A stretch of DNA of 64,000 nucleotides from Azonexus fungiphilus (GTDB lineage: Bacteria > Pseudomonadota > Gammaproteobacteria > Burkholderiales > Rhodocyclaceae), in the NCBI RefSeq assembly GCF_003634965.1, contig NZ_RBXP01000013.1:124001-188000 (forward strand), read 5' to 3'. Shown in pieces: positions 1 through 64,000 of this stretch; positions within the stretch are counted from its first letter, which is position 1, and the number at the start of each line of letters is the position of its first letter. The notes beneath the pieces are model-generated. The model was not told the DNA's origin, did no database searches, and saw only the letters and a list, made by a program, of their open reading frames with translations. A program made the position numbers and the translations under genes.

Positions 1-138
1 ACCTTCCTTGCCGATCTGCCAGGCGGCGATTTCGCGCCAGGCCAGCGGATCGTCGCCGAACACATGCAGACGGAGCCAGCCACGGATGCCGTAAGGCTCG
101 GCCAGCCGTCCGAGGACGACGATGTCGCTACCGGTCAA
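1..138 (-). CDS. rimM: Ribosome maturation factor RimM (N-terminal part, cut by window edge)
   Basis: The reverse strand reads about 45 residues containing VVLGRLAEPYGIRGWLRLH, the typical N-terminal opening of RimM, which binds ribosomal protein S19 and helps mature the 30S head. The gene runs off the left edge, so only the N-terminus is seen. It lies 13 bases downstream of rpsP, the usual rpsP-rimM-trmD-rplS order. No ATG is in frame near the start. The TTG at 138 is the best start I can offer, so the exact N-terminus is uncertain. Confidence 0.85.
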   Translation of the reverse strand, partial: MTGSDIVVLGRLAEPYGIRGWLRLHVFGDDPLAWREIAAWQIGKEG

Positions 139-151
139 GGCCGACAGGGTC

Positions 152-403
152 TCAGGCGGCCTGCTTGGCGTTCTGCTTGACCAGGCGGGCAGCCGTCGGC
201 GACAGCTGGGCGCCCTGCTCCAGCCAGTAGGCCAGGCGGTCGGCAGCAATGCGCAGGGTTTCGGCGGCGCCGGAAGCAACCGGGTTGTAGAAGCCGATGC
301 GCTCGACGAAACGGCCGTCGCGACGGTTACGGGAATCGGTAACGACCATGCTGTAGAACGGGCGCTTCTTGGCGCCACCACGGGCAAGACGGATAACAAC
401 CAT
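152..403 (-). CDS. rpsP: 30S ribosomal protein S16
   Basis: An 83-residue protein starting [19 protein letters not shown], the highly conserved S16 N-terminus, followed by the [14 protein letters not shown] segment. S16 is a small-subunit assembly protein bound to the 5' domain of 16S rRNA. The length matches the family. It is the first gene of a leftward operon with rimM. A consensus TATAAT lies 36 bases upstream of the start, so this is probably the operon promoter. Confidence 0.98.
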
Positions 404-438
404 TGGAATACTTTCGTTAGCTGGGAAAAAGACGCGAG

Positions 439-466
439 ATTATATCTGTAAATCGATAAAAAACAA
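439..466 (-). promoter_or_regulatory. Predicted promoter of rpsP-rimM
   Basis: On the reverse strand a perfect -10 TATAAT (444-439) is preceded, 16 bases away, by TTGTTT (466-461). Transcription would start near 432, giving a leader of about 30 bases before rpsP. The -35 is weak, as is common for ribosomal protein promoters. Confidence 0.55.
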
Positions 467-551
467 GCCACTTACCCGGACGACCGGTGAAGAGGGTGCG
501 AAACGGCCGAGGATGGGGGCCGCTGGCTTTTTTTGCTATTCTCTCAAAATC

Positions 552-2063
552 ATGAGCAAATCTTCACAAAACAACAATTCCGCCCAAAACGAAGGCAGCA
601 TCAAGAGCATTCTCGAATGGCTGGCGCTCGCCCACGGCCGCTCCAGCGCCGAAGACACCGAGGAGCTGCTGCGCCAGGTCCTCTACCTGCGCGAGGCGGC
701 GGTATCGACCAGCCAGCGGGTCAAGTTGCTCGACCTGCTCTACGCCCACGCCGAGGAAATCGTGCGCAGCGAACTGCCGCGCCTGAACGAACTGTCACTG
801 CCCATCTCGCGCAAGACCCGGCAGCGCGTGCGCCTGCTCCTCGAATTGCTGGAAACGCTGACCCAGGATTATTTCAATACCCTGGCCGTACTCTACGACC
901 CGGATACCCAGGCCGCCGGCAGCACGCCGCAGATCTCGCTGCGCCGGGCGATGCTGTCGATCGCCTGGCAGATCCACATCCACCACCTGATCGCCTCGCC
1001 GCCCCGGCCCGGGCTCTGGCAGCAGTTGCACTCGGCCTTCCGCACCGCCCGCCGGCTCGGCCTGGAGAGCGCCGAGGGCCCGCGCCAGTCGGCCAGCATC
1101 GAACGCCTCTACGGCAACATCCTGCTGACGGCGATCGCGCAGCCGGCATCCTTTTCGTCGGACGAACTGGAGTTCATCAACACCCTGGTTGAAGGCAGCC
1201 CCTGCCAGCTCGCCTTCAGCCCGACACCGGCGGGCCCTGCCGCGAGCGCCTTCTGGATCGATCTCGACCGCGACTTCCCGGCGCACGCCCAGGTCCGCCG
1301 CTCGCCGGGCGACGACATCCAGCCGCTGTACTTCTCCTGCGCCGGAATCGCCGCCCACGTTGCCGGCCTGCGCCAGGCCCTGGGCAGCGGCAGCACACCG
1401 GAAAGTCTGGGCCTGCCGGAATTTGCCGGCAGCCGCGCCGGCATCGGCGTACTCCGCCGCCTGGAAAAGCTCTGGGGCCAGCCGGCCAAGCGCAAGTTCT
1501 CGCGCCGTCGCCAATCGTACCGGGCCCGCCTGTGCGCCGGCCTGGGCACGCTCTGCCACCTGCTGCGCCACCCCGACGAAGCGACCGACCTCAGCGAATG
1601 GATGGTCACCAACGAAAGCCCCGACGGTTTCGCGCTGATGCACATGGCCGGCAACACGACCCAGCTGCGGGTCGGCGACATCGTCGCCATCCAGCCGCAG
1701 GACGAGCACATCGCCCGCGACGCCCACTGGCACGTCTGCATCGTGCGCTGGGCGATCTCGGAGAACCCCGAGCACATCGAGGTCGGCCTGCAGCTGCTCG
1801 CCTCGCGCGCGGTCGTCGCCCAGGTCGCCCAGCCGTACAACCTCGGCGCCGGCAAGGTGGCCGCGCTGATCCTGCCGGAGACGCCGCCTTTGCGCAGCAG
1901 CCAGTCGCTGGTCGTGCCGCCCGGCCTGCTCGGCGAAAACAGCCGGCGCATCGTCCTGCTCGTCGAGCAGGACAACCTGGCCATCCGCGAAGTCCGGACC
2001 ACCGGCATCGACGAACAGACCAGTTCGGTCGAGATCTTCTCGATGCGACCGGACGAGGAATGA
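552..2063 (+). CDS. Conserved hypothetical protein, possible C-terminal PilZ-like region
   Basis: A 503-residue soluble protein; I do not recognise it with certainty. The N-terminal two-thirds is rich in Leu, Ala and Arg and looks helical, with no signal peptide or membrane segment. The C-terminal part (about residues 330-500) looks beta-rich: RVGDIVAIQPQ, then HWHVCIVRWAISENPEHIEVG, then RRIVLLVEQD. This resembles the beta-barrel of PilZ-type proteins, but I cannot confirm c-di-GMP-binding residues. Start: ATG 552 follows TGCTATTCT (534-542), an extended -10 that would give an almost leaderless mRNA. An upstream in-frame start at 369 would overlap the rpsP promoter and is unlikely. Confidence 0.6.
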   Translation: MSKSSQNNNSAQNEGSIKSILEWLALAHGRSSAEDTEELLRQVLYLREAAVSTSQRVKLLDLLYAHAEEIVRSELPRLNELSLPISRKTRQRVRLLLELLETLTQDYFNTLAVLYDPDTQAAGSTPQISLRRAMLSIAWQIHIHHLIASPPRPGLWQQLHSAFRTARRLGLESAEGPRQSASIERLYGNILLTAIAQPASFSSDELEFINTLVEGSPCQLAFSPTPAGPAASAFWIDLDRDFPAHAQVRRSPGDDIQPLYFSCAGIAAHVAGLRQALGSGSTPESLGLPEFAGSRAGIGVLRRLEKLWGQPAKRKFSRRRQSYRARLCAGLGTLCHLLRHPDEATDLSEWMVTNESPDGFALMHMAGNTTQLRVGDIVAIQPQDEHIARDAHWHVCIVRWAISENPEHIEVGLQLLASRAVVAQVAQPYNLGAGKVAALILPETPPLRSSQSLVVPPGLLGENSRRIVLLVEQDNLAIREVRTTGIDEQTSSVEIFSMRPDEE

Positions 2064-2085
2064 GGCGGCACGTATAATCGCGACG

Positions 2086-2107
2086 CCGGCAGCCGCCGGC
2101 ATTTTTC
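2086..2107 (+). terminator. Hairpin plus T-run after the hypothetical gene
   Basis: GCCGGC-agcc-GCCGGC followed by ATTTTT, 22 bases past the stop at 2063. A TATAAT at 2074-2079 lies just before it and may serve the next gene, in which case the hairpin would sit in that gene's leader. Confidence 0.5.
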
Positions 2108-2127
2108 GCCCCGCCACCGAGTCGACC

Positions 2128-2478
2128 GTGAACGCCCGCTTCTACCAGAACCTGACCAGCATCGCGCTGATCGCCCTGATCTTCCTCTGCCTGGCCTGGG
2201 AGGCCTGGCTGGCGCCGCTGCGCCCGGGCGGCTCCTGGCTGACGCTGAAGGCGGTCGTGCTGCTGGCGCCGCTGTTCGGCATCCTGCGCGGCAAGCGCTA
2301 CACCTACAAGTGGCTGTCCCTGCTGATCCAGCTCTACCTGCTCGAGGGCCTGACCCGGGCAAGCAGCGACCACGGCCTGTCGCAGTGGCTGGCGGTAGGC
2401 GAGACGCTGCTCGCCATCGTCGTCTTCGCCGGCGCAGTGATGTTCATACGGTCGACCCGCATTTCCGGGCAAAAATGA
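2128..2478 (+). CDS. DUF2069 small integral membrane protein
   Basis: A 116-residue protein with about four hydrophobic helices: residues 10-28, 40-52, 60-72 and 88-106. The pattern LAWEAWLAPLRPGGSWLTLK followed by a short loop with GKRYTYKW is typical of DUF2069, a family of unknown function in the inner membrane of beta- and gammaproteobacteria. The start is GTG at 2128, inside a GTCGACCGTG sequence that resembles a dispersed palindrome found elsewhere in this window. It is a single gene, convergent with leuA. Confidence 0.8.
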   Translation: MNARFYQNLTSIALIALIFLCLAWEAWLAPLRPGGSWLTLKAVVLLAPLFGILRGKRYTYKWLSLLIQLYLLEGLTRASSDHGLSQWLAVGETLLAIVVFAGAVMFIRSTRISGQK

Positions 2479-2508
2479 AAAAAGCCGCGCTCACGGGCGC
2501 GGCTTTTC
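2478..2508. terminator. Bidirectional terminator between the DUF2069 gene and leuA
   Basis: GCCGCGC-tcacgg-GCGCGGC flanked by an A-run on the left and TTTT on the right, so it can stop transcription from both convergent genes. Confidence 0.8.
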
Positions 2509-2523
2509 ACGCATCCCGCCGGT

Positions 2524-4071
2524 TCAGATGTCGTCGCCCTGGGCGCGCACCTTGTCGAGCGTCGATTCGAGCTTGTTCAGCGCATTCAGGTAGGAACGCG
2601 CCGAGGCGATGACGATGTCGGTATCGGCCCCGTTGCCATTGACGATGCGGCCGCCCTTGGCCAGGCGCGTGGTCACCTCGCCCTGGGCATCGGTGCCGGT
2701 GGTGATCGCATTGACCGAGTAAAGCAGCAACTCGGCACCGCTGCCGGCAATGCTTTCGATCGCCTTGAAGGTCGCATCGACCGGCCCGCCGCCGCTGGCC
2801 TCGGCCTTCTGCTCGACGCCGCCGACGTTGAGGATGACCGTCGCCTGCGGCATCTCGCCGGTTTCCGAGGTGACCCGCGAATAGACCAGCTTGTAATGCT
2901 CCTGCTCCGGCGTCACGACCTCGTCGGAGACCAGCGCGTGCAGGTCCTCGTCGAAAATCTCGTGCTTGCGGTCGGCCAGCTCCTTGAAACGGGCGAAGGC
3001 AGCATTGAGCGCCTCGTCGCTGTCGAGTTCGATGCCGAGCTCGACCAGCCGCGACTTGAAGGCATTGCGCCCGGAATGCTTGCCGAGCACCAGCTTGTTC
3101 TGCGTCCAGCCGACATCCTGGGCGCGCATGATCTCGTAGGTCTCGCGATGCTTGAGCACGCCGTCCTGGTGGATGCCGGACTCGTGCGCAAAGGCATTGG
3201 CGCCGACGACGGCCTTGTTCGGCTGCACCGGGTAACCGGTGATCTGCGAAACCAGCTTGGAGGCAGCGACGATCTGCGTCGTGTCGATGCGCGTCTCGAC
3301 CGGGAAGACGTCGGCACGGGTACGCACGGCCATGACGATTTCTTCGAGCGCGGCGTTGCCGGCGCGTTCACCGAGGCCGTTGATCGTGCATTCGACCTGG
3401 CGGGCACCGGCCAGCACGGCAGCCAGCGAATTGGACACGGCCAGGCCGAGGTCGTTGTGACAGTGCACCGACCACACCACCTTGTCCGAGTTCGGCACAC
3501 GCTCGATCAGCTGGCGCATGGTTTCGGCGTACTGCGAGGGAATGTTGTAGCCGACCGTGTCGGGCACGTTGATCGTCTTCGCGCCGGCCTTGATCACCGC
3601 TTCGAAGATGCGGCACAGGAAGTCGATTTCCGAACGCCCGGCGTCCTCGGCCGAGAACTCGACGTCATCGGTATACTGCCGCGCCCAGCCGATCGCCCTG
3701 ACCGCCTGCTCGACCACCTGGTCGGGGCTCATGCGCAGCTTCTTCTCCATGTGGATCGGGCTGGTCGCGATGAAGGTGTGGATGCGCCCGGACTTGGCCG
3801 GGCGGATCGCCTCGCCGGAGCGGGCAATGTCGTTCTCGCTGGCGCGGGCCAGCGAACAGACCGTCGAATCCTTGATCGCCTGAGCGATCGCCTGGATCGA
3901 TTCGAAGTCGCCGGGCGAGGCAGCGGCAAAGCCGGCCTCGATCACGTCGACGCGCATCTTCTCGAGCTGGCGGGCGACGCGGATCTTCTCCTCGCGGGTC
4001 ATCGAAGCGCCGGGGCTTTGTTCGCCGTCGCGCAGGGTGGTATCGAAAATGACGAGATGCTGCTTGCTCAT
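2524..4071 (-). CDS. leuA: 2-Isopropylmalate synthase
   Basis: A 515-residue LeuA that condenses acetyl-CoA with 2-oxoisovalerate, the first committed step of leucine synthesis. The N-terminus [16 protein letters not shown] is the HMGL-like TIM-barrel signature with the metal-binding Asp. [14 protein letters not shown] and the Gly-rich [13 protein letters not shown] stretch carry the other metal and substrate residues. The C-terminal third (about 390-515) is the leucine-sensing allosteric domain. The length is normal. It is the last gene of the leftward ilvI-ilvH-ilvC-pssA-leuA set, 15 bases after pssA. Confidence 0.97.
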
Positions 4072-4086
4072 GGACGACTCCGGAAA

Positions 4087-4839
4087 TTACTGGGCCTTGC
4101 GCTTGAGCAGGCCGACAGCGGCCAGCACATAGCCGGACAAACCATAGACGACGAAGAAACCGAACAGGGCGATCTCCGGGCTGTAGGCGACCAGCGCGAA
4201 AACCAGGGCGATCGCGGCAATGGCGAAGAAAGGCACGCTCTTCTTCAGATTCACATCCTTGAAGCTGTAGTAGCGGATGTTCGAGATCATCGTCACGCCG
4301 GCAAAGATGGTCAGCACGCAGGCCAGCCAGCGGACATCCTCACCGGGCACGCCGGCGACGATCATCACCCAGACCAGACCGGCAACCAGCGCCGCGGCAG
4401 CCGGCGACGGCAAGCCCTGAAAGAAGCGCTTGTCCATCACCTCCAGCGTCGTATTGAAGCGCGCCAGGCGCAGGGCCGCGCCAACGCAATAGATGAAGGC
4501 GGCGATCCAGCCGAGCCGGCCGAGATCGCGCAGCGCCCATTCGTACATCACCAGCGCCGGCGCGGCGCCGAAGCTGACCATGTCCGACAGCGAATCGTAT
4601 TCCGCTCCGAAGGCCGACTGCGTATTGGTCAGGCGGGCAACGCGGCCGTCGAGGCCATCGAGGACCATGGCGATGAAGATCGCCATCGCCGCCCGCTCGA
4701 AATCGCCCTGCATCGCCTGCACGATGGCGAAGAAGCCGGCGAACAGCGCCGCCGTGGTGAACAGGTTGGGCAGCAGGTAGATGCCGCGCCGTTTGACTTC
4801 AGGATTGAACAGGGCTTTGCGAGGTTTGAGTTCGGTCAT
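4087..4839 (-). CDS. pssA: CDP-diacylglycerol-serine O-phosphatidyltransferase
   Basis: A 250-residue integral membrane enzyme making phosphatidylserine from CDP-diacylglycerol and serine. The CDP-alcohol phosphotransferase motif is complete: D64-G-x2-A-R, G78, D82 and D86. At least six hydrophobic helices follow. I start at ATG 4839 (MTELKPRKALF). An upstream extension to 4992 would run through a perfect hairpin and has no family similarity. No psd gene (phosphatidylserine decarboxylase), often next to pssA in related genomes, is present here. It sits between ilvC and leuA. Confidence 0.93.
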   Translation of the reverse strand: MTELKPRKALFNPEVKRRGIYLLPNLFTTAALFAGFFAIVQAMQGDFERAAMAIFIAMVLDGLDGRVARLTNTQSAFGAEYDSLSDMVSFGAAPALVMYEWALRDLGRLGWIAAFIYCVGAALRLARFNTTLEVMDKRFFQGLPSPAAAALVAGLVWVMIVAGVPGEDVRWLACVLTIFAGVTMISNIRYYSFKDVNLKKSVPFFAIAAIALVFALVAYSPEIALFGFFVVYGLSGYVLAAVGLLKRKAQ

Positions 4840-4895
4840 GGGCAGCAAGGAAAAGCTGGAACGGTGCAAGGATACACCCTTCCCACAAACAATTC

Positions 4896-4921
4896 GGGCG
4901 GTGCAGTTACCTACACCGCCC
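4896..4921. other. Perfect hairpin in the ilvC-pssA spacer
   Basis: GGGCGGTG and CACCGCCC form an 8-bp stem around a 10-base loop, in the 180-base gap between ilvC and pssA. No T-run follows on either strand, so it looks more like an mRNA-stabilising or processing hairpin, or a partial attenuator, than a full terminator. The rest of the gap holds nothing I recognise. Confidence 0.55.
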
Positions 4922-5019
4922 AAAGCGTCAAAGCGAACACGGAGCCAGGTGCGCGGGCGAAGCCAGTACCTCAGTACGGCAAGCCCGGGCAACGACGCCC
5001 CGTGGAGCCAGCGCCAACC

Positions 5020-6553
<1,534 letters not shown>

Positions 6554-6571
6554 GTTCTGTTCCTTACCTGC

Positions 6572-8272
6572 TTACAGTTCTTCGGCCAGGATCATTTCGG
6601 TCAGACCCTTGCCGGCAGCGACCATCGGGAAGACGTTGGCACCCGGGTCGATGATGAAATCCATGAAGACCAGGTCGTCCTTGTGCTCGGTGAAGGCCTT
6701 GCGCAACGCCGGCTCGACGTCTTCCGGCTTCTCGATGCGCATGCCGACGTGGCCATAGGCCTCGGCCAGCTTGACGAAGTCGGGCAACGAGGTGACGTAG
6801 GATTGCGAATAACGCTTCGAGTAGAACATCTCCTGCCACTGGCGAACCATGCCGAGCATGCCGTTGTTCAGGTTGATGATCTTGACCGGCAGACCGTACT
6901 GCTTGCAGGTCGACATTTCCTGGATGCACATCTGGATCGAACCTTCGCCAGTGACGCAGGCAACCTGCGCGTCCGGATTGGCCATCAGCACCCCCATGCC
7001 GTACGGCAGGCCGACGCCCATGGTGCCCAGACCGCCGGAATTGATCCAGCGACGCGGCTTGTCGAACTTGTAGTACTGCGCGGCGAACATCTGGTGCTGA
7101 CCGACGTCGGAGGTGATGAAGGCATCGCCACCGGTCACTTCGTAGAGTTTCTCGACGACGAACTGCGGCATGATGTGATTCGACTGGCGATAGGCCAGCG
7201 ACTTGCGTCCGCGCCATTCGTCGATCTGCTTCCACCAGTCGGCGACTTCCGGATCGGTCTTGCAACCGGCGTCGAGCAGCTTGAGCATTTCGTCGAGGAC
7301 ATCCGGGACATTGCCAACGATCGGCACGTCGACCTTGACGCGCTTGGAGATCGACGACGGATCGATGTCGATATGGATGACGCGGCGCTTCTCGCTACCG
7401 AAGTGTTCAGGGTTGCCGATGACGCGGTCGTCGAAGCGGGCACCAACGGCCAGGATCACGTCGGCATAGTGCATCGCATTGTTGGCTTCGAAGGTGCCGT
7501 GCATGCCCAGCATGCCGACGAACTGGCGGTCGGTCGCGGGGTAGCCGCCCAGACCCATCAGCGTGTTGGTCACCGGAAAATCGAGCTTGCGGGCCAGTTG
7601 CGTCAGCTTGTCGGCTGCATCGGAGAGGATCACGCCACCGCCGGTGTAGATGATCGGCCGCTTGGCTTCCTGCAGCATCTGCACGGCCTTCTTGATCTGG
7701 CCGAGATGTCCCTTGACGACCGGATTGTACGAACGCATCTGGATCGTCTTCGGGTAGTCGAATTCGCACATCTGCGCCGTGATGTCCTTCGGAATATCGA
7801 CGACGACAGGACCAGGACGACCGGTTGCGGCGATGTGGAAGGCCTTCTTGATCGTGATCGCCAGATCCTTGACATCCTTGACCAGGAAATTGTGCTTCAC
7901 GCACGGCCGGGTGATGCCGACCGTATCGCACTCCTGGAAGGCATCCTGGCCGATGTAGGCAGTCGGAACCTGACCGCAGAGCACGACCATCGGAATCGAA
8001 TCCATGTAGGCGGTGGCAATACCGGTCACCGTGTTGGTGACGCCCGGACCGGAGGTCACCAGGGCGACGCCGACCCGTTGCGACGAGCGGGAATAGGCAT
8101 CGGCGGCATGGACCGCAGCCTGCTCGTGACGGACCAGGATGTGCTTGACCTCATCCTGCTTGAAAAGGGCATCGTAAATGTGCAGCACGGAACCGCCGGG
8201 GTATCCGAAAACACAGTCAACCTTTTCTTCCTGCAGGCACCTGATTACAATTTCCGCACCGCTGATCATCAT
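6572..8272 (-). CDS. ilvI: Acetolactate synthase large (catalytic) subunit
   Basis: A 566-residue ThDP enzyme forming acetolactate from two pyruvates (or acetohydroxybutyrate). Motifs: GYPGGSVLHIYD, the catalytic-Glu region VRHEQAAVHAADAYSR, the FAD-binding middle domain, and the ThDP motif GEGSIQMCIQEM ending in LNNGMLGMV. Start choice: ATG 8272 is the first of two adjacent ATGs; a TTG at 8284 is also in frame and the ribosome site does not decide between them. It is first gene of the leftward ilv operon. The predicted leader is only about 30 bases, too short for a classical leader-peptide attenuator. Confidence 0.95.
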   Translation of the reverse strand: MMISGAEIVIRCLQEEKVDCVFGYPGGSVLHIYDALFKQDEVKHILVRHEQAAVHAADAYSRSSQRVGVALVTSGPGVTNTVTGIATAYMDSIPMVVLCGQVPTAYIGQDAFQECDTVGITRPCVKHNFLVKDVKDLAITIKKAFHIAATGRPGPVVVDIPKDITAQMCEFDYPKTIQMRSYNPVVKGHLGQIKKAVQMLQEAKRPIIYTGGGVILSDAADKLTQLARKLDFPVTNTLMGLGGYPATDRQFVGMLGMHGTFEANNAMHYADVILAVGARFDDRVIGNPEHFGSEKRRVIHIDIDPSSISKRVKVDVPIVGNVPDVLDEMLKLLDAGCKTDPEVADWWKQIDEWRGRKSLAYRQSNHIMPQFVVEKLYEVTGGDAFITSDVGQHQMFAAQYYKFDKPRRWINSGGLGTMGVGLPYGMGVLMANPDAQVACVTGEGSIQMCIQEMSTCKQYGLPVKIINLNNGMLGMVRQWQEMFYSKRYSQSYVTSLPDFVKLAEAYGHVGMRIEKPEDVEPALRKAFTEHKDDLVFMDFIIDPGANVFPMVAAGKGLTEMILAEEL

Positions 8273-8312
8273 ACTCGAGCCCAAAAAGCTGTTAACCTAA
8301 AAGGGCGTAACC

Positions 8313-8339
8313 ATAATCGACAGCCCCCGGGGCGGTCAA
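8313..8339 (-). promoter_or_regulatory. Possible promoter of the ilvI operon
   Basis: The reverse strand has TTGACC (8339-8334) and GATTAT (8318-8313) with a short 15-base spacer that contains CCCCGGGG. The -35 is good and the -10 moderate. It overlaps the poorly defined upstream region of the divergent sigma factor gene. Confidence 0.35.
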
Positions 8340-8391
8340 GGTTTCTCCCTCGCCCCCACCCTCGCCCGCTTCCTCTGCCGAAAGCACCGTC

Positions 8392-8952
8392 CTGGCCGCA
8401 CCGCACCAGCTCTCCGCCTTCCTCGAAACCATCGAGCGCCGCGCATTCAAGCAGGCGATCTACGCGGTACGCGACGAAGAAGCTGCCCTCGACATCGTTC
8501 AGGATTCGATGATGAAACTGGCGGAGAAGTACGGCGACCGCCCGGCCGAAGAGTTTCCGATGCTCTTTCAGCGGATTCTGCAAAACACCATCCGCGATTT
8601 TTATCGGCGCAGCAAGGTCCGGGCGCTCTGGACCACAGCGCTCTCGGCTTTCGCTTCCGATGACGACGACCAGGACCCGCTCGAAATCCTGCAGGCAACA
8701 CAGGCACTGGGCCCGGCCTGGACGCCCGAAAGCGAACTGCTGCAAAGCCGGACGCTGGCGCTGATCGAGGGCGAACTGAAAAAACTGCCACCGCGTCAAC
8801 GCGAGGCTTTCGTCATGCGTTACTGGGAAGAAATGGACGTCGCCGAGACAGCCATCGCCATGGGGTGCTCCGAAGGAAGCGTCAAGACTCACTGCTCGCG
8901 GGCAACACATACGCTGGCTGCTGCACTGGCAGCCAAGGGGATCAGACTATGA
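8392..8952 (+). CDS. RNA polymerase sigma factor, sigma-70/ECF-like
   Basis: About 186 residues. Region 2 is seen in ALDIVQDSMMKLAEKYG and FQRILQNTIRDFYRRSKVR. Region 4 is seen in LKKLPPRQREAFVMRYWEEMDVAE followed by the helix-turn-helix CSEGSVKTHCSRA. The only ATG (8509) lies inside region 2, so the true start must be upstream, yet the open frame back to a stop near 8311 has no ATG, GTG or TTG. CTG 8392 is offered as the most plausible start. The gene overlaps the next gene by ATGA, indicating coupling with the membrane and periplasmic proteins downstream. Confidence 0.75.
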   Translation: MAAPHQLSAFLETIERRAFKQAIYAVRDEEAALDIVQDSMMKLAEKYGDRPAEEFPMLFQRILQNTIRDFYRRSKVRALWTTALSAFASDDDDQDPLEILQATQALGPAWTPESELLQSRTLALIEGELKKLPPRQREAFVMRYWEEMDVAETAIAMGCSEGSVKTHCSRATHTLAAALAAKGIRL

Positions 8953-9341
8953 CTGCAATGGACGAAGAAAGACAGGCCTACCGGCTGAAACTGGCCCTCG
9001 ACCATGGCCTGAAGGATATCGCACCGGCCTCGGCGCGCCGGCTCGAGGCCGCCCGCCACCTGGCGCTGAGCAAGCAGAAATCGCCGGAGCAGCGACTGCT
9101 GGCCCTCGGTAACCATGGTGGCACAGGCCTGACGTTCGGACATGGCGGCGGCTTGCGTCAACTGCTGGCAGTCGGCGCGCTGCTGCTCGGCATGTGGCTT
9201 TCGTTCTACTGGCACGGCGAACGCTATGTCAGCGAAGTTACCGAAACCGACCACGCGCTGCTGACCGACGAATTGCCGCCCGATGCCCTGCTCGACAAGG
9301 AACTCCTCGAATGGTTGATCGACGATTCCTCGGACGACTAG
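8949..9341 (+). CDS. DUF3619 single-span membrane protein, candidate anti-sigma partner
   Basis: A 130-residue protein: a charged cytoplasmic N-terminus (about 1-68), one hydrophobic helix (about 70-88, LLAVGALLLGMWLSFYW) and an acidic tail ending DDSSDD. This is the DUF3619 layout. The start overlaps the sigma factor stop (ATGA). A one-span protein translationally coupled to a sigma factor is the usual layout of an anti-sigma factor, but no known anti-sigma motif (such as the zinc finger HxxxCxxC) is visible. The anti-sigma role is therefore an inference. Confidence 0.7.
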   Translation: MTAMDEERQAYRLKLALDHGLKDIAPASARRLEAARHLALSKQKSPEQRLLALGNHGGTGLTFGHGGGLRQLLAVGALLLGMWLSFYWHGERYVSEVTETDHALLTDELPPDALLDKELLEWLIDDSSDD

Positions 9342-9823
9342 CGCTCGGCCTGCTGCTGGCATTCGCCCTGCCAACGGTGGCAACGCCGCCAACGACGGCT
9401 GTACTTGGCACACCGCCGCAACCGGAATGGACAGCCCTGAAACCAGGGCAAAAGAAAATCCTGGCACCGCTGGCCGATGAGTGGCCGCACATGGAACACG
9501 TCCGCCGCAAGCAGTGGCTGATGACGGCAGAACGCTACCCGTCGATGACCCGAACAGAGAAGGAGCGCGTCCAGAAGCGCATGCGCGACTGGGTACGTCT
9601 GACCCCCGAGCAACGCGCCAAAGCGCGCGAGAACTACCGGGGAATCAAACACCTGCCGGAAGCCAGGAAAGAAACGATCAAGAAAAAATGGTCGGCCTAC
9701 GAGAACCTGCCCGATCAGGACAAGCAGGGTGTTCGCGAGCGGCACAAATCGGCTATCCTTCTCGCCCCGCCACCTGCGCCGGAATCAGCGAACAGCGACG
9801 AACCCGCCTCTGCCGCCCGCTAA
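9311..9823 (+). CDS. DUF3106 periplasmic protein with LTxxQ-like motif
   Basis: A 170-residue protein with a signal peptide (GRLALGLLLAFALPTVATP) and a highly charged helical mature part. Repeated short motifs such as RLTPEQRAKARENYRG and KARKETIKKKW-like segments recall the LTxxQ motif of CpxP/Spy periplasmic stress proteins. It matches DUF3106 by layout. ATG 9311 puts its start 31 bases inside the preceding gene, so translation is probably coupled. The C-terminus is a Pro/Ala/Ser-rich tail. Confidence 0.75.
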   Translation: MVDRRFLGRLALGLLLAFALPTVATPPTTAVLGTPPQPEWTALKPGQKKILAPLADEWPHMEHVRRKQWLMTAERYPSMTRTEKERVQKRMRDWVRLTPEQRAKARENYRGIKHLPEARKETIKKKWSAYENLPDQDKQGVRERHKSAILLAPPPAPESANSDEPASAAR

Positions 9824-9838
9824 GCCGGCCCCGACCCG

Positions 9839-10303
9839 ATGATTCAAGATTCCTCCAGCCTCGGCCGCCGCCTGGGTGCGATGCTCTACGAGAGCCTCGT
9901 CGTCTTCGCCATCCTGCTGGCATTTTTCCTGTTTCCACAAACCATCCTGCAGGGTTTCGGCTTCCACCCCGCCGGCCGGTTGCAGTGGCTGCACGTGTTT
10001 CTTGTCCTTCTCGCCTATTTCGGCTGGTGCTGGCTGCACGGAGGACAGACCCTGCCGATGAAGACCTGGAAGCTGCGCGTCGTTGACAGCGCCGGCGGCC
10101 CGCTGCGACCGCTGCAGGCAGTGCTGCGCTACATGGCTGCCTGGCCGAGCCTGCTGCTGTTCGGCATCGGCATCTGGTGGGCGTTGTTCGACCGCGAAGG
10201 GCAGTTCCTGCATGACCGGATCGCCGGTACGCGCATCATCCGGGTCCTCGACTCAGCGCCGCTCGACCCACCAGATCAGCACGCCGGCCGCCAGAAGAAA
10301 TAG
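9839..10303 (+). CDS. RDD family membrane protein
   Basis: A 154-residue protein. It begins with the RDD hallmark (SLGRRLGAMLYESLVV), followed by hydrophobic helices at about 16-36, 48-65 and 100-120. It has the conserved GQTLPMKTWKLRVVD and a C-terminal DREGQFLHDRIAGTRII. RDD proteins are inner-membrane proteins of mostly unknown function; some act in transport. It is last of the rightward sigma factor set. Its 3' end overlaps the end of convergent lptG by 51 bases. Confidence 0.88.
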   Translation: MIQDSSSLGRRLGAMLYESLVVFAILLAFFLFPQTILQGFGFHPAGRLQWLHVFLVLLAYFGWCWLHGGQTLPMKTWKLRVVDSAGGPLRPLQAVLRYMAAWPSLLLFGIGIWWALFDREGQFLHDRIAGTRIIRVLDSAPLDPPDQHAGRQKK

Positions 10304-11341
10304 CGCCGATGGCGCGGCCGCGCTGGCGAAAGGCGGCCAGGCATTGATCACGCCGAGATTGGAAAACAGCCCGTTGAGCGCATAGAAGGCGATGCCGAGC
10401 ATGACACCGCCGAATATCTTGAGGCTGACGCCGCCAACCCGGTCGTGCGAGTAACCGAACGGCAAGGCAAGCGTGACCATGACCAGGGAAGCCAGCGGAT
10501 AGAAGATTTTCTTCCAGATGGCGATCTCGTAGCGCTCGGTACTCTGCCGGTTATCCGACAGGTGACGCGTATAGCCGAACAGGTCGTAGAGCGACATCCG
10601 CTCCGGCGCCACCATCAGTACCGAAAGCAGGTCGGGCGTGATCGACGACTGCCAGACATCGCTTTCCAGACGCTCGACGCTCGCCCGCTCGCCGGCCAGG
10701 GTCGTCCTGACCACCTCGCTCATCAACCAGCCCTTGCGTTCGGCAAACGCCGCCGCCTTGGCCTCGACGACTGACTGCAAGGCATTCTGGTCGTCGAAAC
10801 TGTAGATGCGGACATTCTCCAGATAGCTCTCGCTGATCGCGTTGCGAATATTGATGAAATTCCGCCCATCCTTGACCCAGATGCCGCTGAGGAAACCCTG
10901 CTGGGCAAAGGTTTTGTTCAGGGCTTCGGCTTTCAGTTCCTGCTCGTAGCGGTCGGCAACCGGCACCAGCAGTTCGCCGACCAGAAAGGTGACCAGGACC
11001 AGCGCCGCCGCCGCCCGGTAAAGGGTGGTCAGCAATTGCCCGGTCGACAATCCGGATGCACGCAAAACCGTGATTTCCGAATGCCGCGCCAGCGTCGCCA
11101 GGGCGTACAGCGTGCCGATCAGACAGGCCACCGGAATCAGTTCGTAGATCAGCCCGGGCAACGAGAAGACAACGAAGAGCGCCGCCGCCATCGCGTCGTA
11201 GCGTCCGCGACCGACACTGCGCAACTCCTCGACGAAATCGAAGAAACTGAACAGGGCGACGAAGGCAAGCAGCACCAGGGCGATCGCCATCAAGGTTTCA
11301 CGTACCAGGTAGCGCTGGTGGATATTGCCCCGGAAAATCAT
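10253..11341 (-). CDS. lptG: LPS export ABC transporter permease LptG
   Basis: A 362-residue permease of the LptB2FG complex that extracts lipopolysaccharide from the inner membrane. It shows an N-terminal basic turn (HQRYLVRETLMAIALVLLAF), three helices, a periplasmic beta-jellyroll (about 130-260) and three C-terminal helices ending in VLIWWVERR. It overlaps lptF by four bases (ATGA), the normal lptF-lptG arrangement. It overlaps the RDD gene tail-to-tail by 51 bases. Confidence 0.95.
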   Translation of the reverse strand: MIFRGNIHQRYLVRETLMAIALVLLAFVALFSFFDFVEELRSVGRGRYDAMAAALFVVFSLPGLIYELIPVACLIGTLYALATLARHSEITVLRASGLSTGQLLTTLYRAAAALVLVTFLVGELLVPVADRYEQELKAEALNKTFAQQGFLSGIWVKDGRNFINIRNAISESYLENVRIYSFDDQNALQSVVEAKAAAFAERKGWLMSEVVRTTLAGERASVERLESDVWQSSITPDLLSVLMVAPERMSLYDLFGYTRHLSDNRQSTERYEIAIWKKIFYPLASLVMVTLALPFGYSHDRVGGVSLKIFGGVMLGIAFYALNGLFSNLGVINAWPPFASAAAPSALFLLAAGVLIWWVERR

Positions 11342-12423
11342 GCCACCCGCCTTTTCTGCCAGATGAACGAACCGGTCAACCGGCCGCGGAAGAGGATCAG
11401 CAGCGGCAACAACATGACCAGATGCGGCAGCAGCAGGCCGACTGCAAACGGCAACTTGTCGCCGGTAACCCAGGCCTGCGAGATCGAGATCAGATTGCTG
11501 TAGATCGCATAGACGATGATCGCGATCAGCAGGTTGGCCGAGCGCCCGGCACGCGGATTGACGTAGGAAAGCGGAATCGCCAGCAGGGCAAGAATCACCG
11601 CCGATATCGGGATGGCGATGCGACCGAGCAGTTCGCCACGCATCTCGGGTTCAGGCATCGAAACCAGGTCGAGGAGTGGGACACGCCGTGGAATCTGACG
11701 GATGGGACGGGCATCGCCATCCTCGGTGCGCACCGCGTAGCGGGCAAAGTCCATCACCCGGAAGGCAGCGCTCCCCGGCTCGACCTCGTAACGCCGGCCG
11801 CTCTCGAGGACCAGGAAACGATCGCCGTTTTCGCGCACCTCGACACCACCGGCATCGGAGACGACAACCCCGAGCTTGCCTTCCTGCATCGAGGCGATGA
11901 AAACGTTGCCGATACGCCCGGCCTTGTCGTCCATGCGCTCGACGAAATAGACCTGGCGACCGCCGCGTACTTCCTTGAAGGCACCTGCCGCCACCGAGGA
12001 CAGTTCGGAACGCGCCGACAATGCCGCCTCGAAATTGCCCTGCGCCAGGTTGGCCCAGGGCGAAAGCACCAGCGACAGGGCAGCGACGGCGATGACGATC
12101 GGCATCGCGAAGCGCAGCACCGGACGCAACCAGCGGGTCAGCGGCATGCCACTGGACAGCCAGACCACCATTTCGGAGTCGCGGTACATCCGCGACAGCG
12201 ACAACAGGACGGCGACGAACAGCGTCAGCGTCAGCAGCATGGGTAAGAAACGCACCGCCGCAAAAGCCAGCATCGCCAGCACCCCCTCGGGCGCAAGCGA
12301 GCCGCCGGCAGCATCCTTGAGCAGGCGGATCAACTGGACGGAGAGGACGATGGCCAGCAGGACAACGCTGATGCCAGCTGCTGCCTGGGCGAATTCGCGC
12401 CGTGCGGCACGCTCGAATATCAT
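11338..12423 (-). CDS. lptF: LPS export ABC transporter permease LptF
   Basis: A 361-residue partner of LptG. Start MIFERAARREFAQAAAG is typical LptF. Six hydrophobic helices flank a periplasmic domain (about 130-260). The last segment, AVGLLLPHLVMLLPLLIL, is membrane-embedded. ATG 12423 faces pepA across a 72-base divergent gap. A longer frame extending far upstream is only an antisense artefact of pepA. Confidence 0.95.
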   Translation of the reverse strand: MIFERAARREFAQAAAGISVVLLAIVLSVQLIRLLKDAAGGSLAPEGVLAMLAFAAVRFLPMLLTLTLFVAVLLSLSRMYRDSEMVVWLSSGMPLTRWLRPVLRFAMPIVIAVAALSLVLSPWANLAQGNFEAALSARSELSSVAAGAFKEVRGGRQVYFVERMDDKAGRIGNVFIASMQEGKLGVVVSDAGGVEVRENGDRFLVLESGRRYEVEPGSAAFRVMDFARYAVRTEDGDARPIRQIPRRVPLLDLVSMPEPEMRGELLGRIAIPISAVILALLAIPLSYVNPRAGRSANLLIAIIVYAIYSNLISISQAWVTGDKLPFAVGLLLPHLVMLLPLLILFRGRLTGSFIWQKRRVA

Positions 12424-12426
12424 GCT

Positions 12427-12461
12427 TTGACGAAACCGAAAAAATACGTGGATAATCCACG
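12427..12461 (+). promoter_or_regulatory. Promoter of pepA with palindrome over the -10
   Basis: TTGACG (12427-12432), an 18-base spacer and GATAAT (12451-12456) form a strong sigma-70 promoter. The perfect palindrome CGTGGAT-a-ATCCACG (12447-12461) is centred on the -10 and could be an operator. This promoter rules out a pepA start at 12427. Confidence 0.75.
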
Positions 12462-12495
12462 GGATGCCGATATTTCCCTGGGACAGGAGCAGCGC

Positions 12496-13992
12496 GTGGA
12501 ATTTAGCATAAAAAGCGGAAGCCCGGAAAAGCAGCGTTGTGGCTGCGTCATTGTCGGAATCTTCGAGCACCGCCGCCTCAGCCTGGCCGCCGAACTGCTC
12601 GACAACGCCAGCGGCGGCCAGATCAGCGACATCCTGCGACGCGGCGACCTGAACGGCAAGGCTGGCACCTCGCTGCTGCTGCACAATCTGCCCGGCACCC
12701 TCTGCGACCGCGTGCTGCTGGTTGGCCTGGGCAAGGAAAAGGAATTCCGCGAGAAGGATTACAGTGCCGCCGTCCGTCACGCGATCAAGGCGCTGGCCGA
12801 CACCGGCACCCAGGATGCGGCGCTGTTCCTCACCGAAATCACCGTGCGCAAGCGCAGCATCGCCTGGCGCATCCGCCAGGCGGCGCTGAACGCACTGACC
12901 GCGCAATACCGCTTCGACCAGTTCAAGAGCAAGCAGGATGATGCCCGTCGCCCGCTGCGCCGGCTGACGCTGATCGTCGAGCGCCGCAACGAGCTGGCGA
13001 CCGCCGAAACCGCCCTGAAGCAGGGCATAGCCATCGGCGAAGGGATCGCGCTGACGCGCGACCTCGGCAACCTGCCGCCCAACATCTGCCACCCGACCTA
13101 CCTGGCTGAGCAGGCGCAGGCGCTGGCCGGTGAATTCGGCCTCGACTGCGAGATCCTCGGCCGCGACGAGATGGCCGAACTCGGCATGCACTCGTTGCTC
13201 GCCGTCGCCCGCGGCGCGACCCAGCCGCCGCGGCTGATCGTGCTGCACTACCGGGGAGGCGGCAAGTCGGCGCGCCCGCTCGTCCTGGTCGGCAAGGGCG
13301 TCACTTTCGACACCGGCGGCATCTCGCTCAAGCCGGGCGCCGAGATGGACGAAATGAAATACGACATGTGCGGCGCTGCCAGCGTGCTCGGTACGCTCAA
13401 GGCCGTGGCCGCGATGGCTCTGCCGATCAACCTGACGGTAATCGTGCCGGCGACCGAGAACATGCCCGACGGCAACGCCACCCGTCCGGGCGACATCGTC
13501 ACCTCGATGTCCGGCCAGACCATCGAGATCCTCAACACCGACGCCGAAGGCCGGCTGATCCTCTGCGACGCGCTGACCTACGCCGAACGCTTCGATCCCG
13601 AAGTCGTCATCGACGTCGCCACCCTCACCGGTGCCTGCGTCGTCGCCCTCGGCAATGTCGCCAGCGGCTTGTTTGCCAACAAGGACGGGCTTGCCCGCGA
13701 CCTGCTCGAGGCCGGCGAGGAAACCGGCGACCGCGCCTGGCAGATGCCGCTGTGGGACGATTACCAGGATCTCCTGAAAAGCCCCTTCGCCGACATGGCC
13801 AACATCGGCGGCCGCTGGGGCGGGGCGATCAGTGCCGCCTGCTTCCTGGCACGCTTCACCAAGAAATACGACTGGGCCCACCTCGACATCGCCGGCACCG
13901 CCTGGACCTCCGGCAAGGACAAGGGGGCGACCGGGCGGCCGGTGCCGCTGCTGACGCATTTCGTGATGCAACGCGCGGGACAGCTCGATTGA
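12496..13992 (+). CDS. pepA: Leucyl aminopeptidase (M17)
   Basis: A 498-residue cytosolic leucine aminopeptidase that removes N-terminal residues from peptides. In E. coli PepA also binds DNA. The metal-binding signature is intact: GKGVTFDTGGISLKPG, MKYDMCGAASV, and NTDAEGRLIL in the C-terminal catalytic domain. The GTG start at 12496 is preceded by GGAG seven bases upstream and lies after the predicted promoter. It is coupled to holC by stop-start overlap. Confidence 0.95.
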   Translation: MEFSIKSGSPEKQRCGCVIVGIFEHRRLSLAAELLDNASGGQISDILRRGDLNGKAGTSLLLHNLPGTLCDRVLLVGLGKEKEFREKDYSAAVRHAIKALADTGTQDAALFLTEITVRKRSIAWRIRQAALNALTAQYRFDQFKSKQDDARRPLRRLTLIVERRNELATAETALKQGIAIGEGIALTRDLGNLPPNICHPTYLAEQAQALAGEFGLDCEILGRDEMAELGMHSLLAVARGATQPPRLIVLHYRGGGKSARPLVLVGKGVTFDTGGISLKPGAEMDEMKYDMCGAASVLGTLKAVAAMALPINLTVIVPATENMPDGNATRPGDIVTSMSGQTIEILNTDAEGRLILCDALTYAERFDPEVVIDVATLTGACVVALGNVASGLFANKDGLARDLLEAGEETGDRAWQMPLWDDYQDLLKSPFADMANIGGRWGGAISAACFLARFTKKYDWAHLDIAGTAWTSGKDKGATGRPVPLLTHFVMQRAGQLD

Positions 13993-14411
13993 CCCAGGTT
14001 TTCTTCTACCACGGCGCCTCCGACCGCATTGCCGCCGCCTGCGCGCTGATCGGCGGCGCCTGGGCCAAGCGCAAGCCGCTGCTGGTCTATGCGCCGGACA
14101 AACCGGTCGCCGAGAGCATCGACCGCCTGCTGTGGACGCGCGACCAGCTCAGCTTCATCCCGCATTGCCGGGCCGACTCGCCGCTCGCCGCCGAAACGCC
14201 GATCCTGATCGCCGAGCGGCTCGCCGCCGATGCCGGCGGCGAGCGCCTGATGAACCTGGGCAACGCCATTCCCCAAGGTTTCGAACGCTTTGCCAGCCTG
14301 ATCGAGGTGGTCGGCCAGGCCGACGACGAACGCCAGGCCGCCCGCGAGCGCGTACACCAGTACAAGTCGCTCGGCTGCGAAGTCCGCTATTTCGACCTCA
14401 GCGACCGCTGA
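13989..14411 (+). CDS. holC: DNA polymerase III chi subunit
   Basis: A 140-residue chi subunit, which links the clamp loader (via psi) to single-strand-binding protein. Typical features: TQVFFYHGASDRIAAACALI near the N-terminus, LLWTRDQLSFIPHC, and a C-terminal YKSLGCEVRYFDLS. The TTG start at 13989 overlaps the pepA stop. The pepA-holC-valS order is conserved in proteobacteria. Confidence 0.92.
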   Translation: MTQVFFYHGASDRIAAACALIGGAWAKRKPLLVYAPDKPVAESIDRLLWTRDQLSFIPHCRADSPLAAETPILIAERLAADAGGERLMNLGNAIPQGFERFASLIEVVGQADDERQAARERVHQYKSLGCEVRYFDLSDR

Positions 14412-14418
14412 CCCGGCC

Positions 14419-14772
14419 ATGCCCAGCCCCATCCTCGCCCGCGCCGACGCCCTGATGCAACGCCGCCACCTGGCCGCGGGCGACAGCGAGGAAGTCCCGG
14501 TCCTGACCGACGCCATCGACATCGACGACGACATCCCGGTGCTCGTCGATGTCGCACCGCAACCGGCGGCGACCGACACGCCTGCGACGCCGACGCCTGC
14601 GGCCGATCCGGCAACCCCAGCGGCGACGCTCGACACCGCCTGGGGCGAAGCCCTCGCCGAGGAACTCGGCCGGCGCATCGAAGCCCGCCTGCTGGCGGAA
14701 ATTCCCCGAATCGTCGCGTCGACCGTCAGCGAACTGCTCGGCGAACAGGAAGCCCGCAACAAGCGCGACTGA
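14419..14772 (+). CDS. Hypothetical protein between holC and valS
   Basis: A 117-residue protein, not assigned to a named family. Residues 1-45 are mixed with an acidic stretch ([14 protein letters not shown]), then comes a Pro/Ala/Thr-rich linker (50-72) and a C-terminal amphipathic helix region ([20 protein letters not shown]). There is no signal peptide. It begins 7 bases after holC, so it is part of the same operon. Similar small acidic proteins occur at this spot in other betaproteobacteria. Confidence 0.6.
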
Positions 14773-14801
14773 ACGCCCGGCGAAGGCGCTGGCGGCTCCG
14801 G

Positions 14802-14807
14802 TATAAT
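14802..14807 (+). promoter_or_regulatory. Candidate -10 of a valS promoter
   Basis: A perfect TATAAT lies 31 bases before the valS start. No convincing -35 is seen at 16-18 bases upstream, so this could be a weak or activator-dependent internal promoter. Confidence 0.35.
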
Positions 14808-14837
14808 TGCCGGTTTTCCCCTTTCTCCGCCAAGTCC

Positions 14838-17792
14838 ATGGAACTCGCCAAAGCCTTCGAACCCGCCGATATCGAACGTCGCTGGTATCCCGAGTGGGAA
14901 ACCAGAAATTACTTCGCGGCCGGCGTCGACCGCAACAAGACCGACAATTTCTGCATCCAGCTGCCGCCACCCAACGTCACCGGCACGCTGCACATGGGTC
15001 ACGGCTTCAACCAGACGATCATGGACGCGCTCACCCGCTACTACCGGATGCGCGGCCACAACACGCTGTGGCAGCCGGGCACCGACCACGCCGGCATCGC
15101 CACCCAGATCGTCGTCGAGCGCCAGCTCGACGCGCAGGGCATTTCGCGCCACGACCTCGGCCGCGAGAAGTTCCTGGAAAAGGTCTGGGAATGGAAGGAA
15201 TACTCGGGCGGCACGATCACCCGCCAGATGCGCCGCATGGGCACCAGCCCGGACTGGACGCGCGAGCGCTTCACGATGGATGCCGGCTTGAACAAGGTCG
15301 TCACCGAAACCTTCGTCCGCCTCTACAACGAAGGCCTGATCTACCGCGGCAAGCGCCTGGTGAACTGGGACCCGAAGCTGCACACGGCCGTTTCCGACCT
15401 GGAAGTCGTGCAGGAGGAAGAAGACGGCTTCATGTGGCAGATCCGCTATCCGCTGGCCGACGGCTCGGATAGCCTGGTCGTCGCCACGACGCGCCCGGAA
15501 ACCATGCTCGGCGACACCGCGGTGATGGTGCATCCGGAAGACGAACGTTACAAGCACATGATCGGCAAGCTGGTGAAGCTGCCGCTGACCGGCCGCGAAA
15601 TCCCGATCATCGCCGATTCCTACGTCGATCTCGAATTCGGCACCGGCTGCGTCAAGGTGACGCCGGCGCACGACTTCAACGACTACGCGGTCGGCCAGCG
15701 CCACAACCTGCCTATGGCATCGATTTTGACGCTGGATGGAAAGATTGAAACGAATCAATTCCCCCAAGCGCGCCAAGTCCGTGAAGCTTTTGGTCAAGCC
15801 AGGATTCCAGTTGGCGAAACCAGGGTCGCTCACCAAGCCCCGAGCTATGCAGTCATGGAAATTCTTGAAGCAATTCCGGACGCCTACGTTGGAAAGGACC
15901 GCTTCGAGGCTCGGAACCTAATTGTGGACGACCTCGAAAAGGGTGGCTACTTGGTCAAGGTCGACAAGCACAAGCTCAAGGTGCCGCGCGGCGACCGCAC
16001 CGGCGTCGTCATCGAGCCGATGCTGACCGACCAGTGGTTTGTCGCCATGTCCAAGCCGGGCGACGACGGCAAGTCGATCACGGAAAAGGCGCTTGAGGTT
16101 GTCCATTCCGGCGAGATCAAGTTCTACCCGGAAAACTGGGTGAACACCTACAACCAGTGGCTGAACAACATCCAGGACTGGTGCATCTCGCGCCAACTGT
16201 GGTGGGGCCACCAGATTCCGGCGTGGTACGGCGAGAACGGCGAGACCTTCGTCGCCCACAGCGAGGAAGAAGCCCGCGCCGCCGCCGTCAAGTCGGGCTA
16301 CACCGGCGCCCTGAGCCGCGACGAGGACGTCCTCGACACCTGGTTCTCGTCCGCCCTGTGGCCGTTCTCGACGCTGGACTGGACCGGCGACGCAGCCGTC
16401 GACGCCGCCAACCCGCTGCTCAAGCAATATCTGCCGTCGTCGGTGCTGGTCACCGGCTTCGACATCATCTTCTTCTGGGTCGCGCGCATGGTCATGATGA
16501 CCAAGCAGATCACCGGCAAGATCCCGTTCAAGCACGTCTATGTGCATGGCCTGATCCGCGACGGCGAAGGCCAGAAAATGTCCAAGTCGAAGGGCAACGT
16601 GCTCGACCCGATCGACCTGATCGACGGCATCGGCGTCGACGCGCTGGTCGAAAAGCGCACCTTCGGCCTGATGAACCCGAAGCAGGCCGAGAGCATCGCC
16701 AAGAAGACGAAGAAGGAATTCCCGGAAGGCATCCCGGCCTTCGGTACCGACGCGCTGCGCTTCACCTTCGCCTCGCTCGCCTCGCCCGGCCGCGACATCA
16801 AGTTCGACCTGAATCGCTGCGACGGCTACCGCAATTTCTGCAACAAGCTGTGGAACGCCACCCGCTTCGTGCTGATGAACGTCGAAGGCCACGACCTGGC
16901 GCTCGACCACCAGCAACTGGCGGGCGGCGCCTGCGCCGTGCCCGAGGGCGAAGCGCGCCTCGCCTTCAGCTTCGCCGACCGCTGGATCGTCAGCCAGCTG
17001 CAGCGCGTCGAGCAGGAAGTCGAGCGCCACTTCGTCGACTACCGCTTCGACCTGATCGCCCAGGCCATCTACAAGTTCGTCTGGGACGAGTTCTGCGACT
17101 GGTACCTGGAAATCGCCAAGGTCGAGATCCAGACCGGCAACGAGGCCCAGCAGCGCGGCGCCCGCCGGACCCTGATCCGCACGCTGGAAGCCATCCTGCG
17201 CCTGGCCCATCCGCTGATCCCCTTCGTCACCGAGGAACTGTGGCAGACCGTGGCGCCGATCGCCGGTCGCAAGACGCACGACTCGATCATGCTCGCCGCC
17301 TACCCGCGTGCCGACCTGGCGCGCCTCGACCCGGCTTCCGAAGCCAAGGTCGAGCGCCTCAAGGCGCTGGCCTACGCCTGCCGCAACCTGCGCGGCGAGA
17401 TGGGCCTGTCGCCGGCGCAACGGACGCCGCTGCTGGTTGCCGGCGGCGGCGAGGAAATCGCCGAGTTCGCCCCGATCCTGGCCGCCCTGGCCAAGCTTTC
17501 CGAAGTCCAGATCGTCGCCGACATGCCGGAAGACGCGATGGCGCCGGTTGCCGTCGTCGGCGAAACCCGGCTGATGCTCAAGGTCGAGATCGACGTCGCT
17601 GCCGAGAAGATCCGCCTGGCCAAGGAAATCGAGAAGCTGGAAAAACTGATCTCGATCGCCCAGGGCAAGCTGTCCAACGAGAGCTTCGTTGCCCGCGCCC
17701 CGGCCGCGGTGATCGACCAGGAGCGCCAGCGCGTCGCCGAGTTCACGGCCACCCTGGAAAAACTCAAGCCGCAACTGGCGAAGCTCGGCTGA
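14838..17792 (+). CDS. valS: Valyl-tRNA synthetase
   Basis: A 984-residue class I aminoacyl-tRNA synthetase charging tRNA-Val. Seen: [15 protein letters not shown] (HIGH-type motif), the CP1 editing domain (about 220-420), [16 protein letters not shown], and [13 protein letters not shown] (KMSKS). An anticodon-binding domain and a C-terminal coiled-coil arm (about 915-984) follow. It is about 30 residues longer than E. coli ValS. The extra length maps to an odd segment at residues 292-372, listed separately. It ends one base into the next gene (TGATG). Confidence 0.97.
15711..15953 (+). other. Atypical-codon segment inside the valS editing domain
   Basis: About 81 codons use many A/T-ending triplets (ATT, GGA, AAT, CAA, GTT, CTA, GCT) that are scarce in the rest of valS and its neighbours. 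The frame stays open. The protein reads [20 protein letters not shown] and on to [13 protein letters not shown]. The stretch between the conserved ILT and RFEAR landmarks is about 55 residues, against roughly 30 in ValS sequences I recall. This suggests a locally acquired segment. Confidence 0.6.
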
Positions 17793-18280
17793 TGGGCGCG
17801 CCGCAGCACAGCGAACGCTTCTCGGCGATCTTCAGCGCGCTGATGGTGTTCTGCGTGCTGGTCTGGCTCTGGGGCCTCGGGCTGTTCATGCTGTGGCCGT
17901 GGCAGAAGGGCGGCGCATGGCTGCCCGACTACCCGATCGCCGTGCGCTGCGCCGACGGCCAGACCTGCGCCGTCCCGGTCGGCCAGCTGGCCGCCGCCCG
18001 CGCCGACGGCCGGGTGAGCTCGCTGCTTCCCGCCGAGGAAAGCGGCGAAACCGCCTACGAGATGATCAACGTGCAGTGGAAAACGCTGCCCGGCGGCATG
18101 CAGGTCAAGGCCTCGGCCTGGAACTTCCAGACCACGGTGCGCTACCGGATCGACAACGAGACGCCGGTACTCGTCGAATACCAGGAAATCGGCGGCAAGG
18201 TCTTCCTCTACGCGCTGCTCGGCGCCCTCGTCTCGCTCGCCCTGCTCTACCTGAACAAGCGGCGCCAGGCTGCCGGCTGA
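17792..18280 (+). CDS. Hypothetical membrane protein downstream of valS
   Basis: A 162-residue protein with one N-terminal helix (about 12-32, IFSALMVFCVLVWLWGLGLF), a periplasmic or extracytoplasmic domain of about 100 residues, and a C-terminal helix (about 137-155). Two close cysteines (CADGQTC) lie in the soluble domain and could form a disulfide. No family recognised. The TGATG overlap with valS implies translational coupling. A dispersed palindrome begins 12 bases after its stop. Confidence 0.6.
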   Translation: MGAPQHSERFSAIFSALMVFCVLVWLWGLGLFMLWPWQKGGAWLPDYPIAVRCADGQTCAVPVGQLAAARADGRVSSLLPAEESGETAYEMINVQWKTLPGGMQVKASAWNFQTTVRYRIDNETPVLVEYQEIGGKVFLYALLGALVSLALLYLNKRRQAAG

Positions 18281-18291
18281 AAAATCCCCGG

Positions 18292-18315
18292 ATTTGACGG
18301 TCGACCGTCAGATTC
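18292..18315. repeat. Dispersed palindromic element, copy 1
   Basis: TTGACGGTCGACCGTCAG followed by ATTCGCC, within 20 bases of the stop at 18280. The core is a near-perfect palindrome shared with copies at 26833, 35643, 43611, 53640 and 57903. Confidence 0.75.
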
Positions 18316-18317
18316 GC

Positions 18318-20063
18318 CTAAATTTCGCCGTCCGGCCGCAAGTCGACGGGAACCAGGCCGCGCAGCGCGTTGCCCAGCCAGAAGCCATCGGCCAGATCGG
18401 CCGGCGACAACACCGCCTCGCGCGCCCGGCCGCTCGCCAGCAAGCTGGCGCGCAGCACGCCGGGCAAGGCACCGCTGCTCACCGGCGGCGTCAACAGGAC
18501 GCCGTCGCGCTCGACAAAGACGTTGCTGCGCGCGCCTTCGGCCACCTCGCCGCGCTGGTTGAGGAAGATCACGTCGAAACAGCCCGCCGGCAGATCGCGC
18601 AGGGCCGCGTCGTAGTCGGCCCGGGCCGTCGTCTTGTGGCGGCGCAGCGGATCATCGGCAGCGATCCGGGTTGCCGCCAGCAGCGCCTGCTGGCGCGTCG
18701 GCGGCGTCGCCTCGAGCGGGAAGGAAGCGACTTCGAGATCGCCGTCGCGCCCGAGCGTCAGCCGCACCCGCCAGGCACCGCCAGCCGGCTGGCCGGCCAG
18801 CTCGCGGCAGAGCGCCTGCTCGTCGAGGGCAAAACCGAACCACTCGGCCGACCGGCGCAGGCGCGCCAGGTGACCGGCCCACATCGGATAGATGCCGCCT
18901 TCGCGGCGCAGCGTCTCGATCAGCCGCAGGCCGGGCTCGCAGCCGCGCAGGAAACCGCTCTTGAGCCGGCATTCGGCCCATTCGGCGGCCGCCTGCGAAT
19001 CGGCGACGATGCCGCTGCCGACGCCCATGCGGCCGCGCCCGCCGGCCTCGAGCGCGAGCGTGCGGATGGCGACGTTGAGGCGGAAATCGCCGTCCGGCGC
19101 CAGCCAGCCGAAGGCGCCGGTATAGATGCCGCGCGCCGCCGGCTCCAGCTCTCCGATGATCTGCATGGCGCGGATCTTCGGCGCGCCGGTGATCGAACCA
19201 CAGGGAAACAGCGCCGCCAGGATTTCGGCGAAGCGCCGGCCGGGAACCTCGGCCGAGATCTCGGAGACCATCTGGCGCACCGTCGGGTAATCCTCGATGT
19301 CGAACAGGCGATCGACGCGGACGCTGCCGCCGGCGGCGACGCGGCCGAGGTCGTTGCGCAGGAGATCGACGATCATCAGGTTCTCGGCACGATCCTTGAC
19401 CGAATCGCGCAGCGCCTGCGGCGGCTCGGCCAGCGGCGCGGTGCCCTTCATCGGCCGGGTCCGCAGGCGGTCGCCGCGGCGCTCGACGAACAGCTCGGGC
19501 GACAACGAGACGATGCCGGCGCCGGCGTCGCCGACGAAGCCGCCGTAGCGCACCGGCTGCCGCTGGCGCAGCCGGGCGTAGAGATCGATGGGGGTGCCGA
19601 ACCAGTCGAAATCGACCGGGAAGGTGAAATTCACCTGGTAGCAGTCACCGGCGGCAATCAGCGACTGGATGCGGTCGACCGCAACATGGTAGGCCGCCGC
19701 GTCGAGCGTCTCGCGCCAGCCGCCGACGCCGGCCGGCAAGCCCGGCGCCTGGTCGGCCAGCCAGGCCTCGGCGGCAGCACCGTCGAGCTGCCGGCATTCA
19801 CGGAAACGCCAGAAACGCGCCAGCGGCCGCCCGTCCGGCTGCCAGCCCGGCGGCGCCGAGCGCGGCTCGAGCAGGTAGCCGAGTTCGTAATCGAGCGCGA
19901 CGACGGTCCACGCCGGCAGCCGCTCCAGTTCGGCCAGCGCCGCGTCGAGGCTGTCACGGTCGACGGCCGTCAGCAGCGAAAAATGGCCGGCGAAATGCCA
20001 AGCGGCGGGTTCGCCCGCAGGCGCCCGCCGATCTTCGAAAAACGCGGTGAATCCGGTGCTTAT
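18318..20063 (-). CDS. pabB: Bifunctional aminodeoxychorismate synthase I / 4-amino-4-deoxychorismate lyase (PabB-PabC fusion)
   Basis: About 581 residues making the 4-aminobenzoate precursor of folate. The N-terminal part is chorismate-binding PabB: GDCYQVNFTFP, SLSPELFVERRGDRLRTRPM, and ALFPCGSITGAPKIRAMQII, which carries the PIKGT/PCGSITGAPK active-site region. From about residue 380 a class IV aminotransferase fold (PabC) follows, with the PLP lysine in RRHKTTARADYD, then GEVAEGARSNVFV and SGALPGVLR. No ATG, GTG or TTG is available until deep in the protein (19739). The natural start is ATA at 20063, in an ATAA overlap with the preceding gene's stop. Confidence 0.85.
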   Translation of the reverse strand: MSTGFTAFFEDRRAPAGEPAAWHFAGHFSLLTAVDRDSLDAALAELERLPAWTVVALDYELGYLLEPRSAPPGWQPDGRPLARFWRFRECRQLDGAAAEAWLADQAPGLPAGVGGWRETLDAAAYHVAVDRIQSLIAAGDCYQVNFTFPVDFDWFGTPIDLYARLRQRQPVRYGGFVGDAGAGIVSLSPELFVERRGDRLRTRPMKGTAPLAEPPQALRDSVKDRAENLMIVDLLRNDLGRVAAGGSVRVDRLFDIEDYPTVRQMVSEISAEVPGRRFAEILAALFPCGSITGAPKIRAMQIIGELEPAARGIYTGAFGWLAPDGDFRLNVAIRTLALEAGGRGRMGVGSGIVADSQAAAEWAECRLKSGFLRGCEPGLRLIETLRREGGIYPMWAGHLARLRRSAEWFGFALDEQALCRELAGQPAGGAWRVRLTLGRDGDLEVASFPLEATPPTRQQALLAATRIAADDPLRRHKTTARADYDAALRDLPAGCFDVIFLNQRGEVAEGARSNVFVERDGVLLTPPVSSGALPGVLRASLLASGRAREAVLSPADLADGFWLGNALRGLVPVDLRPDGEI

Positions 20064-20287
20064 TTGCGCTTCAGGAAATACTCGAAGACGCGCTCTTCCT
20101 CGCGCTGCTCAAGCAGTTCGTTGCCGGTCTGCTTGGCGAAGGCGGGAAAATCCTTGAGCGAGCCGGGATCGGTCGCCAGCACGCGCAGCACCTGCCCGGA
20201 TTCCATCTCGGCCAGGGTCTTCTTGGTGCGCAGGATGGGCAGCGGGCAGTTCAGCCCCTTTACGTCGAGTTCGCGGTGAAATTCCAT
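20060..20287 (-). CDS. TusA/SirA-family sulfur carrier protein
   Basis: A 75-residue protein with the TusA signature: LDVKGLNCPLPILRTKKTL, in which Cys14 sits in a CPxP motif and would carry persulfide sulfur. The length is normal. TusA-like proteins shuttle sulfur in tRNA thiolation or in dissimilatory sulfur oxidation; with sox genes in the window either role is possible. It overlaps pabBC by four bases (ATAA), so the two are co-transcribed. Confidence 0.9.
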   Translation of the reverse strand: MEFHRELDVKGLNCPLPILRTKKTLAEMESGQVLRVLATDPGSLKDFPAFAKQTGNELLEQREEERVFEYFLKRK

Positions 20288-20325
20288 GGTCGTTCAAGAG
20301 TGAGGTCGAGCCGGCGATTTTACCC

Positions 20326-21774
20326 TCAATTGCGTTTTTCCTTGAGTTCCTCGAGGCGCTGCAGCTTCAGCTCACGCATGCGGGCGTCGATCGACGACAT
20401 TTCGTAGAAATCGGCATCGCCGGCACGGCGGGCAATCTCCAGCTGCTCGATGGCGCCGGCGGTCTGCCCCTGCAGCGCGAAAACCTCGGCCAGCGCACGG
20501 TGCTGCATCGCCTGCCGGCCCAGACCGGCATAGGCAGCGCCGCGCTGGCGATGCAGGCGGATGTCGGTGGCGCTGCTTGCCAGCTGCTGGTCGACAAAAC
20601 GCAGCGCCTCGCGGAAACGGCGGCTTTCCAGCAAGGCATCGGCATAGCCATGCACCAGCGCCTTGTTCAGCGGGTAACGGGCAATCGCCTCGCGGTACAG
20701 GCGCAGGCCTTCGTCGGCCTTGCCCTGGGCGACGCGGACGTCGGCCGCCAGCCGCTCGAGCATCGCCGCCGGCTGGCCGAGCCCGCGTGCGGCGTCGATC
20801 TCGCGCTGCGCCGCCGGCCAGTCGCGCGCCCGGAAATACGCATAGGCCAGGCCGTAGCGCGCCGCCGCCTCGGCCGCGAACTTGCGCTCGGCAAGCTGCG
20901 CCGCCATCTCCTTGACCGCATCGGCCGGCCGCCCCTGCATCGCCCGCAGACGCGCCCGGACCAGATGGAACTCGAGACTGTCCGGCACCTGCCGGTAACC
21001 CAGCCCCTGCTCGCGGTTCTGCATGTCGGAAAGCCGCTCGGTGGTCAGCGGGTGGGTGCGCAGGTAGGCGGTGGCGTTGTTCTCGTAGAGCCGCACCGAC
21101 TGGCGCAGGCGCTCGAAGAACAGGGCCATGCCGCGCTCGTCGAAGCCGGCCTTGCCGAGCATCTCGAAACCGAGGCGGTCGGATTCGCGCTCGAAATCGC
21201 GCGAATAGGCAAGCTGCGCCGAAATCGCGCCGGCCTGGGCGGTGGCGATCGCGGCGCTGGCCGCCTGCGAGTTCGACCGGGCAGCCAGCAGGCCGAGCCC
21301 CATCGCGACCATCGAGGCGATGCCGATCCGCTTCGACTGGAACAACTGGCGGGCGATGTGGCGCTGGGTCACGTGCGACAGCTCGTGGGCGAGCACGCCG
21401 GCGAGTTCGGATTCGCTCTGGGCCGCCAGCAACAGGCCGGTATGGACGCCGATGTAGCCGCCCGGCATGGCAAAGGCGTTGATGCTCGGATCGTTGATCG
21501 CGAAGAACTCGAAGCCGAAGCCGGGATCCTGGCTGAAGCCGGCAAGCCGGCCGCCGAGCTGGTTGAGATAGGCTTCGACGTCGTAGTCGTCGAGATAGCT
21601 GGCTTCGCGCAGGCGGATTTCCTGCATGATCTGCTGGCCGATGCGTTTCTCCGTCAGCACCGAAAGATCGTCGCTCGAGACCTCGCCGAGTTCCGGCAGG
21701 TTCTGCGCGCCGGCAGGCGGAACCGCCAGCAGCGCGGCCAGCAGGAAAGCGGGGAGGCGTCGGGTCAGAAGCAT
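20326..21774 (-). CDS. bepA: Periplasmic M48 metalloprotease with TPR repeats (BepA-like)
   Basis: A 482-residue protein with a signal peptide (about 1-23, cleaved near AGA-QNL). The M48 zinc site is H130-E-L-S-H134 with ERESD (195-199) supplying the third ligand. The C-terminal half (about 260-470) is a TPR superhelix. BepA cleaves or assists stalled outer-membrane proteins such as LptD and BamA. ATG 21774 follows no clear ribosome site but starts the signal peptide exactly; longer readings lack homology. It is divergent from moaC. Confidence 0.9.
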   Translation of the reverse strand: MLLTRRLPAFLLAALLAVPPAGAQNLPELGEVSSDDLSVLTEKRIGQQIMQEIRLREASYLDDYDVEAYLNQLGGRLAGFSQDPGFGFEFFAINDPSINAFAMPGGYIGVHTGLLLAAQSESELAGVLAHELSHVTQRHIARQLFQSKRIGIASMVAMGLGLLAARSNSQAASAAIATAQAGAISAQLAYSRDFERESDRLGFEMLGKAGFDERGMALFFERLRQSVRLYENNATAYLRTHPLTTERLSDMQNREQGLGYRQVPDSLEFHLVRARLRAMQGRPADAVKEMAAQLAERKFAAEAAARYGLAYAYFRARDWPAAQREIDAARGLGQPAAMLERLAADVRVAQGKADEGLRLYREAIARYPLNKALVHGYADALLESRRFREALRFVDQQLASSATDIRLHRQRGAAYAGLGRQAMQHRALAEVFALQGQTAGAIEQLEIARRAGDADFYEMSSIDARMRELKLQRLEELKEKRN

Positions 21775-21840
21775 GGATGCTATGATAGCGCAGCCTTCCC
21801 GGCCGACTGCCGGGCACTTCGTAACCAACCGTAAGCCACC

Positions 21841-22323
21841 GTGACCGATTCCCCCCTGACCCATTTCGACAGCGCCGGCCAGGCCCACATGGTCGACGTC
21901 GGCAGCAAGCCCGAAACCGCCCGCCTGGCCCGTGCCGCCGGCAGCATCACGATGCAGCCGGCCACCCTGGCCCTGATCCGCGACGGTTCGGCGAAGAAAG
22001 GCGACGTCCTCGGCATCGCCCGCATCGCCGCGATCCAGGCCGCCAAGCGCACCGGCGAGCTGATCCCGCTCTGCCATCCGCTGGCACTGACCCGGGTCGC
22101 CGCCGAATTCACCATCGACGACGCCGCCAGCGCCGTCCATTGCACGGTGACCGCCGAATGCCACGGCCGTACCGGTATCGAGATGGAAGCGCTGACCGCC
22201 GCTTCGGTCGGCCTGCTCACCATCTACGACATGTGCAAGGCCGTCGATCGCGGCATGCGCATCGACAACGTCCGCCTGATCGAGAAACTGGGCGGCAAGT
22301 CGGGACACTGGCAAGGCAACTGA
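21841..22323 (+). CDS. moaC: Cyclic pyranopterin monophosphate synthase
   Basis: A 160-residue MoaC, second step of molybdenum cofactor synthesis. Clear motifs: [48 protein letters not shown] and the catalytic [22 protein letters not shown]. The GTG start at 21841 matches the family N-terminus. It is followed after 11 bases by soxY. A functional tie to Sox is not needed, though SoxCD-type sulfur dehydrogenases use molybdenum. Confidence 0.96.
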
Positions 22324-22334
22324 CAGGGACCACC

Positions 22335-22811
22335 ATGAACGAACTCCGCAGACACCTCCTGCGCGGCGGCGCATCCGCCGGCCTCCTGCTGCCGCTGCTC
22401 GCCAGCGGCCTGCTCGCCCCCGGCCGGGTCTTCGCCGCCGACGCCTGGAAACGCGAGGCCTTCGCCGCGCGCAGCTCGGCCGACGCGCTCAAGCATCTGA
22501 ACATCGCCGGCAGCACCGAGACCCGCGACATCGTCATCAGCGCCCCGGAAATCGCCGAGAACGGTGCCAAGGTTGAGGTCGACATCCTCAGCAACCTGGC
22601 CAACACGCGCAGCCTGCTGCTTCTCGCCGACAAGAACCCGATGCCCCTGTGCGCCGAGATCAGCTTTTCCGGCAACGCCCTGCCCTACGCGCGGATCCAG
22701 CTGAAGCTGGCCGAGACCACCCGCGTCCGCGCCATCGCCCGTGGTGCCGATGGCCGGACGCATGTCGCATTCCGCGAAATCAAGGTCACCCTCGGTGGCT
22801 GTGGAGGTTGA
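22335..22811 (+). CDS. soxY: Sulfur-carrier subunit SoxY
   Basis: A 158-residue periplasmic protein with a Tat-type leader (LRRHLLRGGASAGLLLPLL). The C-terminus ends in VTLGGCGG, the SoxY signature whose cysteine carries the sulfur substrate during thiosulfate oxidation. With SoxZ it forms the carrier visited by SoxAX and SoxB. It is immediately upstream of soxZ (one-base gap). The rest of the Sox machinery in the window lies 39 kb away. Confidence 0.95.
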   Translation: MNELRRHLLRGGASAGLLLPLLASGLLAPGRVFAADAWKREAFAARSSADALKHLNIAGSTETRDIVISAPEIAENGAKVEVDILSNLANTRSLLLLADKNPMPLCAEISFSGNALPYARIQLKLAETTRVRAIARGADGRTHVAFREIKVTLGGCGG

Positions 22812-22812
22812 A

Positions 22813-23124
22813 ATGAGCGAAGCCAGTCGAATCCGCGTACAAATCCAGGGCGACATCGCCGACATCCGCGTACTCATGCAGCACCCGATGGAAACCGGGC
22901 AACGCCGCGACGAAGGCGGCAAGGCCGTGGCCGTGCATTTCATCCAGACCTTTGCCGTCCGCCTCAACGGCCAGCCGCTGATCGACGGCCAGTTGAACAC
23001 CTCGGTCTCGAAGAATCCGCTGTTCGCGTTCAAGGCGCGCAACGTCAAGGTCGGCGACAAGCTGTCGGTGCATTGGACCGACAACACCGGCGCCCAGCGC
23101 CAGGACGAGATAACGGTCGCCTGA
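22813..23124 (+). CDS. soxZ: Sulfur-carrier partner SoxZ
   Basis: A 103-residue immunoglobulin-like protein with no signal peptide, as usual since it is exported with SoxY through Tat. Family features: RVLMQHPMETGQRRDEGGK, HFIQTF, and SKNPLFAFKARNVKVGDKL. It starts one base after soxY and ends before a strong terminator, giving a moaC-soxY-soxZ unit. Confidence 0.96.
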   Translation: MSEASRIRVQIQGDIADIRVLMQHPMETGQRRDEGGKAVAVHFIQTFAVRLNGQPLIDGQLNTSVSKNPLFAFKARNVKVGDKLSVHWTDNTGAQRQDEITVA

Positions 23125-23142
23125 CAGCGCGCACGGTCAACG

Positions 23143-23174
23143 AAAAAAAGCCCGTCGAAACGACGGGCTTTTTG
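23143..23174. terminator. Bidirectional terminator between soxZ and the cold-shock gene
   Basis: GCCCGTCG-aaa-CGACGGGC flanked by seven A on one side and TTTTT on the other; serves both convergent genes. Confidence 0.9.
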
Positions 23175-23193
23175 CTTTCCGGCTATCCGCGGA

Positions 23194-23397
23194 TCAGGCG
23201 CGCTGGATGTTGGAAGCTTGCTTGCCCTTCGGGCCTTGCACCACTTCGAAGGAAACCTTTTCGCCTTCCTTCAGGGTCTTGAAGCCATTCATGTTGATGG
23301 CGGAGAAATGCGCGAAGAGGTCTTCGCTGCCATCATCGGGCGTGATGAAACCGAAGCCCTTGGAATCATTGAACCACTTGACAGTACCGATTGCCAT
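23194..23397 (-). CDS. Cold-shock protein (CspA family)
   Basis: A 67-residue single-domain OB-fold nucleic-acid-binding protein. Both RNA-binding motifs are present: KGFGFI (RNP1) and DLFAHFSAI (RNP2-like), after [12 protein letters not shown]. The length is typical. The predicted promoter lies about 120 bases upstream, leaving the long 5' leader usual for csp mRNAs, which often regulate translation with temperature. Confidence 0.97.
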
Positions 23398-23515
23398 GTT
23401 TGCTACTTTCCTACAAAAAGCTAACGAATTTCCGGGTCTCCCCGACTCCCTGTTTGAGCTCAACGACCCGGCACGCGTGGTACCCGTGATGCAGCGTGAA
23501 TCCAAACACAGCCGT

Positions 23516-23544
23516 TTTTTACGCCAGTTGAATTTTTCCGTCAA
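23516..23544 (-). promoter_or_regulatory. Predicted promoter of the cold-shock gene
   Basis: Reverse strand TTGACG (23544-23539), 17-base spacer, TAAAAA (23521-23516). Transcription from about 23509 would give a 5' leader of roughly 110 bases before ATG 23397. Confidence 0.6.
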
Positions 23545-23634
23545 CAAATTTGAATGCCGCAGCGCAGCAATCCACGGGCAAGGGAATTGCTTGGTCTGGT
23601 GCAGGAATGCGGCCACCGGCAGAAGCTAGCGTGG

Positions 23635-23662
23635 TTGCAGATTGGGACGGACTGTATAGAAT
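23635..23662 (+). promoter_or_regulatory. Candidate promoter of clpS-clpA
   Basis: TTGCAG (23635-23640), 16 bases, TAGAAT (23657-23662). The start of transcription would fall at or next to the clpS ATG (23670), so the mRNA would be leaderless if this promoter is real. Confidence 0.4.
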
Positions 23663-23669
23663 CGAACGC

Positions 23670-23978
23670 ATGGCTACGAAGATTCAGGAAGGCGGACAAC
23701 TGGAGGCCCTGCGAAGCAGGCTGCAGCCGCCGCGGATGTACAAGGTGGTGTTGCTGAACGACGATTACACGCCGATGGATTTCGTCATCACCGTTCTGCA
23801 GCGTTTTTTTTCGTTGGACACTGAACAAGCGACGCGAATCATGCTCAAAGTTCACAACGACGGTCGCGGCACCTGCGGGGTTTTCCCGCGAGACATCGCA
23901 GCGACCAAGGTGGAACAAGTCTCGGCATACGCCCGCCAACATCAACACCCGCTCGCCTGCATCATGGAGGAAAACTGA
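23670..23978 (+). CDS. clpS: ClpS adaptor of the ClpAP protease
   Basis: A 102-residue N-end rule adaptor that delivers substrates with bulky N-terminal residues to ClpA. Core motif [16 protein letters not shown] holds the substrate-pocket Asn/Asp; later [20 protein letters not shown]. The unstructured N-terminus (about 1-25) is normal. The stop overlaps the clpA start (TGATG). Confidence 0.96.
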
Positions 23979-26239
23979 TGATTGCCCAGGAACTCGAAGT
24001 CAGCCTGCACATGGCCTTCGTCGAGGCGCGCCAGAAGCGCCACGAGTTCATCACCGTCGAACACCTCCTGCTCGCGCTGATCGACAATCCGTCGGCGGCC
24101 GACGCACTGCGCGCCTGCGGCGCCAAACCGGATGTCCTGCGCAAGGACCTCAACAACTTCATCAACGAACACACGCCGACGGTCGCCGGCGAGGACGACA
24201 TCGACACCCAGCCGACGCTCGGTTTCCAGCGCGTCATCCAGCGCGCCATCCTGCACGTGCAGTCGTCCGGCAAGAAGGAGGTCAACGGCGCCAACGTGCT
24301 GATCGCGATCTACGGCGAGAAGGACTCGCACGCCGTGTACTTCCTGCAGAAGCAGGGCGTCACCCGGCTCGACGTGGTCAATTACATCTCGCACGGCATC
24401 AGCAAGGTACCGCAACAGCAGAAGGCGACACCGGAGGGCGAGGTCGAGACCGAAGGCGAGAAGGCCGAGGCCGGTCCGCTCGAGCAATACACGATCAACC
24501 TCAACGCGCTCGCGCTGCAGGGCAAGATCGACCCGCTGATCGGCCGCGACAAGGAGCTCGAGCGGGTCATCCAGACCCTCTGCCGCCGGCGCAAGAACAA
24601 CCCGCTGCTGGTCGGCGAGGCCGGCGTCGGCAAGACGGCGATCGCCGAAGGCCTGGCGCGCAAGGTGGTCGAGGGTGACGTCCCGGAGATCCTGGCGCAG
24701 GCCAACGTCTATTCGCTGGACATGGGTTCGCTGCTCGCCGGCACCAAGTACCGCGGCGATTTCGAACAGCGCCTGAAGGGCGTCCTCAAGGCGCTGCAGG
24801 ACAACCCGAACGCGATCCTGTTCATCGACGAGATCCACACGCTGATCGGGGCCGGCTCGGCCTCGGGCGGCACGCTCGACGCCTCCAACCTGTTGAAGCC
24901 GGCGCTCTCGTCGGGCCAGCTGAAGTGCATTGGCGCCACCACCTACACCGAGTTCCGCGGCATCTTCGAGAAGGACAGCGCGCTGTCGCGGCGTTTCCAG
25001 AAGATCGACGTCAATGAGCCCTCGGTCGCCGAAACGATCGAGATCCTCAAGGGCCTGAAGGCGCGCTTCGAGGCGCACCACGGGATCAAGTACTCGACCA
25101 CGGCGATTTCGTCGGCAGTCGAATTGTCGTCGCGCTACATCACCGACCGCCACCTGCCGGACAAGGCGATCGACGTCATCGACGAGGCTGGCGCGGCCCA
25201 GCGCATCCTGCCCAAGTCGAAGCAGAAGAAGACGATCGGCAAGACCGACATCGAGGAAATCGTCGCCAAGATCGCCCGCATTCCGTCGCAGCATGTCTCG
25301 ATGGACGACCGCGGCGCGCTGAAGAACCTCGACCGCGACCTGAAGGCCACCGTCTTCGGCCAGGACAAGGCCATCGACGCGCTGGCCAAGGCGATCAAGA
25401 TGGCCCGCTCCGGTCTCGGCAATCCGGGCAAGCCGATCGGCTCCTTCCTCTTCTCCGGCCCGACCGGCGTCGGCAAGACCGAGGTTGCCAAGCAGCTGGC
25501 CTACTGCCTGGGTGTCGAACTGCAGCGCTTCGACATGTCCGAGTACATGGAACGCCACGCCGTCTCCCGGCTGATCGGCGCCCCCCCGGGCTACGTCGGC
25601 TTCGACCAGGGCGGCCTGCTGACCGAAGCGATCACCAAGAAGCCCTACTGCGTGCTGCTCCTCGACGAAATCGAGAAGGCGCACCCGGACATCTTCAACA
25701 TCCTGCTCCAGGTCATGGACCACGGCACGCTGACCGACAACAACGGCCGCAAGGCCGACTTCCGCAACGTCGTCATCATCATGACCACCAACGCCGGCGC
25801 CGCCGACCTGCAGAAGTCGTCGATGGGCTTCACCGCGAGCAAGGAAGCCGGCGACGAGATGGCCGAGATCAAGCGGCTGTTCACGCCCGAGTTCCGCAAC
25901 CGGCTCGACGCCACAATTTCCTTCCGCCCGCTCGACCACGAGATCATCCTGCGCGTCGTCGACAAGTTCCTGATGCAGCTCGAAGAACAGCTGCACGAGA
26001 AGAAGGTCGAGGCGCACTTCAGCGACGCGGTCAAGGAAATGCTCGCCGCCAAGGGTTTCGATCCGCTCATGGGCGCGCGGCCGATGGCCCGGCTGATCCA
26101 GGACACGATCCGCTCGGCGCTGGCCGACGAGTTGCTGTTCGGACGCCTGGCCAGTGGCGGCAAGGTCACGGTCGACCTCGACGGGGACGGAAAAATCCGC
26201 CTCGACTTCGAGGAAGAAAAAGCCGAAGTCGTCGTCTGA
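23978..26239 (+). CDS. clpA: ATP-dependent Clp protease ATP-binding subunit ClpA
   Basis: A 753-residue AAA+ unfoldase. An N-domain (about 1-145) that binds ClpS is followed by D1 with Walker A GEAGVGKTA and D2 with GPTGVGKTE. Arginine-finger regions (SALSRRFQKIDV; TPEFRNRLDA) are seen. It feeds unfolded substrates to ClpP, which is not in this window. Coupled to clpS by TGATG and followed by a terminator. Confidence 0.97.
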   Translation: MIAQELEVSLHMAFVEARQKRHEFITVEHLLLALIDNPSAADALRACGAKPDVLRKDLNNFINEHTPTVAGEDDIDTQPTLGFQRVIQRAILHVQSSGKKEVNGANVLIAIYGEKDSHAVYFLQKQGVTRLDVVNYISHGISKVPQQQKATPEGEVETEGEKAEAGPLEQYTINLNALALQGKIDPLIGRDKELERVIQTLCRRRKNNPLLVGEAGVGKTAIAEGLARKVVEGDVPEILAQANVYSLDMGSLLAGTKYRGDFEQRLKGVLKALQDNPNAILFIDEIHTLIGAGSASGGTLDASNLLKPALSSGQLKCIGATTYTEFRGIFEKDSALSRRFQKIDVNEPSVAETIEILKGLKARFEAHHGIKYSTTAISSAVELSSRYITDRHLPDKAIDVIDEAGAAQRILPKSKQKKTIGKTDIEEIVAKIARIPSQHVSMDDRGALKNLDRDLKATVFGQDKAIDALAKAIKMARSGLGNPGKPIGSFLFSGPTGVGKTEVAKQLAYCLGVELQRFDMSEYMERHAVSRLIGAPPGYVGFDQGGLLTEAITKKPYCVLLLDEIEKAHPDIFNILLQVMDHGTLTDNNGRKADFRNVVIIMTTNAGAADLQKSSMGFTASKEAGDEMAEIKRLFTPEFRNRLDATISFRPLDHEIILRVVDKFLMQLEEQLHEKKVEAHFSDAVKEMLAAKGFDPLMGARPMARLIQDTIRSALADELLFGRLASGGKVTVDLDGDGKIRLDFEEEKAEVVV

Positions 26240-26260
26240 GGATTGCCTGCCCAACGCAAA

Positions 26261-26286
26261 GCCGTGCAAGATTGCACGGCTTTTTT
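26261..26286 (+). terminator. Terminator of clpS-clpA
   Basis: GCCGTGCA-agat-TGCACGGC followed by TTTTTT, 22 bases after clpA. Confidence 0.9.
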
Positions 26287-26304
26287 CATTCCGGAGACAT
26301 CCCC

Positions 26305-26796
26305 ATGCAGTTCAAGACCCCTGACCTCTGCGACCAGTACGAAGCCGAACTGGGCAGCGCGGTGCGCGTCGTCGCGCCGATGTTCAAGCGCTACGGTGGC
26401 CGCGCCGCCTTCGCCGGCGAGATCGTCACGCTCAAGATCTTCGAGGACAACACGCTGGTCCGCGAAATCTTCAACGAGCCCGGCCACGGCAAGGTCCTGG
26501 TCATCGACGGCGGCGGTTCGCTGCGCTGCGCGCTGGTCGGCGACCAGCTGGCGATCCTCGCCCACAAGAATGGCTGGGAGGGCGTCGTCGTCTATGGCTG
26601 CATCCGCGACTCGGCCGACATCAACGGCATCGACATCGGTGTGCGGGCGCTCGATACGCACCCGCAGAAGACCGTCAAGAAAGGCGTCGGCGAGCGCAAC
26701 CTGAAGCTGAGTTTCGGCGGCGTCAGCTTCGCGCCCGGCGAATGGCTTTACGCCGACGAGGACGGCGTACTGGTCGCCAGCCGGCCGCTGTGCTGA
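26305..26796 (+). CDS. rraA: RraA family protein (RNase E regulator / HMG aldolase-like)
   Basis: A 163-residue trimeric fold. Seen: ATPDLCDQ-like N-terminus (FKTPDLCDQYEAEL), GGSLRCALVGDQLA, and VVYGCIRDSADING, the Arg-Asp site of the class II HMG/oxaloacetate aldolase family. It may inhibit RNase E or act as an aldolase; sequence alone does not decide. ATG 26305 has GGAG nine bases upstream. Single gene between two terminators. Confidence 0.9.
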   Translation: MQFKTPDLCDQYEAELGSAVRVVAPMFKRYGGRAAFAGEIVTLKIFEDNTLVREIFNEPGHGKVLVIDGGGSLRCALVGDQLAILAHKNGWEGVVVYGCIRDSADINGIDIGVRALDTHPQKTVKKGVGERNLKLSFGGVSFAPGEWLYADEDGVLVASRPLC

Positions 26797-26800
26797 AATG

Positions 26801-26826
26801 AAAAACCGGGGCGCGCCCCGGTTTTT
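26801..26826. terminator. Terminator after rraA, usable on both strands
   Basis: ACCGGGGC-GC-GCCCCGGT with flanking A-run and T-run; also downstream of the leftward chemoreceptor gene. Confidence 0.85.
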
Positions 26827-26832
26827 GCCGAT

Positions 26833-26851
26833 TTCTGCCGGTCGACCGTGA
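26833..26851. repeat. Dispersed palindromic element, partial copy 2
   Basis: Contains CTGCCGGTCGACCGTGAAC, the palindrome core with diverged arms, lying between the terminator and the stop of the chemoreceptor. It shares GTCGACCGTGAACGCCC with the start of the DUF2069 gene at 2121. Confidence 0.55.
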
Positions 26852-26857
26852 ACGCCC

Positions 26858-28654
26858 TCAGATCTCGAGCAGCACCGCGCTCTCGCAGCCGACGCGGACG
26901 GTCCCCCAGTGGCGGCCGCCGACGATCACCGGCATGTTGATCTCGGAGAGGATCTCGCCGGTATCGCGAGCGTAGGTCTGGACCAGCAAGGGCTGGGTGT
27001 TCTTCGCGCCGCGCTGGCCGGTGACGTCGTCCCAGATGCGTCGCGTGCGGTTGCCGACCAGGTCGGCCTGGTAGTTGCCGGTCAGCGGCCGCGAGTACTT
27101 CTGGTTGTGGATCGCGCCGTAGCCGCGGTTGTCCACGATCAGCGCATAGACGCCGCCGCGCAGGCTGGCGAGCGCACTTTCGAAGATCGGCTGGACCTGC
27201 TGCTCGAAAGCGGCGCAGTAGCTCACCTCGTACTTCTGCGGGCTGGTATTCGGCTGCGGCCGGTAGTTCTGGTCCCAGATATCGACGCCGCTAGCCGCCA
27301 GCGCCGCCAGCTTGTCCTGAATCTGATCGCGGAACAGGCGGGCCTTGTCGACGTTCTCGTCGAAGGCACCGCGGCCGATCTTGAAGCGCGAGACCAGTTC
27401 CTGGACGCTCTCGGTGGCCTTGCTCAGCATCTCGGTGGTCTGCCCGGAATCCTGCATGCTGCCGGCGACTTCGACCGACAGTTCATGCACCTGACGGACC
27501 GAATCGTGCACCTGGGCGTTGGTCGCCGTCAGTTCCTCCATCGCCGTCGCAATCTGGTTCAACTGGTCGCCGGTCCGCTCGAAGTTGCCGACCATCTGCT
27601 GGAATTCGCCGGACGAGCGCTCGACCACCGCGCGCGTCTGGCGGATGTCGGCGTTGATGACCTCGTTCTCGCGCTGGGTGTCGCGGACCAGGTCGATCAT
27701 GCCGCCGATGTTGACGGTGATTTCCTGGGTCGCCACGTTGACCCGCTCGGCCAGCTTGCGCACTTCGTCGGCGACGACGGCGAAGCCGCGCCCCATCTCG
27801 CCGGCGCGCGCCGCCTCGATCGCCGCGTTGAGCGCGAGCAGATTGGTCTGGTCGGCGATGTCCTTGATCAGGCCGGCGATCTGCCGGATGCTGTCGGAAC
27901 GCTCGGCGAGGTGGCCGACGGTATCGTTGAAGCGGTGCAGCTTGTCGCTGACCAACTGGACCTTGGCCACGATCTCCTGCATTTCGCCCAGCGAGTTGCG
28001 CGCGGTCGCCAGGTTGCTGTCGGTGGAATGCGAGATCATCTCGGTCGACGACGACACCTCCTGGATCGCCTGCACCGCCTCGCTGCTCGCGGCAAACACC
28101 GAGTTGGCGATCTCGCCCTGCTGGTCGGCACGCTGCGCCGTGGCGCCGACCGAACGCCTGACGACGACGGCCTCGCGGGCGATATTGACGCTCATCTTGC
28201 GGACTTCGCTGATGATCTCGCGCATCTTGTCGGCGAAGCGGTTGTAGGCCTCGGCCAGCGAGCGCAGTTCGTCGTGGGTGATGGTCGGCAGGTTGCGCGA
28301 GAAGTCGCCCTCACCGCGGCCGATCTCGTCGAAGATGGTGGCGATCATGCGCACCGGGCGCAGGATCAGGTAACGGATGTAGAGGATCTGCAGCACGTTC
28401 CAGCACAAGGCAAGCACGGTCAGCACGATCATCAGCGTCAGGCCGTGGTCGAGGCTGTCGCCAATGCGCTGCAGCAGTTCGGGCGAACTGCCGGCCCGCG
28501 CCAGTTCGTCGGCGATCATCCGCTTCTGGTGCACGTAGATGGCGAGGTAGCCGAGATCGATGAAGAACAGCAGCAGGAAGCTCATCAGCTTCTTGGTCAG
28601 CGAGTTCCAGAAGGTCCGCTCGTTCCAGTCGTAGAGCCGCTTGATGAATTCCAT
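26858..28654 (-). CDS. Methyl-accepting chemotaxis protein with an extra C-terminal domain
   Basis: A 598-residue chemoreceptor. Helix 1 (about 22-42) and helix 2 (about 72-95) enclose only a short periplasmic loop. A HAMP region follows (about 95-150), then the signalling hairpin with [20 protein letters not shown] and [15 protein letters not shown] (about 260-310). After the hairpin, about 120 residues remain (from GVDIWDQNYRPQ to the end), rich in aromatic residues and resembling a PAS/Cache-like sensor. So the ligand domain may be cytoplasmic and C-terminal. ATG 28654 has GGGTGG upstream; GTG 28663 is also in frame. Divergent from aceA. Confidence 0.9.
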   Translation of the reverse strand: MEFIKRLYDWNERTFWNSLTKKLMSFLLLFFIDLGYLAIYVHQKRMIADELARAGSSPELLQRIGDSLDHGLTLMIVLTVLALCWNVLQILYIRYLILRPVRMIATIFDEIGRGEGDFSRNLPTITHDELRSLAEAYNRFADKMREIISEVRKMSVNIAREAVVVRRSVGATAQRADQQGEIANSVFAASSEAVQAIQEVSSSTEMISHSTDSNLATARNSLGEMQEIVAKVQLVSDKLHRFNDTVGHLAERSDSIRQIAGLIKDIADQTNLLALNAAIEAARAGEMGRGFAVVADEVRKLAERVNVATQEITVNIGGMIDLVRDTQRENEVINADIRQTRAVVERSSGEFQQMVGNFERTGDQLNQIATAMEELTATNAQVHDSVRQVHELSVEVAGSMQDSGQTTEMLSKATESVQELVSRFKIGRGAFDENVDKARLFRDQIQDKLAALAASGVDIWDQNYRPQPNTSPQKYEVSYCAAFEQQVQPIFESALASLRGGVYALIVDNRGYGAIHNQKYSRPLTGNYQADLVGNRTRRIWDDVTGQRGAKNTQPLLVQTYARDTGEILSEINMPVIVGGRHWGTVRVGCESAVLLEI

Positions 28655-28685
28655 ACTATCCACCCGAATTTTTTAAATTTGTCGG

Positions 28686-28714
28686 ATTCAAACCGCGTTA
28701 CTCCGGCAGGTCAA
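28686..28714 (-). promoter_or_regulatory. Predicted promoter of the chemoreceptor gene
   Basis: Reverse strand TTGACC (28714-28709), 17 bases, TTGAAT (28691-28686). Leader of about 25 bases. Confidence 0.5.
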
Positions 28715-28743
28715 GGGGTCAGATCAAGAAATCCACCGGCGAA

Positions 28744-28761
28744 AAATGCTGCACTGCATTT
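28744..28761. promoter_or_regulatory. Inverted repeat upstream of aceA (site 1)
   Basis: AAATGC-tgcact-GCATTT, perfect 6-6-6 symmetry, in the 303-base region between the chemoreceptor and aceA. It could bind a dimeric regulator; none is assigned. Confidence 0.45.
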
Positions 28762-28777
28762 CACGGACGCGAATCGC

Positions 28778-28794
28778 GTTTTACATCGTGAAAC
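28778..28794. promoter_or_regulatory. Candidate operator shared with the icd-aceK region (site 2)
   Basis: GTTTTACATCGTGAAAC is an imperfect inverted repeat (one mismatch). It matches GTTTCACATCGCGAAGC at 51777-51793 at 14 of 17 positions. It lies about 100 bases upstream of the predicted aceA transcription start. Confidence 0.5.
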
Positions 28795-28808
28795 AAAGCG
28801 TATAAAAC

Positions 28809-28830
28809 AATGTTTTCATTGAAAAACATT
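28809..28830. promoter_or_regulatory. Inverted repeat upstream of aceA (site 3)
   Basis: AATGTTTT-cattga-AAAACATT, perfect 8-6-8 symmetry, about 25 bases before the aceA -35. AT-rich, possible regulator site. Confidence 0.45.
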
Positions 28831-28855
28831 TTGTCTTATGTCTTATATAAGAGTG

Positions 28856-28884
28856 TTGCTGCCGTGCACGATTCTCTCTATACT
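28856..28884 (+). promoter_or_regulatory. Predicted aceA promoter
   Basis: TTGCTG (28856-28861), exactly 17 bases, TATACT (28879-28884). The weak -35 with a good -10 fits an activated or repressed promoter. Leader about 65 bases. Confidence 0.6.
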
Positions 28885-28957
28885 TTCCGACATCGCCCAA
28901 CGCCAAACGTTTCGGCGCAACAAGCTGATTACCCAACCCAACTTTTAAGGAACAGAC

Positions 28958-30268
28958 ATGAGCACTCGCGAACAGCAAATCGCCGCCCTGGAAAAGGACT
29001 GGGCCGAAAACCCCCGTTGGAAGAACGTCAAGCGCGGCTATACCGCTGCCGACGTCGTCCGTCTGCGCGGCTCCCTGCAGCCGGAATACACCCTGGCCCA
29101 GCGCGGTGCCAAGGTTCTCTGGGAAAAGGTCAACGGCGGCGCCAAGAAGGGCTACGTGAATGCTTTCGGCGCGATCACCGCCGGTCAAGCCATGCAACAG
29201 GCCAAGGCCGGCCTGGAAGCCGTGTATCTGTCGGGCTGGCAAGTCGCCGCCGACGGCAACACCTCGGAAACCATGTACCCGGACCAGTCGCTGTACGCCT
29301 ACGACTCCGTGCCGACCATGGTTCGCCGCATCAACAACACCTTCAAGCGCGCTGACGAAATCCAGTGGTCGCGTGGCGTCAATCCGGGCGACAAGGAATT
29401 CATCGACTACTTCCTGCCGATCGTCGCCGACGCGGAAGCCGGTTTCGGCGGCGTGCTCAACGCCTTCGAACTGATGAAGAACATGATCGCCGCCGGCGCC
29501 GCCGGTGTGCACTTCGAAGACCAGCTGGCTGCCGCCAAGAAGTGCGGCCACATGGGCGGCAAGGTCCTGGTGCCGACCCGCGAAGCCGTCGAAAAGCTGA
29601 TCTCCGCGCGTTTCGCCGCTGACGTCATGGGCGTTCCGACGCTGATCCTGGCCCGTACCGATGCCGAAGCCGCCAACCTGATCACCTCCGACTACGACGA
29701 GAACGACAAGCCGTTCCTGACCGGCGAGCGCACCCAGGAAGGCTTCTACCGCGTCCGTAACGGCCTCGAGCAGTCGATCTCCCGCGGCGTTGCCTACGCC
29801 CCGTACGCTGACCTCGTCTGGTGCGAAACCGGCGTGCCCGACATCGGCTTCGCCCGCGAATTCGCCCAGGCCGTTCAGGCCGCCTGCCCGGGCAAGCTGC
29901 TGTCCTACAACTGCTCGCCGTCCTTCAACTGGAAGAAGAACCTCAACGACTCGCAGATCGCCTCCTTCCAGGAAGAACTGTCGGCGCTGGGCTACAAGTA
30001 CCAGTTCATCACGCTGGCCGGCATCCACGTCAATTGGTACAACACGTTCAAGTTCGCCCACGCCTACGCTCGCGGCGAAGGCATGAAGCACTACGTGGAA
30101 ATGGTTCAGGAGCCGGAATTCGCCGCTCGCGAACAAGGCTACACCTTCGTGTCGCACCAGCAGGAAGTCGGTACCGGCTACTTCGACGAAGTGACCACCG
30201 TCATCCAGGGCGGCTCCTCCTCGGTCAAGGCCCTCACCGGCTCGACCGAAGAAGAACAGTTCCACTAA
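28958..30268 (+). CDS. aceA: Isocitrate lyase
   Basis: A 436-residue enzyme splitting isocitrate into succinate and glyoxylate, first step of the glyoxylate bypass. The catalytic KKCGH motif is at residues 194-198; GVHFEDQLAAAKKCGH and YNCSPSFNWKK are conserved. The length matches E. coli AceA. The ATG at 28958 follows AAGGA. It is transcribed alone (terminator at 30311) from a regulatory region with three inverted repeats. Malate synthase lies 3.8 kb downstream. Confidence 0.98.
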   Translation: MSTREQQIAALEKDWAENPRWKNVKRGYTAADVVRLRGSLQPEYTLAQRGAKVLWEKVNGGAKKGYVNAFGAITAGQAMQQAKAGLEAVYLSGWQVAADGNTSETMYPDQSLYAYDSVPTMVRRINNTFKRADEIQWSRGVNPGDKEFIDYFLPIVADAEAGFGGVLNAFELMKNMIAAGAAGVHFEDQLAAAKKCGHMGGKVLVPTREAVEKLISARFAADVMGVPTLILARTDAEAANLITSDYDENDKPFLTGERTQEGFYRVRNGLEQSISRGVAYAPYADLVWCETGVPDIGFAREFAQAVQAACPGKLLSYNCSPSFNWKKNLNDSQIASFQEELSALGYKYQFITLAGIHVNWYNTFKFAHAYARGEGMKHYVEMVQEPEFAAREQGYTFVSHQQEVGTGYFDEVTTVIQGGSSSVKALTGSTEEEQFH

Positions 30269-30310
30269 GCGACCGCTTACGATTGCCGCAACATCCGCGG
30301 CACTCTTAAA

Positions 30311-30338
30311 GGCCCGCCCTCACGAGGGGCGGGCTTTT
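30311..30338 (+). terminator. aceA terminator
   Basis: GCCCGCCCT-cacg-AGGGGCGGGC followed by TTTTT, about 45 bases past aceA. Confidence 0.88.
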
Positions 30339-30416
30339 TCATGGCCGGGTGGCGCCGCTTTTCCACGGCGGGCGTAGAATGGAGTCGACCCGATAACACC
30401 AACACAGGAGAGCATC

Positions 30417-30644
30417 ATGTTTCCCGAATACCGTGACCTGATCACCCAATTGAAGACCACGGACCGTCACTTCCTGAACCTGTTCGACAAGCACAACGAG
30501 CTCGACCAGAAGATCAAGAACATGGAAAGCCACGTCGAACCGGGTACCCCGGTTGAAATCGAAGTGCTGAAGAAGGAAAAGCTGGCGCTCAAGGACGAAC
30601 TCTACGAAGTCCTGCGCAAGGCCCAGGCCGCCCAGACCGCCTGA
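30417..30644 (+). CDS. YdcH/DUF465 family small coiled-coil protein
   Basis: A 75-residue, highly charged protein predicted as two helices (RHFLNLFDKHNELDQKI and VLKKEKLALKDELYEVL), the YdcH/DUF465 pattern. Function unknown. It has a good ribosome site (AGGAG) and its own terminator, so it is expressed as a single gene. Confidence 0.85.
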   Translation: MFPEYRDLITQLKTTDRHFLNLFDKHNELDQKIKNMESHVEPGTPVEIEVLKKEKLALKDELYEVLRKAQAAQTA

Positions 30645-30663
30645 AGCCACCTGGCGCCGCAAA

Positions 30664-30691
30664 AACCGCACCCGAACCGGTGCGGTTTTTT
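30664..30691 (+). terminator. Terminator after the ydcH-like gene
   Basis: AACCGCACC-cgaacc-GGTGCGGTT followed by TTTTT. Confidence 0.85.
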
Positions 30692-30772
30692 CATGTCAAC
30701 CGACAAAGATCAATATCCGCTGACGTCGCTGCCAGCGATAATGCGCGACCTACGCTGACAGGAAAGAAACCG

Positions 30773-31996
30773 GTGCACAGTCTCTGGCGCAAGATCTGCG
30801 ACAACATCCTCGCCCCCTCGCAACTGAGCGGCGGCCAGATCGTCGACATGCTGACCCCGGCCGGCCGCAGCGCCGAACTGCGGCGCCACGCGGCCTCGGT
30901 GATCATGGCCCGGGTCCAGCTGATCGCCGGGCTGTTCGCGATCCTGGTGCCGCTGTGCGCCATCGTCGATCTGATCGTCTTCGACCTCGACACGGCTTTC
31001 CAGCTGATCGGCCTGCGCCTGCTCTCGGCCGCCATCTTCGCTGCGCTCGCCTGGCCGCGCGAAGCGTCGCTGACCCGACCCTACACCCAGGCGCTGGCTG
31101 CCCTGCTCCTGCTGCTGCTGGTTCCGTCGCTGTTCCACCTGCTCTCCGCCGACCTGCTCGCCCGTGCCAGCACCACCCACGCCCAGCAACTGGTGGCCCA
31201 GCTCTACGCCTACCTGCCAACCGTCGTCCTCGGCGGCCTGGCGATCTTTCCGCTGACCGCACTGGAAGCCCTGCTCTTCGCGCTACCGGTGATCGGCCTC
31301 GGCCTCGGCAGCGCACTGCTGATCGAGCAGCCGCTGACCCTGGCCCAGTACGGCGGCACGCTCTGGTTCATGGTGATGATGCTCGGCGTCGCGATGTTCT
31401 CCGGGATGAGCCAGTGCCACTACATGGCGACGCTCGTCGTACGCGCCATGCACGACCCGCTGACCGGGGCCTACACCCGGCAATCGGGAGAGGAAGCGCT
31501 GAAGCTGCTGTTCCGGCTCAACCACATGAGCGGCAAGTCGCTGACGCTGGCCTTCTTCGACCTCGACCGCTTCAAGAGCATCAACGATCGCTACGGCCAC
31601 GAGGCCGGCGACCGCTGCCTGCGCCAGCTGGCCGACAGTGTCCGTGCCGGCCTGCGCCGCAGCGACATCCTGATCCGCTGGGGCGGCGAGGAGTTCGTTG
31701 CGGCACTGCCGGACACCCCGGTGGAAAAAGTGCCGGCGCTGCTCCAGCGCCTGCGCCAGGGCGGGCTCGGCGAACGCCCGGACGGCCAGCCGCTGACCGC
31801 CTCGATCGGTGTCGCAAGCAGTGCCGAGCCGGCGGCCGGCAGCTGGGAAAACCTGATCCAGCGCGCCGACCTGCGCATGTACGCGGCCAAGCAGCAAGGC
31901 CGCGATGCGGTCGTCTGGCCCGACGGCAGCTGCCTGACGCTGACGCCGGCGGCGGAAATCAGCTCGACGGCCGCGACCACATCCACAACAGCGTGA
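30773..31996 (+). CDS. Membrane-bound diguanylate cyclase (GGDEF)
   Basis: A 407-residue protein with about six membrane helices between residues 45 and 215 (a MASE-like sensor, not identified further) and a C-terminal GGDEF domain. The active site reads GGEEF at 304-308. An RxxD inhibitory site (R295-RSD298) lies five residues before it, so the enzyme is probably active and product-inhibited. Start GTG 30773 has AGGAAAG upstream; an in-frame ATG at 30680 lies inside the previous terminator and is rejected. Its 3' end overlaps the convergent ybaN-like gene by 38 bases. Confidence 0.9.
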   Translation: MHSLWRKICDNILAPSQLSGGQIVDMLTPAGRSAELRRHAASVIMARVQLIAGLFAILVPLCAIVDLIVFDLDTAFQLIGLRLLSAAIFAALAWPREASLTRPYTQALAALLLLLLVPSLFHLLSADLLARASTTHAQQLVAQLYAYLPTVVLGGLAIFPLTALEALLFALPVIGLGLGSALLIEQPLTLAQYGGTLWFMVMMLGVAMFSGMSQCHYMATLVVRAMHDPLTGAYTRQSGEEALKLLFRLNHMSGKSLTLAFFDLDRFKSINDRYGHEAGDRCLRQLADSVRAGLRRSDILIRWGGEEFVAALPDTPVEKVPALLQRLRQGGLGERPDGQPLTASIGVASSAEPAAGSWENLIQRADLRMYAAKQQGRDAVVWPDGSCLTLTPAAEISSTAATTSTTA

Positions 31997-32312
31997 TCAT
32001 CCCGATCGCTCCCGGCAGATAGCGCCAGTCGCCGGGCAGCGCGTACCAGCCGAACAGCGCGCTGCTCGCCAGCATCAGCGTGGCCAGGCGCTTGCCGAGC
32101 AGTGGAATCGCCCCACGCTCGCGCCAGGCGCGAATCGCCGGGCCGGCGGTCGGGTGGGCGAGCAGGCGGGCCTCCCATTCCGGGTGAGAGCGGGCAAAGA
32201 AATAGGCGGCAAGGATCAGGAAGGGCGTCGTCGGCAGCAGCGGCAGGACGACACCGATCAGCCCGAGTGCCACCGAGCAGATGCCAAGTGCACGGTAAAC
32301 CGGTTTTTTCAT
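31959..32312 (-). CDS. YbaN/DUF454 inner-membrane protein
   Basis: A 117-residue protein with helices at about 8-38 and 80-112. It carries the DUF454 signature LGVVLPLLPTTPFLILAAYF-like segment followed by ARSHPEWEARLLAHPTAGP. Function unknown. Seven bases separate it from the lysR-type gene upstream, so it is likely in the same transcript. Confidence 0.9.
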   Translation of the reverse strand: MKKPVYRALGICSVALGLIGVVLPLLPTTPFLILAAYFFARSHPEWEARLLAHPTAGPAIRAWRERGAIPLLGKRLATLMLASSALFGWYALPGDWRYLPGAIGMITLLWMWSRPSS

Positions 32313-32319
32313 GCGTTTT

Positions 32320-33222
32320 TCACCGCCGTTCCCAGTAGCTCGGCCGACCGTAGTGGTCCTTGAGCAGATCGATGAACAGGCGGACCCGCAGCGGCAGGTG
32401 GCGACGTTGCGGGAATACCGCGTAGATGCCCATCGGCGGAGCCTGCCAGGCATCGAGGACCGAGGTCAGCCGGCCTTCGCGCAGGTCGCCGCCGACCTCC
32501 CACAGCGAGCGCCAGGCCAGCCCACGCCCGGCCAGCGCCCATTCATGCAGCACCGCACCGTCGTTGCATTCAAAATTGCCGCCGACTTTCAGCGTCTGCA
32601 CCTCGCCGCTGGCCGGATCGCGGAACACCCAGCCGCGCTGCTGGCCGAGCGACAGGCAATTGTGAGCGGCGAGATCGGCCGGCGTCCGCGGCACCCCGTG
32701 GGCCACCAGGTAGGCCGGGCTGGCGACGACCATGCGGCGCATCTCGCCAAGGCGGACGCTGACCAGGCTGGAGTCGGTCAGCTCGCCGATGCGGATGGCG
32801 CAGTCGATGTTCTCGTTGATCAGGTCGACCAGGCGATCGGAAAGATTGAGATTGACCCGCACCTCCGGGTTGGCGCCCATGAATTCGCCAACCAGCGGCG
32901 CCACGTGCTGGCGGCCGAAGCCGGCCGGCGCCGATACCTTCAGGTAGCCGCTCGCCTGCACGCCGCCGAGCGATACCGCGGCTTCGGCATTGGCCAGGTC
33001 GTTGAGCACCTTCTGGCAATCCTCGAGAAAGGCCTGGCCTTCGAAGGTCAGCGTCAGCTTGCGCGTCGTCCGGATCAGCAGCTTGACGCCGAGACGCCCC
33101 TCCAGCGCATCGAGGCGGCGCCCGATGATCGCCGGCGTGACCCCTTCGATGCGGGCGGCGGCCGACAGGCTGCCGCGCGTGGCAACGTTTACAAAGGCTG
33201 AAATCTGCTTGAAAGTATCCAT
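32320..33222 (-). CDS. LysR-family transcriptional regulator
   Basis: A 300-residue LysR protein. The winged helix-turn-helix is at 1-60 (FVNVATRGSLSAAARIEGVTPAIIGRRLDALE). The effector-binding domain starts about 90 (GYLKVSAPAGFGRQHVAPLV). The ATIIGRRL-type recognition helix and the PAGFG segment resemble the CrgA/DsdC-like subgroup, but the ligand is unknown. It is divergent from the HAD-aceB unit, so by the usual LysR pattern it may control that unit. Confidence 0.93.
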   Translation of the reverse strand: MDTFKQISAFVNVATRGSLSAAARIEGVTPAIIGRRLDALEGRLGVKLLIRTTRKLTLTFEGQAFLEDCQKVLNDLANAEAAVSLGGVQASGYLKVSAPAGFGRQHVAPLVGEFMGANPEVRVNLNLSDRLVDLINENIDCAIRIGELTDSSLVSVRLGEMRRMVVASPAYLVAHGVPRTPADLAAHNCLSLGQQRGWVFRDPASGEVQTLKVGGNFECNDGAVLHEWALAGRGLAWRSLWEVGGDLREGRLTSVLDAWQAPPMGIYAVFPQRRHLPLRVRLFIDLLKDHYGRPSYWERR

Positions 33223-33228
33223 TGATTC

Positions 33229-33243
33229 TTTACTTCAAGTAAA
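33229..33243. promoter_or_regulatory. Palindrome just upstream of the lysR start
   Basis: TTTACTT-c-AAGTAAA, a perfect 7-1-7 palindrome six bases before the lysR ATG, a plausible autoregulatory site. Confidence 0.45.
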
Positions 33244-33276
33244 AGAATAAACGCCCGTTTTGCCGCTTATCTTATC

Positions 33277-33292
33277 TTATTGGTAACAATAA
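33277..33292. promoter_or_regulatory. Inverted repeat just upstream of the HAD gene
   Basis: TTATTG-gtaa-CAATAA, perfect 6-4-6 repeat ending five bases before the ATG at 33298. It could be a regulator site or a hairpin over the ribosome site, since no clear Shine-Dalgarno is present. Confidence 0.45.
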
Positions 33293-33297
33293 ACTCC

Positions 33298-34005
33298 ATG
33301 ACCATGATCAATCAGGAAACCGTCCCGCCGATCAAGGCGATCGCATTCGACGCTTATGCGACCCTGTTCGACGTCTACTGCATGGAAGCGCTGGCCGAGG
33401 AATATTTTCCCGGCCAGGGACGGCCGCTGACGCAGTTGTGGCGGGCGAAGCAGGTCGAATACACGCGCATCCGGACGATGAGCGGCCAGTTCAAGACCTT
33501 CTGGGACGTCACCCGCGACGCGCTGGTCTACGCCACCCGGACACTGGCCTTGCCGATGAGCGACAGCCAGCGCCAGCACCTGATGAACCAGTACGCCTGC
33601 CTGCGCCCCTTCCCCGAGAACATCGCGACGCTGGAAGCGCTGCGGGCGATGGGCCTGCCGCTGGCCATCCTGTCCAACGGCACGCACGCGATGCTCGACA
33701 TCGCGGTCAAGTACAACGACATGGGCCACCTGTTCGCGCACATCCTGTCGGCCGACAGTGTGCACAAATTCAAGACGGCGCCCGAGGTCTACCAGTTGGC
33801 GGTCGACGCCTTCCAGTTGCCCAAAACCGAAATCCTCTTCGTCTCGGCCAACGCCTGGGACGCCTGCGCCGCGACCTGGTTCGGCTTCACCACCTTCTGG
33901 GTGAACCGCAACGACCAGCCAGCGGAAGTCCTCGACGCCACCCCGCATGCCAGCGGCCGCGAACTGACCGACCTGCTCGCCTGGGTCGGCGGACTGCGCG
34001 GCTGA
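33298..34005 (+). CDS. Haloacid dehalogenase, type II (HAD superfamily)
   Basis: A 235-residue HAD hydrolase. Motif I is AFDAYATLFDVY (nucleophile Asp), motif II is AILSNGTHAML (Ser), the motif III lysine is in HKFKTAPEVY, and motif IV is SANAWDACAATWFGF. These are the type II L-2-haloacid dehalogenase features, including S-N-G and the Asn/Asp pair. The substrate could be 2-haloacids or another small acid. ATG 33298 is chosen; ATG 33304 is also possible. It is 38 bases upstream of aceB, probably co-transcribed. Confidence 0.88.
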   Translation: MTMINQETVPPIKAIAFDAYATLFDVYCMEALAEEYFPGQGRPLTQLWRAKQVEYTRIRTMSGQFKTFWDVTRDALVYATRTLALPMSDSQRQHLMNQYACLRPFPENIATLEALRAMGLPLAILSNGTHAMLDIAVKYNDMGHLFAHILSADSVHKFKTAPEVYQLAVDAFQLPKTEILFVSANAWDACAATWFGFTTFWVNRNDQPAEVLDATPHASGRELTDLLAWVGGLRG

Positions 34006-34043
34006 CCATTTTCCAGTCAACCCTCAACCTTCCAGGAGACAGC

Positions 34044-35642
34044 ATGAGCCTCAACCTGCCCGCCGGCGTGCAAATCACCGCCCCGATCAAGCCCGAATGG
34101 GAATCCATCCTCAGCACCGAAGCGCTCGAATTCGTCGCCAAGCTGCACCGCGCCTTCGAGGCCCGCCGCCAGGAACTGCTCAAGGCCCGCGTCGAGCGCC
34201 AGGCCCGCATCGACGCCGGCGAAATGCCGGACTTCCTGCCGGAAACCGCGCACATCCGCAACGGCGACTGGAAGGTCGCGCCGGTGCCGGCCGCGCTGCA
34301 ATGCCGTCGCGTTGAAATCACCGGCCCGGTCGAGGCCAAGATGATCATCAACGCCTTCAACTCCGGCGCCGACTCCTACATGACCGACTTCGAGGATTCC
34401 AACAGCCCGAACTGGGAAAACCAGATCCAGGGCCAGGTGAACCTGTACAAGGCGATCCGCCGCGAACTGTCGTTCAAGAACGAAGCCGGCAAGGAATACA
34501 AGCTCAACGACAAGATCGCCACCCTGCAGATCCGTCCGCGCGGCTGGCACCTCGACGAAAAGCACGTGCTGGTTGACGGTCAACGCGTTTCCGGCGGCAT
34601 TTTCGACTTCGCACTGGTCTTCTTCCACAACGCCAAGGAACAGATCGCCCGCGGCGCCGGCCCGTTCTACTACCTGCCGAAGATGGAAAGCCACCTCGAA
34701 GCCCGCCTGTGGAACGACATCTTCGTCATGGCCCAGGACCACGTCGGCCTGCCGCAAGGCACGATCAAGGCCACCGTGCTGGTCGAAACCATCCTCGCCA
34801 CCTTCGAGATGGAAGAAATCCTGTACGAACTGCGCAACCACTCCGCCGGCCTCAACGCCGGTCGCTGGGACTACATCTTCTCCTGCATCAAGAAGTTCAA
34901 GAAGAACAAGGACTTCTGCCTGGCCCAGCGCTCTGCCATCACCATGGAAGTGCCCTTCATGCGCGGCTATGCCCTGGCCCTCGTCCAGGCCTGCCACAAG
35001 CGCGGCGCCCCGGCGATGGGCGGCATGTCGGCCCTGATCCCGATCAAGAACGACCCGGTGGCCAACGAAAAGGCCCTGGCCGGCATCCGCCACGACAAGA
35101 CCCGCGACGCCAACGACGGCTTCGACGGCGGCTGGGTGGCCCACCCGGGCCTGGTGCCGATCGCCATGGAAGAGTTCGTCAAGGTCCTCGGCGACCGCCC
35201 GAACCAGTTCGAGAAGCAGGTCTCCGGCAACTTCGGCCCGGCCCAGTGGCTCGACTTCCAGCCGACCACCCCGATCACCGAAGCCGGCCTGCGCAACAAC
35301 ATCAACGTCGGCATCCACTACCTCGGTTCCTGGCTGGCCGGCAACGGCTGCGTGCCCATCCACAACCTTATGGAAGACGCCGCCACCGCCGAAATCTCCC
35401 GCTCGCAAGTCTGGCAGTGGGTGGTGTCGCCGAAGGGCATCCTCGACGACGGCCGCAAGGTCACTGTCGAGATGGTCCGCCCGATGATCGCCGAGGAACT
35501 GGCCAAGGTGAAGGCCACCGTCACCGCCCAGGGCGAAGCCACCGCGACCTACGACCAGGCCGCAGAGATCTTCGACCGCATGTCGCTGACCCCGGATTAC
35601 CCGGAGTTCCTGACCCTGCCGCTGTACGAGGCAATGGCCTGA
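34044..35642 (+). CDS. aceB: Malate synthase A
   Basis: A 532-residue malate synthase joining glyoxylate and acetyl-CoA, second step of the glyoxylate bypass. The MSA signature is present: MTDFEDSNSPNWENQIQGQ near the catalytic region, IRPRGWHLDEKHV, and the C-terminal MEDAATAEISRSQVWQW. AGGAG lies six bases before the ATG. It is not next to aceA, unlike in enterobacteria. A palindrome and a terminator follow directly. Confidence 0.98.
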   Translation: MSLNLPAGVQITAPIKPEWESILSTEALEFVAKLHRAFEARRQELLKARVERQARIDAGEMPDFLPETAHIRNGDWKVAPVPAALQCRRVEITGPVEAKMIINAFNSGADSYMTDFEDSNSPNWENQIQGQVNLYKAIRRELSFKNEAGKEYKLNDKIATLQIRPRGWHLDEKHVLVDGQRVSGGIFDFALVFFHNAKEQIARGAGPFYYLPKMESHLEARLWNDIFVMAQDHVGLPQGTIKATVLVETILATFEMEEILYELRNHSAGLNAGRWDYIFSCIKKFKKNKDFCLAQRSAITMEVPFMRGYALALVQACHKRGAPAMGGMSALIPIKNDPVANEKALAGIRHDKTRDANDGFDGGWVAHPGLVPIAMEEFVKVLGDRPNQFEKQVSGNFGPAQWLDFQPTTPITEAGLRNNINVGIHYLGSWLAGNGCVPIHNLMEDAATAEISRSQVWQWVVSPKGILDDGRKVTVEMVRPMIAEELAKVKATVTAQGEATATYDQAAEIFDRMSLTPDYPEFLTLPLYEAMA

Positions 35643-35659
35643 GTCTGACGGTCGACCGC
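35643..35659. repeat. Dispersed palindromic element, copy 3
   Basis: GTCTGACGGTCGACCGC directly after the aceB stop; the right arm has diverged. Confidence 0.65.
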
Positions 35660-35670
35660 GCAAAACACGC

Positions 35671-35701
35671 AAAAACGCCGGGGCAGCCCGGCGTTTTTTT
35701 T
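35671..35701 (+). terminator. aceB terminator
   Basis: CGCCGGG-gcag-CCCGGCG preceded by AAAAA and followed by eight T. Confidence 0.92.
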
Positions 35702-35862
35702 GACCGCAGATTCGCCAAACACGCCGCAGAAAAGACGCCAAATTATTGACCTTGATCAACAAAAGCGCAGATTGATCCTCGGATTTCTCCTATGACCTTT
35801 GTCAGCCCCTACCCCTCGGACATAATGACGCACTTCCGTAACCCTGTTGCCGCAAGGTCATC

Positions 35863-37725
35863 GTGAATCTCAACACCAAGGTCACCCTGTTCTTCATCGC
35901 CATCGCCGTGACGCTGATGGCGGTGCTGGTCGCGATCAGCCTCTACGCCTTCCGCAGTTTCTCGATCGCCTCGGCGACCGAGCACATCCGCACCGCCGGC
36001 GAGGTCGTCCGCGTCCACCTCACCGAATCGATGATCAACGGCGTCATCGACCGCCGCGAGAGCTTCCTCAAGCGCATGCTCGAGGTCCAGGGGCTGCGCT
36101 CGGCGCGCGTCGTCCGCTCGCCGGAACTCGAGCGCCAGTTCGGCCAGGGCCTGAACATGGAAAGCCGCCCGGACGCCATCGAGCGCCAGGTGATGGCCGG
36201 CGGCCGCGCCACCTTCGAGATTTTCGAGGAAGACGGCGAGACGATGTTCCGCGGCACCATTCCCTACATCGCCACCTCGCACGGCACGCCGAACTGCCTG
36301 CAATGCCACCAGGTCAGCGAGGGCAGCGTGCTCGGCGCGGTGACCATGACCATGTCGATCGACGGCCTGCGCGACAAGGCCTTGTGGACGGTCGCCGGGA
36401 TCACCGGCGCGGTGGCGCTGTTCGCGCTGCTGCTGGTGCTGCTGCTGCGCCGCCTGCTGCGCCCGATCTCGGAAACCGCGACGGCGGTCGAGCACGCCGT
36501 CCAGCGCGCCCTCGACGGCGACTTCAAGGCCCACGTCGAGCAGCAGACCAACGACGAGATCGGCCAGATCGCCAACGACATGAACCGCCTGCTGCGCTTC
36601 CTCGACAACGGCCTCAACCGCATCGGCATGAGCGTCGCCCGCCTCACCGAACGCCCGGCGACGCCAGGCGAGAACCTGCTGACGGCGACTATCGACATGG
36701 TCGACGGGCTGTCCAAGGCCTCGCACTTCAAGCAGGCGATCGAGGAAGACGAAACCAAGTCGGAAATCTACCAGCGCCTGTCCACGACGCTGCAGCAGGA
36801 GTTCGGCCGGGGCGAGTTCTCGCTCTACGAGATCGCCAGCAACAAGAAACAGATGAAGAGCATCATCGTCGACGGCGAAGCCGCCGACGGCTGCCGCTGG
36901 TGCGACCCGGAAATCCTGGTCCGCCCGGAAGCCTGCCGGGTCCGCCGCACCGGCCACGTCGTCGACAGCATCGACAACCCCGGCATCTGCTACGCCTTCC
37001 AGCCGCCGGCCGAAGCCGGCGAGCGCCGCCATGTCTGTTTCCCGATCATCCAGTCGGGCGCCGTCGGCAGCATCGTCCAGATCGTGTGCACGCCGGACGA
37101 GGAAAACAAGCTGCACGAATGCGCGCCGCTGCTCCAGGTCTACCTGCGCGAAACGGCCCCGGTGCTCGAGACCAAGCGGCTGATGGAAAGCCTGCGCGAC
37201 TCGACGCTGCGCGACCCGATGACCGGGCTGAACAACCGCCGCTTCCTCGAGGAATACGTCGAGACGCTGGTCGCCGGCGTCCAGCGCAAGCGCGCCCATG
37301 CGGCGGTGCTGATGCTCGACCTCGACTACTTCAAGATGGTCAACGACACCTACGGCCACGACGCCGGCGATGCGGTGATCAAGGCGCTGTCCACCGTCCT
37401 CAAGCAATCGGTGCGCGCCTCCGACCTGGTCATCCGCTACGGCGGCGAGGAGTTCCTGATCGTGCTGCTCGACAGTACCGCCGAGCAGGCCTGCGTCATC
37501 GCCGAGAAGATCCGCACCGAGGTCGAGGCACTGAAGATCCAGATCGGTTCGACCGTGCTCAAGAAAACTATCTCGATCGGCATCGCCGACTTCCCCGGCG
37601 ACAGCTCGACTTTCTGGCAGGCGGTCAAGTTCGCCGACATCGCGCTGTACCAGGCCAAGGAAACCGGGCGCAACCGGGTGATCCGGTTCACGCCGGAGAT
37701 GTGGTCGAACAACGAAGACTATTGA
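35863..37725 (+). CDS. Diguanylate cyclase with periplasmic c-type heme motif, HAMP and cysteine-rich GAF-like domain
   Basis: A 620-residue sensor. Helix 1 (about 6-28), a periplasmic domain (about 30-172) with C145-LQ-C148-H149, the covalent heme c site, helix 2 (about 176-198), and HAMP (about 198-250). A cytoplasmic domain (about 290-435) contains C344-RW-C347 and several further cysteines. The C-terminal GGDEF domain has GGEEF at 527-531 and an inhibitory RxxD (R518-D521), so it should make c-di-GMP. Sensor domains with one heme and this position recall the DUF3365/Tll0287-type heme sensors. Start GTG 35863. A redox or gas signal is inferred. Confidence 0.88.
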   Translation: MNLNTKVTLFFIAIAVTLMAVLVAISLYAFRSFSIASATEHIRTAGEVVRVHLTESMINGVIDRRESFLKRMLEVQGLRSARVVRSPELERQFGQGLNMESRPDAIERQVMAGGRATFEIFEEDGETMFRGTIPYIATSHGTPNCLQCHQVSEGSVLGAVTMTMSIDGLRDKALWTVAGITGAVALFALLLVLLLRRLLRPISETATAVEHAVQRALDGDFKAHVEQQTNDEIGQIANDMNRLLRFLDNGLNRIGMSVARLTERPATPGENLLTATIDMVDGLSKASHFKQAIEEDETKSEIYQRLSTTLQQEFGRGEFSLYEIASNKKQMKSIIVDGEAADGCRWCDPEILVRPEACRVRRTGHVVDSIDNPGICYAFQPPAEAGERRHVCFPIIQSGAVGSIVQIVCTPDEENKLHECAPLLQVYLRETAPVLETKRLMESLRDSTLRDPMTGLNNRRFLEEYVETLVAGVQRKRAHAAVLMLDLDYFKMVNDTYGHDAGDAVIKALSTVLKQSVRASDLVIRYGGEEFLIVLLDSTAEQACVIAEKIRTEVEALKIQIGSTVLKKTISIGIADFPGDSSTFWQAVKFADIALYQAKETGRNRVIRFTPEMWSNNEDY

Positions 37726-37781
37726 TGATCTGAAGTAAAAGATCATTCGCCTTTTCAGCGCATTAACAAAAGGAAAAGGCG
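37725..37781 (+). terminator. Two hairpins after the heme diguanylate cyclase
   Basis: ATGATCT-8-AGATCAT (37725-37746) and CGCCTTTT-18-AAAAGGCG (37748-37781). Neither has a strong T-run, so termination is uncertain; they fill most of the gap to lrgA. Confidence 0.4.
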
Positions 37782-37820
37782 AAAATAAACTGGCGTTCCT
37801 GTTTGCCATCAAGGACCGCC

Positions 37821-38171
37821 ATGCTCGCCGCCCTCACCACCCTGCTGCTCTGCCAGCTCGCCGGCGAAGTTTGCGTGCGCTGGCTGCAACTGCCGGTGCC
37901 CGGCCCGGTCGCCGGCATGCTGCTGCTCTTCTGCCTGCTGCTCGCCCGCGGCGGCCCCGGCGACGAACTGAAGACGACCAGCCAGACGCTGCTCGGCCAC
38001 CTCTCGCTGCTTTTCGTCCCGGCCGGCACCGGCATCGTCCTGCACCTGGCGCGGGTCGGCGACGAATGGCTGGCGCTGCTGCTGGCACTGGTCCTGAGCA
38101 CGCTGGCGACCTTGCTGGTGACCGCATGGACGATGCAGTGGTGCCGCCGTTTCGGTGGCGGCGACGCATGA
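37821..38171 (+). CDS. lrgA: CidA/LrgA family membrane protein
   Basis: A 116-residue protein with four helices. The conserved VPGPVAGMLLLF and LFVPAGTGIV segments identify the LrgA/CidA family. It pairs with LrgB. In bacilli and streptococci such pairs are holin-like or act as pyruvate or other three-carbon transporters under LytST control. ATG 37821 has AAGGA upstream. Overlaps lrgB by ATGA. Confidence 0.9.
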   Translation: MLAALTTLLLCQLAGEVCVRWLQLPVPGPVAGMLLLFCLLLARGGPGDELKTTSQTLLGHLSLLFVPAGTGIVLHLARVGDEWLALLLALVLSTLATLLVTAWTMQWCRRFGGGDA

Positions 38172-38893
38172 GCACGCAGCCGTTCGGCGAGATCTGGGTC
38201 TATCTGTCGGCGTCGCCGCTGCTCGGCCTGACCGTGACCCTGCTCGCCTACCAGGCGGCGCATGCGCTGTACCAGCGCAGCGGCGCCCATCCGCTGGCCA
38301 ACCCGGTGCTCGTCGCGGTGGCCATTTTGGTCGGTTTACTGCAGTTGACCGCAACATCCTACGAAACCTACTTTGCCGGCGCCCAGTTCGTGCATTTCCT
38401 CCTCGGTCCGGCCACGGTGGCGCTGGCCGTGCCGCTGTACACGCAGTTCCGCCGGGTGCGCAGCCTGCTGTTGCCGATTTCCGCCGGCCTGCTCGCCGGC
38501 AGCGCGACGGCGATCGCCTCGGCAGTGCTGATCGCCCGCCTGCTCGACGCCAGCCCGGCGACGCAGGCGTCGCTGGCACCGAAATCGGTGACCACGCCGA
38601 TCGCCATGGGCATCGCCGAGCGCATCGGCGGCCTGCCCTCGTTGACCGCCGTCCTCGTCATCTGCACCGGCGTGCTCGGCGCCATTGCCGGCGGCAAGGT
38701 GCTGTCGCTGGCGCGGGTACACGATCCGGCGGTGCGCGGCTTCGCGCTCGGCGTCGCCGCCCACGGCATCGGCACCGCCCGCGCCTTCCAGGTGAGTGAG
38801 CAGACCGGTGCCTTCGCGGCGCTGGCGATGGGCCTCAACGGCCTGCTCACCGCGCTGCTGCTGCCAGCCATCGCCGGCTGGCTGGTCAAGTAA
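38168..38893 (+). CDS. lrgB: CidB/LrgB family membrane protein
   Basis: A 241-residue protein with about seven helices. Family marks: LLGPATVALAVPLY, PKSVTTPIAMGIAERIGG and GVAAHGIGTARAFQ. It forms a unit with lrgA and is followed after 12 bases by a sensor kinase gene, so the kinase and regulator may control this pair. Confidence 0.93.
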   Translation: MSTQPFGEIWVYLSASPLLGLTVTLLAYQAAHALYQRSGAHPLANPVLVAVAILVGLLQLTATSYETYFAGAQFVHFLLGPATVALAVPLYTQFRRVRSLLLPISAGLLAGSATAIASAVLIARLLDASPATQASLAPKSVTTPIAMGIAERIGGLPSLTAVLVICTGVLGAIAGGKVLSLARVHDPAVRGFALGVAAHGIGTARAFQVSEQTGAFAALAMGLNGLLTALLLPAIAGWLVK

Positions 38894-38905
38894 GGGTAAC
38901 TACCA

Positions 38906-41302
38906 ATGGCCGATCCGCGGCCGGGGGCCAAGAATCCCGTCATGTTCCCCACGCTTCTTGCCCCGACGCCGCGCCAGCCCTGGTTGTGGAACGCGCCCTA
39001 TCTGGCCGTCGGCATCTTCGCACTGGCCATGCTGGTGATCACCGGCCTGCTCCAGTGGCGCGAGCACGACACCGCGAAATCGGCCCTCGAGGGCGACATG
39101 CACTGGGCCGAGCGGACGCTCGAGAACCGCCTCTTCAACCACCTCGACTTCCTCGGCGAGCTCGGCCGCGAGCAGGAGTTCATGCAGCTCGACTACGAGA
39201 CCTTCCAGGTCAAGGCCAGCAAGTACGTCAGCGAAAACCCGGAGATCCAGGCGATCATCTGGGTCGACACCGAGGGCTACGTCGAATGGGTCGCCCCCAA
39301 CGAGTCGACCGCCACCTTCGTCGGCGAACGGCTCGCCGGCGTCCGCTGGACGGCGCTGCAGGAGGCGCTGCGCATCCGTCGCGAGGTGGTCTCCGGCGAC
39401 TACCCCGACCACGACCTCAAGCCGCTGCACGACATCATCGTCCCGGTCCGCCGCGGCAGCGCCGACATCGGCGCCTTCGTCGCCCTGCAGTCGCTGGAAA
39501 CCCTGCTGCGCGCGTCGCTGCCGACGGCATTCACGACCCGCTACAGCCTCGCCGTGATCGATCCGCAGCAGCGGCTGGTATACAGCAACACCTCGGTCAA
39601 GCCGAGCGACCGGCAGATTTCCGGGCGGATCACGCTGAACCTGCCGAACAACCGCCTCGGCCTCGAGATCGTCGCCTACCGTGGCAGCAATGTCTGGCTG
39701 ACGGTACTGCCGACGCTGCTGATCGTCGTCCTCACCGCGATCACCTCGGTGACGCTGCTCCAGTTGCGCCGCCACGCCCGCCGCCGGGCCGAGACCGAGG
39801 AGCAGCTGCGCGCCGCCTACGCCTTCCGCCAGGCGATGTCGCAATCGCTGATCACCGGCCTGCGCGCGATCGACCTCGACGGCCGGATCACCTTCGTCAA
39901 TTCGGCCTTCTGCCGGATGACCGGTTTCGACGAGAGCGAGCTGGTCGGCATCCGCCCCCCCTATCCCTACTGGCCGCCCGAGGAGTTCGAGCGGCTGCAG
40001 TGGAACATCGACACGGCCCTGGCCGGCAAGGCGCCGGCCAGCGGCTTCGAGATGCGGATCATGCGCAAGAGCGGCGAACGTTTCGACGTCCGCCTCTACT
40101 TCTCGCCGCTGATCGACACCCAGGGCCGCCAGATCGGCTGGATGGCCTCGATGAACGACATCACCGAGCCGCGCCGGGCGCGCCAGGAACTCGAACGCGC
40201 CCAGGAGCGCTTCGAGACGGTGATCGACGGCCTCGACTCGGCGGTGCACGTGGCCGATCTGGCCAGCGGCGAAATCCTGTTCGCCAACCGCGCCTTCCAG
40301 AACATCTTCGGCTTCGACACGATCGGCCGCGACTCGGCGGTGATCACCGAAGCCTGCCGCCCCGACCCGGACGAGCTGAACTGCGATCCGCAATCGCTGA
40401 AGGCCGCCGACCTGCCCTGCGAACTGTTCGACGGCGAAATCCGCCACCAGCTGTCCGGCCACTGGTACCACCTGCACGAGCGCGCCATCCGCTGGGTCGA
40501 CGGACGCACCGTCAAGGTCCAGATCGCCGCCGACATCACCGACCGCAAGCGCATCGAGGAGGTCAACCTGCAGCAGCAGAAGCGCCTCGACCAGACCTCG
40601 CGGCTGATCACCATGGGCGAGATGGCCTCGTCGCTGGCCCACGAGCTGAACCAGCCGCTGTCGGCGATCGCCAACTACTGCGCCGGCTGCGTCAAGCGCA
40701 TGCAGGCCGGCAACTACCAGATCGAGGACCTGCTGGCGGCGATGCAGAAGGCCTCGGAACAGGCCGAACGGGCCGGCAAGATCATTCGCCGGATGCGCGA
40801 CATGGTCAAGAAGGGCGAGCCCTTCCGGCAACCGGTCGGCCTGCCCGAACTGATCGACGAGGCGCGCGCCTTTGCCGACATCGAGGCGCAGCGCAACAGC
40901 ACGCAGCTGTTCGTCGACGTCCCGGAAAACCTGCCGCGCATCGTCGTCGACCGCATCATGATCGAACAGGTGCTGCTCAACCTGGTCAAGAACGGCATCG
41001 AGGCGATGACCGGGCTGCCCCCGGAACAGCGACGGCTGACCATCAGCGCGCGCAGCAAGGACGCGCGCACGCTCGAGGTGGTCGTCACCGACCGCGGCCA
41101 CGGCCTGGCCGACGAAGACCTCGACCGGATCTTCACCCCCTTCTTCACGACCAAGCCGGACGGCATGGGAATCGGCCTGCCGATCTGCCGATCCATCATA
41201 GAATTCCACCAGGGCCGGCTGTGGGTCGAGCGCCGCCGCGAGGGCGGCACCGCCTTCCATTTCACCGTCCCCCAGGAAAACAAGGATGAACACGATGAGT
41301 GA
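38906..41302 (+). CDS. Sensor histidine kinase, FixL/TodS-like, with two PAS domains
   Basis: A 798-residue kinase. Helix 1 (about 31-50), a large periplasmic sensor (about 51-255, Cache/CHASE-like), helix 2 (about 257-279), PAS 1 (about 300-420; FVNSAFCRMTGFDESELVG) and PAS 2 (about 425-545). The H-box is GEMASSLAHELNQPLSAI, and the ATPase has N (LNLVKNGIEAM) and G boxes (DRGHGLADED; GMGIGLPICRSI). The FixL-type H-box and the partner regulator agree. ATG 38906 is used; ATG 38942 would lose only the short N-tail. Overlaps the response regulator gene by 17 bases. Confidence 0.92.
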   Translation: MADPRPGAKNPVMFPTLLAPTPRQPWLWNAPYLAVGIFALAMLVITGLLQWREHDTAKSALEGDMHWAERTLENRLFNHLDFLGELGREQEFMQLDYETFQVKASKYVSENPEIQAIIWVDTEGYVEWVAPNESTATFVGERLAGVRWTALQEALRIRREVVSGDYPDHDLKPLHDIIVPVRRGSADIGAFVALQSLETLLRASLPTAFTTRYSLAVIDPQQRLVYSNTSVKPSDRQISGRITLNLPNNRLGLEIVAYRGSNVWLTVLPTLLIVVLTAITSVTLLQLRRHARRRAETEEQLRAAYAFRQAMSQSLITGLRAIDLDGRITFVNSAFCRMTGFDESELVGIRPPYPYWPPEEFERLQWNIDTALAGKAPASGFEMRIMRKSGERFDVRLYFSPLIDTQGRQIGWMASMNDITEPRRARQELERAQERFETVIDGLDSAVHVADLASGEILFANRAFQNIFGFDTIGRDSAVITEACRPDPDELNCDPQSLKAADLPCELFDGEIRHQLSGHWYHLHERAIRWVDGRTVKVQIAADITDRKRIEEVNLQQQKRLDQTSRLITMGEMASSLAHELNQPLSAIANYCAGCVKRMQAGNYQIEDLLAAMQKASEQAERAGKIIRRMRDMVKKGEPFRQPVGLPELIDEARAFADIEAQRNSTQLFVDVPENLPRIVVDRIMIEQVLLNLVKNGIEAMTGLPPEQRRLTISARSKDARTLEVVVTDRGHGLADEDLDRIFTPFFTTKPDGMGIGLPICRSIIEFHQGRLWVERRREGGTAFHFTVPQENKDEHDE

Positions 41303-41918
41303 AGCCGAACAACAACAGGTGATCTACGTCGTCGACGACGACGAGGCGATGCGCGACTCGATGCAATGGCTGCTCGAGGGCGAAGGCTATGCGGTGGCCT
41401 GCTTCGAATCCGGCGAGCATTTCCTCGCCGCCCACCACGACGGCATGCGTGGCTGCCTGGTGCTCGACGTGCGGATGCCTGAAATGAGCGGCCTCGAGCT
41501 GCACGAACACCTCGCCGATCGCGGTTCGGCGCTGCCGGTGATCTTCGTCACCGGGCACGGCGACGTGCCCATGGCGGTCGCTGCGCTGCAGCGCGGTGCC
41601 TGCGACTTCATCGAGAAACCCTTCCACAACGAGGACCTGCTCGGCCGCATCCGCCGCGCGCTCGCCGTGGACTGCCAGAACGCCAGCCGGCGCAAGCGCG
41701 CCGACGCGATCACCCAGCGCCTCGAGCAACTGACTCAGCGCGAACGCGAAGTGATGAACCTGGTCGTCGAAGGCAAGCTCAACAAGCAGATCGCCGACGA
41801 ACTCGAGATCAGCATGAAGACCGTCGAGGCGCACCGCGCCCGGGTGATGGACAAGATGGGCGCGCGCACGCTGGCCGAGCTGGTGCGCGCGGTGATGCAG
41901 ACCTCTACAGCGGAATGA
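41286..41918 (+). CDS. FixJ/TodT-like response regulator
   Basis: A 210-residue regulator. Receiver domain with VVDDDEAMR and phosphate-accepting Asp61 in LVLDVRMPEMSG, then VTGHGDVPMAV and the lysine in FIEKPF. The C-terminal LuxR-type helix-turn-helix is LTQREREVMNLVVEGKLNKQ with MKTVEAHRARVMDKM. Partner of the upstream kinase. ATG 41295 is an alternative start. Targets are unknown; lrgAB just upstream is the obvious candidate. Confidence 0.93.
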   Translation: MNTMSEAEQQQVIYVVDDDEAMRDSMQWLLEGEGYAVACFESGEHFLAAHHDGMRGCLVLDVRMPEMSGLELHEHLADRGSALPVIFVTGHGDVPMAVAALQRGACDFIEKPFHNEDLLGRIRRALAVDCQNASRRKRADAITQRLEQLTQREREVMNLVVEGKLNKQIADELEISMKTVEAHRARVMDKMGARTLAELVRAVMQTSTAE

Positions 41919-42234
41919 TGTCGTCGCCGCCGCCGAGGCGGCCGCCGAACGCCGTCAGCTGACGGACTTCCTTGCGCCGCAGCAGCTTTTCCTGGACCTT
42001 CGGCGGCAGGTCGGTGAACAGGATGACGCCCTTGGCGATCAGCAGTTCGATGGTGTCCTCGATGACCCGGACGAAATCCCGGTCGAGCTCGCTCAGTTCA
42101 TTCTGCCGCCAGCGTTCGTGGATGAACTGGAGGACTTCCGGATCGTCGGCCATGCGCGCCTCGTCGGCGCTGCCGACCGGGGTCGGATGCAGTTCGCAGA
42201 TCCGCCCCTGCGCGTCGCGTTGAACATACAGCAT
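41905..42234 (-). CDS. Small conserved protein (tryptophan synthase beta-like protein family)
   Basis: A 109-residue soluble acidic protein (MLYVQRDAQGRICELHPTP, LDRDFVRVIEDTIELLIAKGVI, FTDLPPKVQEKLLRRKEVR). This matches a small family labelled 'tryptophan synthase subunit beta like' in pseudomonads and betaproteobacteria, but it has no PLP site and is not an enzyme of that type. Function unknown. Its end overlaps the convergent regulator gene by 14 bases. Confidence 0.7.
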   Translation of the reverse strand: MLYVQRDAQGRICELHPTPVGSADEARMADDPEVLQFIHERWRQNELSELDRDFVRVIEDTIELLIAKGVILFTDLPPKVQEKLLRRKEVRQLTAFGGRLGGGDDIIPL

Positions 42235-42298
42235 GGCCGTCACTCCAGGATCATCGTTGGCCGCCAGTCTGCCCGAGGGGGCGGCCCTTGGCAATCGC

Positions 42299-43342
42299 TC
42301 AGTAATTGCGCACCGGCCCTTTCGGCGGCATCTTCGGCGTACCGAAATAGGTCGCCGGCGGCACCTTGTACTGCTTGCCGGCCGGCGCCTCGCCGCCCTC
42401 GCGCAGGACCCGCACCGACTGCTCGGCCGGCTTGCCGCGGCTGGCCGTCACCTCGAGCGTCGTGGCCCGCTGCGCCGGCGGCCGGTCGACCTGCTCGCGG
42501 ACCAGGCGCACACGTTCGGCGGCGATGCGGCGGTCGATCGTCTCGGTGGACATCTTGCGTTCCTCGAGCGTGCGTCGCATCGCCAGCAGCGATTCGAGTT
42601 CCTTGCTCATCGCCAGCGAGCGTTGCGGCGGCCCCCATTTTTCCTTCGGCTGGCTGACCGCGATGTTGAATTCTTCGGGATTGCTGACCATCCGCGCCAG
42701 GTTCAGGCGGTTGCCGCGCATCGCCCACTCCAGCGCCCCGTCGCCCCAGTCGTTGCGCACGTCGCGCCGGGCACCCTTCTCGATCAGCTTGCGCGCCAAG
42801 CCCTCGCGCCCTTCGTAGACAGCCAGCATCAGGGCGCTCGAGCCGTTGGTGGTGAGCGCCTCGATGTCGGCGCCGCGCGCCATCAGGTAGTCGGCGACCG
42901 CTTCGTGGCCGCCGAAGACCGCGTAATGCAGCGGCGACCACTGGCGGTCGCCGGCGTTGATCCGGGCACCACGCTCGACCAGCCATTGCACCGCCTCCAT
43001 CTGGCCGCGCCAGGCCGCCAGGGCCAGGGCCGACTCGCCGTTGGCGTTGACCTGGTCGATCTCGGCGCCGCGCGAGATGAACAAGCGCATCAGCGCGGTG
43101 TTGCCCTCCCAGGCGCCGATCATCAGGCCGGTCCCGGTACGGCTGCCCATGAAATCCGGCGGCAGGCCGGCATCGAGCCAGGCCGTGGCGAGCTTCAGGT
43201 CGCCCAGTTCCATCTGGTTGACGAAGGTCACCGGATCGGGCAGACGAACCTCGCCGCCCGACCACCATTGCGCCTGCGCCGGGCAGACCAGGCCCATCGC
43301 GATTATCATTGCCGCACCGAACTTCCTGAGCGCTTCGTTCAT
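42299..43342 (-). CDS. Exported ankyrin-repeat protein
   Basis: A 347-residue protein with a signal peptide (about 1-25, cleaved after AQA). About five ankyrin repeats span residues 60-220 (e.g. GESALALAAWRGQMEAVQWL; WSPLHYAVFGGHEAVADYL; SSALMLAVYEGREGLARKL). The C-terminus is a charged helical and low-complexity tail. Probably periplasmic, protein-binding. ATG 43342 is chosen because it begins the signal peptide. Divergent from the TonB-like gene. Confidence 0.88.
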   Translation of the reverse strand: MNEALRKFGAAMIIAMGLVCPAQAQWWSGGEVRLPDPVTFVNQMELGDLKLATAWLDAGLPPDFMGSRTGTGLMIGAWEGNTALMRLFISRGAEIDQVNANGESALALAAWRGQMEAVQWLVERGARINAGDRQWSPLHYAVFGGHEAVADYLMARGADIEALTTNGSSALMLAVYEGREGLARKLIEKGARRDVRNDWGDGALEWAMRGNRLNLARMVSNPEEFNIAVSQPKEKWGPPQRSLAMSKELESLLAMRRTLEERKMSTETIDRRIAAERVRLVREQVDRPPAQRATTLEVTASRGKPAEQSVRVLREGGEAPAGKQYKVPPATYFGTPKMPPKGPVRNY

Positions 43343-43380
43343 TACCGTCCTTGCCTTCACCAAACAGCGTCCATTCTCTC

Positions 43381-43914
43381 ATGTCGCGACCGCTCGCCGT
43401 CGCCTTCGGGCTGTCCGCGCTGCTCCACGCACTACCCTTCGCCGCCGGCCTGTTCGCCGGCCGCAGCCCCTTGCCGCGGCCGCCGGCCGCGCCGCTGCAG
43501 GCGCGCCTGACACCGCCGCCGGCGCCGGTGGCCCAGGCCGAGTTGCTGCTGCCGGAACCGCCGGCAAAAGCCAGGGCGCCGGCCGCGACACCGGAAAAAC
43601 CGGTGAATTCGACGGTCGACCGTAAAAAAACGGCAAAAACCTGGACCCAGGCGATCCGCGAGCAATTTGCCGAACAGCAGCGCGACGGCCTGTTCTATCC
43701 CGAGGCAGCGATCCGCCAGGGCCTCGAGGGCGAAGTCCTGGTCCTGCTGTTGCTCGATGCCGAGGGCAACGTCGCTGCCGCCCGCGTCGAGGCCGGCAGC
43801 GGCCACGCCCTGCTCGACGAGGCGGCGCTGCGCGCCGTGCGCCGCCTGCGCACGCTGCCGGCCGGCGCACCGAGCGAAACCCTGCTGCCGGTGCGCTTCC
43901 GTTTGCAGCGCTAG
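43381..43914 (+). CDS. TonB-family energy transducer-like protein
   Basis: A 177-residue protein. N-terminal helix (about 7-24), a Pro/Ala-rich periplasmic linker (30-75), and a C-terminal TonB-type domain (about 105-177: YPEAAIRQGLEGEVLVLLLLDAEG, then a VRRLRTLPAG helix region). The linker includes STVDRKK encoded by a copy of the dispersed palindrome. No exbB or exbD is adjacent. It may be a specialised or partial TonB. Confidence 0.82.
   Translation: MSRPLAVAFGLSALLHALPFAAGLFAGRSPLPRPPAAPLQARLTPPPAPVAQAELLLPEPPAKARAPAATPEKPVNSTVDRKKTAKTWTQAIREQFAEQQRDGLFYPEAAIRQGLEGEVLVLLLLDAEGNVAAARVEAGSGHALLDEAALRAVRRLRTLPAGAPSETLLPVRFRLQR
43611..43624. repeat. Dispersed palindromic element, copy 4, inside a coding region
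   Basis: GACGGTCGACCGTA within the linker-coding part of the TonB-like gene. The frame is kept. Flanking TTC and AAAAAA resemble the surroundings of the intergenic copies. Confidence 0.55.
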
Positions 43915-43944
43915 AAAATATCAAAATAATCAAAATTCACAAAC

Positions 43945-43960
43945 TACCCGGTTCCGGGTA
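43945..43960. other. Short hairpin between the TonB-like gene and a chemoreceptor
   Basis: TACCCGG-tt-CCGGGTA, a perfect short palindrome in the 111-base gap, with no T-run. Possible operator or weak terminator. Confidence 0.4.
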
Positions 43961-44025
43961 TCATGGTTTGCTGATTCGCTGATATTCTGTCGTGGCGAAT
44001 AACATTCTTCACGGGGAGAGAGAAG

Positions 44026-45654
44026 ATGGGCGCATTAGCCAACCTGCGGGTCGCCACCCGCATGCAACTCCTGGTCGGCCTGACGCTGGTCGGCCTGATC
44101 GTCCTCTGTCTGGTTGCGCTGTTCCAGTTGAAGGACAGCATGCTCGAGGACCGCAAGCAGAAAACCCGCGACCTGGTCGACGTCGCCGTCGGCATCGTCA
44201 AGCATCACCACCAGCTGGCCGCCAGCGGCAAGCTTTCCGAGGAAGCGGCCAAGGCGGCGGCGCGCGACAGCCTGCGCGGCCTGCGCTATGGCGAGGACGA
44301 CTACTACTTCGGCTTCGACAGCCAGGGCCTCTATTTCCTGCACGGCGGCAATCCGAAGATGGAAGGCCAGCAAAAGCTCGACCTGCAGGACACCCAGGGC
44401 AAGTACATCATTCGCGAACTGGTCGCTGCCGCCAAGGCCGGCGGCGGTTTCGTCGACTACTGGTTCCCGCGCGCCGGTCAGAAGGTAGCCGAACCCAAGC
44501 TCGGCTACACGACGCTGTTCACGCCGTGGGACTGGATCATCGGCACCGGCATCTACATCGACGATGTGGACAAGGAATACCGCAAGAGCGCCTGGCTGCT
44601 CGGCGGCATCTCCGCCGGCCTGCTCGCGGCGCTGGTCTTCTTCGGTTTCCTGGTCAGCCGCAGCGTGCTCACCCAGCTCGGCGGCGAACCCAGGACCGCG
44701 ACCGAGATCATGGAACGCGTCGCCGGCGGCGATCTCACCGCGAACATCGACCGGGCACAGGCCGGCAGCCTGCTGCACGCGCTCGGCGGCATGGTCGGCG
44801 CGCTGCGCCAGATGGTCACCGAGATCAACAGCGACGCCAACCGCCTGGTCAGCAACGCCGAGCAGATCACCAGCGCCTCCGACGATGTCGCGCGCGCCGC
44901 CGAGCAGCAATCGGATGCGACGTCGGCGATGGCGGCGGCAATCGAGCAGTTGACGGTCAGTTCCAACCACATTTCCGACAGCGCCCGCGACACCTCGCAG
45001 GATTCGATCGCTGCCGTCGAGCTGTCCGGCCAGGGGTCGGCCCGGGTCGAACAGGCGGCGCAGGCGATCCAGCAGATCGCCGACACCGTCGCCGACGCCT
45101 CGAACCGCATCCACGCCCTCGAGGAACGCGCCAAGCAGGTTTCGAGCATCGCCAACGTGATCAAGGACATCGCCGGCCAGACCAACCTGCTCGCCCTCAA
45201 CGCCGCCATCGAGGCCGCCCGTGCCGGCGAACAGGGGCGCGGCTTCGCCGTCGTCGCCGACGAGGTGCGCAAGCTGGCCGAACGGACTTCGCTGGCGACG
45301 ACCGAGATCGAGCAGATGATCGTCGGCATCCAGGGCGACACCGTCGGTGCCGTCGAAGCGATGAATGCCGCGCTGCCGGAAGTTCAGCAGGGCGTCGAGC
45401 TGGCCGCCTCGGCGTCGGAATCGCTGCGCGAGATCGAGGAAGGCGCCCGCCGCACGCTCGGCCGGATCGGCGAGGTCGCCGACGCGACCAAGGAGCAGAG
45501 CACCGCCAGCACCTCGATCGCCCAACGCGTCGAGCAGATCGCCAACATGGTCGAGGAGACCAGCGACACCATCCGCGGCACGGCAACCACCGCGCACCAG
45601 CTGCAGGACATCGCCGTCAGCCTGAAGCAGCTGATCAGCCGCTTCCGCGTCTAG
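44026..45654 (+). CDS. Methyl-accepting chemotaxis protein with single Cache domain
   Basis: A 542-residue receptor. Helix 1 (about 13-33), a periplasmic single-Cache domain (about 38-185; [36 protein letters not shown]), helix 2 (about 188-208), HAMP, and the signalling hairpin with [20 protein letters not shown]. Cache domains of this type often bind small carboxylates. GGGGAGAGAG precedes the ATG. It shares the final CTAG with the convergent CoA-transferase gene. Confidence 0.94.
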
Positions 45655-46850
45655 ACCGCGCCGGCCGCCCGCATCGCGGCGATGCGGGCCGGCGCATAGC
45701 CGAGCTCGGCGAGCACCGCATCGGTGTGTTCGCCGAGCTCCGGCCCGATCCATCCGATATCCCCCGGCGTCGCCGAAAGCAACGGCACGATGCCCGGCAT
45801 CCGGAACGTCTTCCCGTCGGGCAATGTCGCCGAACGGAACATCCGGCGGGCGATGAATTGCGGGTCGGCGAACATGTCGACCGCCGAATAGACGCGCGAC
45901 GACGGCACCTCGGCCTGCGCCAGCACCGCCAGCACCTCGGCTTCGTCGCGCCCGGCGCACCAGGCGTCGATCACCGCGTAGAGTTCGTCGCGCCGTGCAT
46001 CGCGACCGGCGTTATCGGCCAGCCCCGGATCGTCGGCGAGATCGCAACGGCCGATGGCGCGCATGAAGCGGCGGAAGATCGCGTCGCCGTTGGCACCGAT
46101 GGTGACATGCTTGCCGTCGCGGGTGGTGTGCGTGCTCGACGGGGTGATCCCGGGCATGATGTTGCCGGTGCGTTCGCGCACGAAGCCGCCGATGTCGAAC
46201 TCGGGCACCAGCGACTCCATCATCGCGAACACCGCTTCATACAGCGCGACATCGACGACCTGCCCGGCACCACCGTTGACCTCCTTGTGGCGCAGCGCCA
46301 TCAGCGCACCGACGGCCCCCCACAACGCGGCGATCGAATCGCCGATCGAGATGCCGGTACGCACCGGCGGCCGGTCGGGAAAACCGGTGACGTAGCGCAA
46401 CCCGCCCATCGCCTCGCCGACCGCGCCAAAACCCGGCTGCTCGCGGTAGGGCCCGCTCTGGCCGAAGCCCGAGAGGCGGACCATGACCAGCCCGGGATTG
46501 TCGGCCTGGAGCTGTTCCCAGCCGAGGCCCAGCTTCTCGAGCACACCCGGCCGGAAGTTCTCGACCAGGATGTCGGCGCCGGCAATCAGCTGGCGGACGA
46601 AATCACGGCCGTCCGGATGCTTCAGGTTGGCCGTCACCGATTTCTTGTTGCGCGCCTGCACGTACCACCACAATGAAGTGTCGCCGTGCAGCTTGCGCCA
46701 CTTGCGCAGCGGATCGCCGCCGTCGGGCGCTTCGACCTTGATCACCTCGGCCCCGAACTCGCCCATGATCCGCGTGCAGAAGGGACCGGCAATGAGCGTC
46801 CCGAGCTCGACGACGCGCAGGCCGGCGAGCGGTTTCGGGCTAGCGGACAT
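45651..46850 (-). CDS. CaiB/BaiF (class III) CoA-transferase
   Basis: A 399-residue family III CoA-transferase. Seen: [53 protein letters not shown], and the catalytic Asp in [15 protein letters not shown]. Moves CoA between carboxylic acids; the substrate cannot be read from sequence. It overlaps murI by 11 bases upstream and the chemoreceptor by four bases at the 3' end. Confidence 0.93.
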
Positions 46851-47640
46851 CGTGCGGCTCCCAGTGTTCGACCGGCAAATGTTCGCCCCAGAGGCGGTCG
46901 ACCGTGGTCGACACGCTGCCCGGCGAGCCGCTGGTCGCCACCGTCAGCCGGCCGCTGCCGCCGCCCTGCAGGCGGCTGGCGAGCAGCAGCCGTTCGAGCT
47001 GGCGGGCCACCGCCTCGCCGGTATCGAGCAGGCTGACGCCGGCCGGCAGGCGGCGGGCGATATCGCCGGCGACCCAGGGGTAATGCGTGCAGCCGAGGAC
47101 GACGACGTCGGCGCCGGCAGCCGCCAGCGGTGCCACGAAACCGTCGAGCAGGGTGCCGACGGACGGGCCGTCGGGACCTTCGCGTTCGATCGTCTCGGCC
47201 AGCCCCGGACAGGCCTGGGCGATCACCCGGGCACCGCCGGCGTGATTGCCGACCAGGCGCCGGAAGCGCTCGCTGCTCAAGGTCCGCGTGGTTGCCAGGA
47301 CGCCGATGGTGCCGCTGCGGCTGGCCGCCGCGGCCGGCTTGACGCCCGGCTCGAGGGCGACGATGGGCAAGGCAACCGCCGCCCGGATGGCCTCGGCTGC
47401 TGCCGCGGTCGCCGTATTGCAGGCGATCACCAGCGCCTTGGCACCACGCCGCACCAGCGCCTCGGCGATGGCCACGCCGCGCTCGCGCAGGAAGGCCTCG
47501 CTGCGGTCGCCGTAGGGCAGGAAGCGGGTGTCGGCAAAGTAGAAAAAGTCCTCCTGCGGCAGTCGACCGCGCAAGGCGCGCAGCACGGTCAGACCGCCGA
47601 GGCCGGAATCAAAGACAGCAACAGGTTGGGAATGACTCAC
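46840..47640 (-). CDS. murI: Glutamate racemase
   Basis: A 266-residue enzyme making D-glutamate for peptidoglycan. Both catalytic cysteines are present: ALVIACNTATAAA and VVLGCTHYPW. N-terminal VFDSGLGGLTVLR is diagnostic. ATG 47640 fits. It is immediately upstream of, and overlapping, the CoA-transferase gene. Confidence 0.97.
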   Translation of the reverse strand: MSHSQPVAVFDSGLGGLTVLRALRGRLPQEDFFYFADTRFLPYGDRSEAFLRERGVAIAEALVRRGAKALVIACNTATAAAAEAIRAAVALPIVALEPGVKPAAAASRSGTIGVLATTRTLSSERFRRLVGNHAGGARVIAQACPGLAETIEREGPDGPSVGTLLDGFVAPLAAAGADVVVLGCTHYPWVAGDIARRLPAGVSLLDTGEAVARQLERLLLASRLQGGGSGRLTVATSGSPGSVSTTVDRLWGEHLPVEHWEPHDVR

Positions 47641-47658
47641 GAAACGACGGCGGGGTCC

Positions 47659-47919
47659 TTATTTCTCGGCTTCGCACTTCTTGACGAAGGAATTCTTCGC
47701 CGCACCGGCGAGCGGCTTGCCGTTCTTGTCGATGGCGCGGGCCTCGCAGCTGGCGGCCTTGTTCTCGCGCTCGCACTTCTTGATCGAGGCGGTCTTGGCG
47801 GCGCCGGCCAGCGGCTTGCCATCCTTGCTCAGCGCCTGCGCCTCGCAATCGACCGGGGCGGCAATGGCCAGCGAGCTGGCGAACAGGCAGGACAGACCGA
47901 GGGCAATCATCTTGTTCAT
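47659..47919 (-). CDS. PsiF-repeat periplasmic protein
   Basis: An 86-residue protein with a signal peptide (about 1-20, SLAIA-A). The mature part is two copies of a roughly 30-residue unit, CEAxAxxKxGKPLAGAAKxxxxKKCE, with paired cysteines, as in PsiF repeats. PsiF of E. coli is phosphate-starvation induced; function unknown. AAGGAG-like ribosome site upstream. Lies between icd and murI, same strand. Confidence 0.8.
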   Translation of the reverse strand: MNKMIALGLSCLFASSLAIAAPVDCEAQALSKDGKPLAGAAKTASIKKCERENKAASCEARAIDKNGKPLAGAAKNSFVKKCEAEK

Positions 47920-47943
47920 TGAAATCTCCTTGTGCATGACATG

Positions 47944-47966
47944 AAAATCCCCCGCGGCAGCGGGGG
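47944..47966 (-). terminator. Terminator of icd
   Basis: On the reverse strand CCCCCGC-tgcc-GCGGGGG followed by ATTTT, 16 bases after the icd stop. Confidence 0.75.
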
Positions 47967-47981
47967 GAACAACGGAAAAAG

Positions 47982-49223
<1,242 letters not shown>

Positions 49224-49354
49224 ATCCACACTCCTTGCTTGTTATCGGTGACGCATCGGCGTCGGGTCTCCCCCTAGCGGGGCCGCTGCTCCGCGCTGGC
49301 CGGCGGCGGCGGAACGATTATGCGGCAAAAGCCCGGACGGTGTCAGCCGCCAGC

Positions 49355-49392
49355 AAAAAGGCCCGGGCGACCGGAAACCGGTCGGCCGGGCC
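49355..49392 (-). terminator. Terminator of the monomeric icd gene
   Basis: A long GC hairpin, GGCCCGG-x-CGACCGG-aaa-CCGGTCG-x-CCGGGCC, followed on the reverse strand by TTTTT. Confidence 0.88.
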
Positions 49393-49415
49393 TGCAGGCC
49401 TGGAGTGGCGAGGAC

Positions 49416-51653
49416 TCAGGCGCCGATGGCCTTGAGCGCGGCGTTGAAGGTCGGGCTCGGCCGCATCACCAGCTTGGTCTTCTCCGGATCGGCCTTGTAG
49501 TAGCCGCCGATGTCCACCGGCTTGCCCTGGACCGTCTTCATTTCGGCAACGATCTGCGCTTCGTTGTCGGCCAGCGTCTTGGCCAGCTTGGCGAAGTGGG
49601 CGGCCAGTTCGACGTCGTCCTTCTGCGCTGCCAGTTCCTGGGCCCAGTACATGGCCAGGTAGAACTGCGAGCCGCGATTGTCGAGCTCACCGGTCTTCGG
49701 CGACGGCGACTTGTTGTTGTCGAGCAGCTTGCCGGTGGCGGCGTCGAGCGTCTTGGCGAGCAGCTTGGCGCGGGCGTTGTTTTCCTTGATGCCGAGTTCT
49801 TCCAGCGACACCGCCAGGGCCAGGAACTCGCCGAGCGAATCCCAGCGCAGGTGGTTTTCCTGGGTCAGCTGCTGCACATGCTTCGGCGCCGAGCCGCCGG
49901 CACCGGTTTCGTACATGCCGCCGCCGTTCATCAGCGGCACGATCGACAGCATCTTGGCCGAGGTGCCCAGTTCCATGATCGGGAACAGGTCGGTCAGGTA
50001 GTCGCGCAGGATGTTGCCGGTCACCGAAATCGTGTCGAGGCCGCGGGCGACGCGCTCGAGCGTGAAGCGCATGGCGCGGACCTGGCTCATGATCCGGATC
50101 TCGAGGCCGCTGGTGTCGTAGTCCTTGAGGTACTTCTCGACCTTCTTGATCAGTTCGTTCTCGTGCGGACGGTAGGGGTCGAGCCAGAACACCGCCGGCA
50201 TGCCGGAGTTCCGGGCGCGGGTGACAGCCAGCTTGACCCAGTCGCGGATCGGTGCGTCCTTGACCTGGCACATGCGCCAGATGTCGCCCTGCTCGACGTT
50301 CTGGGTGAGCAGGACTTCGCCGGAGTCGAGGTCGACGATGTTGGCGATGCCGTCTTCGGCGATTTCGAAGGTCTTGTCGTGCGAGCCGTATTCCTCGGCC
50401 TGCTGGGCCATCAGGCCGACGTTCGGGACCGTGCCCATGGTGCGCGGGTCGAAGTTGCCGTGCCACTTGCAGAAGTTGATCATCTCCTGGTAGATGCGGG
50501 CGAAGGTCGACTCCGGCATGACGGCCTTGGCATCGTACTGCTTGCCGTCGGCGCCCCACATCTTGCCGCCCTGGCGGATCATCGCCGGCATCGAGGCGTC
50601 GACGATGATGTCGTTCGGCGAGTGGAAGTTGGTGATGCCCTTGGCCGAATCGACCATCGCCAGGCGCGGACGGTGTTCCTGGCAGGCGTGCAGGTCGCGG
50701 ATGATCTCGTCGCGCTTCGATTCCGGCAGGGTCTTGATCTTCTCGTAGAGGTCGACCATGCCGTTATTGACGTTGATGCCCAGTTCCTCGAAGGTCCGGG
50801 CGTGCTTCTCGAAGGCTTCCTTGTAGTAGATCTTGACGCAGTGGCCGAAGACGATCGGGTGCGAGACCTTCATCATCGTCGCCTTGACGTGCAGCGAGAA
50901 GAGGATGCCGGCCTGGCGGCAGTCTTCCAGTTCCTTTTCGTAGAAGTCGCAGAGCGCCTTCTTGCTCATGAACATCGAGTCGATGATCTCGCCTTCGAGC
51001 AGCTTCACTTCCGGCTTGAGGATGGTGATCTTGCCGCCCTTGGCGATCAGTTCCATGCGCACGCGACGGGCCTTGTCGAGGGTCATCGACTTTTCGCCGT
51101 GGTAGAAGTCGCCGTGGTGCATGTGCGAGACATGGGTCTGCGACCACTGCTTCCACTCGCCCATCGAATGCGGGTTCTTCTTGGCGTAATTCTTGACGGC
51201 GCCCGGGGCGCGGCGATCCGAGTTGCCCTCGCGCAGGACCGGGTTGACGGCCGAGCCGAGGCACTTGCCGAAGCGCGCCTTGAGTGCCTTTTCCGCGTCG
51301 GTGGTCGGGTTCTCCGGATAGTCGGGAATGGCGTAGCCCTTGTCCTGGAGTTCCTTGATGCAGGCCTTCAGCTGCGCCACCGAGGCCGAGATGTTCGGCA
51401 GCTTGATGATGTTGGTCTCGGGCAGCAGGCATTTCTTGCCCAGCTCGGCGAGGGTGTTGGGAAGGCGCTGATCCTCGCGCAGGAATTCGGGGAATTCGGC
51501 GATGACGCGCGCGGACACCGAGATGTCAGCCTTCTCGATCTCGATCCCGGCCGGTCCGGTGAAGCTGCGGATGATCGGGAGGAAGGCACAAGTCGCCAGC
51601 AGCGGCGCCTCGTCGGTGAGCGTGTAGATGATCTTGGACTTGCCTGCGGACAT
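49416..51653 (-). CDS. icd2: NADP-dependent isocitrate dehydrogenase, monomeric type
   Basis: A 745-residue monomeric IDH, unrelated in length and sequence layout to the dimeric one. Family marks: [20 protein letters not shown], the [19 protein letters not shown] region, [31 protein letters not shown], and [23 protein letters not shown]-region residues. Monomeric IDH lacks the AceK target loop, so it should stay active when the dimeric enzyme is phosphorylated. ATG 51653. Divergent from aceK. Confidence 0.97.
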
Positions 51654-51734
51654 GCTAACCCCTTGGAGATGGTTTTTGATATGCGAGTCGGACGATACGC
51701 CGACACCCTTGCGCGGTGCTTACAAAGCCTCGGG

Positions 51735-51763
51735 AGTATCCGCAACGCGACGCCATCGGTCAA
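51735..51763 (-). promoter_or_regulatory. Predicted promoter of the monomeric icd
   Basis: Reverse strand TTGACC (51763-51758), 17 bases, GATACT (51740-51735). The leader is about 75 bases. The inverted repeat at 51767 begins only four bases upstream of the -35. Confidence 0.65.
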
Positions 51764-51766
51764 CCG

Positions 51767-51793
51767 GTGAAACGCGGTTTCACATCGCGAAGC
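51767..51793. promoter_or_regulatory. Candidate operator between the monomeric icd and aceK
   Basis: Two overlapping sites: GTGAAAC-gcg-GTTTCAC (51767-51783), a perfect inverted repeat, and GTTTCACATCGCGAAGC (51777-51793), which matches the site upstream of aceA at 14 of 17 bases. They lie between the two divergent promoters, where one regulator could act on both. Confidence 0.55.
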
Positions 51794-51816
51794 GGCGCGG
51801 TTTGGCGGGGGGCCGG

Positions 51817-51825
51817 TGCTAGAAT
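51817..51825 (+). promoter_or_regulatory. Extended -10 promoter of aceK
   Basis: TGCTAGAAT, an extended -10 element (TGn-TAGAAT) without a clear -35. The operator ends about 23 bases upstream, a position typical of activator binding. The predicted leader is about 20 bases. Confidence 0.5.
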
Positions 51826-51850
51826 CCGCGCACCACCGGGAGACATGACA

Positions 51851-53629
51851 ATGAAGATTGCGGTCGGCATCTATGGCACGAATGCCCACCAGATCGCGCT
51901 GGCGCTGATCCAGGGCTTCAATCGCCACTACCGGCTGTTCCGCCAGACCTGTCGCGAGGCCAGGACGCGTTTCGAAAACGGCGACTGGCCGGGCGTGCAC
52001 CGGGCGGTCAAGGAGCGCATCCGCTTCTACGACGACCGCGTCGACGAATGCGTCGACCGCCTGCGCAGCGAGTTCGACGCGCAGAACCTCGACGACGCCA
52101 CCTGGCAGCAGGTCAAGCTGCTCTACATCGGACTCCTGCTCAACCACAAGCAGCCCGAGCTGGCCGAAACCTTCTTCAATTCGGTGACGACCAAGATCCT
52201 GCACCGGACCTACTTCCACAACGATTTCCTCTTCGTCCGCCCGACCATCTCGACCGAGAACCTCGAGGGCGACGAGGACGCCACCTACCGCAGCTACTAC
52301 GCCGAGGCCGATGGCCTGCGCGGGACGATCCGCGAGATCGTCGGCGATTTCCACTGGCAGCGGCCGTTCGCCGACCTCGAGCGCGACGTCAACCATGTTT
52401 ACCACGCGATCCGCCGCCACCTGCACGAGATGCCGCAGCGCGAGGTGAATTTCCAGATCCAGGTGCTGGCCTCGGCCTTCTACCGCAACAAGGCCGCCTA
52501 CATCATCGGCAAGGCGATCAACGGCGTGCACGAGTACCCGTTCGCGATTCCCGTGCTCCACGACGCCGACGGCAAGCTCCATCTCGACACAGTGCTGCTC
52601 GATGCCTGGCGCATCGGCATCCTCTTCTCGCTGTCGCGCGCCTACTTCATGGTCGACATGGAGGTACCCTCCGGCTACGTCCAGTTCCTCCGCTCGATCC
52701 TGCCCAACAAGCCGCGCTCCGAGCTGTACATCATGCTCGGCCTGGGCAAGCAGGGGAAGACGATGTTCTTCCGCGACTTCATCTACCACCTGCACCACTC
52801 GCAGGACCATTTCATCATGGCGCCGGGTATCCGCGGCCTGGTCATGCTGGTGTTCACGCTGCCCTCCTTCCCCTACGTCTTCAAGATCATCAAGGATGTC
52901 TTCGGCAGCTCCAAGGAAATGGACCAGGCCACCGTCAAGCGCAAGTTCCTGATGGTCAAGCAGGTCGACCGGGTCGGCCGGATGGCCGACACGCTCGAGT
53001 TCTCCAACGTGATGTTCCCGTTGAAACGCTTCGACGACGAGGTCCTCGACGAACTGCGCCGGCTCGCCCCGTCGAAATTCGAGATCGACGGTGAGCAGCT
53101 GATCATCAAGCACCTCTACATCGAGCGGCGGATGGAACCGCTCAACATCCATCTCGAGCGGATGGACAAGTCGAACAACCTCGACGGTCTCGAACACGCC
53201 ATCCGCGAATACGGCAGCGCCATCCGCGAACTGGCGCAGGCCAACATCTTCCCCGGCGACATGCTGTGGAAGAACTTCGGCGTCACCCGCTACGGCCGCG
53301 TCGTCTTCTACGACTACGACGAGATCGAATACATGACCGACATCAACTTCCGCCAGATCCCGCCGGCACCGGATTTCGAGACCGAGATGTCGGGCGAGGT
53401 GTGGTACCCGGTGCGGCGCGGCGACGTCTTCCCGGAAGAATTCGCCACCTTCCTGCTCGGCTCGCCGCAGGTGCGCAAGCTGTTCATGAAGCACCACAAG
53501 GACCTGCTCACCCCGGCGTTCTGGCAGGACGCCCAGGCGAAGATCCGGGCCGGCCACGTCGAAGACTTCTATCCCTACCCGGAATCGCTGCGCTTCGCGC
53601 ACAACCCGCCGGATGCTGGGGGTGGCTGA
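51851..53629 (+). CDS. aceK: Isocitrate dehydrogenase kinase/phosphatase
   Basis: A 592-residue bifunctional enzyme that phosphorylates dimeric IDH to divert isocitrate to the glyoxylate bypass and reverses it. Seen: an N-terminal helical regulatory domain, ELYIMLGLGKQGKTMFFRDF (ATP loop), VFTLPSFPYVFKIIKD, and the catalytic LWKNFGVTRYGRVVFYDYDE region. Length normal. ATG 51851 has GGGAG nine bases upstream; ATG 51845 would be only three bases from it. Not in an aceBAK operon, but near icd. Confidence 0.97.
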   Translation: MKIAVGIYGTNAHQIALALIQGFNRHYRLFRQTCREARTRFENGDWPGVHRAVKERIRFYDDRVDECVDRLRSEFDAQNLDDATWQQVKLLYIGLLLNHKQPELAETFFNSVTTKILHRTYFHNDFLFVRPTISTENLEGDEDATYRSYYAEADGLRGTIREIVGDFHWQRPFADLERDVNHVYHAIRRHLHEMPQREVNFQIQVLASAFYRNKAAYIIGKAINGVHEYPFAIPVLHDADGKLHLDTVLLDAWRIGILFSLSRAYFMVDMEVPSGYVQFLRSILPNKPRSELYIMLGLGKQGKTMFFRDFIYHLHHSQDHFIMAPGIRGLVMLVFTLPSFPYVFKIIKDVFGSSKEMDQATVKRKFLMVKQVDRVGRMADTLEFSNVMFPLKRFDDEVLDELRRLAPSKFEIDGEQLIIKHLYIERRMEPLNIHLERMDKSNNLDGLEHAIREYGSAIRELAQANIFPGDMLWKNFGVTRYGRVVFYDYDEIEYMTDINFRQIPPAPDFETEMSGEVWYPVRRGDVFPEEFATFLLGSPQVRKLFMKHHKDLLTPAFWQDAQAKIRAGHVEDFYPYPESLRFAHNPPDAGGG

Positions 53630-53639
53630 AAAACCGGAA

Positions 53640-53663
53640 AATCTGACGGTCTACCGTCAGATT
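53640..53663. repeat. Dispersed palindromic element, copy 5 (longest)
   Basis: A 24-base inverted repeat with 12-base arms, centre GGTC-TACC, one central mismatch to a perfect palindrome, 10 bases after the aceK stop. The arms read AATCTGACGGT and ACCGTCAGATT. Directly followed by CGCC as in copy 1. Confidence 0.8.
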
Positions 53664-53720
53664 CGCCGAAAAACCCTGCCAGCGTTAAGGAATCGCTGAT
53701 CTTTCAATCAGAAATCCTGA

Positions 53721-53749
53721 CTGATACGTCATCAAGAATCCCTTATCTT
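53721..53749 (+). promoter_or_regulatory. Candidate promoter of the pnt operon
   Basis: CTGATA (53721-53726), 17 bases, TATCTT (53744-53749), both moderate. The leader would be about 40 bases. A small hairpin CTGAT-ctttca-ATCAG lies just upstream. Confidence 0.35.
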
Positions 53750-53796
53750 TCCCCGCGAAACTTAATTCAACAATAAACCTGATTCAGGAGAACGAC

Positions 53797-54924
53797 ATGC
53801 CGCTAACCCTGGCGACAGCCCGGGAAACCGCCGACGGCGAATGCCGGACGGCACTGGTTCCCGAGACAGCCAAGAAATTCGCCGCCCTCGGCGCCCGGCT
53901 CCGGATGGAGCAGAGCGCCGGCGTGCAGAGCCACTTCCTCGACCCGGACTACGTCGGCGTCGATTTCGCCCCCGGCCTGGCCGAGACCTACGCCGGCGCC
54001 GACGTCATCCTGCGCGTGACGCCGCCGTCGCCGGCGGAGATCGCCGCGCTACCCGAGGGCGCGCTGCTGATCGGCCTGCTCAAACCCTACGAATCGAAGG
54101 AACGGCTGGCCGCGCTCAATGCCAGGCGCATCACCGCCTTCGCCCTCGAACTGCTGCCGCGCGTCTCGCGCGCCCAGAGCATGGACGCGCTGTCGTCGCA
54201 GGGTTCCTGCGCCGGCTACCAGTGCGGCCTGATCGCCGCCGCCCGGTGTACCAAGTTCTTCCCGATGCTGACCACCGCCGCCGGCACCATCCGCCCGGCG
54301 CGCGTGCTCGTCATCGGCGCCGGCGTCGCCGGCCTGCAGGCGATCGCCACCTGCAAGCGGCTCGGCGCCATGGTCGAGGCCTACGACGTGCGTGCCGCGG
54401 CGCGCGAGCAGATCGAATCGCTCGGCGCCAAGTTCGTCGATACCGGCGTTTCCGCCGACGGTGCCGGCGGCTACGCCCGCGAACTGTCGGCCGAGGAAAA
54501 GGCGGCCCAGGCCGAGAAGCTGGCCAAGGCCGTGGCCCAGGCCGACGTCGTGATCACCACCGCGGCGATCCCGGGCAAGCGGGCGCCGGTGATCATCACC
54601 AACGAGATGGTCGGGCGCATGAAATACGGCGCGATCATCGTCGACATGGCCGCCGAATCGGGCGGCAACTGCGCCCTGACCCAGCCCGGCGAACATGTCG
54701 TCGCCAACGACGTGAACATCCACGGCCCGCTCAACCTGCCGTCGCGGATGCCGACCCACGCCTCCGAGCTGTACGCCAAGAACCTCTACAACTTCCTCTC
54801 GCCGTGGATCAAGGACGGCACGCTGGCGATCGACTGGTCCGACGAGATCGTCGCCGGCACGCTGCTCTGTCGCGATGGCGCGACGGTCCACACCCTGGTC
54901 AAACAAGTCATGGGAGACGCCTGA
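53797..54924 (+). CDS. pntAA: NAD(P) transhydrogenase subunit alpha, part 1 (soluble dI)
   Basis: A 375-residue NAD(H)-binding domain of proton-translocating transhydrogenase. The RQD loop is intact (PRVSRAQSMDALSSQ), and the Rossmann fold VLVIGAGVAGLQAIATCKRLGA follows. The sequence just after the loop, GSCAGYQCGLIAAARC, carries three cysteines and differs from the usual ANIAGYRAV form. Split alpha subunits (pntAA, pntAB) as in Rhodospirillum. AGGAG precedes the ATG. Confidence 0.95.
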   Translation: MPLTLATARETADGECRTALVPETAKKFAALGARLRMEQSAGVQSHFLDPDYVGVDFAPGLAETYAGADVILRVTPPSPAEIAALPEGALLIGLLKPYESKERLAALNARRITAFALELLPRVSRAQSMDALSSQGSCAGYQCGLIAAARCTKFFPMLTTAAGTIRPARVLVIGAGVAGLQAIATCKRLGAMVEAYDVRAAAREQIESLGAKFVDTGVSADGAGGYARELSAEEKAAQAEKLAKAVAQADVVITTAAIPGKRAPVIITNEMVGRMKYGAIIVDMAAESGGNCALTQPGEHVVANDVNIHGPLNLPSRMPTHASELYAKNLYNFLSPWIKDGTLAIDWSDEIVAGTLLCRDGATVHTLVKQVMGDA

Positions 54925-55205
54925 TGGACGGCATGCTCGCACTCTACATCTTCATGCTCGCCGCCTTCACCGGCTACGAGATCATCGCCAAGGTACCGGT
55001 GATCCTGCACACGCCGCTGATGTCCGGTTCCAACTTCATCCACGGCATCGTCGTCGTCGGCGCGATGATCGTCCTCGGCCTGGCCGAGACGCCGCTGCAG
55101 CAGGCCATCGGCTTCTTCGCCGTGGCCCTCGGCGCGGCCAACGCGGCCGGCGGCTACGTCGTCACCGAGCGCATGCTCGGCATGTTCAAGAAGAAGGAAG
55201 GCTGA
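54924..55205 (+). CDS. pntAB: NAD(P) transhydrogenase subunit alpha, part 2 (membrane)
   Basis: A 93-residue membrane part of the alpha subunit with three helices. AFTGYEIIAKVPVILHTPLMSGSNFIHGI is the conserved segment, so the end of helix 2 and the loop are clear. TGATG overlap with pntAA. Confidence 0.96.
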   Translation: MDGMLALYIFMLAAFTGYEIIAKVPVILHTPLMSGSNFIHGIVVVGAMIVLGLAETPLQQAIGFFAVALGAANAAGGYVVTERMLGMFKKKEG

Positions 55206-55207
55206 CC

Positions 55208-56578
55208 ATGACGCTCCCGCTCTACGTTCAAGGCGCCTGGTTCGGCGGCGCGCTGCTCTTCATCGTCGGCCTCAAGGGCATGAGCTCGCCGGCCTCGGCC
55301 CGCCGCGGCATCGTCGTCGCCGGCTACGGCATGCTGCTGGCGATCGCTGCCACCTTCCTCATCCCCGGCCTGCAGAACCTCGCCCTGATCGCCCTGGCGC
55401 TGGCCATCGGCGGCGGCGGTGCCTGGCTCTCGGCGCAGAAGGTCAAGATGACCGACATGCCGCAGATGGTCGCCATCTACAACGGCATGGGCGGCGGCGC
55501 CGCGGCGGCGATCGCTGCCGTCGAGTTCGCCAAGGGCGACGCCCACGGCCTGGTGGCGACGACGCTGGCGACGCTCGGCGCGCTGATCGGCGCGGTCTCG
55601 TTCACCGGCTCCTGCGTCGCCTGGGCCAAGCTCCAGGGCGTGCTCAAGAAAGCCTGGCGGCTGCCCGCCCAGAATGCGGTCAACGTGCTCCTGGCGCTGC
55701 TTTCGCTCGGCCTCGGCCTGGCCGTGATCGGCCTGGCGCCGCAGCAACCGGAACTGGTGATCGCCTTCTTCGTCGTCGCGCTGGTTCTCGGCCTGGTCGT
55801 CACGCTGCCGATCGGCGGCGCCGACATGCCGGTGGTGATCTCGCTGTTCAACGCCTTCACCGGCCTGGCGGTCGGTTTCGAGGGCTACGTGCTGGGCAAT
55901 CCGGCTCTGATCATCGCCGGCATCGTCGTCGGCGCTGCCGGCACGCTGCTGACGCAGCTGATGGCCAAGGCGATGAACCGGCCGCTGTCGAACATCCTGT
56001 TCACGCCGATGGTGGCGAGCGGGCCGGGCGAGGCGATCAGCGGCACGATGAAGGAAGTCGGCGCCATCGACGCGGCAGCGATGATGCGCTATGCCGCCAA
56101 GGTGATCATCGTCCCCGGCTACGGCATGGCCGTCGCCCACGCCCAGCACAAGGTCTGGGAGATGACCTCGATCCTCGAGGAAGCCGGGGTCGAGGTGAAG
56201 TTCGCCATCCACCCGGTGGCGGGCCGCATGCCGGGCCACATGAACGTCTTGCTGGCCGAGGCCGGCGTGCCCTACGACAAGATCTTCGACCTCGAGGAAA
56301 TCAACGCCGAGTTCGGCCAGGCCGACGTTGCGCTGGTCATCGGCGCCAACGACGTGGTCAATCCGAGCGCGCGCACCGACAAGGCCAGCCCGATCTACGG
56401 CATGCCCATCCTCGACGCCGACAAGGCGCAGAACGTCATCGTCATCAAGCGCGGCAAGGGCACCGGCTATTCGGGCGTCGAGAACGCGCTGTTCTACACC
56501 GACAACTGCCGCATGCTCTACGGCGACGCGCAGCCGATGGCCGGCGAGATCATCCAGCACCTGAAAAGCATGGGCTGA
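55208..56578 (+). CDS. pntB: NAD(P) transhydrogenase subunit beta
   Basis: A 456-residue subunit with about eight N-terminal membrane helices (dII) and a C-terminal NADP(H)-binding domain III (about 280-456). VIIVPGYGMAVAHAQHKVWE is the GYGMAVAQAQ nucleotide motif, with VIGANDVVNPSARTD and IKRGKGTGYSGVEN. The complex uses the proton gradient to make NADPH from NADH. Next to two NADP-linked IDHs, it suggests active NADPH balancing at the isocitrate node. Confidence 0.97.
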   Translation: MTLPLYVQGAWFGGALLFIVGLKGMSSPASARRGIVVAGYGMLLAIAATFLIPGLQNLALIALALAIGGGGAWLSAQKVKMTDMPQMVAIYNGMGGGAAAAIAAVEFAKGDAHGLVATTLATLGALIGAVSFTGSCVAWAKLQGVLKKAWRLPAQNAVNVLLALLSLGLGLAVIGLAPQQPELVIAFFVVALVLGLVVTLPIGGADMPVVISLFNAFTGLAVGFEGYVLGNPALIIAGIVVGAAGTLLTQLMAKAMNRPLSNILFTPMVASGPGEAISGTMKEVGAIDAAAMMRYAAKVIIVPGYGMAVAHAQHKVWEMTSILEEAGVEVKFAIHPVAGRMPGHMNVLLAEAGVPYDKIFDLEEINAEFGQADVALVIGANDVVNPSARTDKASPIYGMPILDADKAQNVIVIKRGKGTGYSGVENALFYTDNCRMLYGDAQPMAGEIIQHLKSMG

Positions 56579-56653
56579 TTTGATCCAGCGCAGAATCGGC
56601 CGGGCGGCAGTCCCCTTACAATGCGGGATTGCCGCCTGTCCGTAAGCAACACA

Positions 56654-57883
56654 ATGAAAAGAATCGACGATTTCCTGACCCGGGGCTGCGCCCTGCTCGC
56701 GCTGATCCTGTGGACCTGGTCGCTGTCGGGCGCCCCGGTGCCGACGCACTGGTTCGGCGTGCTCGCGGTGCTGCTGGTGGTCGCCAGCCTGTTCTCGATC
56801 CGCGAGCGTGAACGCTGGAAATCGCGGCAGAAAGGCTACGTCAATGAACTGACCAGCGTCATGTCCGAGTACCACGTGCTCTCCAACGAGGCGATGGCCC
56901 ACGCCGAGCTGCAGTTCTCGTCGCTGGAACAGGAGATGCACGATGCGCAGAAGCTGATCCGCGACTCGGTGGTCAGCCTCTACGGCAGCCTGACCGGCCT
57001 CGAATCGCAATCCAACGACCAGCGCGAGATCCTGCGTTCGCTGATCGAGGAAATGCTCAGCATGACCGGCTCCGACGACAGTCACGCCGCCGAACAGGCC
57101 GGCCTGAAGCGCTTCTTCGACGAGACCAACGCGCTGATCGCCGAGTTCGTCGGCAAGATGGAACAACTGCGCGGCACCAGCCAGGGCGTGGCCGAGAGCT
57201 TCGGCCAGATGCAGGACAAGGTCGCGCGCATCACCGGCACGCTCAACGACATTTCCGGGATCACCAAGCAGACCGACCTGCTCGCCCTCAACGCGGCGAT
57301 CGAGGCGGCCCGCGCCGGCGAGGCCGGCCGCGGCTTCGCCGTGGTTGCCGACGAGGTACGCACGCTGGCGGCGCGTACCGGCGAATTCAACATCGACATC
57401 CGCAGCGCCCTCAACGACATCCTCGACTCGCTGCGCGACGTCGGCCAGCGCGTCGAGGCCGCCAGCCAGATCGACCTCAGCGTCGCCGACCGTTCGCGGG
57501 CCACCCTGAGCGAACTCGGCAACGAACTGATCGACCTCACCGACAAGGCCCGCCAGCACTCGGCCAGCATCACCGCGATCACCGAGCGGATGCGCGACCT
57601 GACCCAGGAAGGCGTGATGGCGATGCAGTTCGAGGACATCGTCACCCAGATGATCGCCCGCATCGGCCAGCGCACCGAGCATGTCGGCACCTACATGCAC
57701 GCCTTCCTCAGCCTGCACAACGACCAGGGCGAGAGCGACGGCATCCAGCGTTTCCGCAAGCGCAGCCAGCGCCTGGTCGAACTGCTCGTCGACTCGCACG
57801 TCAAGTCGGACGCGCTGCGCCAGCGCAGCCTCAGTCACAGTCACGCCGGCAGCGACAGCGGCGGCGACATCGAACTGTTCTGA
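56654..57883 (+). CDS. Short chemoreceptor-like protein without a periplasmic sensor domain
   Basis: A 409-residue protein with two close N-terminal helices (about 10-28 and 34-52), then a coiled-coil region. The MCP hairpin is reduced: [38 protein letters not shown]. There is no HAMP or Cache domain. The C-terminus ends in a Ser/His-rich tail ([13 protein letters not shown]). It may sense an internal signal or oligomerise with other receptors. ATG 56654 is preferred to a start at 56621. Confidence 0.85.
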
Positions 57884-57902
57884 CGCCATGCGGAATTGCC
57901 CG

Positions 57903-57928
57903 AATCTGACGGTCGACCGCAAGATCCG
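57903..57928. repeat. Dispersed palindromic element, copy 6
   Basis: AATCTGACGGTCGACCGCAA followed by GATCCG, 20 bases after the chemoreceptor stop. The left arm is intact and the right arm diverged. Confidence 0.65.
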
Positions 57929-57938
57929 GCAATAAATC

Positions 57939-58997
57939 ATGGACTTCGGCGAACTCCTCGAAAGCTTCGGCGACAAGACGGTGATCGCCGTTGCCGGCCT
58001 GCTGATCGGGATCGCCTTCGGCATCTTCGCCCAACGCTCGCGCTTCTGCCTGCGTTCGGCAGTGGTCGCCTTCTGGCGGCGCGAGGACGGCGGCCGCCTG
58101 GCGATCTGGCTGTTCGCCTTCGCCGCCGCGCTCTGCGCCACCCAGGCCGCGATCCTCGCCGACTGGCTCGACGTCTCCCAGGCCCGCCAGCTCTCGGCGC
58201 GCGGCAGCCTGTCCGGGGCGCTGATCGGCGGCCTGCTGTTCGGCACCGGCATGATCCTGGCCCGCGGCTGCTCGTCGCGGATGCTCGTGCTCGCGGCCAA
58301 CGGCAACCTGCGCGCGCTGCTCACCGGACTGGTCTTCGCGGTCACCGCCCAGGCCTCGCTGAACGGCCTGCTGTCGCCGCTGCGCCTGTGGCTGTCGGGA
58401 TTGTGGACGATCGACGGCGGCGGCCGCGACCTGCTCGCCAGCGCCCATCTCGGCCACCTCGGCGGGCTCCTGTTCGGCCTGGCCTGGCTGCTCGCGGCCG
58501 TGGTTTTTGCCCGCCGGGCACGGTTGACCGTGCGCGAATGGAGCGGCGCCATCGGCGTCGGCCTCAGCGTCGCGCTCGCCTGGCTGGTCACCTACCGGAT
58601 CGGCAGCCAGGCCTTCGATGCCGTGCTGCCGGTGCAGAGCCTGAGTTTCACCGGCCCCTCCGCCGATGTCCTGATGCTGGTGCTGTCGCCGCCCGGCCAG
58701 CCGTGGGATTTCGACATCGGCCTGGTCCCCGGCGTGGTCCTCGGCTCCTTCCTCGCCGCGCTGTGGGGCAAGGAACTCAAGCTGGAAGGCTTCAAGGACG
58801 GCCAGAGCATGCGCCGCTACATCGCCGGCGCGCTGTACATGGGCTTCGGCGGCATGCTCGCCGGCGGCTGCGCGGTCGGCGCCGGCGTCTCGGGCGCGGC
58901 GATCTTCGCGCTCACCGCCTGGCTGGCGCTGATCGGCATGTGGGCCGGGGCCGGCCTGGCCGACGCGCTGCTCGACCGCCCCCGGCACCGGCCCTGA
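57939..58997 (+). CDS. YeeE/YedE (TsuA-like) thiosulfate transporter
   Basis: A 352-residue membrane protein with about nine to ten helices. Conserved cysteines sit in repeat motifs: C37 (QRSRFCLRSA), C111 (ARGCSSR) and C311 (AGGCAVGAG). These line the thiosulfate path in TsuA-type transporters, passed by transient S-H contacts. With the sulfur-oxidation genes just downstream on the other strand, uptake or relay of reduced sulfur is plausible. Confidence 0.87.
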   Translation: MDFGELLESFGDKTVIAVAGLLIGIAFGIFAQRSRFCLRSAVVAFWRREDGGRLAIWLFAFAAALCATQAAILADWLDVSQARQLSARGSLSGALIGGLLFGTGMILARGCSSRMLVLAANGNLRALLTGLVFAVTAQASLNGLLSPLRLWLSGLWTIDGGGRDLLASAHLGHLGGLLFGLAWLLAAVVFARRARLTVREWSGAIGVGLSVALAWLVTYRIGSQAFDAVLPVQSLSFTGPSADVLMLVLSPPGQPWDFDIGLVPGVVLGSFLAALWGKELKLEGFKDGQSMRRYIAGALYMGFGGMLAGGCAVGAGVSGAAIFALTAWLALIGMWAGAGLADALLDRPRHRP

Positions 58998-59001
58998 AGG
59001 C

Positions 59002-59349
59002 TCAGGACTTGGCCGGCTGCCGCCAGCCGAGCACTGTGTACACCAGGATCGCCGTGCCGGCCAGGCCGAGGCCGAAGACCAGCGCGATCAGGAACCAGTC
59101 GGCCGGACCGCCGGCATCGGTGAATCCCGACGACGAGACCTTGGCCATCAGCACCAGGGCGAGCACGCCGCCAGCGAGGCCGGCGAACTCGGCGCGTACC
59201 AGGCGCTTCGAATTGATCGTCCGTTCCTTGAGCAGCAGGGCGACGAAGGCCGCGGTGCCGACGACGATGACCAGGATCATCAGCCACAGCAAGGGACCGA
59301 GCATTTCCTGGAAAACGGCCAGGAAGACCAGCGGATCGAGTTCTTTCAT
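59002..59349 (-). CDS. Small integral membrane protein (DUF5368-like)
   Basis: A 115-residue protein with three to four helices (about 8-40, 50-70, 80-108). MKELDPLVFLAVFQEMLGPLL is a conserved opening. It follows the sulfide reductase gene by 18 bases, so it is probably co-transcribed and may be part of that membrane complex. I am not certain of the family number. Confidence 0.65.
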   Translation of the reverse strand: MKELDPLVFLAVFQEMLGPLLWLMILVIVVGTAAFVALLLKERTINSKRLVRAEFAGLAGGVLALVLMAKVSSSGFTDAGGPADWFLIALVFGLGLAGTAILVYTVLGWRQPAKS

Positions 59350-59367
59350 TTTTCCATTCCTCCGAAA

Positions 59368-60720
59368 TCAGGCGCGGCCGCGCAGCATGCTGATGTAGGT
59401 CGGCTTCAGCGCCATCGTCTTCATCACCCAGCTGATCCACAACTCCTCGAGCGGTGCGATGACGCCGGGGAAGGACGGGACCAGGTTGTCCTTGTAGTCG
59501 AACTCGACCAGCATCGCCTGGCCGAGGCGGGTAATCAGCGGGCACGAGGTGTAGCCGCCGTAATGCGCGCTCGATTCGCGCCCCTCGATGCTCGCCAGCA
59601 GGTGATCGACGGCCACCGGCACCTGCCATTTGACGCTGGCGGCGGTCTTGCCCTTGGGCACACCGGCGACGTCGCCGAGCGCGAACACGTTGGCGAAACG
59701 CTTGTGACGGAGGTTGTGCTTGTCCACCTCAATCCAGCCATCGTTGGCCCAGCCGCCTTCCTGCCAGCGCAGCGGGCTGTTGCGCACCGGGTCGGGGGCG
59801 CGCATCGGCGGGATCACGTTGATGAAGTCGTATTGCAGCTCGACCGGGCCGATCGGCGTCTTGAACACGGCCAGCTTGCGGCCGATATCCACCGACTCGA
59901 GGATGCGCTCGTAATTGACCTTGACGCCGCGATCCTCGAACAGCATGCGGACCTTCTCATGGACGATGGGCACGCTGAACAGCGCCTTGTTGTTGGCGTT
60001 GTAGACCAGTTCGGCCTTGCCGCGGTTGCCGCGGCGACGCAGGTAGTCGTCGGTGATGAAGGTGTATTTCAGCGGCGCGCCGGCGCACTTCATCTCGGTG
60101 CCCGGCCGGAGGAAGACGCCGACGCCGCCGGTGTCGGCGAAATTCGACATCGCCCGCCAGGTGGCCTCGGCCTTGGCCGGGCTGTGGTAGATGCTGCCGA
60201 GGCCGTTGTTGCCGATCTGCTCGACTTCCATGCCGGCGATCGCGGCATAGTCGAGCTTGAGGCCGGTGGCGACGATCAGGTAGTCGTAGGGCACCGGCTT
60301 GCCGCTGGCGGTGACCAGCTTGTTGCCCTCGGGATCGAACTCGGCAACGGCTTCCTCGATCAGCTCGACGCCGGCCGGCAGGTAGTCGCGCGTCGCCGAG
60401 ACGACGTAGGACATCGGCTTGATGCCGGCGGCGACCAGCGTGAAGCCGGGTTGGTAGAAATGCTCCTTGCGTGCGTCGACCAGCGTGATGCTGGCGCCCT
60501 CGAGGCGGGCCGCCAGGTGCGAGGCGGCCGCCAGGCCGGCGGCGCCGGCACCGGCGATGACGATGCGCGCCGACGATCTGGTCTTCGTCGCCGCCCGTGC
60601 GCTGGCCGGCGTCAGCAGCAGGCTGCCGGCGCCAGCGGCGCCGAGGCGCAGGAACGAGCGCCGGTTCAGCCCCTGGCGGCCGGCGTCGTCGACAATCTTG
60701 GCAAGTGTCTGGTGATCCAT
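59368..60720 (-). CDS. Tat-exported sulfide:quinone oxidoreductase-like flavoprotein (FccB/SQR family)
   Basis: A 450-residue flavoprotein with a Tat leader (RRSFLRLGAAGAG, Arg20-Arg21). FAD-binding IVIAGAGAAGLAAASHL, GDVAGVPKGKTAASVK, and two cysteines, C212 (EMKCAGAPLKY) and C393 (YTSCPLITRLG), in the places of the redox-active pair of SQR and flavocytochrome c sulfide dehydrogenase. No FccA-like cytochrome gene is adjacent, so quinone or a separate cytochrome would be the acceptor. ATG 60720. Confidence 0.88.
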   Translation of the reverse strand: MDHQTLAKIVDDAGRQGLNRRSFLRLGAAGAGSLLLTPASARAATKTRSSARIVIAGAGAAGLAAASHLAARLEGASITLVDARKEHFYQPGFTLVAAGIKPMSYVVSATRDYLPAGVELIEEAVAEFDPEGNKLVTASGKPVPYDYLIVATGLKLDYAAIAGMEVEQIGNNGLGSIYHSPAKAEATWRAMSNFADTGGVGVFLRPGTEMKCAGAPLKYTFITDDYLRRRGNRGKAELVYNANNKALFSVPIVHEKVRMLFEDRGVKVNYERILESVDIGRKLAVFKTPIGPVELQYDFINVIPPMRAPDPVRNSPLRWQEGGWANDGWIEVDKHNLRHKRFANVFALGDVAGVPKGKTAASVKWQVPVAVDHLLASIEGRESSAHYGGYTSCPLITRLGQAMLVEFDYKDNLVPSFPGVIAPLEELWISWVMKTMALKPTYISMLRGRA

Positions 60721-60766
60721 GGTCTTCCTCCCTGATTGCACCGGCGAACGAACGAGCGCCGGCTGT

Positions 60767-60796
60767 ATTAAAAAATTAGCACATACTTAATATCAA
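60767..60796 (-). promoter_or_regulatory. Promoter of the sulfide reductase gene with an inverted repeat in the spacer
   Basis: Reverse strand TTGATA (60796-60791), 18 bases, TTTAAT (60772-60767). The spacer holds an AT-rich imperfect inverted repeat (60773-60793; half-sites ATATTA and TAATTT, nine apart), like ArsR-family sulfide sensors (BigR/SqrR). A bound repressor would block RNA polymerase. No ArsR gene is in the window. Confidence 0.5.
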
Positions 60797-60802
60797 GACC
60801 CG

Positions 60803-60826
60803 AAAAAGCGGCCCCTCGCCGCTTCT
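60803..60826 (-). terminator. Terminator after the rhodanese gene
   Basis: On the reverse strand AAGCGGC-gaggg-GCCGCTT followed by TTTC, eight bases downstream of the rhodanese stop. It separates the sox transcript from the sulfide reductase promoter. Confidence 0.8.
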
Positions 60827-60833
60827 GCCCCGC

Positions 60834-61442
60834 TCAGCGCGGAAAATACATCTTTGCCTTGTCGAGCTTGTAGCTCCACGGCAATTCCGCGTTCTTCCAG
60901 CCGTTGACCGTGCGCTGCCCTTTCTTCGCACCGCTCTCGGCGCGGTCGCCCTCGAAACCTTCGGGAACGCTGTACACCTGCGTGTACCCGGCCGCCTGCA
61001 GGCGGTCGGCGGCCTTCGAGCTGCGGTCGCCGGAGCGGCAGATCAGGATCACCGGCGCCGTGCGCTCGAGCCCCATCTCCTGCAGGCGCCGACCGATCTC
61101 GGCGACGAAGTCCTGGTTCGGCTCGAGCTTGTACATCGTCCGCTTGTCGTCCCAGTCGGTCATGATTTCCTGGTGCTCGACGAAGGGCACCAGCGCGTCG
61201 ACGCCGGCGGCCATGCCGACGTACATGGCCTCGGCCCGGGTGCGCACGTCGAACAGCGCGACGCCCCTCGGGTTGGCGACTTTCATGTCATGGGCCTGCT
61301 GCGGGGTCAGGTAGAGCGCCAGCCGGGTCTGCTTGATTTCCGGCAGTTTCTGCCAGTCGACCGTGCCTGGCGCCCAGTCGGCGGCGAAAGCGGTGGCGGC
61401 AAGGCAGAAGGCCAGGCCGGCGGCAAATTGACGTGGTTTCAT
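60834..61442 (-). CDS. Periplasmic rhodanese-domain sulfurtransferase
   Basis: A 202-residue protein with a signal peptide (about 1-20). A rhodanese domain follows, with catalytic Cys135 in LICRSGDRSS, the active-site loop, and the conserved FDVRTRAEA segment. Likely binds or transfers sulfane sulfur in the periplasm for the Sox pathway. It starts one base inside the soxB stop (TGATG). Confidence 0.88.
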   Translation of the reverse strand: MKPRQFAAGLAFCLAATAFAADWAPGTVDWQKLPEIKQTRLALYLTPQQAHDMKVANPRGVALFDVRTRAEAMYVGMAAGVDALVPFVEHQEIMTDWDDKRTMYKLEPNQDFVAEIGRRLQEMGLERTAPVILICRSGDRSSKAADRLQAAGYTQVYSVPEGFEGDRAESGAKKGQRTVNGWKNAELPWSYKLDKAKMYFPR

Positions 61443-63163
61443 CAAGCGATCCCCGGATTGTTGTCGGCGCCGATCAGCTTCGGCATGTTCAGTTCGACCG
61501 GCTTCAGCGTGCGGACGTCGCGCAGGTAACGGGCAACCAGTTCCCAGACCGGCTCGCCGGCGTTCTTCGCTTCCTCGGAAACCGGCGCCCAGCCGGCGAC
61601 CTTGTAGTTTTTGCCAGGATCGAGCAGTCGACCGTGCAACATCATGTTGCTGATCCGCTGGCCGGCTTTGGCGGCCGGATTGCAGGTGTATTGCAGGCCG
61701 CCGACGCGGACCATGTCGCCGCCCTGCTGGTAGTAGGGATCGGGATTGAAGAGGTTGTCGCAGACGTCTTCGAGGACGGTCTTGATCATCTCGCCGCTCA
61801 TCTGCGTCACCGTCGTCCACGGGTAGGTGATCGCCGTCTGGTCGAGCACGTGCTCCATCAGGATCGGCTGCCCCGGGAGCAGCGAGGTGCCCCAGCGGAA
61901 ACCCGGGGAGAAGGCGATCTCGGCATCCTTCTCCTTGATCAGCGCGTCGACGATGACCTGGTCGAAGGTGCCGTTGAAGTTGCCGCGGCGGTAGAGCAGG
62001 CCCTCGGTCACCGCCAGCTTCTCGTTGAGCTTGTCGAGGTAAGGCGCGCGGACCTTGTCGATCAGCGCCTGCATCGCCGGATCGGCCGGCAGCAGGTTGG
62101 CGAACACCGGCAGCAGCTTGTAGCGGTAGCCGGCGATCTTGCCGTTCCTGACATCGAAGTCGAGCACGCCGAGATACTTGCCGTTGGAGCCGGCATTGGT
62201 CACCAGCGTCTGGCCGCCGGCATTCTTCACCACCACCGGCGCCGGCATGCCGTCGTGGGTGTGGCCACCCATGATCGCGTCGATGCCGCGGATGCGCGAG
62301 GCCATCTTGAGGTCGACATCCATGCCGTTGTGCGACAGCACGACGACGACCTGGGCGCCCTTGGCGCGGGCCTCGTCGACCACTGCCTGCATGTTCTCCT
62401 CCTGGATGCCGTAGCTCCAGTTCGGCACCTGCCAGCGCGGGTTGGCGATCGGCGTGTAGGGAAAGGCCTGGCCGACGATGGCCACCGGCACACCGTTGAT
62501 GTTCTTGATCACGTAGGGCTTGAACACCGGATCGCCGAAATCGGTGGTCTTGACGTTCTGGGCGACGATATCGACGACACCGGCGAAATCCTTCTCCTCG
62601 ATTTCCTTGACCCGCTCCTCGCCGTAGGTCGCTTCCCAGTGCAGCGTCATCACATTGACGCCGAGCGCCTTGCAGGCATCGACCATGTCCTGCGCGTTGG
62701 TCCACAAGGCGGTGCCGGACCCCTGCCAGGTGTCGCCGCCGTCGAGCAGCAGCGCTCCCGGACGGCTCCCCCGGATACGCTTGACCAGCGTCGCCAGGTG
62801 GGCGAAGCCGCCGACCTTGCCGTAGGTTTCGGCCGCCCGGGCGAAATCGAGGTAGCTGTAGGCATGCGCCTCCAGGCTGTTCGGCTTGAAGCCGAAATGC
62901 CTGAGCAGGTGCTCGCCGACCAGGTGCGGCACCTTGCCGAACTGTTCGCCGAAACCGAGGTTGACGCTCGGCTCGCGGAAATAGATCGGCTGCAGCTGCG
63001 CGTGGCAGTCGGTGATGTGCAGCAGGCTGACGTTGCCGAAGCGGGGCAGGTCGTACAGCCGGGCGGCGCCTTTCTCGGCGCGGGCGAAATCGCTGTGCAG
63101 GGTCATGCCGCCGGCCGCGGCGACAGCCATGACCTGGAGAAACTCGCGACGATTCATGCTCAT
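61442..63163 (-). CDS. soxB: Thiosulfohydrolase SoxB
   Basis: A 573-residue periplasmic dimanganese hydrolase that releases sulfate from the thiosulfate bound to SoxYZ. Tat leader NRREFLQVMAVAAAGG, metal-binding LLHITDCHAQL, LLDGGDTWQGSGTA, SHNGMDVDLK, and GGHTHDGMPAP. Length normal. In the order soxX-soxB-rhodanese, leftward. Confidence 0.97.
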   Translation of the reverse strand: MSMNRREFLQVMAVAAAGGMTLHSDFARAEKGAARLYDLPRFGNVSLLHITDCHAQLQPIYFREPSVNLGFGEQFGKVPHLVGEHLLRHFGFKPNSLEAHAYSYLDFARAAETYGKVGGFAHLATLVKRIRGSRPGALLLDGGDTWQGSGTALWTNAQDMVDACKALGVNVMTLHWEATYGEERVKEIEEKDFAGVVDIVAQNVKTTDFGDPVFKPYVIKNINGVPVAIVGQAFPYTPIANPRWQVPNWSYGIQEENMQAVVDEARAKGAQVVVVLSHNGMDVDLKMASRIRGIDAIMGGHTHDGMPAPVVVKNAGGQTLVTNAGSNGKYLGVLDFDVRNGKIAGYRYKLLPVFANLLPADPAMQALIDKVRAPYLDKLNEKLAVTEGLLYRRGNFNGTFDQVIVDALIKEKDAEIAFSPGFRWGTSLLPGQPILMEHVLDQTAITYPWTTVTQMSGEMIKTVLEDVCDNLFNPDPYYQQGGDMVRVGGLQYTCNPAAKAGQRISNMMLHGRLLDPGKNYKVAGWAPVSEEAKNAGEPVWELVARYLRDVRTLKPVELNMPKLIGADNNPGIA

Positions 63164-63182
63164 GGGGGATCCTTCAGGAAAA

Positions 63183-63206
63183 CCCGGCCGGACGGCGCCG
63201 GCCGGG
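63183..63206. other. Strong hairpin in the soxX-soxB spacer
   Basis: CCCGGCCGG-acggcg-CCGGCCGGG, a nine-base perfect stem without a T-run. More likely mRNA processing or stability than termination. Confidence 0.55.
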
Positions 63207-63222
63207 CAGGTTCACGCAAGCG

Positions 63223-63828
63223 TCATTTCTTGTTGACCGGCGACGCGGGATCGAACAGGAAGGCCATCAGATCCTTGATCTGCTGCTCGGTGAGAATCTC
63301 GGCGTCGCCGTTGCGGGGCATGTTGCTGCAGGCGTTGAAGGCCTTCGCGTTATAGATCTTGCCCCAGGTGTAGCGGACGACATCGTCGGCGTTGCCGCGC
63401 AGCTTGCCGTATTCGAGCAGGCTGGGCCCGATCGTCCCGTAGGAGACCTCGTGATGGCTCATCTGGTGGCAGTTGTAGCAACCACCGCCGTTGTCGTGCG
63501 GCGTCTTGTCGGTCCAGGTCAGGCCACGGCCGCTGACGGCGATCTTCTCGCCCTCCTTCCAGTTGCCGAAGTACTTGCCGTCGGCCGGATAGCGGATGGT
63601 CTTCAACTGCTCGGCCTCGATCCGCGCCATCTCCGCCTTCGCCGGCTGCTTGTCCTGAGAGCAGGCCTTCTGGAAGTCGAGTTGGTACATGCGATGCTTG
63701 GCGGCGATGCCGGTCGTCTTGAACGAACGGTCCATCATCGCCTTGAACTCGGCGTAGGTGTCCTCGCTGCCGGCCCAGGCGGCCGGCATGGCGAACAGGC
63801 AGAACGCCAGCGTGCTGATCTTTTTCAT
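63223..63828 (-). CDS. soxX: Sulfur-oxidation cytochrome SoxX
   Basis: A 201-residue monoheme cytochrome with signal peptide (about 1-19). The heme c site is C117-YN-C120-H121, the distal Met is M170 in SNMPRNGD, and SYGTIGPSLLEYGKL is the family segment. Partner of SoxA in the SoxAX complex, which oxidatively couples thiosulfate to the SoxY cysteine. The N-terminal extension of about 80 residues is typical of longer SoxX forms. Confidence 0.95.
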   Translation of the reverse strand: MKKISTLAFCLFAMPAAWAGSEDTYAEFKAMMDRSFKTTGIAAKHRMYQLDFQKACSQDKQPAKAEMARIEAEQLKTIRYPADGKYFGNWKEGEKIAVSGRGLTWTDKTPHDNGGGCYNCHQMSHHEVSYGTIGPSLLEYGKLRGNADDVVRYTWGKIYNAKAFNACSNMPRNGDAEILTEQQIKDLMAFLFDPASPVNKK

Positions 63829-63838
63829 GTTCGCCTCC

Positions 63839-64000
63839 TCAGCGCTTGATACCGGGGGTCACGACCTTGCCGCCGTTGGCGGTCGCCGCCAGATAGACGG
63901 ACAGGGCGATGGTCGCGTCGGAGCCGTAGATCGGCTCGGCGGTCCGCTGCTGCCGGAAGCAGTCGTTGAGACGATGCTGCATGGTCCAGAACTGGCCGTT
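63839..64000 (-). CDS. soxA: SoxA C-terminus (cut by window edge)
   Basis: About 53 residues are visible: FWTMQHRLNDCFRQQRTAEP, then YGSDATIALSVYLAATANGG and a short tail VVTPGIKR. This is the end of SoxA, the partner of SoxX, including the conserved LNDCFRQQ cysteine region. The rest lies beyond 64000. It is ten bases from the soxX start, so it is in the same transcript. Confidence 0.9.
   Translation of the reverse strand, partial: NGQFWTMQHRLNDCFRQQRTAEPIYGSDATIALSVYLAATANGGKVVTPGIKR

Follow-up and report, generated by a model that had tools for sequence, protein, structure and literature searches.

Systems of the RpoE/RseA type bring together an ECF sigma factor, a one-pass anti-sigma factor and a periplasmic partner. 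More generally, a one-pass protein encoded directly behind a sigma factor is, of course, typical of sigma/anti-sigma pairs. The CnrYXH system of Cupriavidus metallidurans (pMOL28) is likewise made of a sigma factor, a short membrane protein and a small periplasmic protein. In Pseudomonas aeruginosa, SbrI and SbrR are described as an ECF sigma factor and its anti-sigma factor, with parts in envelope stress, swarming and biofilm (PMC10418997).

The locus discussed here lies in a 64,000-nucleotide stretch of DNA from Azonexus fungiphilus (the window) and resembles these systems in its layout. The original prediction saw a sigma gene joined through an ATGA to a DUF3619 gene, which overlaps a DUF3106 gene, which is followed by an RDD gene, the whole adjoining the LPS-export permeases. 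Translation of the frames and searches with profiles confirmed this four-gene layout. The features are these.

6572-8284, minus strand: ilvI, divergent, upstream of the sigma gene
8307-8340, minus strand: block conserved in alignments of 9 and of 17 upstream regions; it reads as a sigma-70 promoter driving the divergent ilvI
8374-8391, plus strand: ribosome-binding region of the sigma gene; most CTG relatives have a good Shine-Dalgarno match here, the window a poor one
8392-8952, plus strand: ECF-type sigma factor of the PRK09047 family, 186 amino acids (NF006550 match; CTG start placed by homology with the ATG of relatives)
8949-9341, plus strand: DUF3619 one-pass membrane protein, probable anti-sigma factor (PF12279, 76.5 bits against a gathering cut-off of 22.2)
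9311-9823, plus strand: DUF3106 protein, probably exported, basic, helical; probable periplasmic partner or sensor (PF11304, 105.7 bits against a gathering cut-off of 24.3)
9839-10303, plus strand: RDD membrane protein, a frequent neighbour outside the conserved core (PF06271, 75 bits)
10253-11341, minus strand: lptG, convergent, overlapping the end of the RDD gene

The sigma factor scores 266 bits with NF006550 (PRK09047, NCBIfam), against a curated equivalog cut-off of 173. Its region 4 lies over the Pfam cut-off (58.3 bits), and its region 2 falls just below (22.3 bits against 24.0); ECF sigma factors consist of regions 2 and 4 alone, with some 190 amino acids. The sigma and DUF3619 genes share the four bases ATGA, and the DUF3106 gene begins inside the DUF3619 gene, with an overlap of 31 bases. 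Next after lptG come lptF and pepA, which were named by synteny and without profiles. A plasmid search with the sigma factor gave no match.

Conservation of the three genes

To follow these families, 150 genomes were drawn evenly from the order of the window, which we take to be Burkholderiales within the class Gammaproteobacteria, both in the GTDB sense. The sigma factor was over its cut-off in 109 of them; DUF3106 was found in 109, and DUF3619 in 107 at E<=0.001 (over cut-off in 106). Among the 41 genomes without a sigma factor over cut-off, none carried DUF3619 over its cut-off, and two (G134, G043) carried DUF3106 over its own. Profiles built from the proteins of the window were then used to read each of the 109 sigma loci. 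Here, the sigma, DUF3619 and DUF3106 genes were collinear in 106 of the 109. The remaining three were a locus at a contig end (G114), one with a short and degenerate DUF3619, recognised by eye, and without DUF3106 (G004), and one where DUF3619 has a long acidic tail and DUF3106 is missing (G063).

The same triad stood in 78 of 80 loci of a second, named set. This set holds the best-scoring loci, and is therefore biased to close relatives; two of its genomes are also in the order sample. The four-base overlap of sigma and DUF3619 genes was present in 81 of 107 order loci, absent from the other 26, and present in 152 of 185 loci when the named ones are included. A gene order shared by 106 of 109 loci, together with an exact four-base overlap in so many of them, argues that the triad is not the product of chance. 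The RDD gene came next in 90 of the 106 order triads. Thus, of the four families whose co-occurrence had been proposed as a check, three do travel together, and the fourth is optional.

The triad also reaches beyond the order. In 229 genomes sampled from the class, DUF3619 had 20 matches and DUF3106 had 65, and two genomes of each list belong to the order itself. Loci were fetched for all 18 of the DUF3619 matches outside the order, and for the seven sigma loci, likewise outside the order, that were over cut-off in a 200-genome sample of the phylum; the 47 other DUF3106 matches of the class sample stand outside these counts. The three genes were present in the same order in 24 of the 25 loci (17 of 18 DUF3619 matches and all seven sigma loci), including one sigma locus from outside the class (L310). 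The one locus set aside (L303) proved to be a chance match to DUF3619 within a long unrelated frame. In three loci (L307, L308, L313) the middle gene is known by eye alone, from its one hydrophobic stretch and short tail, and in the first two of these it carries an RLxxAR motif; in a fourth (L309) the DUF3619 match is weak (E 0.0011).

What surrounds the triad is different outside the order. In the 24 outside triad loci, read to about 3.5 kb on each side of the match, the models for RDD, ilvI, lptG, lptF and pepA found nothing. Ten flanking frames from ten of these loci were scanned, and seven could be assigned to Pfam families, not the same ones from locus to locus: the transhydrogenase PntB (three), a ferrochelatase, a GGDEF protein, an ABC permease and an ABC ATPase. 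Because the neighbours differ, the triad itself is the unit, and the RDD, lpt and ilv genes are neighbours in one order, not parts of the core. The original prediction, which had counted the RDD protein among the partners and pointed to the adjoining LPS-export permeases, is not supported on this point.

The module is therefore real and conserved. It is also unstudied, as far as the literature searched shows; no paper naming DUF3619 or DUF3106 was found there, in agreement with the earlier statement that the partners have no known role.

DUF3619 and DUF3106 as candidate partners

DUF3619 has a basic N-terminus, a single membrane helix and an acidic tail, features that would suit an anti-sigma factor. 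The N-terminus is basic in 161 of 185 proteins (mean charge +3.5) and the tail acidic in 184 of 185 (mean -6.7, range -49 to 0). All 62 aligned members match PF12279 at E<=0.01. A structural model places helices at residues 3-22, 26-43, 68-105 (with the membrane stretch inside) and 117-127, at low confidence (mean pLDDT 67.6).

DUF3106 begins with a hydrophobic stretch that was taken, by eye and with no predictor, for a signal peptide. Behind this probable signal peptide its model is all-helical (mean pLDDT 84.5), and its core is basic in 180 of 182 proteins (mean +7.0). PF11304 is matched by 48 of 48 aligned members at E<=0.01. The original prediction had described an exported protein with LTxxQ-like helices, as in CpxP and Spy. 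The protein does look exported and helical; "LTxxQ-like" is true only of a short string, LTPEQ. Kinship with CpxP/Spy is not supported, as the LTXXQ-family profile PF07813 matches one of 48 DUF3106 members (E 0.003) and hhalign gives probabilities of 1.6% for Spy and 2.0% for CpxP. The DUF3106 model has no clear structural match of any kind (Foldseek, VIA-align 2), which says little either way about a shared fold.

No sequence relative in the PDB was found for DUF3619, and no PDB relative of any kind for DUF3106, a result that bears on kinship with RseB only indirectly. Foldseek returned no usable match for the low-confidence model of DUF3619 (best E 8.9), nor did Foldseek or VIA-align 2 for DUF3106 (best E 3.2; best Z 3.8). 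The lack of a structural match, of course, shows nothing about the novelty of either fold.

The two proteins appear to be direct partners. In two of the 184 loci with both (G064 and G108, one genus code), DUF3619 and DUF3106 are fused in one unbroken frame behind the sigma gene, in the order N-terminal part, membrane stretch, acidic tail, linker, DUF3106. This natural fusion supports a direct partnership, and implies that DUF3106 and the tail of DUF3619 share one side of the membrane. It links DUF3106 to DUF3619; it does not link DUF3619 to the sigma factor. A suggestive observation concerns a motif in the tail, which is lost in both order genomes that have a DUF3619 frame and lack DUF3106 (in G063 by pattern, in G004 by eye). 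The motif is also lost in 12 of 182 loci with a separate DUF3106, and a dependence of the tail on DUF3106 is accordingly suggestive only.

Is DUF3619 then an anti-sigma factor? It is co-encoded with the sigma factor in 106 of 109, 78 of 80 and 24 of 25 loci of the three sets, as an anti-sigma factor would be. It shows no known anti-sigma domain, none of the anti-sigma Pfam models having matched among 62 members. A different view of the same conserved unit is that DUF3619 is no inhibitor. It might tether or activate the sigma factor, or might form, with DUF3106, an envelope complex under sigma control, a view which the fusion would fit equally well and with which the missing anti-sigma domain agrees. 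So does the persistence of the sigma factor without DUF3619 in two loci. Set against this view are the position of DUF3619 directly behind sigma, so often with the four-base overlap, its one-pass topology, and the rule in the order sample that DUF3619 is never over cut-off where sigma is not. On these grounds we consider a role other than inhibition improbable, while still giving it some weight.

The two loci just mentioned (L072 and L073) are metagenome assemblies, of unstated completeness, from close relatives of the window, in which sigma is followed by RDD, and DUF3619 and DUF3106 have been lost from the locus. DUF3619 was found in neither genome by a search that was positive in the window's own genome. 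DUF3106 was absent from one of these genomes altogether; the other holds, elsewhere in its sequence, a partial match of marginal score (24.8 bits). Retention of the sigma factor here counts against an anti-sigma reading.

A sigma factor, an anti-sigma factor and a periplasmic partner is nonetheless the likely reading. The collinear triad, the one-pass DUF3619 with its acidic tail, and the fusion support the sigma/anti-sigma/sensor layout that had been proposed.

The start codon of the sigma gene

The conserved CUG start of the sigma gene is a more surprising finding than the module itself. In the window, the sigma frame is open from 8317, behind a stop at 8314. From this stop to residue 40 of the sigma factor there is no ATG, GTG or TTG, the first being the ATG at 8509. 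The CTG at 8392 is the sole start-like codon at the homologous position, where it aligns with the initiator methionine of relatives. The earlier description of this DNA does not mention it. Gene callers limited to ATG, GTG and TTG would begin at 8509 and drop 39 residues of this sigma factor, which means that it may be mis-annotated in many genomes.

The start could be placed, by homology, in 108 of the 109 order loci (G006 was left out). The codon there is CTG in 72, ATG in 17, TTG in 10, GTG in 5 and another in 4, three of which have an ATG one to three codons further on. CTC, CTT, CTA and TTA do not occur at this position in any of the 108; at five conserved internal leucine positions of the sigma factor, synonymous codons are used freely (CTA is missing at one). 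The named loci have CTG in 42, ATG in 37 and CTC in one. In 37 of the 108 sigma loci, reading back from the conserved sequence to the upstream stop meets no canonical start. As controls, such a lack was seen in none of 574 readings of seven neighbouring families (about 530 distinct genes, since two profiles each picked up the same 43 lpt genes), and in none of 20 further sigma genes from the order.

It might be argued that the CTG is not an initiation codon, and that ribosomes start instead at some codon before it or at an ATG inside the gene. The CTG start is assigned by homology, and in 35 of the 72 CTG loci the frame does contain a canonical codon at some point before the CTG. In the other 37, however, no canonical codon is met back to the upstream stop; a stop lies within three codons of the CTG in 10 of the 72, and in two (G036 and G081) the CTG follows the stop codon immediately. 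Further, sequence conservation begins right after the CTG, exactly where relatives have their ATG, and beginning at 8509 instead would cost the protein 39 residues of region 2. Initiation elsewhere than at the CTG thus seems very improbable.

Outside the order, CTG occupies the homologous position in 10 of the 24 triad loci; the duplexes predicted there with the anti-Shine-Dalgarno sequence have energies of -4.8 to -11.0 kcal/mol. Two of these (L289 and L292) offer no canonical alternative. In the other eight, an ATG, GTG or TTG occurs at some point in the stretch that runs from the upstream stop to the sixth codon of the match; in one of them (L300), a GTG stands directly before the CTG. This distribution suggests that the CUG start probably predates the order. 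Starts of this kind seldom arise: the counts of Belinky et al. (2017; PMC5622118) give two switches to CUG among 61,358 ancestral AUG starts, one among 5,080 GUG and one among 2,468 UUG. Among the titles listed in searches of the literature, none concerns a CUG-initiated sigma gene, which makes for a weak absence.

In most CTG loci of the order the start is accompanied by a Shine-Dalgarno sequence. A match of at least four bases precedes 51 of 72 CTG loci of the order, where 14.1 would be expected from shuffled sequence, and 1 of 17 ATG loci (Fisher 9e-7 for CTG against ATG, kinship being ignored). In the named loci the match is present in 30 of 42 CTG and 0 of 37 ATG loci. On a tree, CTG is spread across most of the order, with at least nine changes on the best tree, three of them forced by well supported branches. 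Once freed of kinship, the link between Shine-Dalgarno match and start codon comes down to six independent CTG/ATG pairs, one on supported branches, with which significance is unreachable.

DUF3619 begins with ATG in 88 loci and with GTG in 18, with start calls restricted to ATG, GTG and TTG, and 90 of these 106 starts have a Shine-Dalgarno match. This implies that, from one message, the candidate inhibitor would be made more readily than the sigma factor. CUG is in general a start of low yield, and thus the CUG start probably keeps the sigma factor scarce.

How might such a start be used? The initiation factor IF3 discriminates against starts other than AUG, GUG and UUG (PMC4611024). In this genome the infC frame is itself without a canonical start, having ATC at the expected place. 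Of 30 infC loci, 16 were readable (14 were dropped when the search motif failed), and 9 of the 16 have no canonical start. From this, it is plausible that this genome has a circuit for the control of non-canonical starts by IF3. It is conceivable, and we put it forward tentatively, that the CUG start is a regulatory device and the ancestral state from before the order, IF3 discriminating at the start of the sigma gene and the inhibitor gene escaping. If so, the ratio of sigma to anti-sigma would track translation initiation and the envelope alike, and the sigma switch would have a translational setting. On the same tentative reading, the lineages that went over to AUG would seem to have dropped their Shine-Dalgarno sequence, so that initiation stayed weak by other means.

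A proposed mechanism and its relation to known systems

The model that we favour, with fair though not high confidence, is a signalling unit of three genes, an ECF sigma factor, its anti-sigma factor and a periplasmic partner, where sigma is held low by the CUG start. The PRK09047-family sigma factor would be made sparingly from its CUG. DUF3619 would have an initiation codon to itself, AUG or GUG, served by a ribosome-binding site that lies within the last part of the sigma gene; the short N-terminal segment of DUF3619 would bind the sigma factor and keep it at the inner membrane. In the periplasm, the basic, exported DUF3106 would bind the acidic tail of DUF3619, and so set whether sigma is held or released, presumably upon a change in the envelope. 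Both the direction in which DUF3106 acts and envelope stress as the signal are here conjecture.

Which genes such a sigma factor serves might have been sought in its own upstream region. Here, the alignments of upstream regions contain a conserved block, which could be taken for an ECF promoter on the plus strand, making the sigma gene self-regulating. That reading is the less likely one, as the block reads better as the promoter of ilvI on the other strand, with TTGACC at 8339-8334, a spacer of 18 and TATGGT at 8315-8310. No target promoter of the sigma factor was recognised in these alignments, and thus no regulon is predicted.

The analysis separates a core of three genes from its neighbours, and offers a testable role for two families without known function that travel with one sigma family. 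The conserved CUG start is, in addition, both rare and directly testable.

As in RpoE/RseA pairs, the sigma gene is followed at once by the gene of a one-pass membrane protein, and a periplasmic partner is encoded as well. The difference is that, in the searches made, neither profiles nor structures tied DUF3619 to a known anti-sigma domain. With SbrI/SbrR the likeness is one of analogy only, an ECF sigma factor with an anti-sigma factor. The infC gene is alike in having a start outside ATG, GTG and TTG, which in the sigma gene is conserved as CTG in two thirds of the order loci (72 of 108); here, however, the codon is CUG, the gene is that of a sigma factor, and control by IF3 is a candidate only.

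CnrYXH invites a closer comparison, as one might suppose that the triad is a metal sensor of this type, with a CnrH-like sigma factor, a CnrY-like anti-sigma factor and a CnrX-like periplasmic sensor. The logic is the same, the periplasmic protein being helical in both, and the sigma factor of the window is distantly like the CnrH type (28% over 149 columns). The two other parts have no detectable homology, however, hhalign giving probabilities of 0.1% for DUF3106 with CnrX and 0.2% for DUF3619 with CnrY, against single sequences. The gene order differs also, cnrY-cnrX-cnrH against sigma-DUF3619-DUF3106, and the neighbours in the window and in the commonest arrangement are ilvI, RDD, lptG, lptF and pepA, with no metal exporter among them. 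Metal sensing of the CnrYXH type is, on this evidence, most unlikely. The triad differs from CnrYXH, finally, in that it recurs across an order and beyond.

DUF3619 and DUF3106 as one frame, apart, or lost

In two loci from the 150-genome order sample (L218 in genome G064 and L254 in G108), the 3' side of the sigma gene carries a single open frame in which DUF3619 is fused with DUF3106. DUF3106 is also found over its cut-off in two genomes of the sample without a PRK09047-family sigma factor over cut-off, G134 (C7:66256-66561) and G043 (C1:1843191-1843364). In Escherichia coli, the control genome, the DUF3106 family search gives a match at E<=0.001 that lies under the family cut-off.

The locus L073, from a close relative that keeps the sigma gene, contains this feature:

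L073 5557-5772: a short open stretch that follows the sigma gene and, judged by eye, looks like a decayed DUF3619 N-terminus

Because of this resemblance, the frame suggests that DUF3619 was recently lost from the locus.

In the order locus L224 (G063), DUF3106 is absent; the tail of DUF3619 there is very long, acidic, and of low complexity.

Sequence flanking the genes in the window

8307-8340, minus strand as best read: strongly conserved block in the intergenic region that separates ilvI from the sigma gene
10253-10303: 51-base overlap of the convergent RDD and lptG genes

The conserved block is best read as the minus-strand promoter of ilvI; it could overlap a plus-strand promoter of the sigma gene.

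Start codons of infC

Start codons were counted at 30 loci of infC, the initiation factor 3 gene (L259-L288), of which 16 were readable; nine of these 16 have no canonical start (ATG, GTG or TTG). The window genome's own infC (L259) likewise lacks one, having ATC at the expected place, and ATC or ATA is the codon found there in most of the nine.
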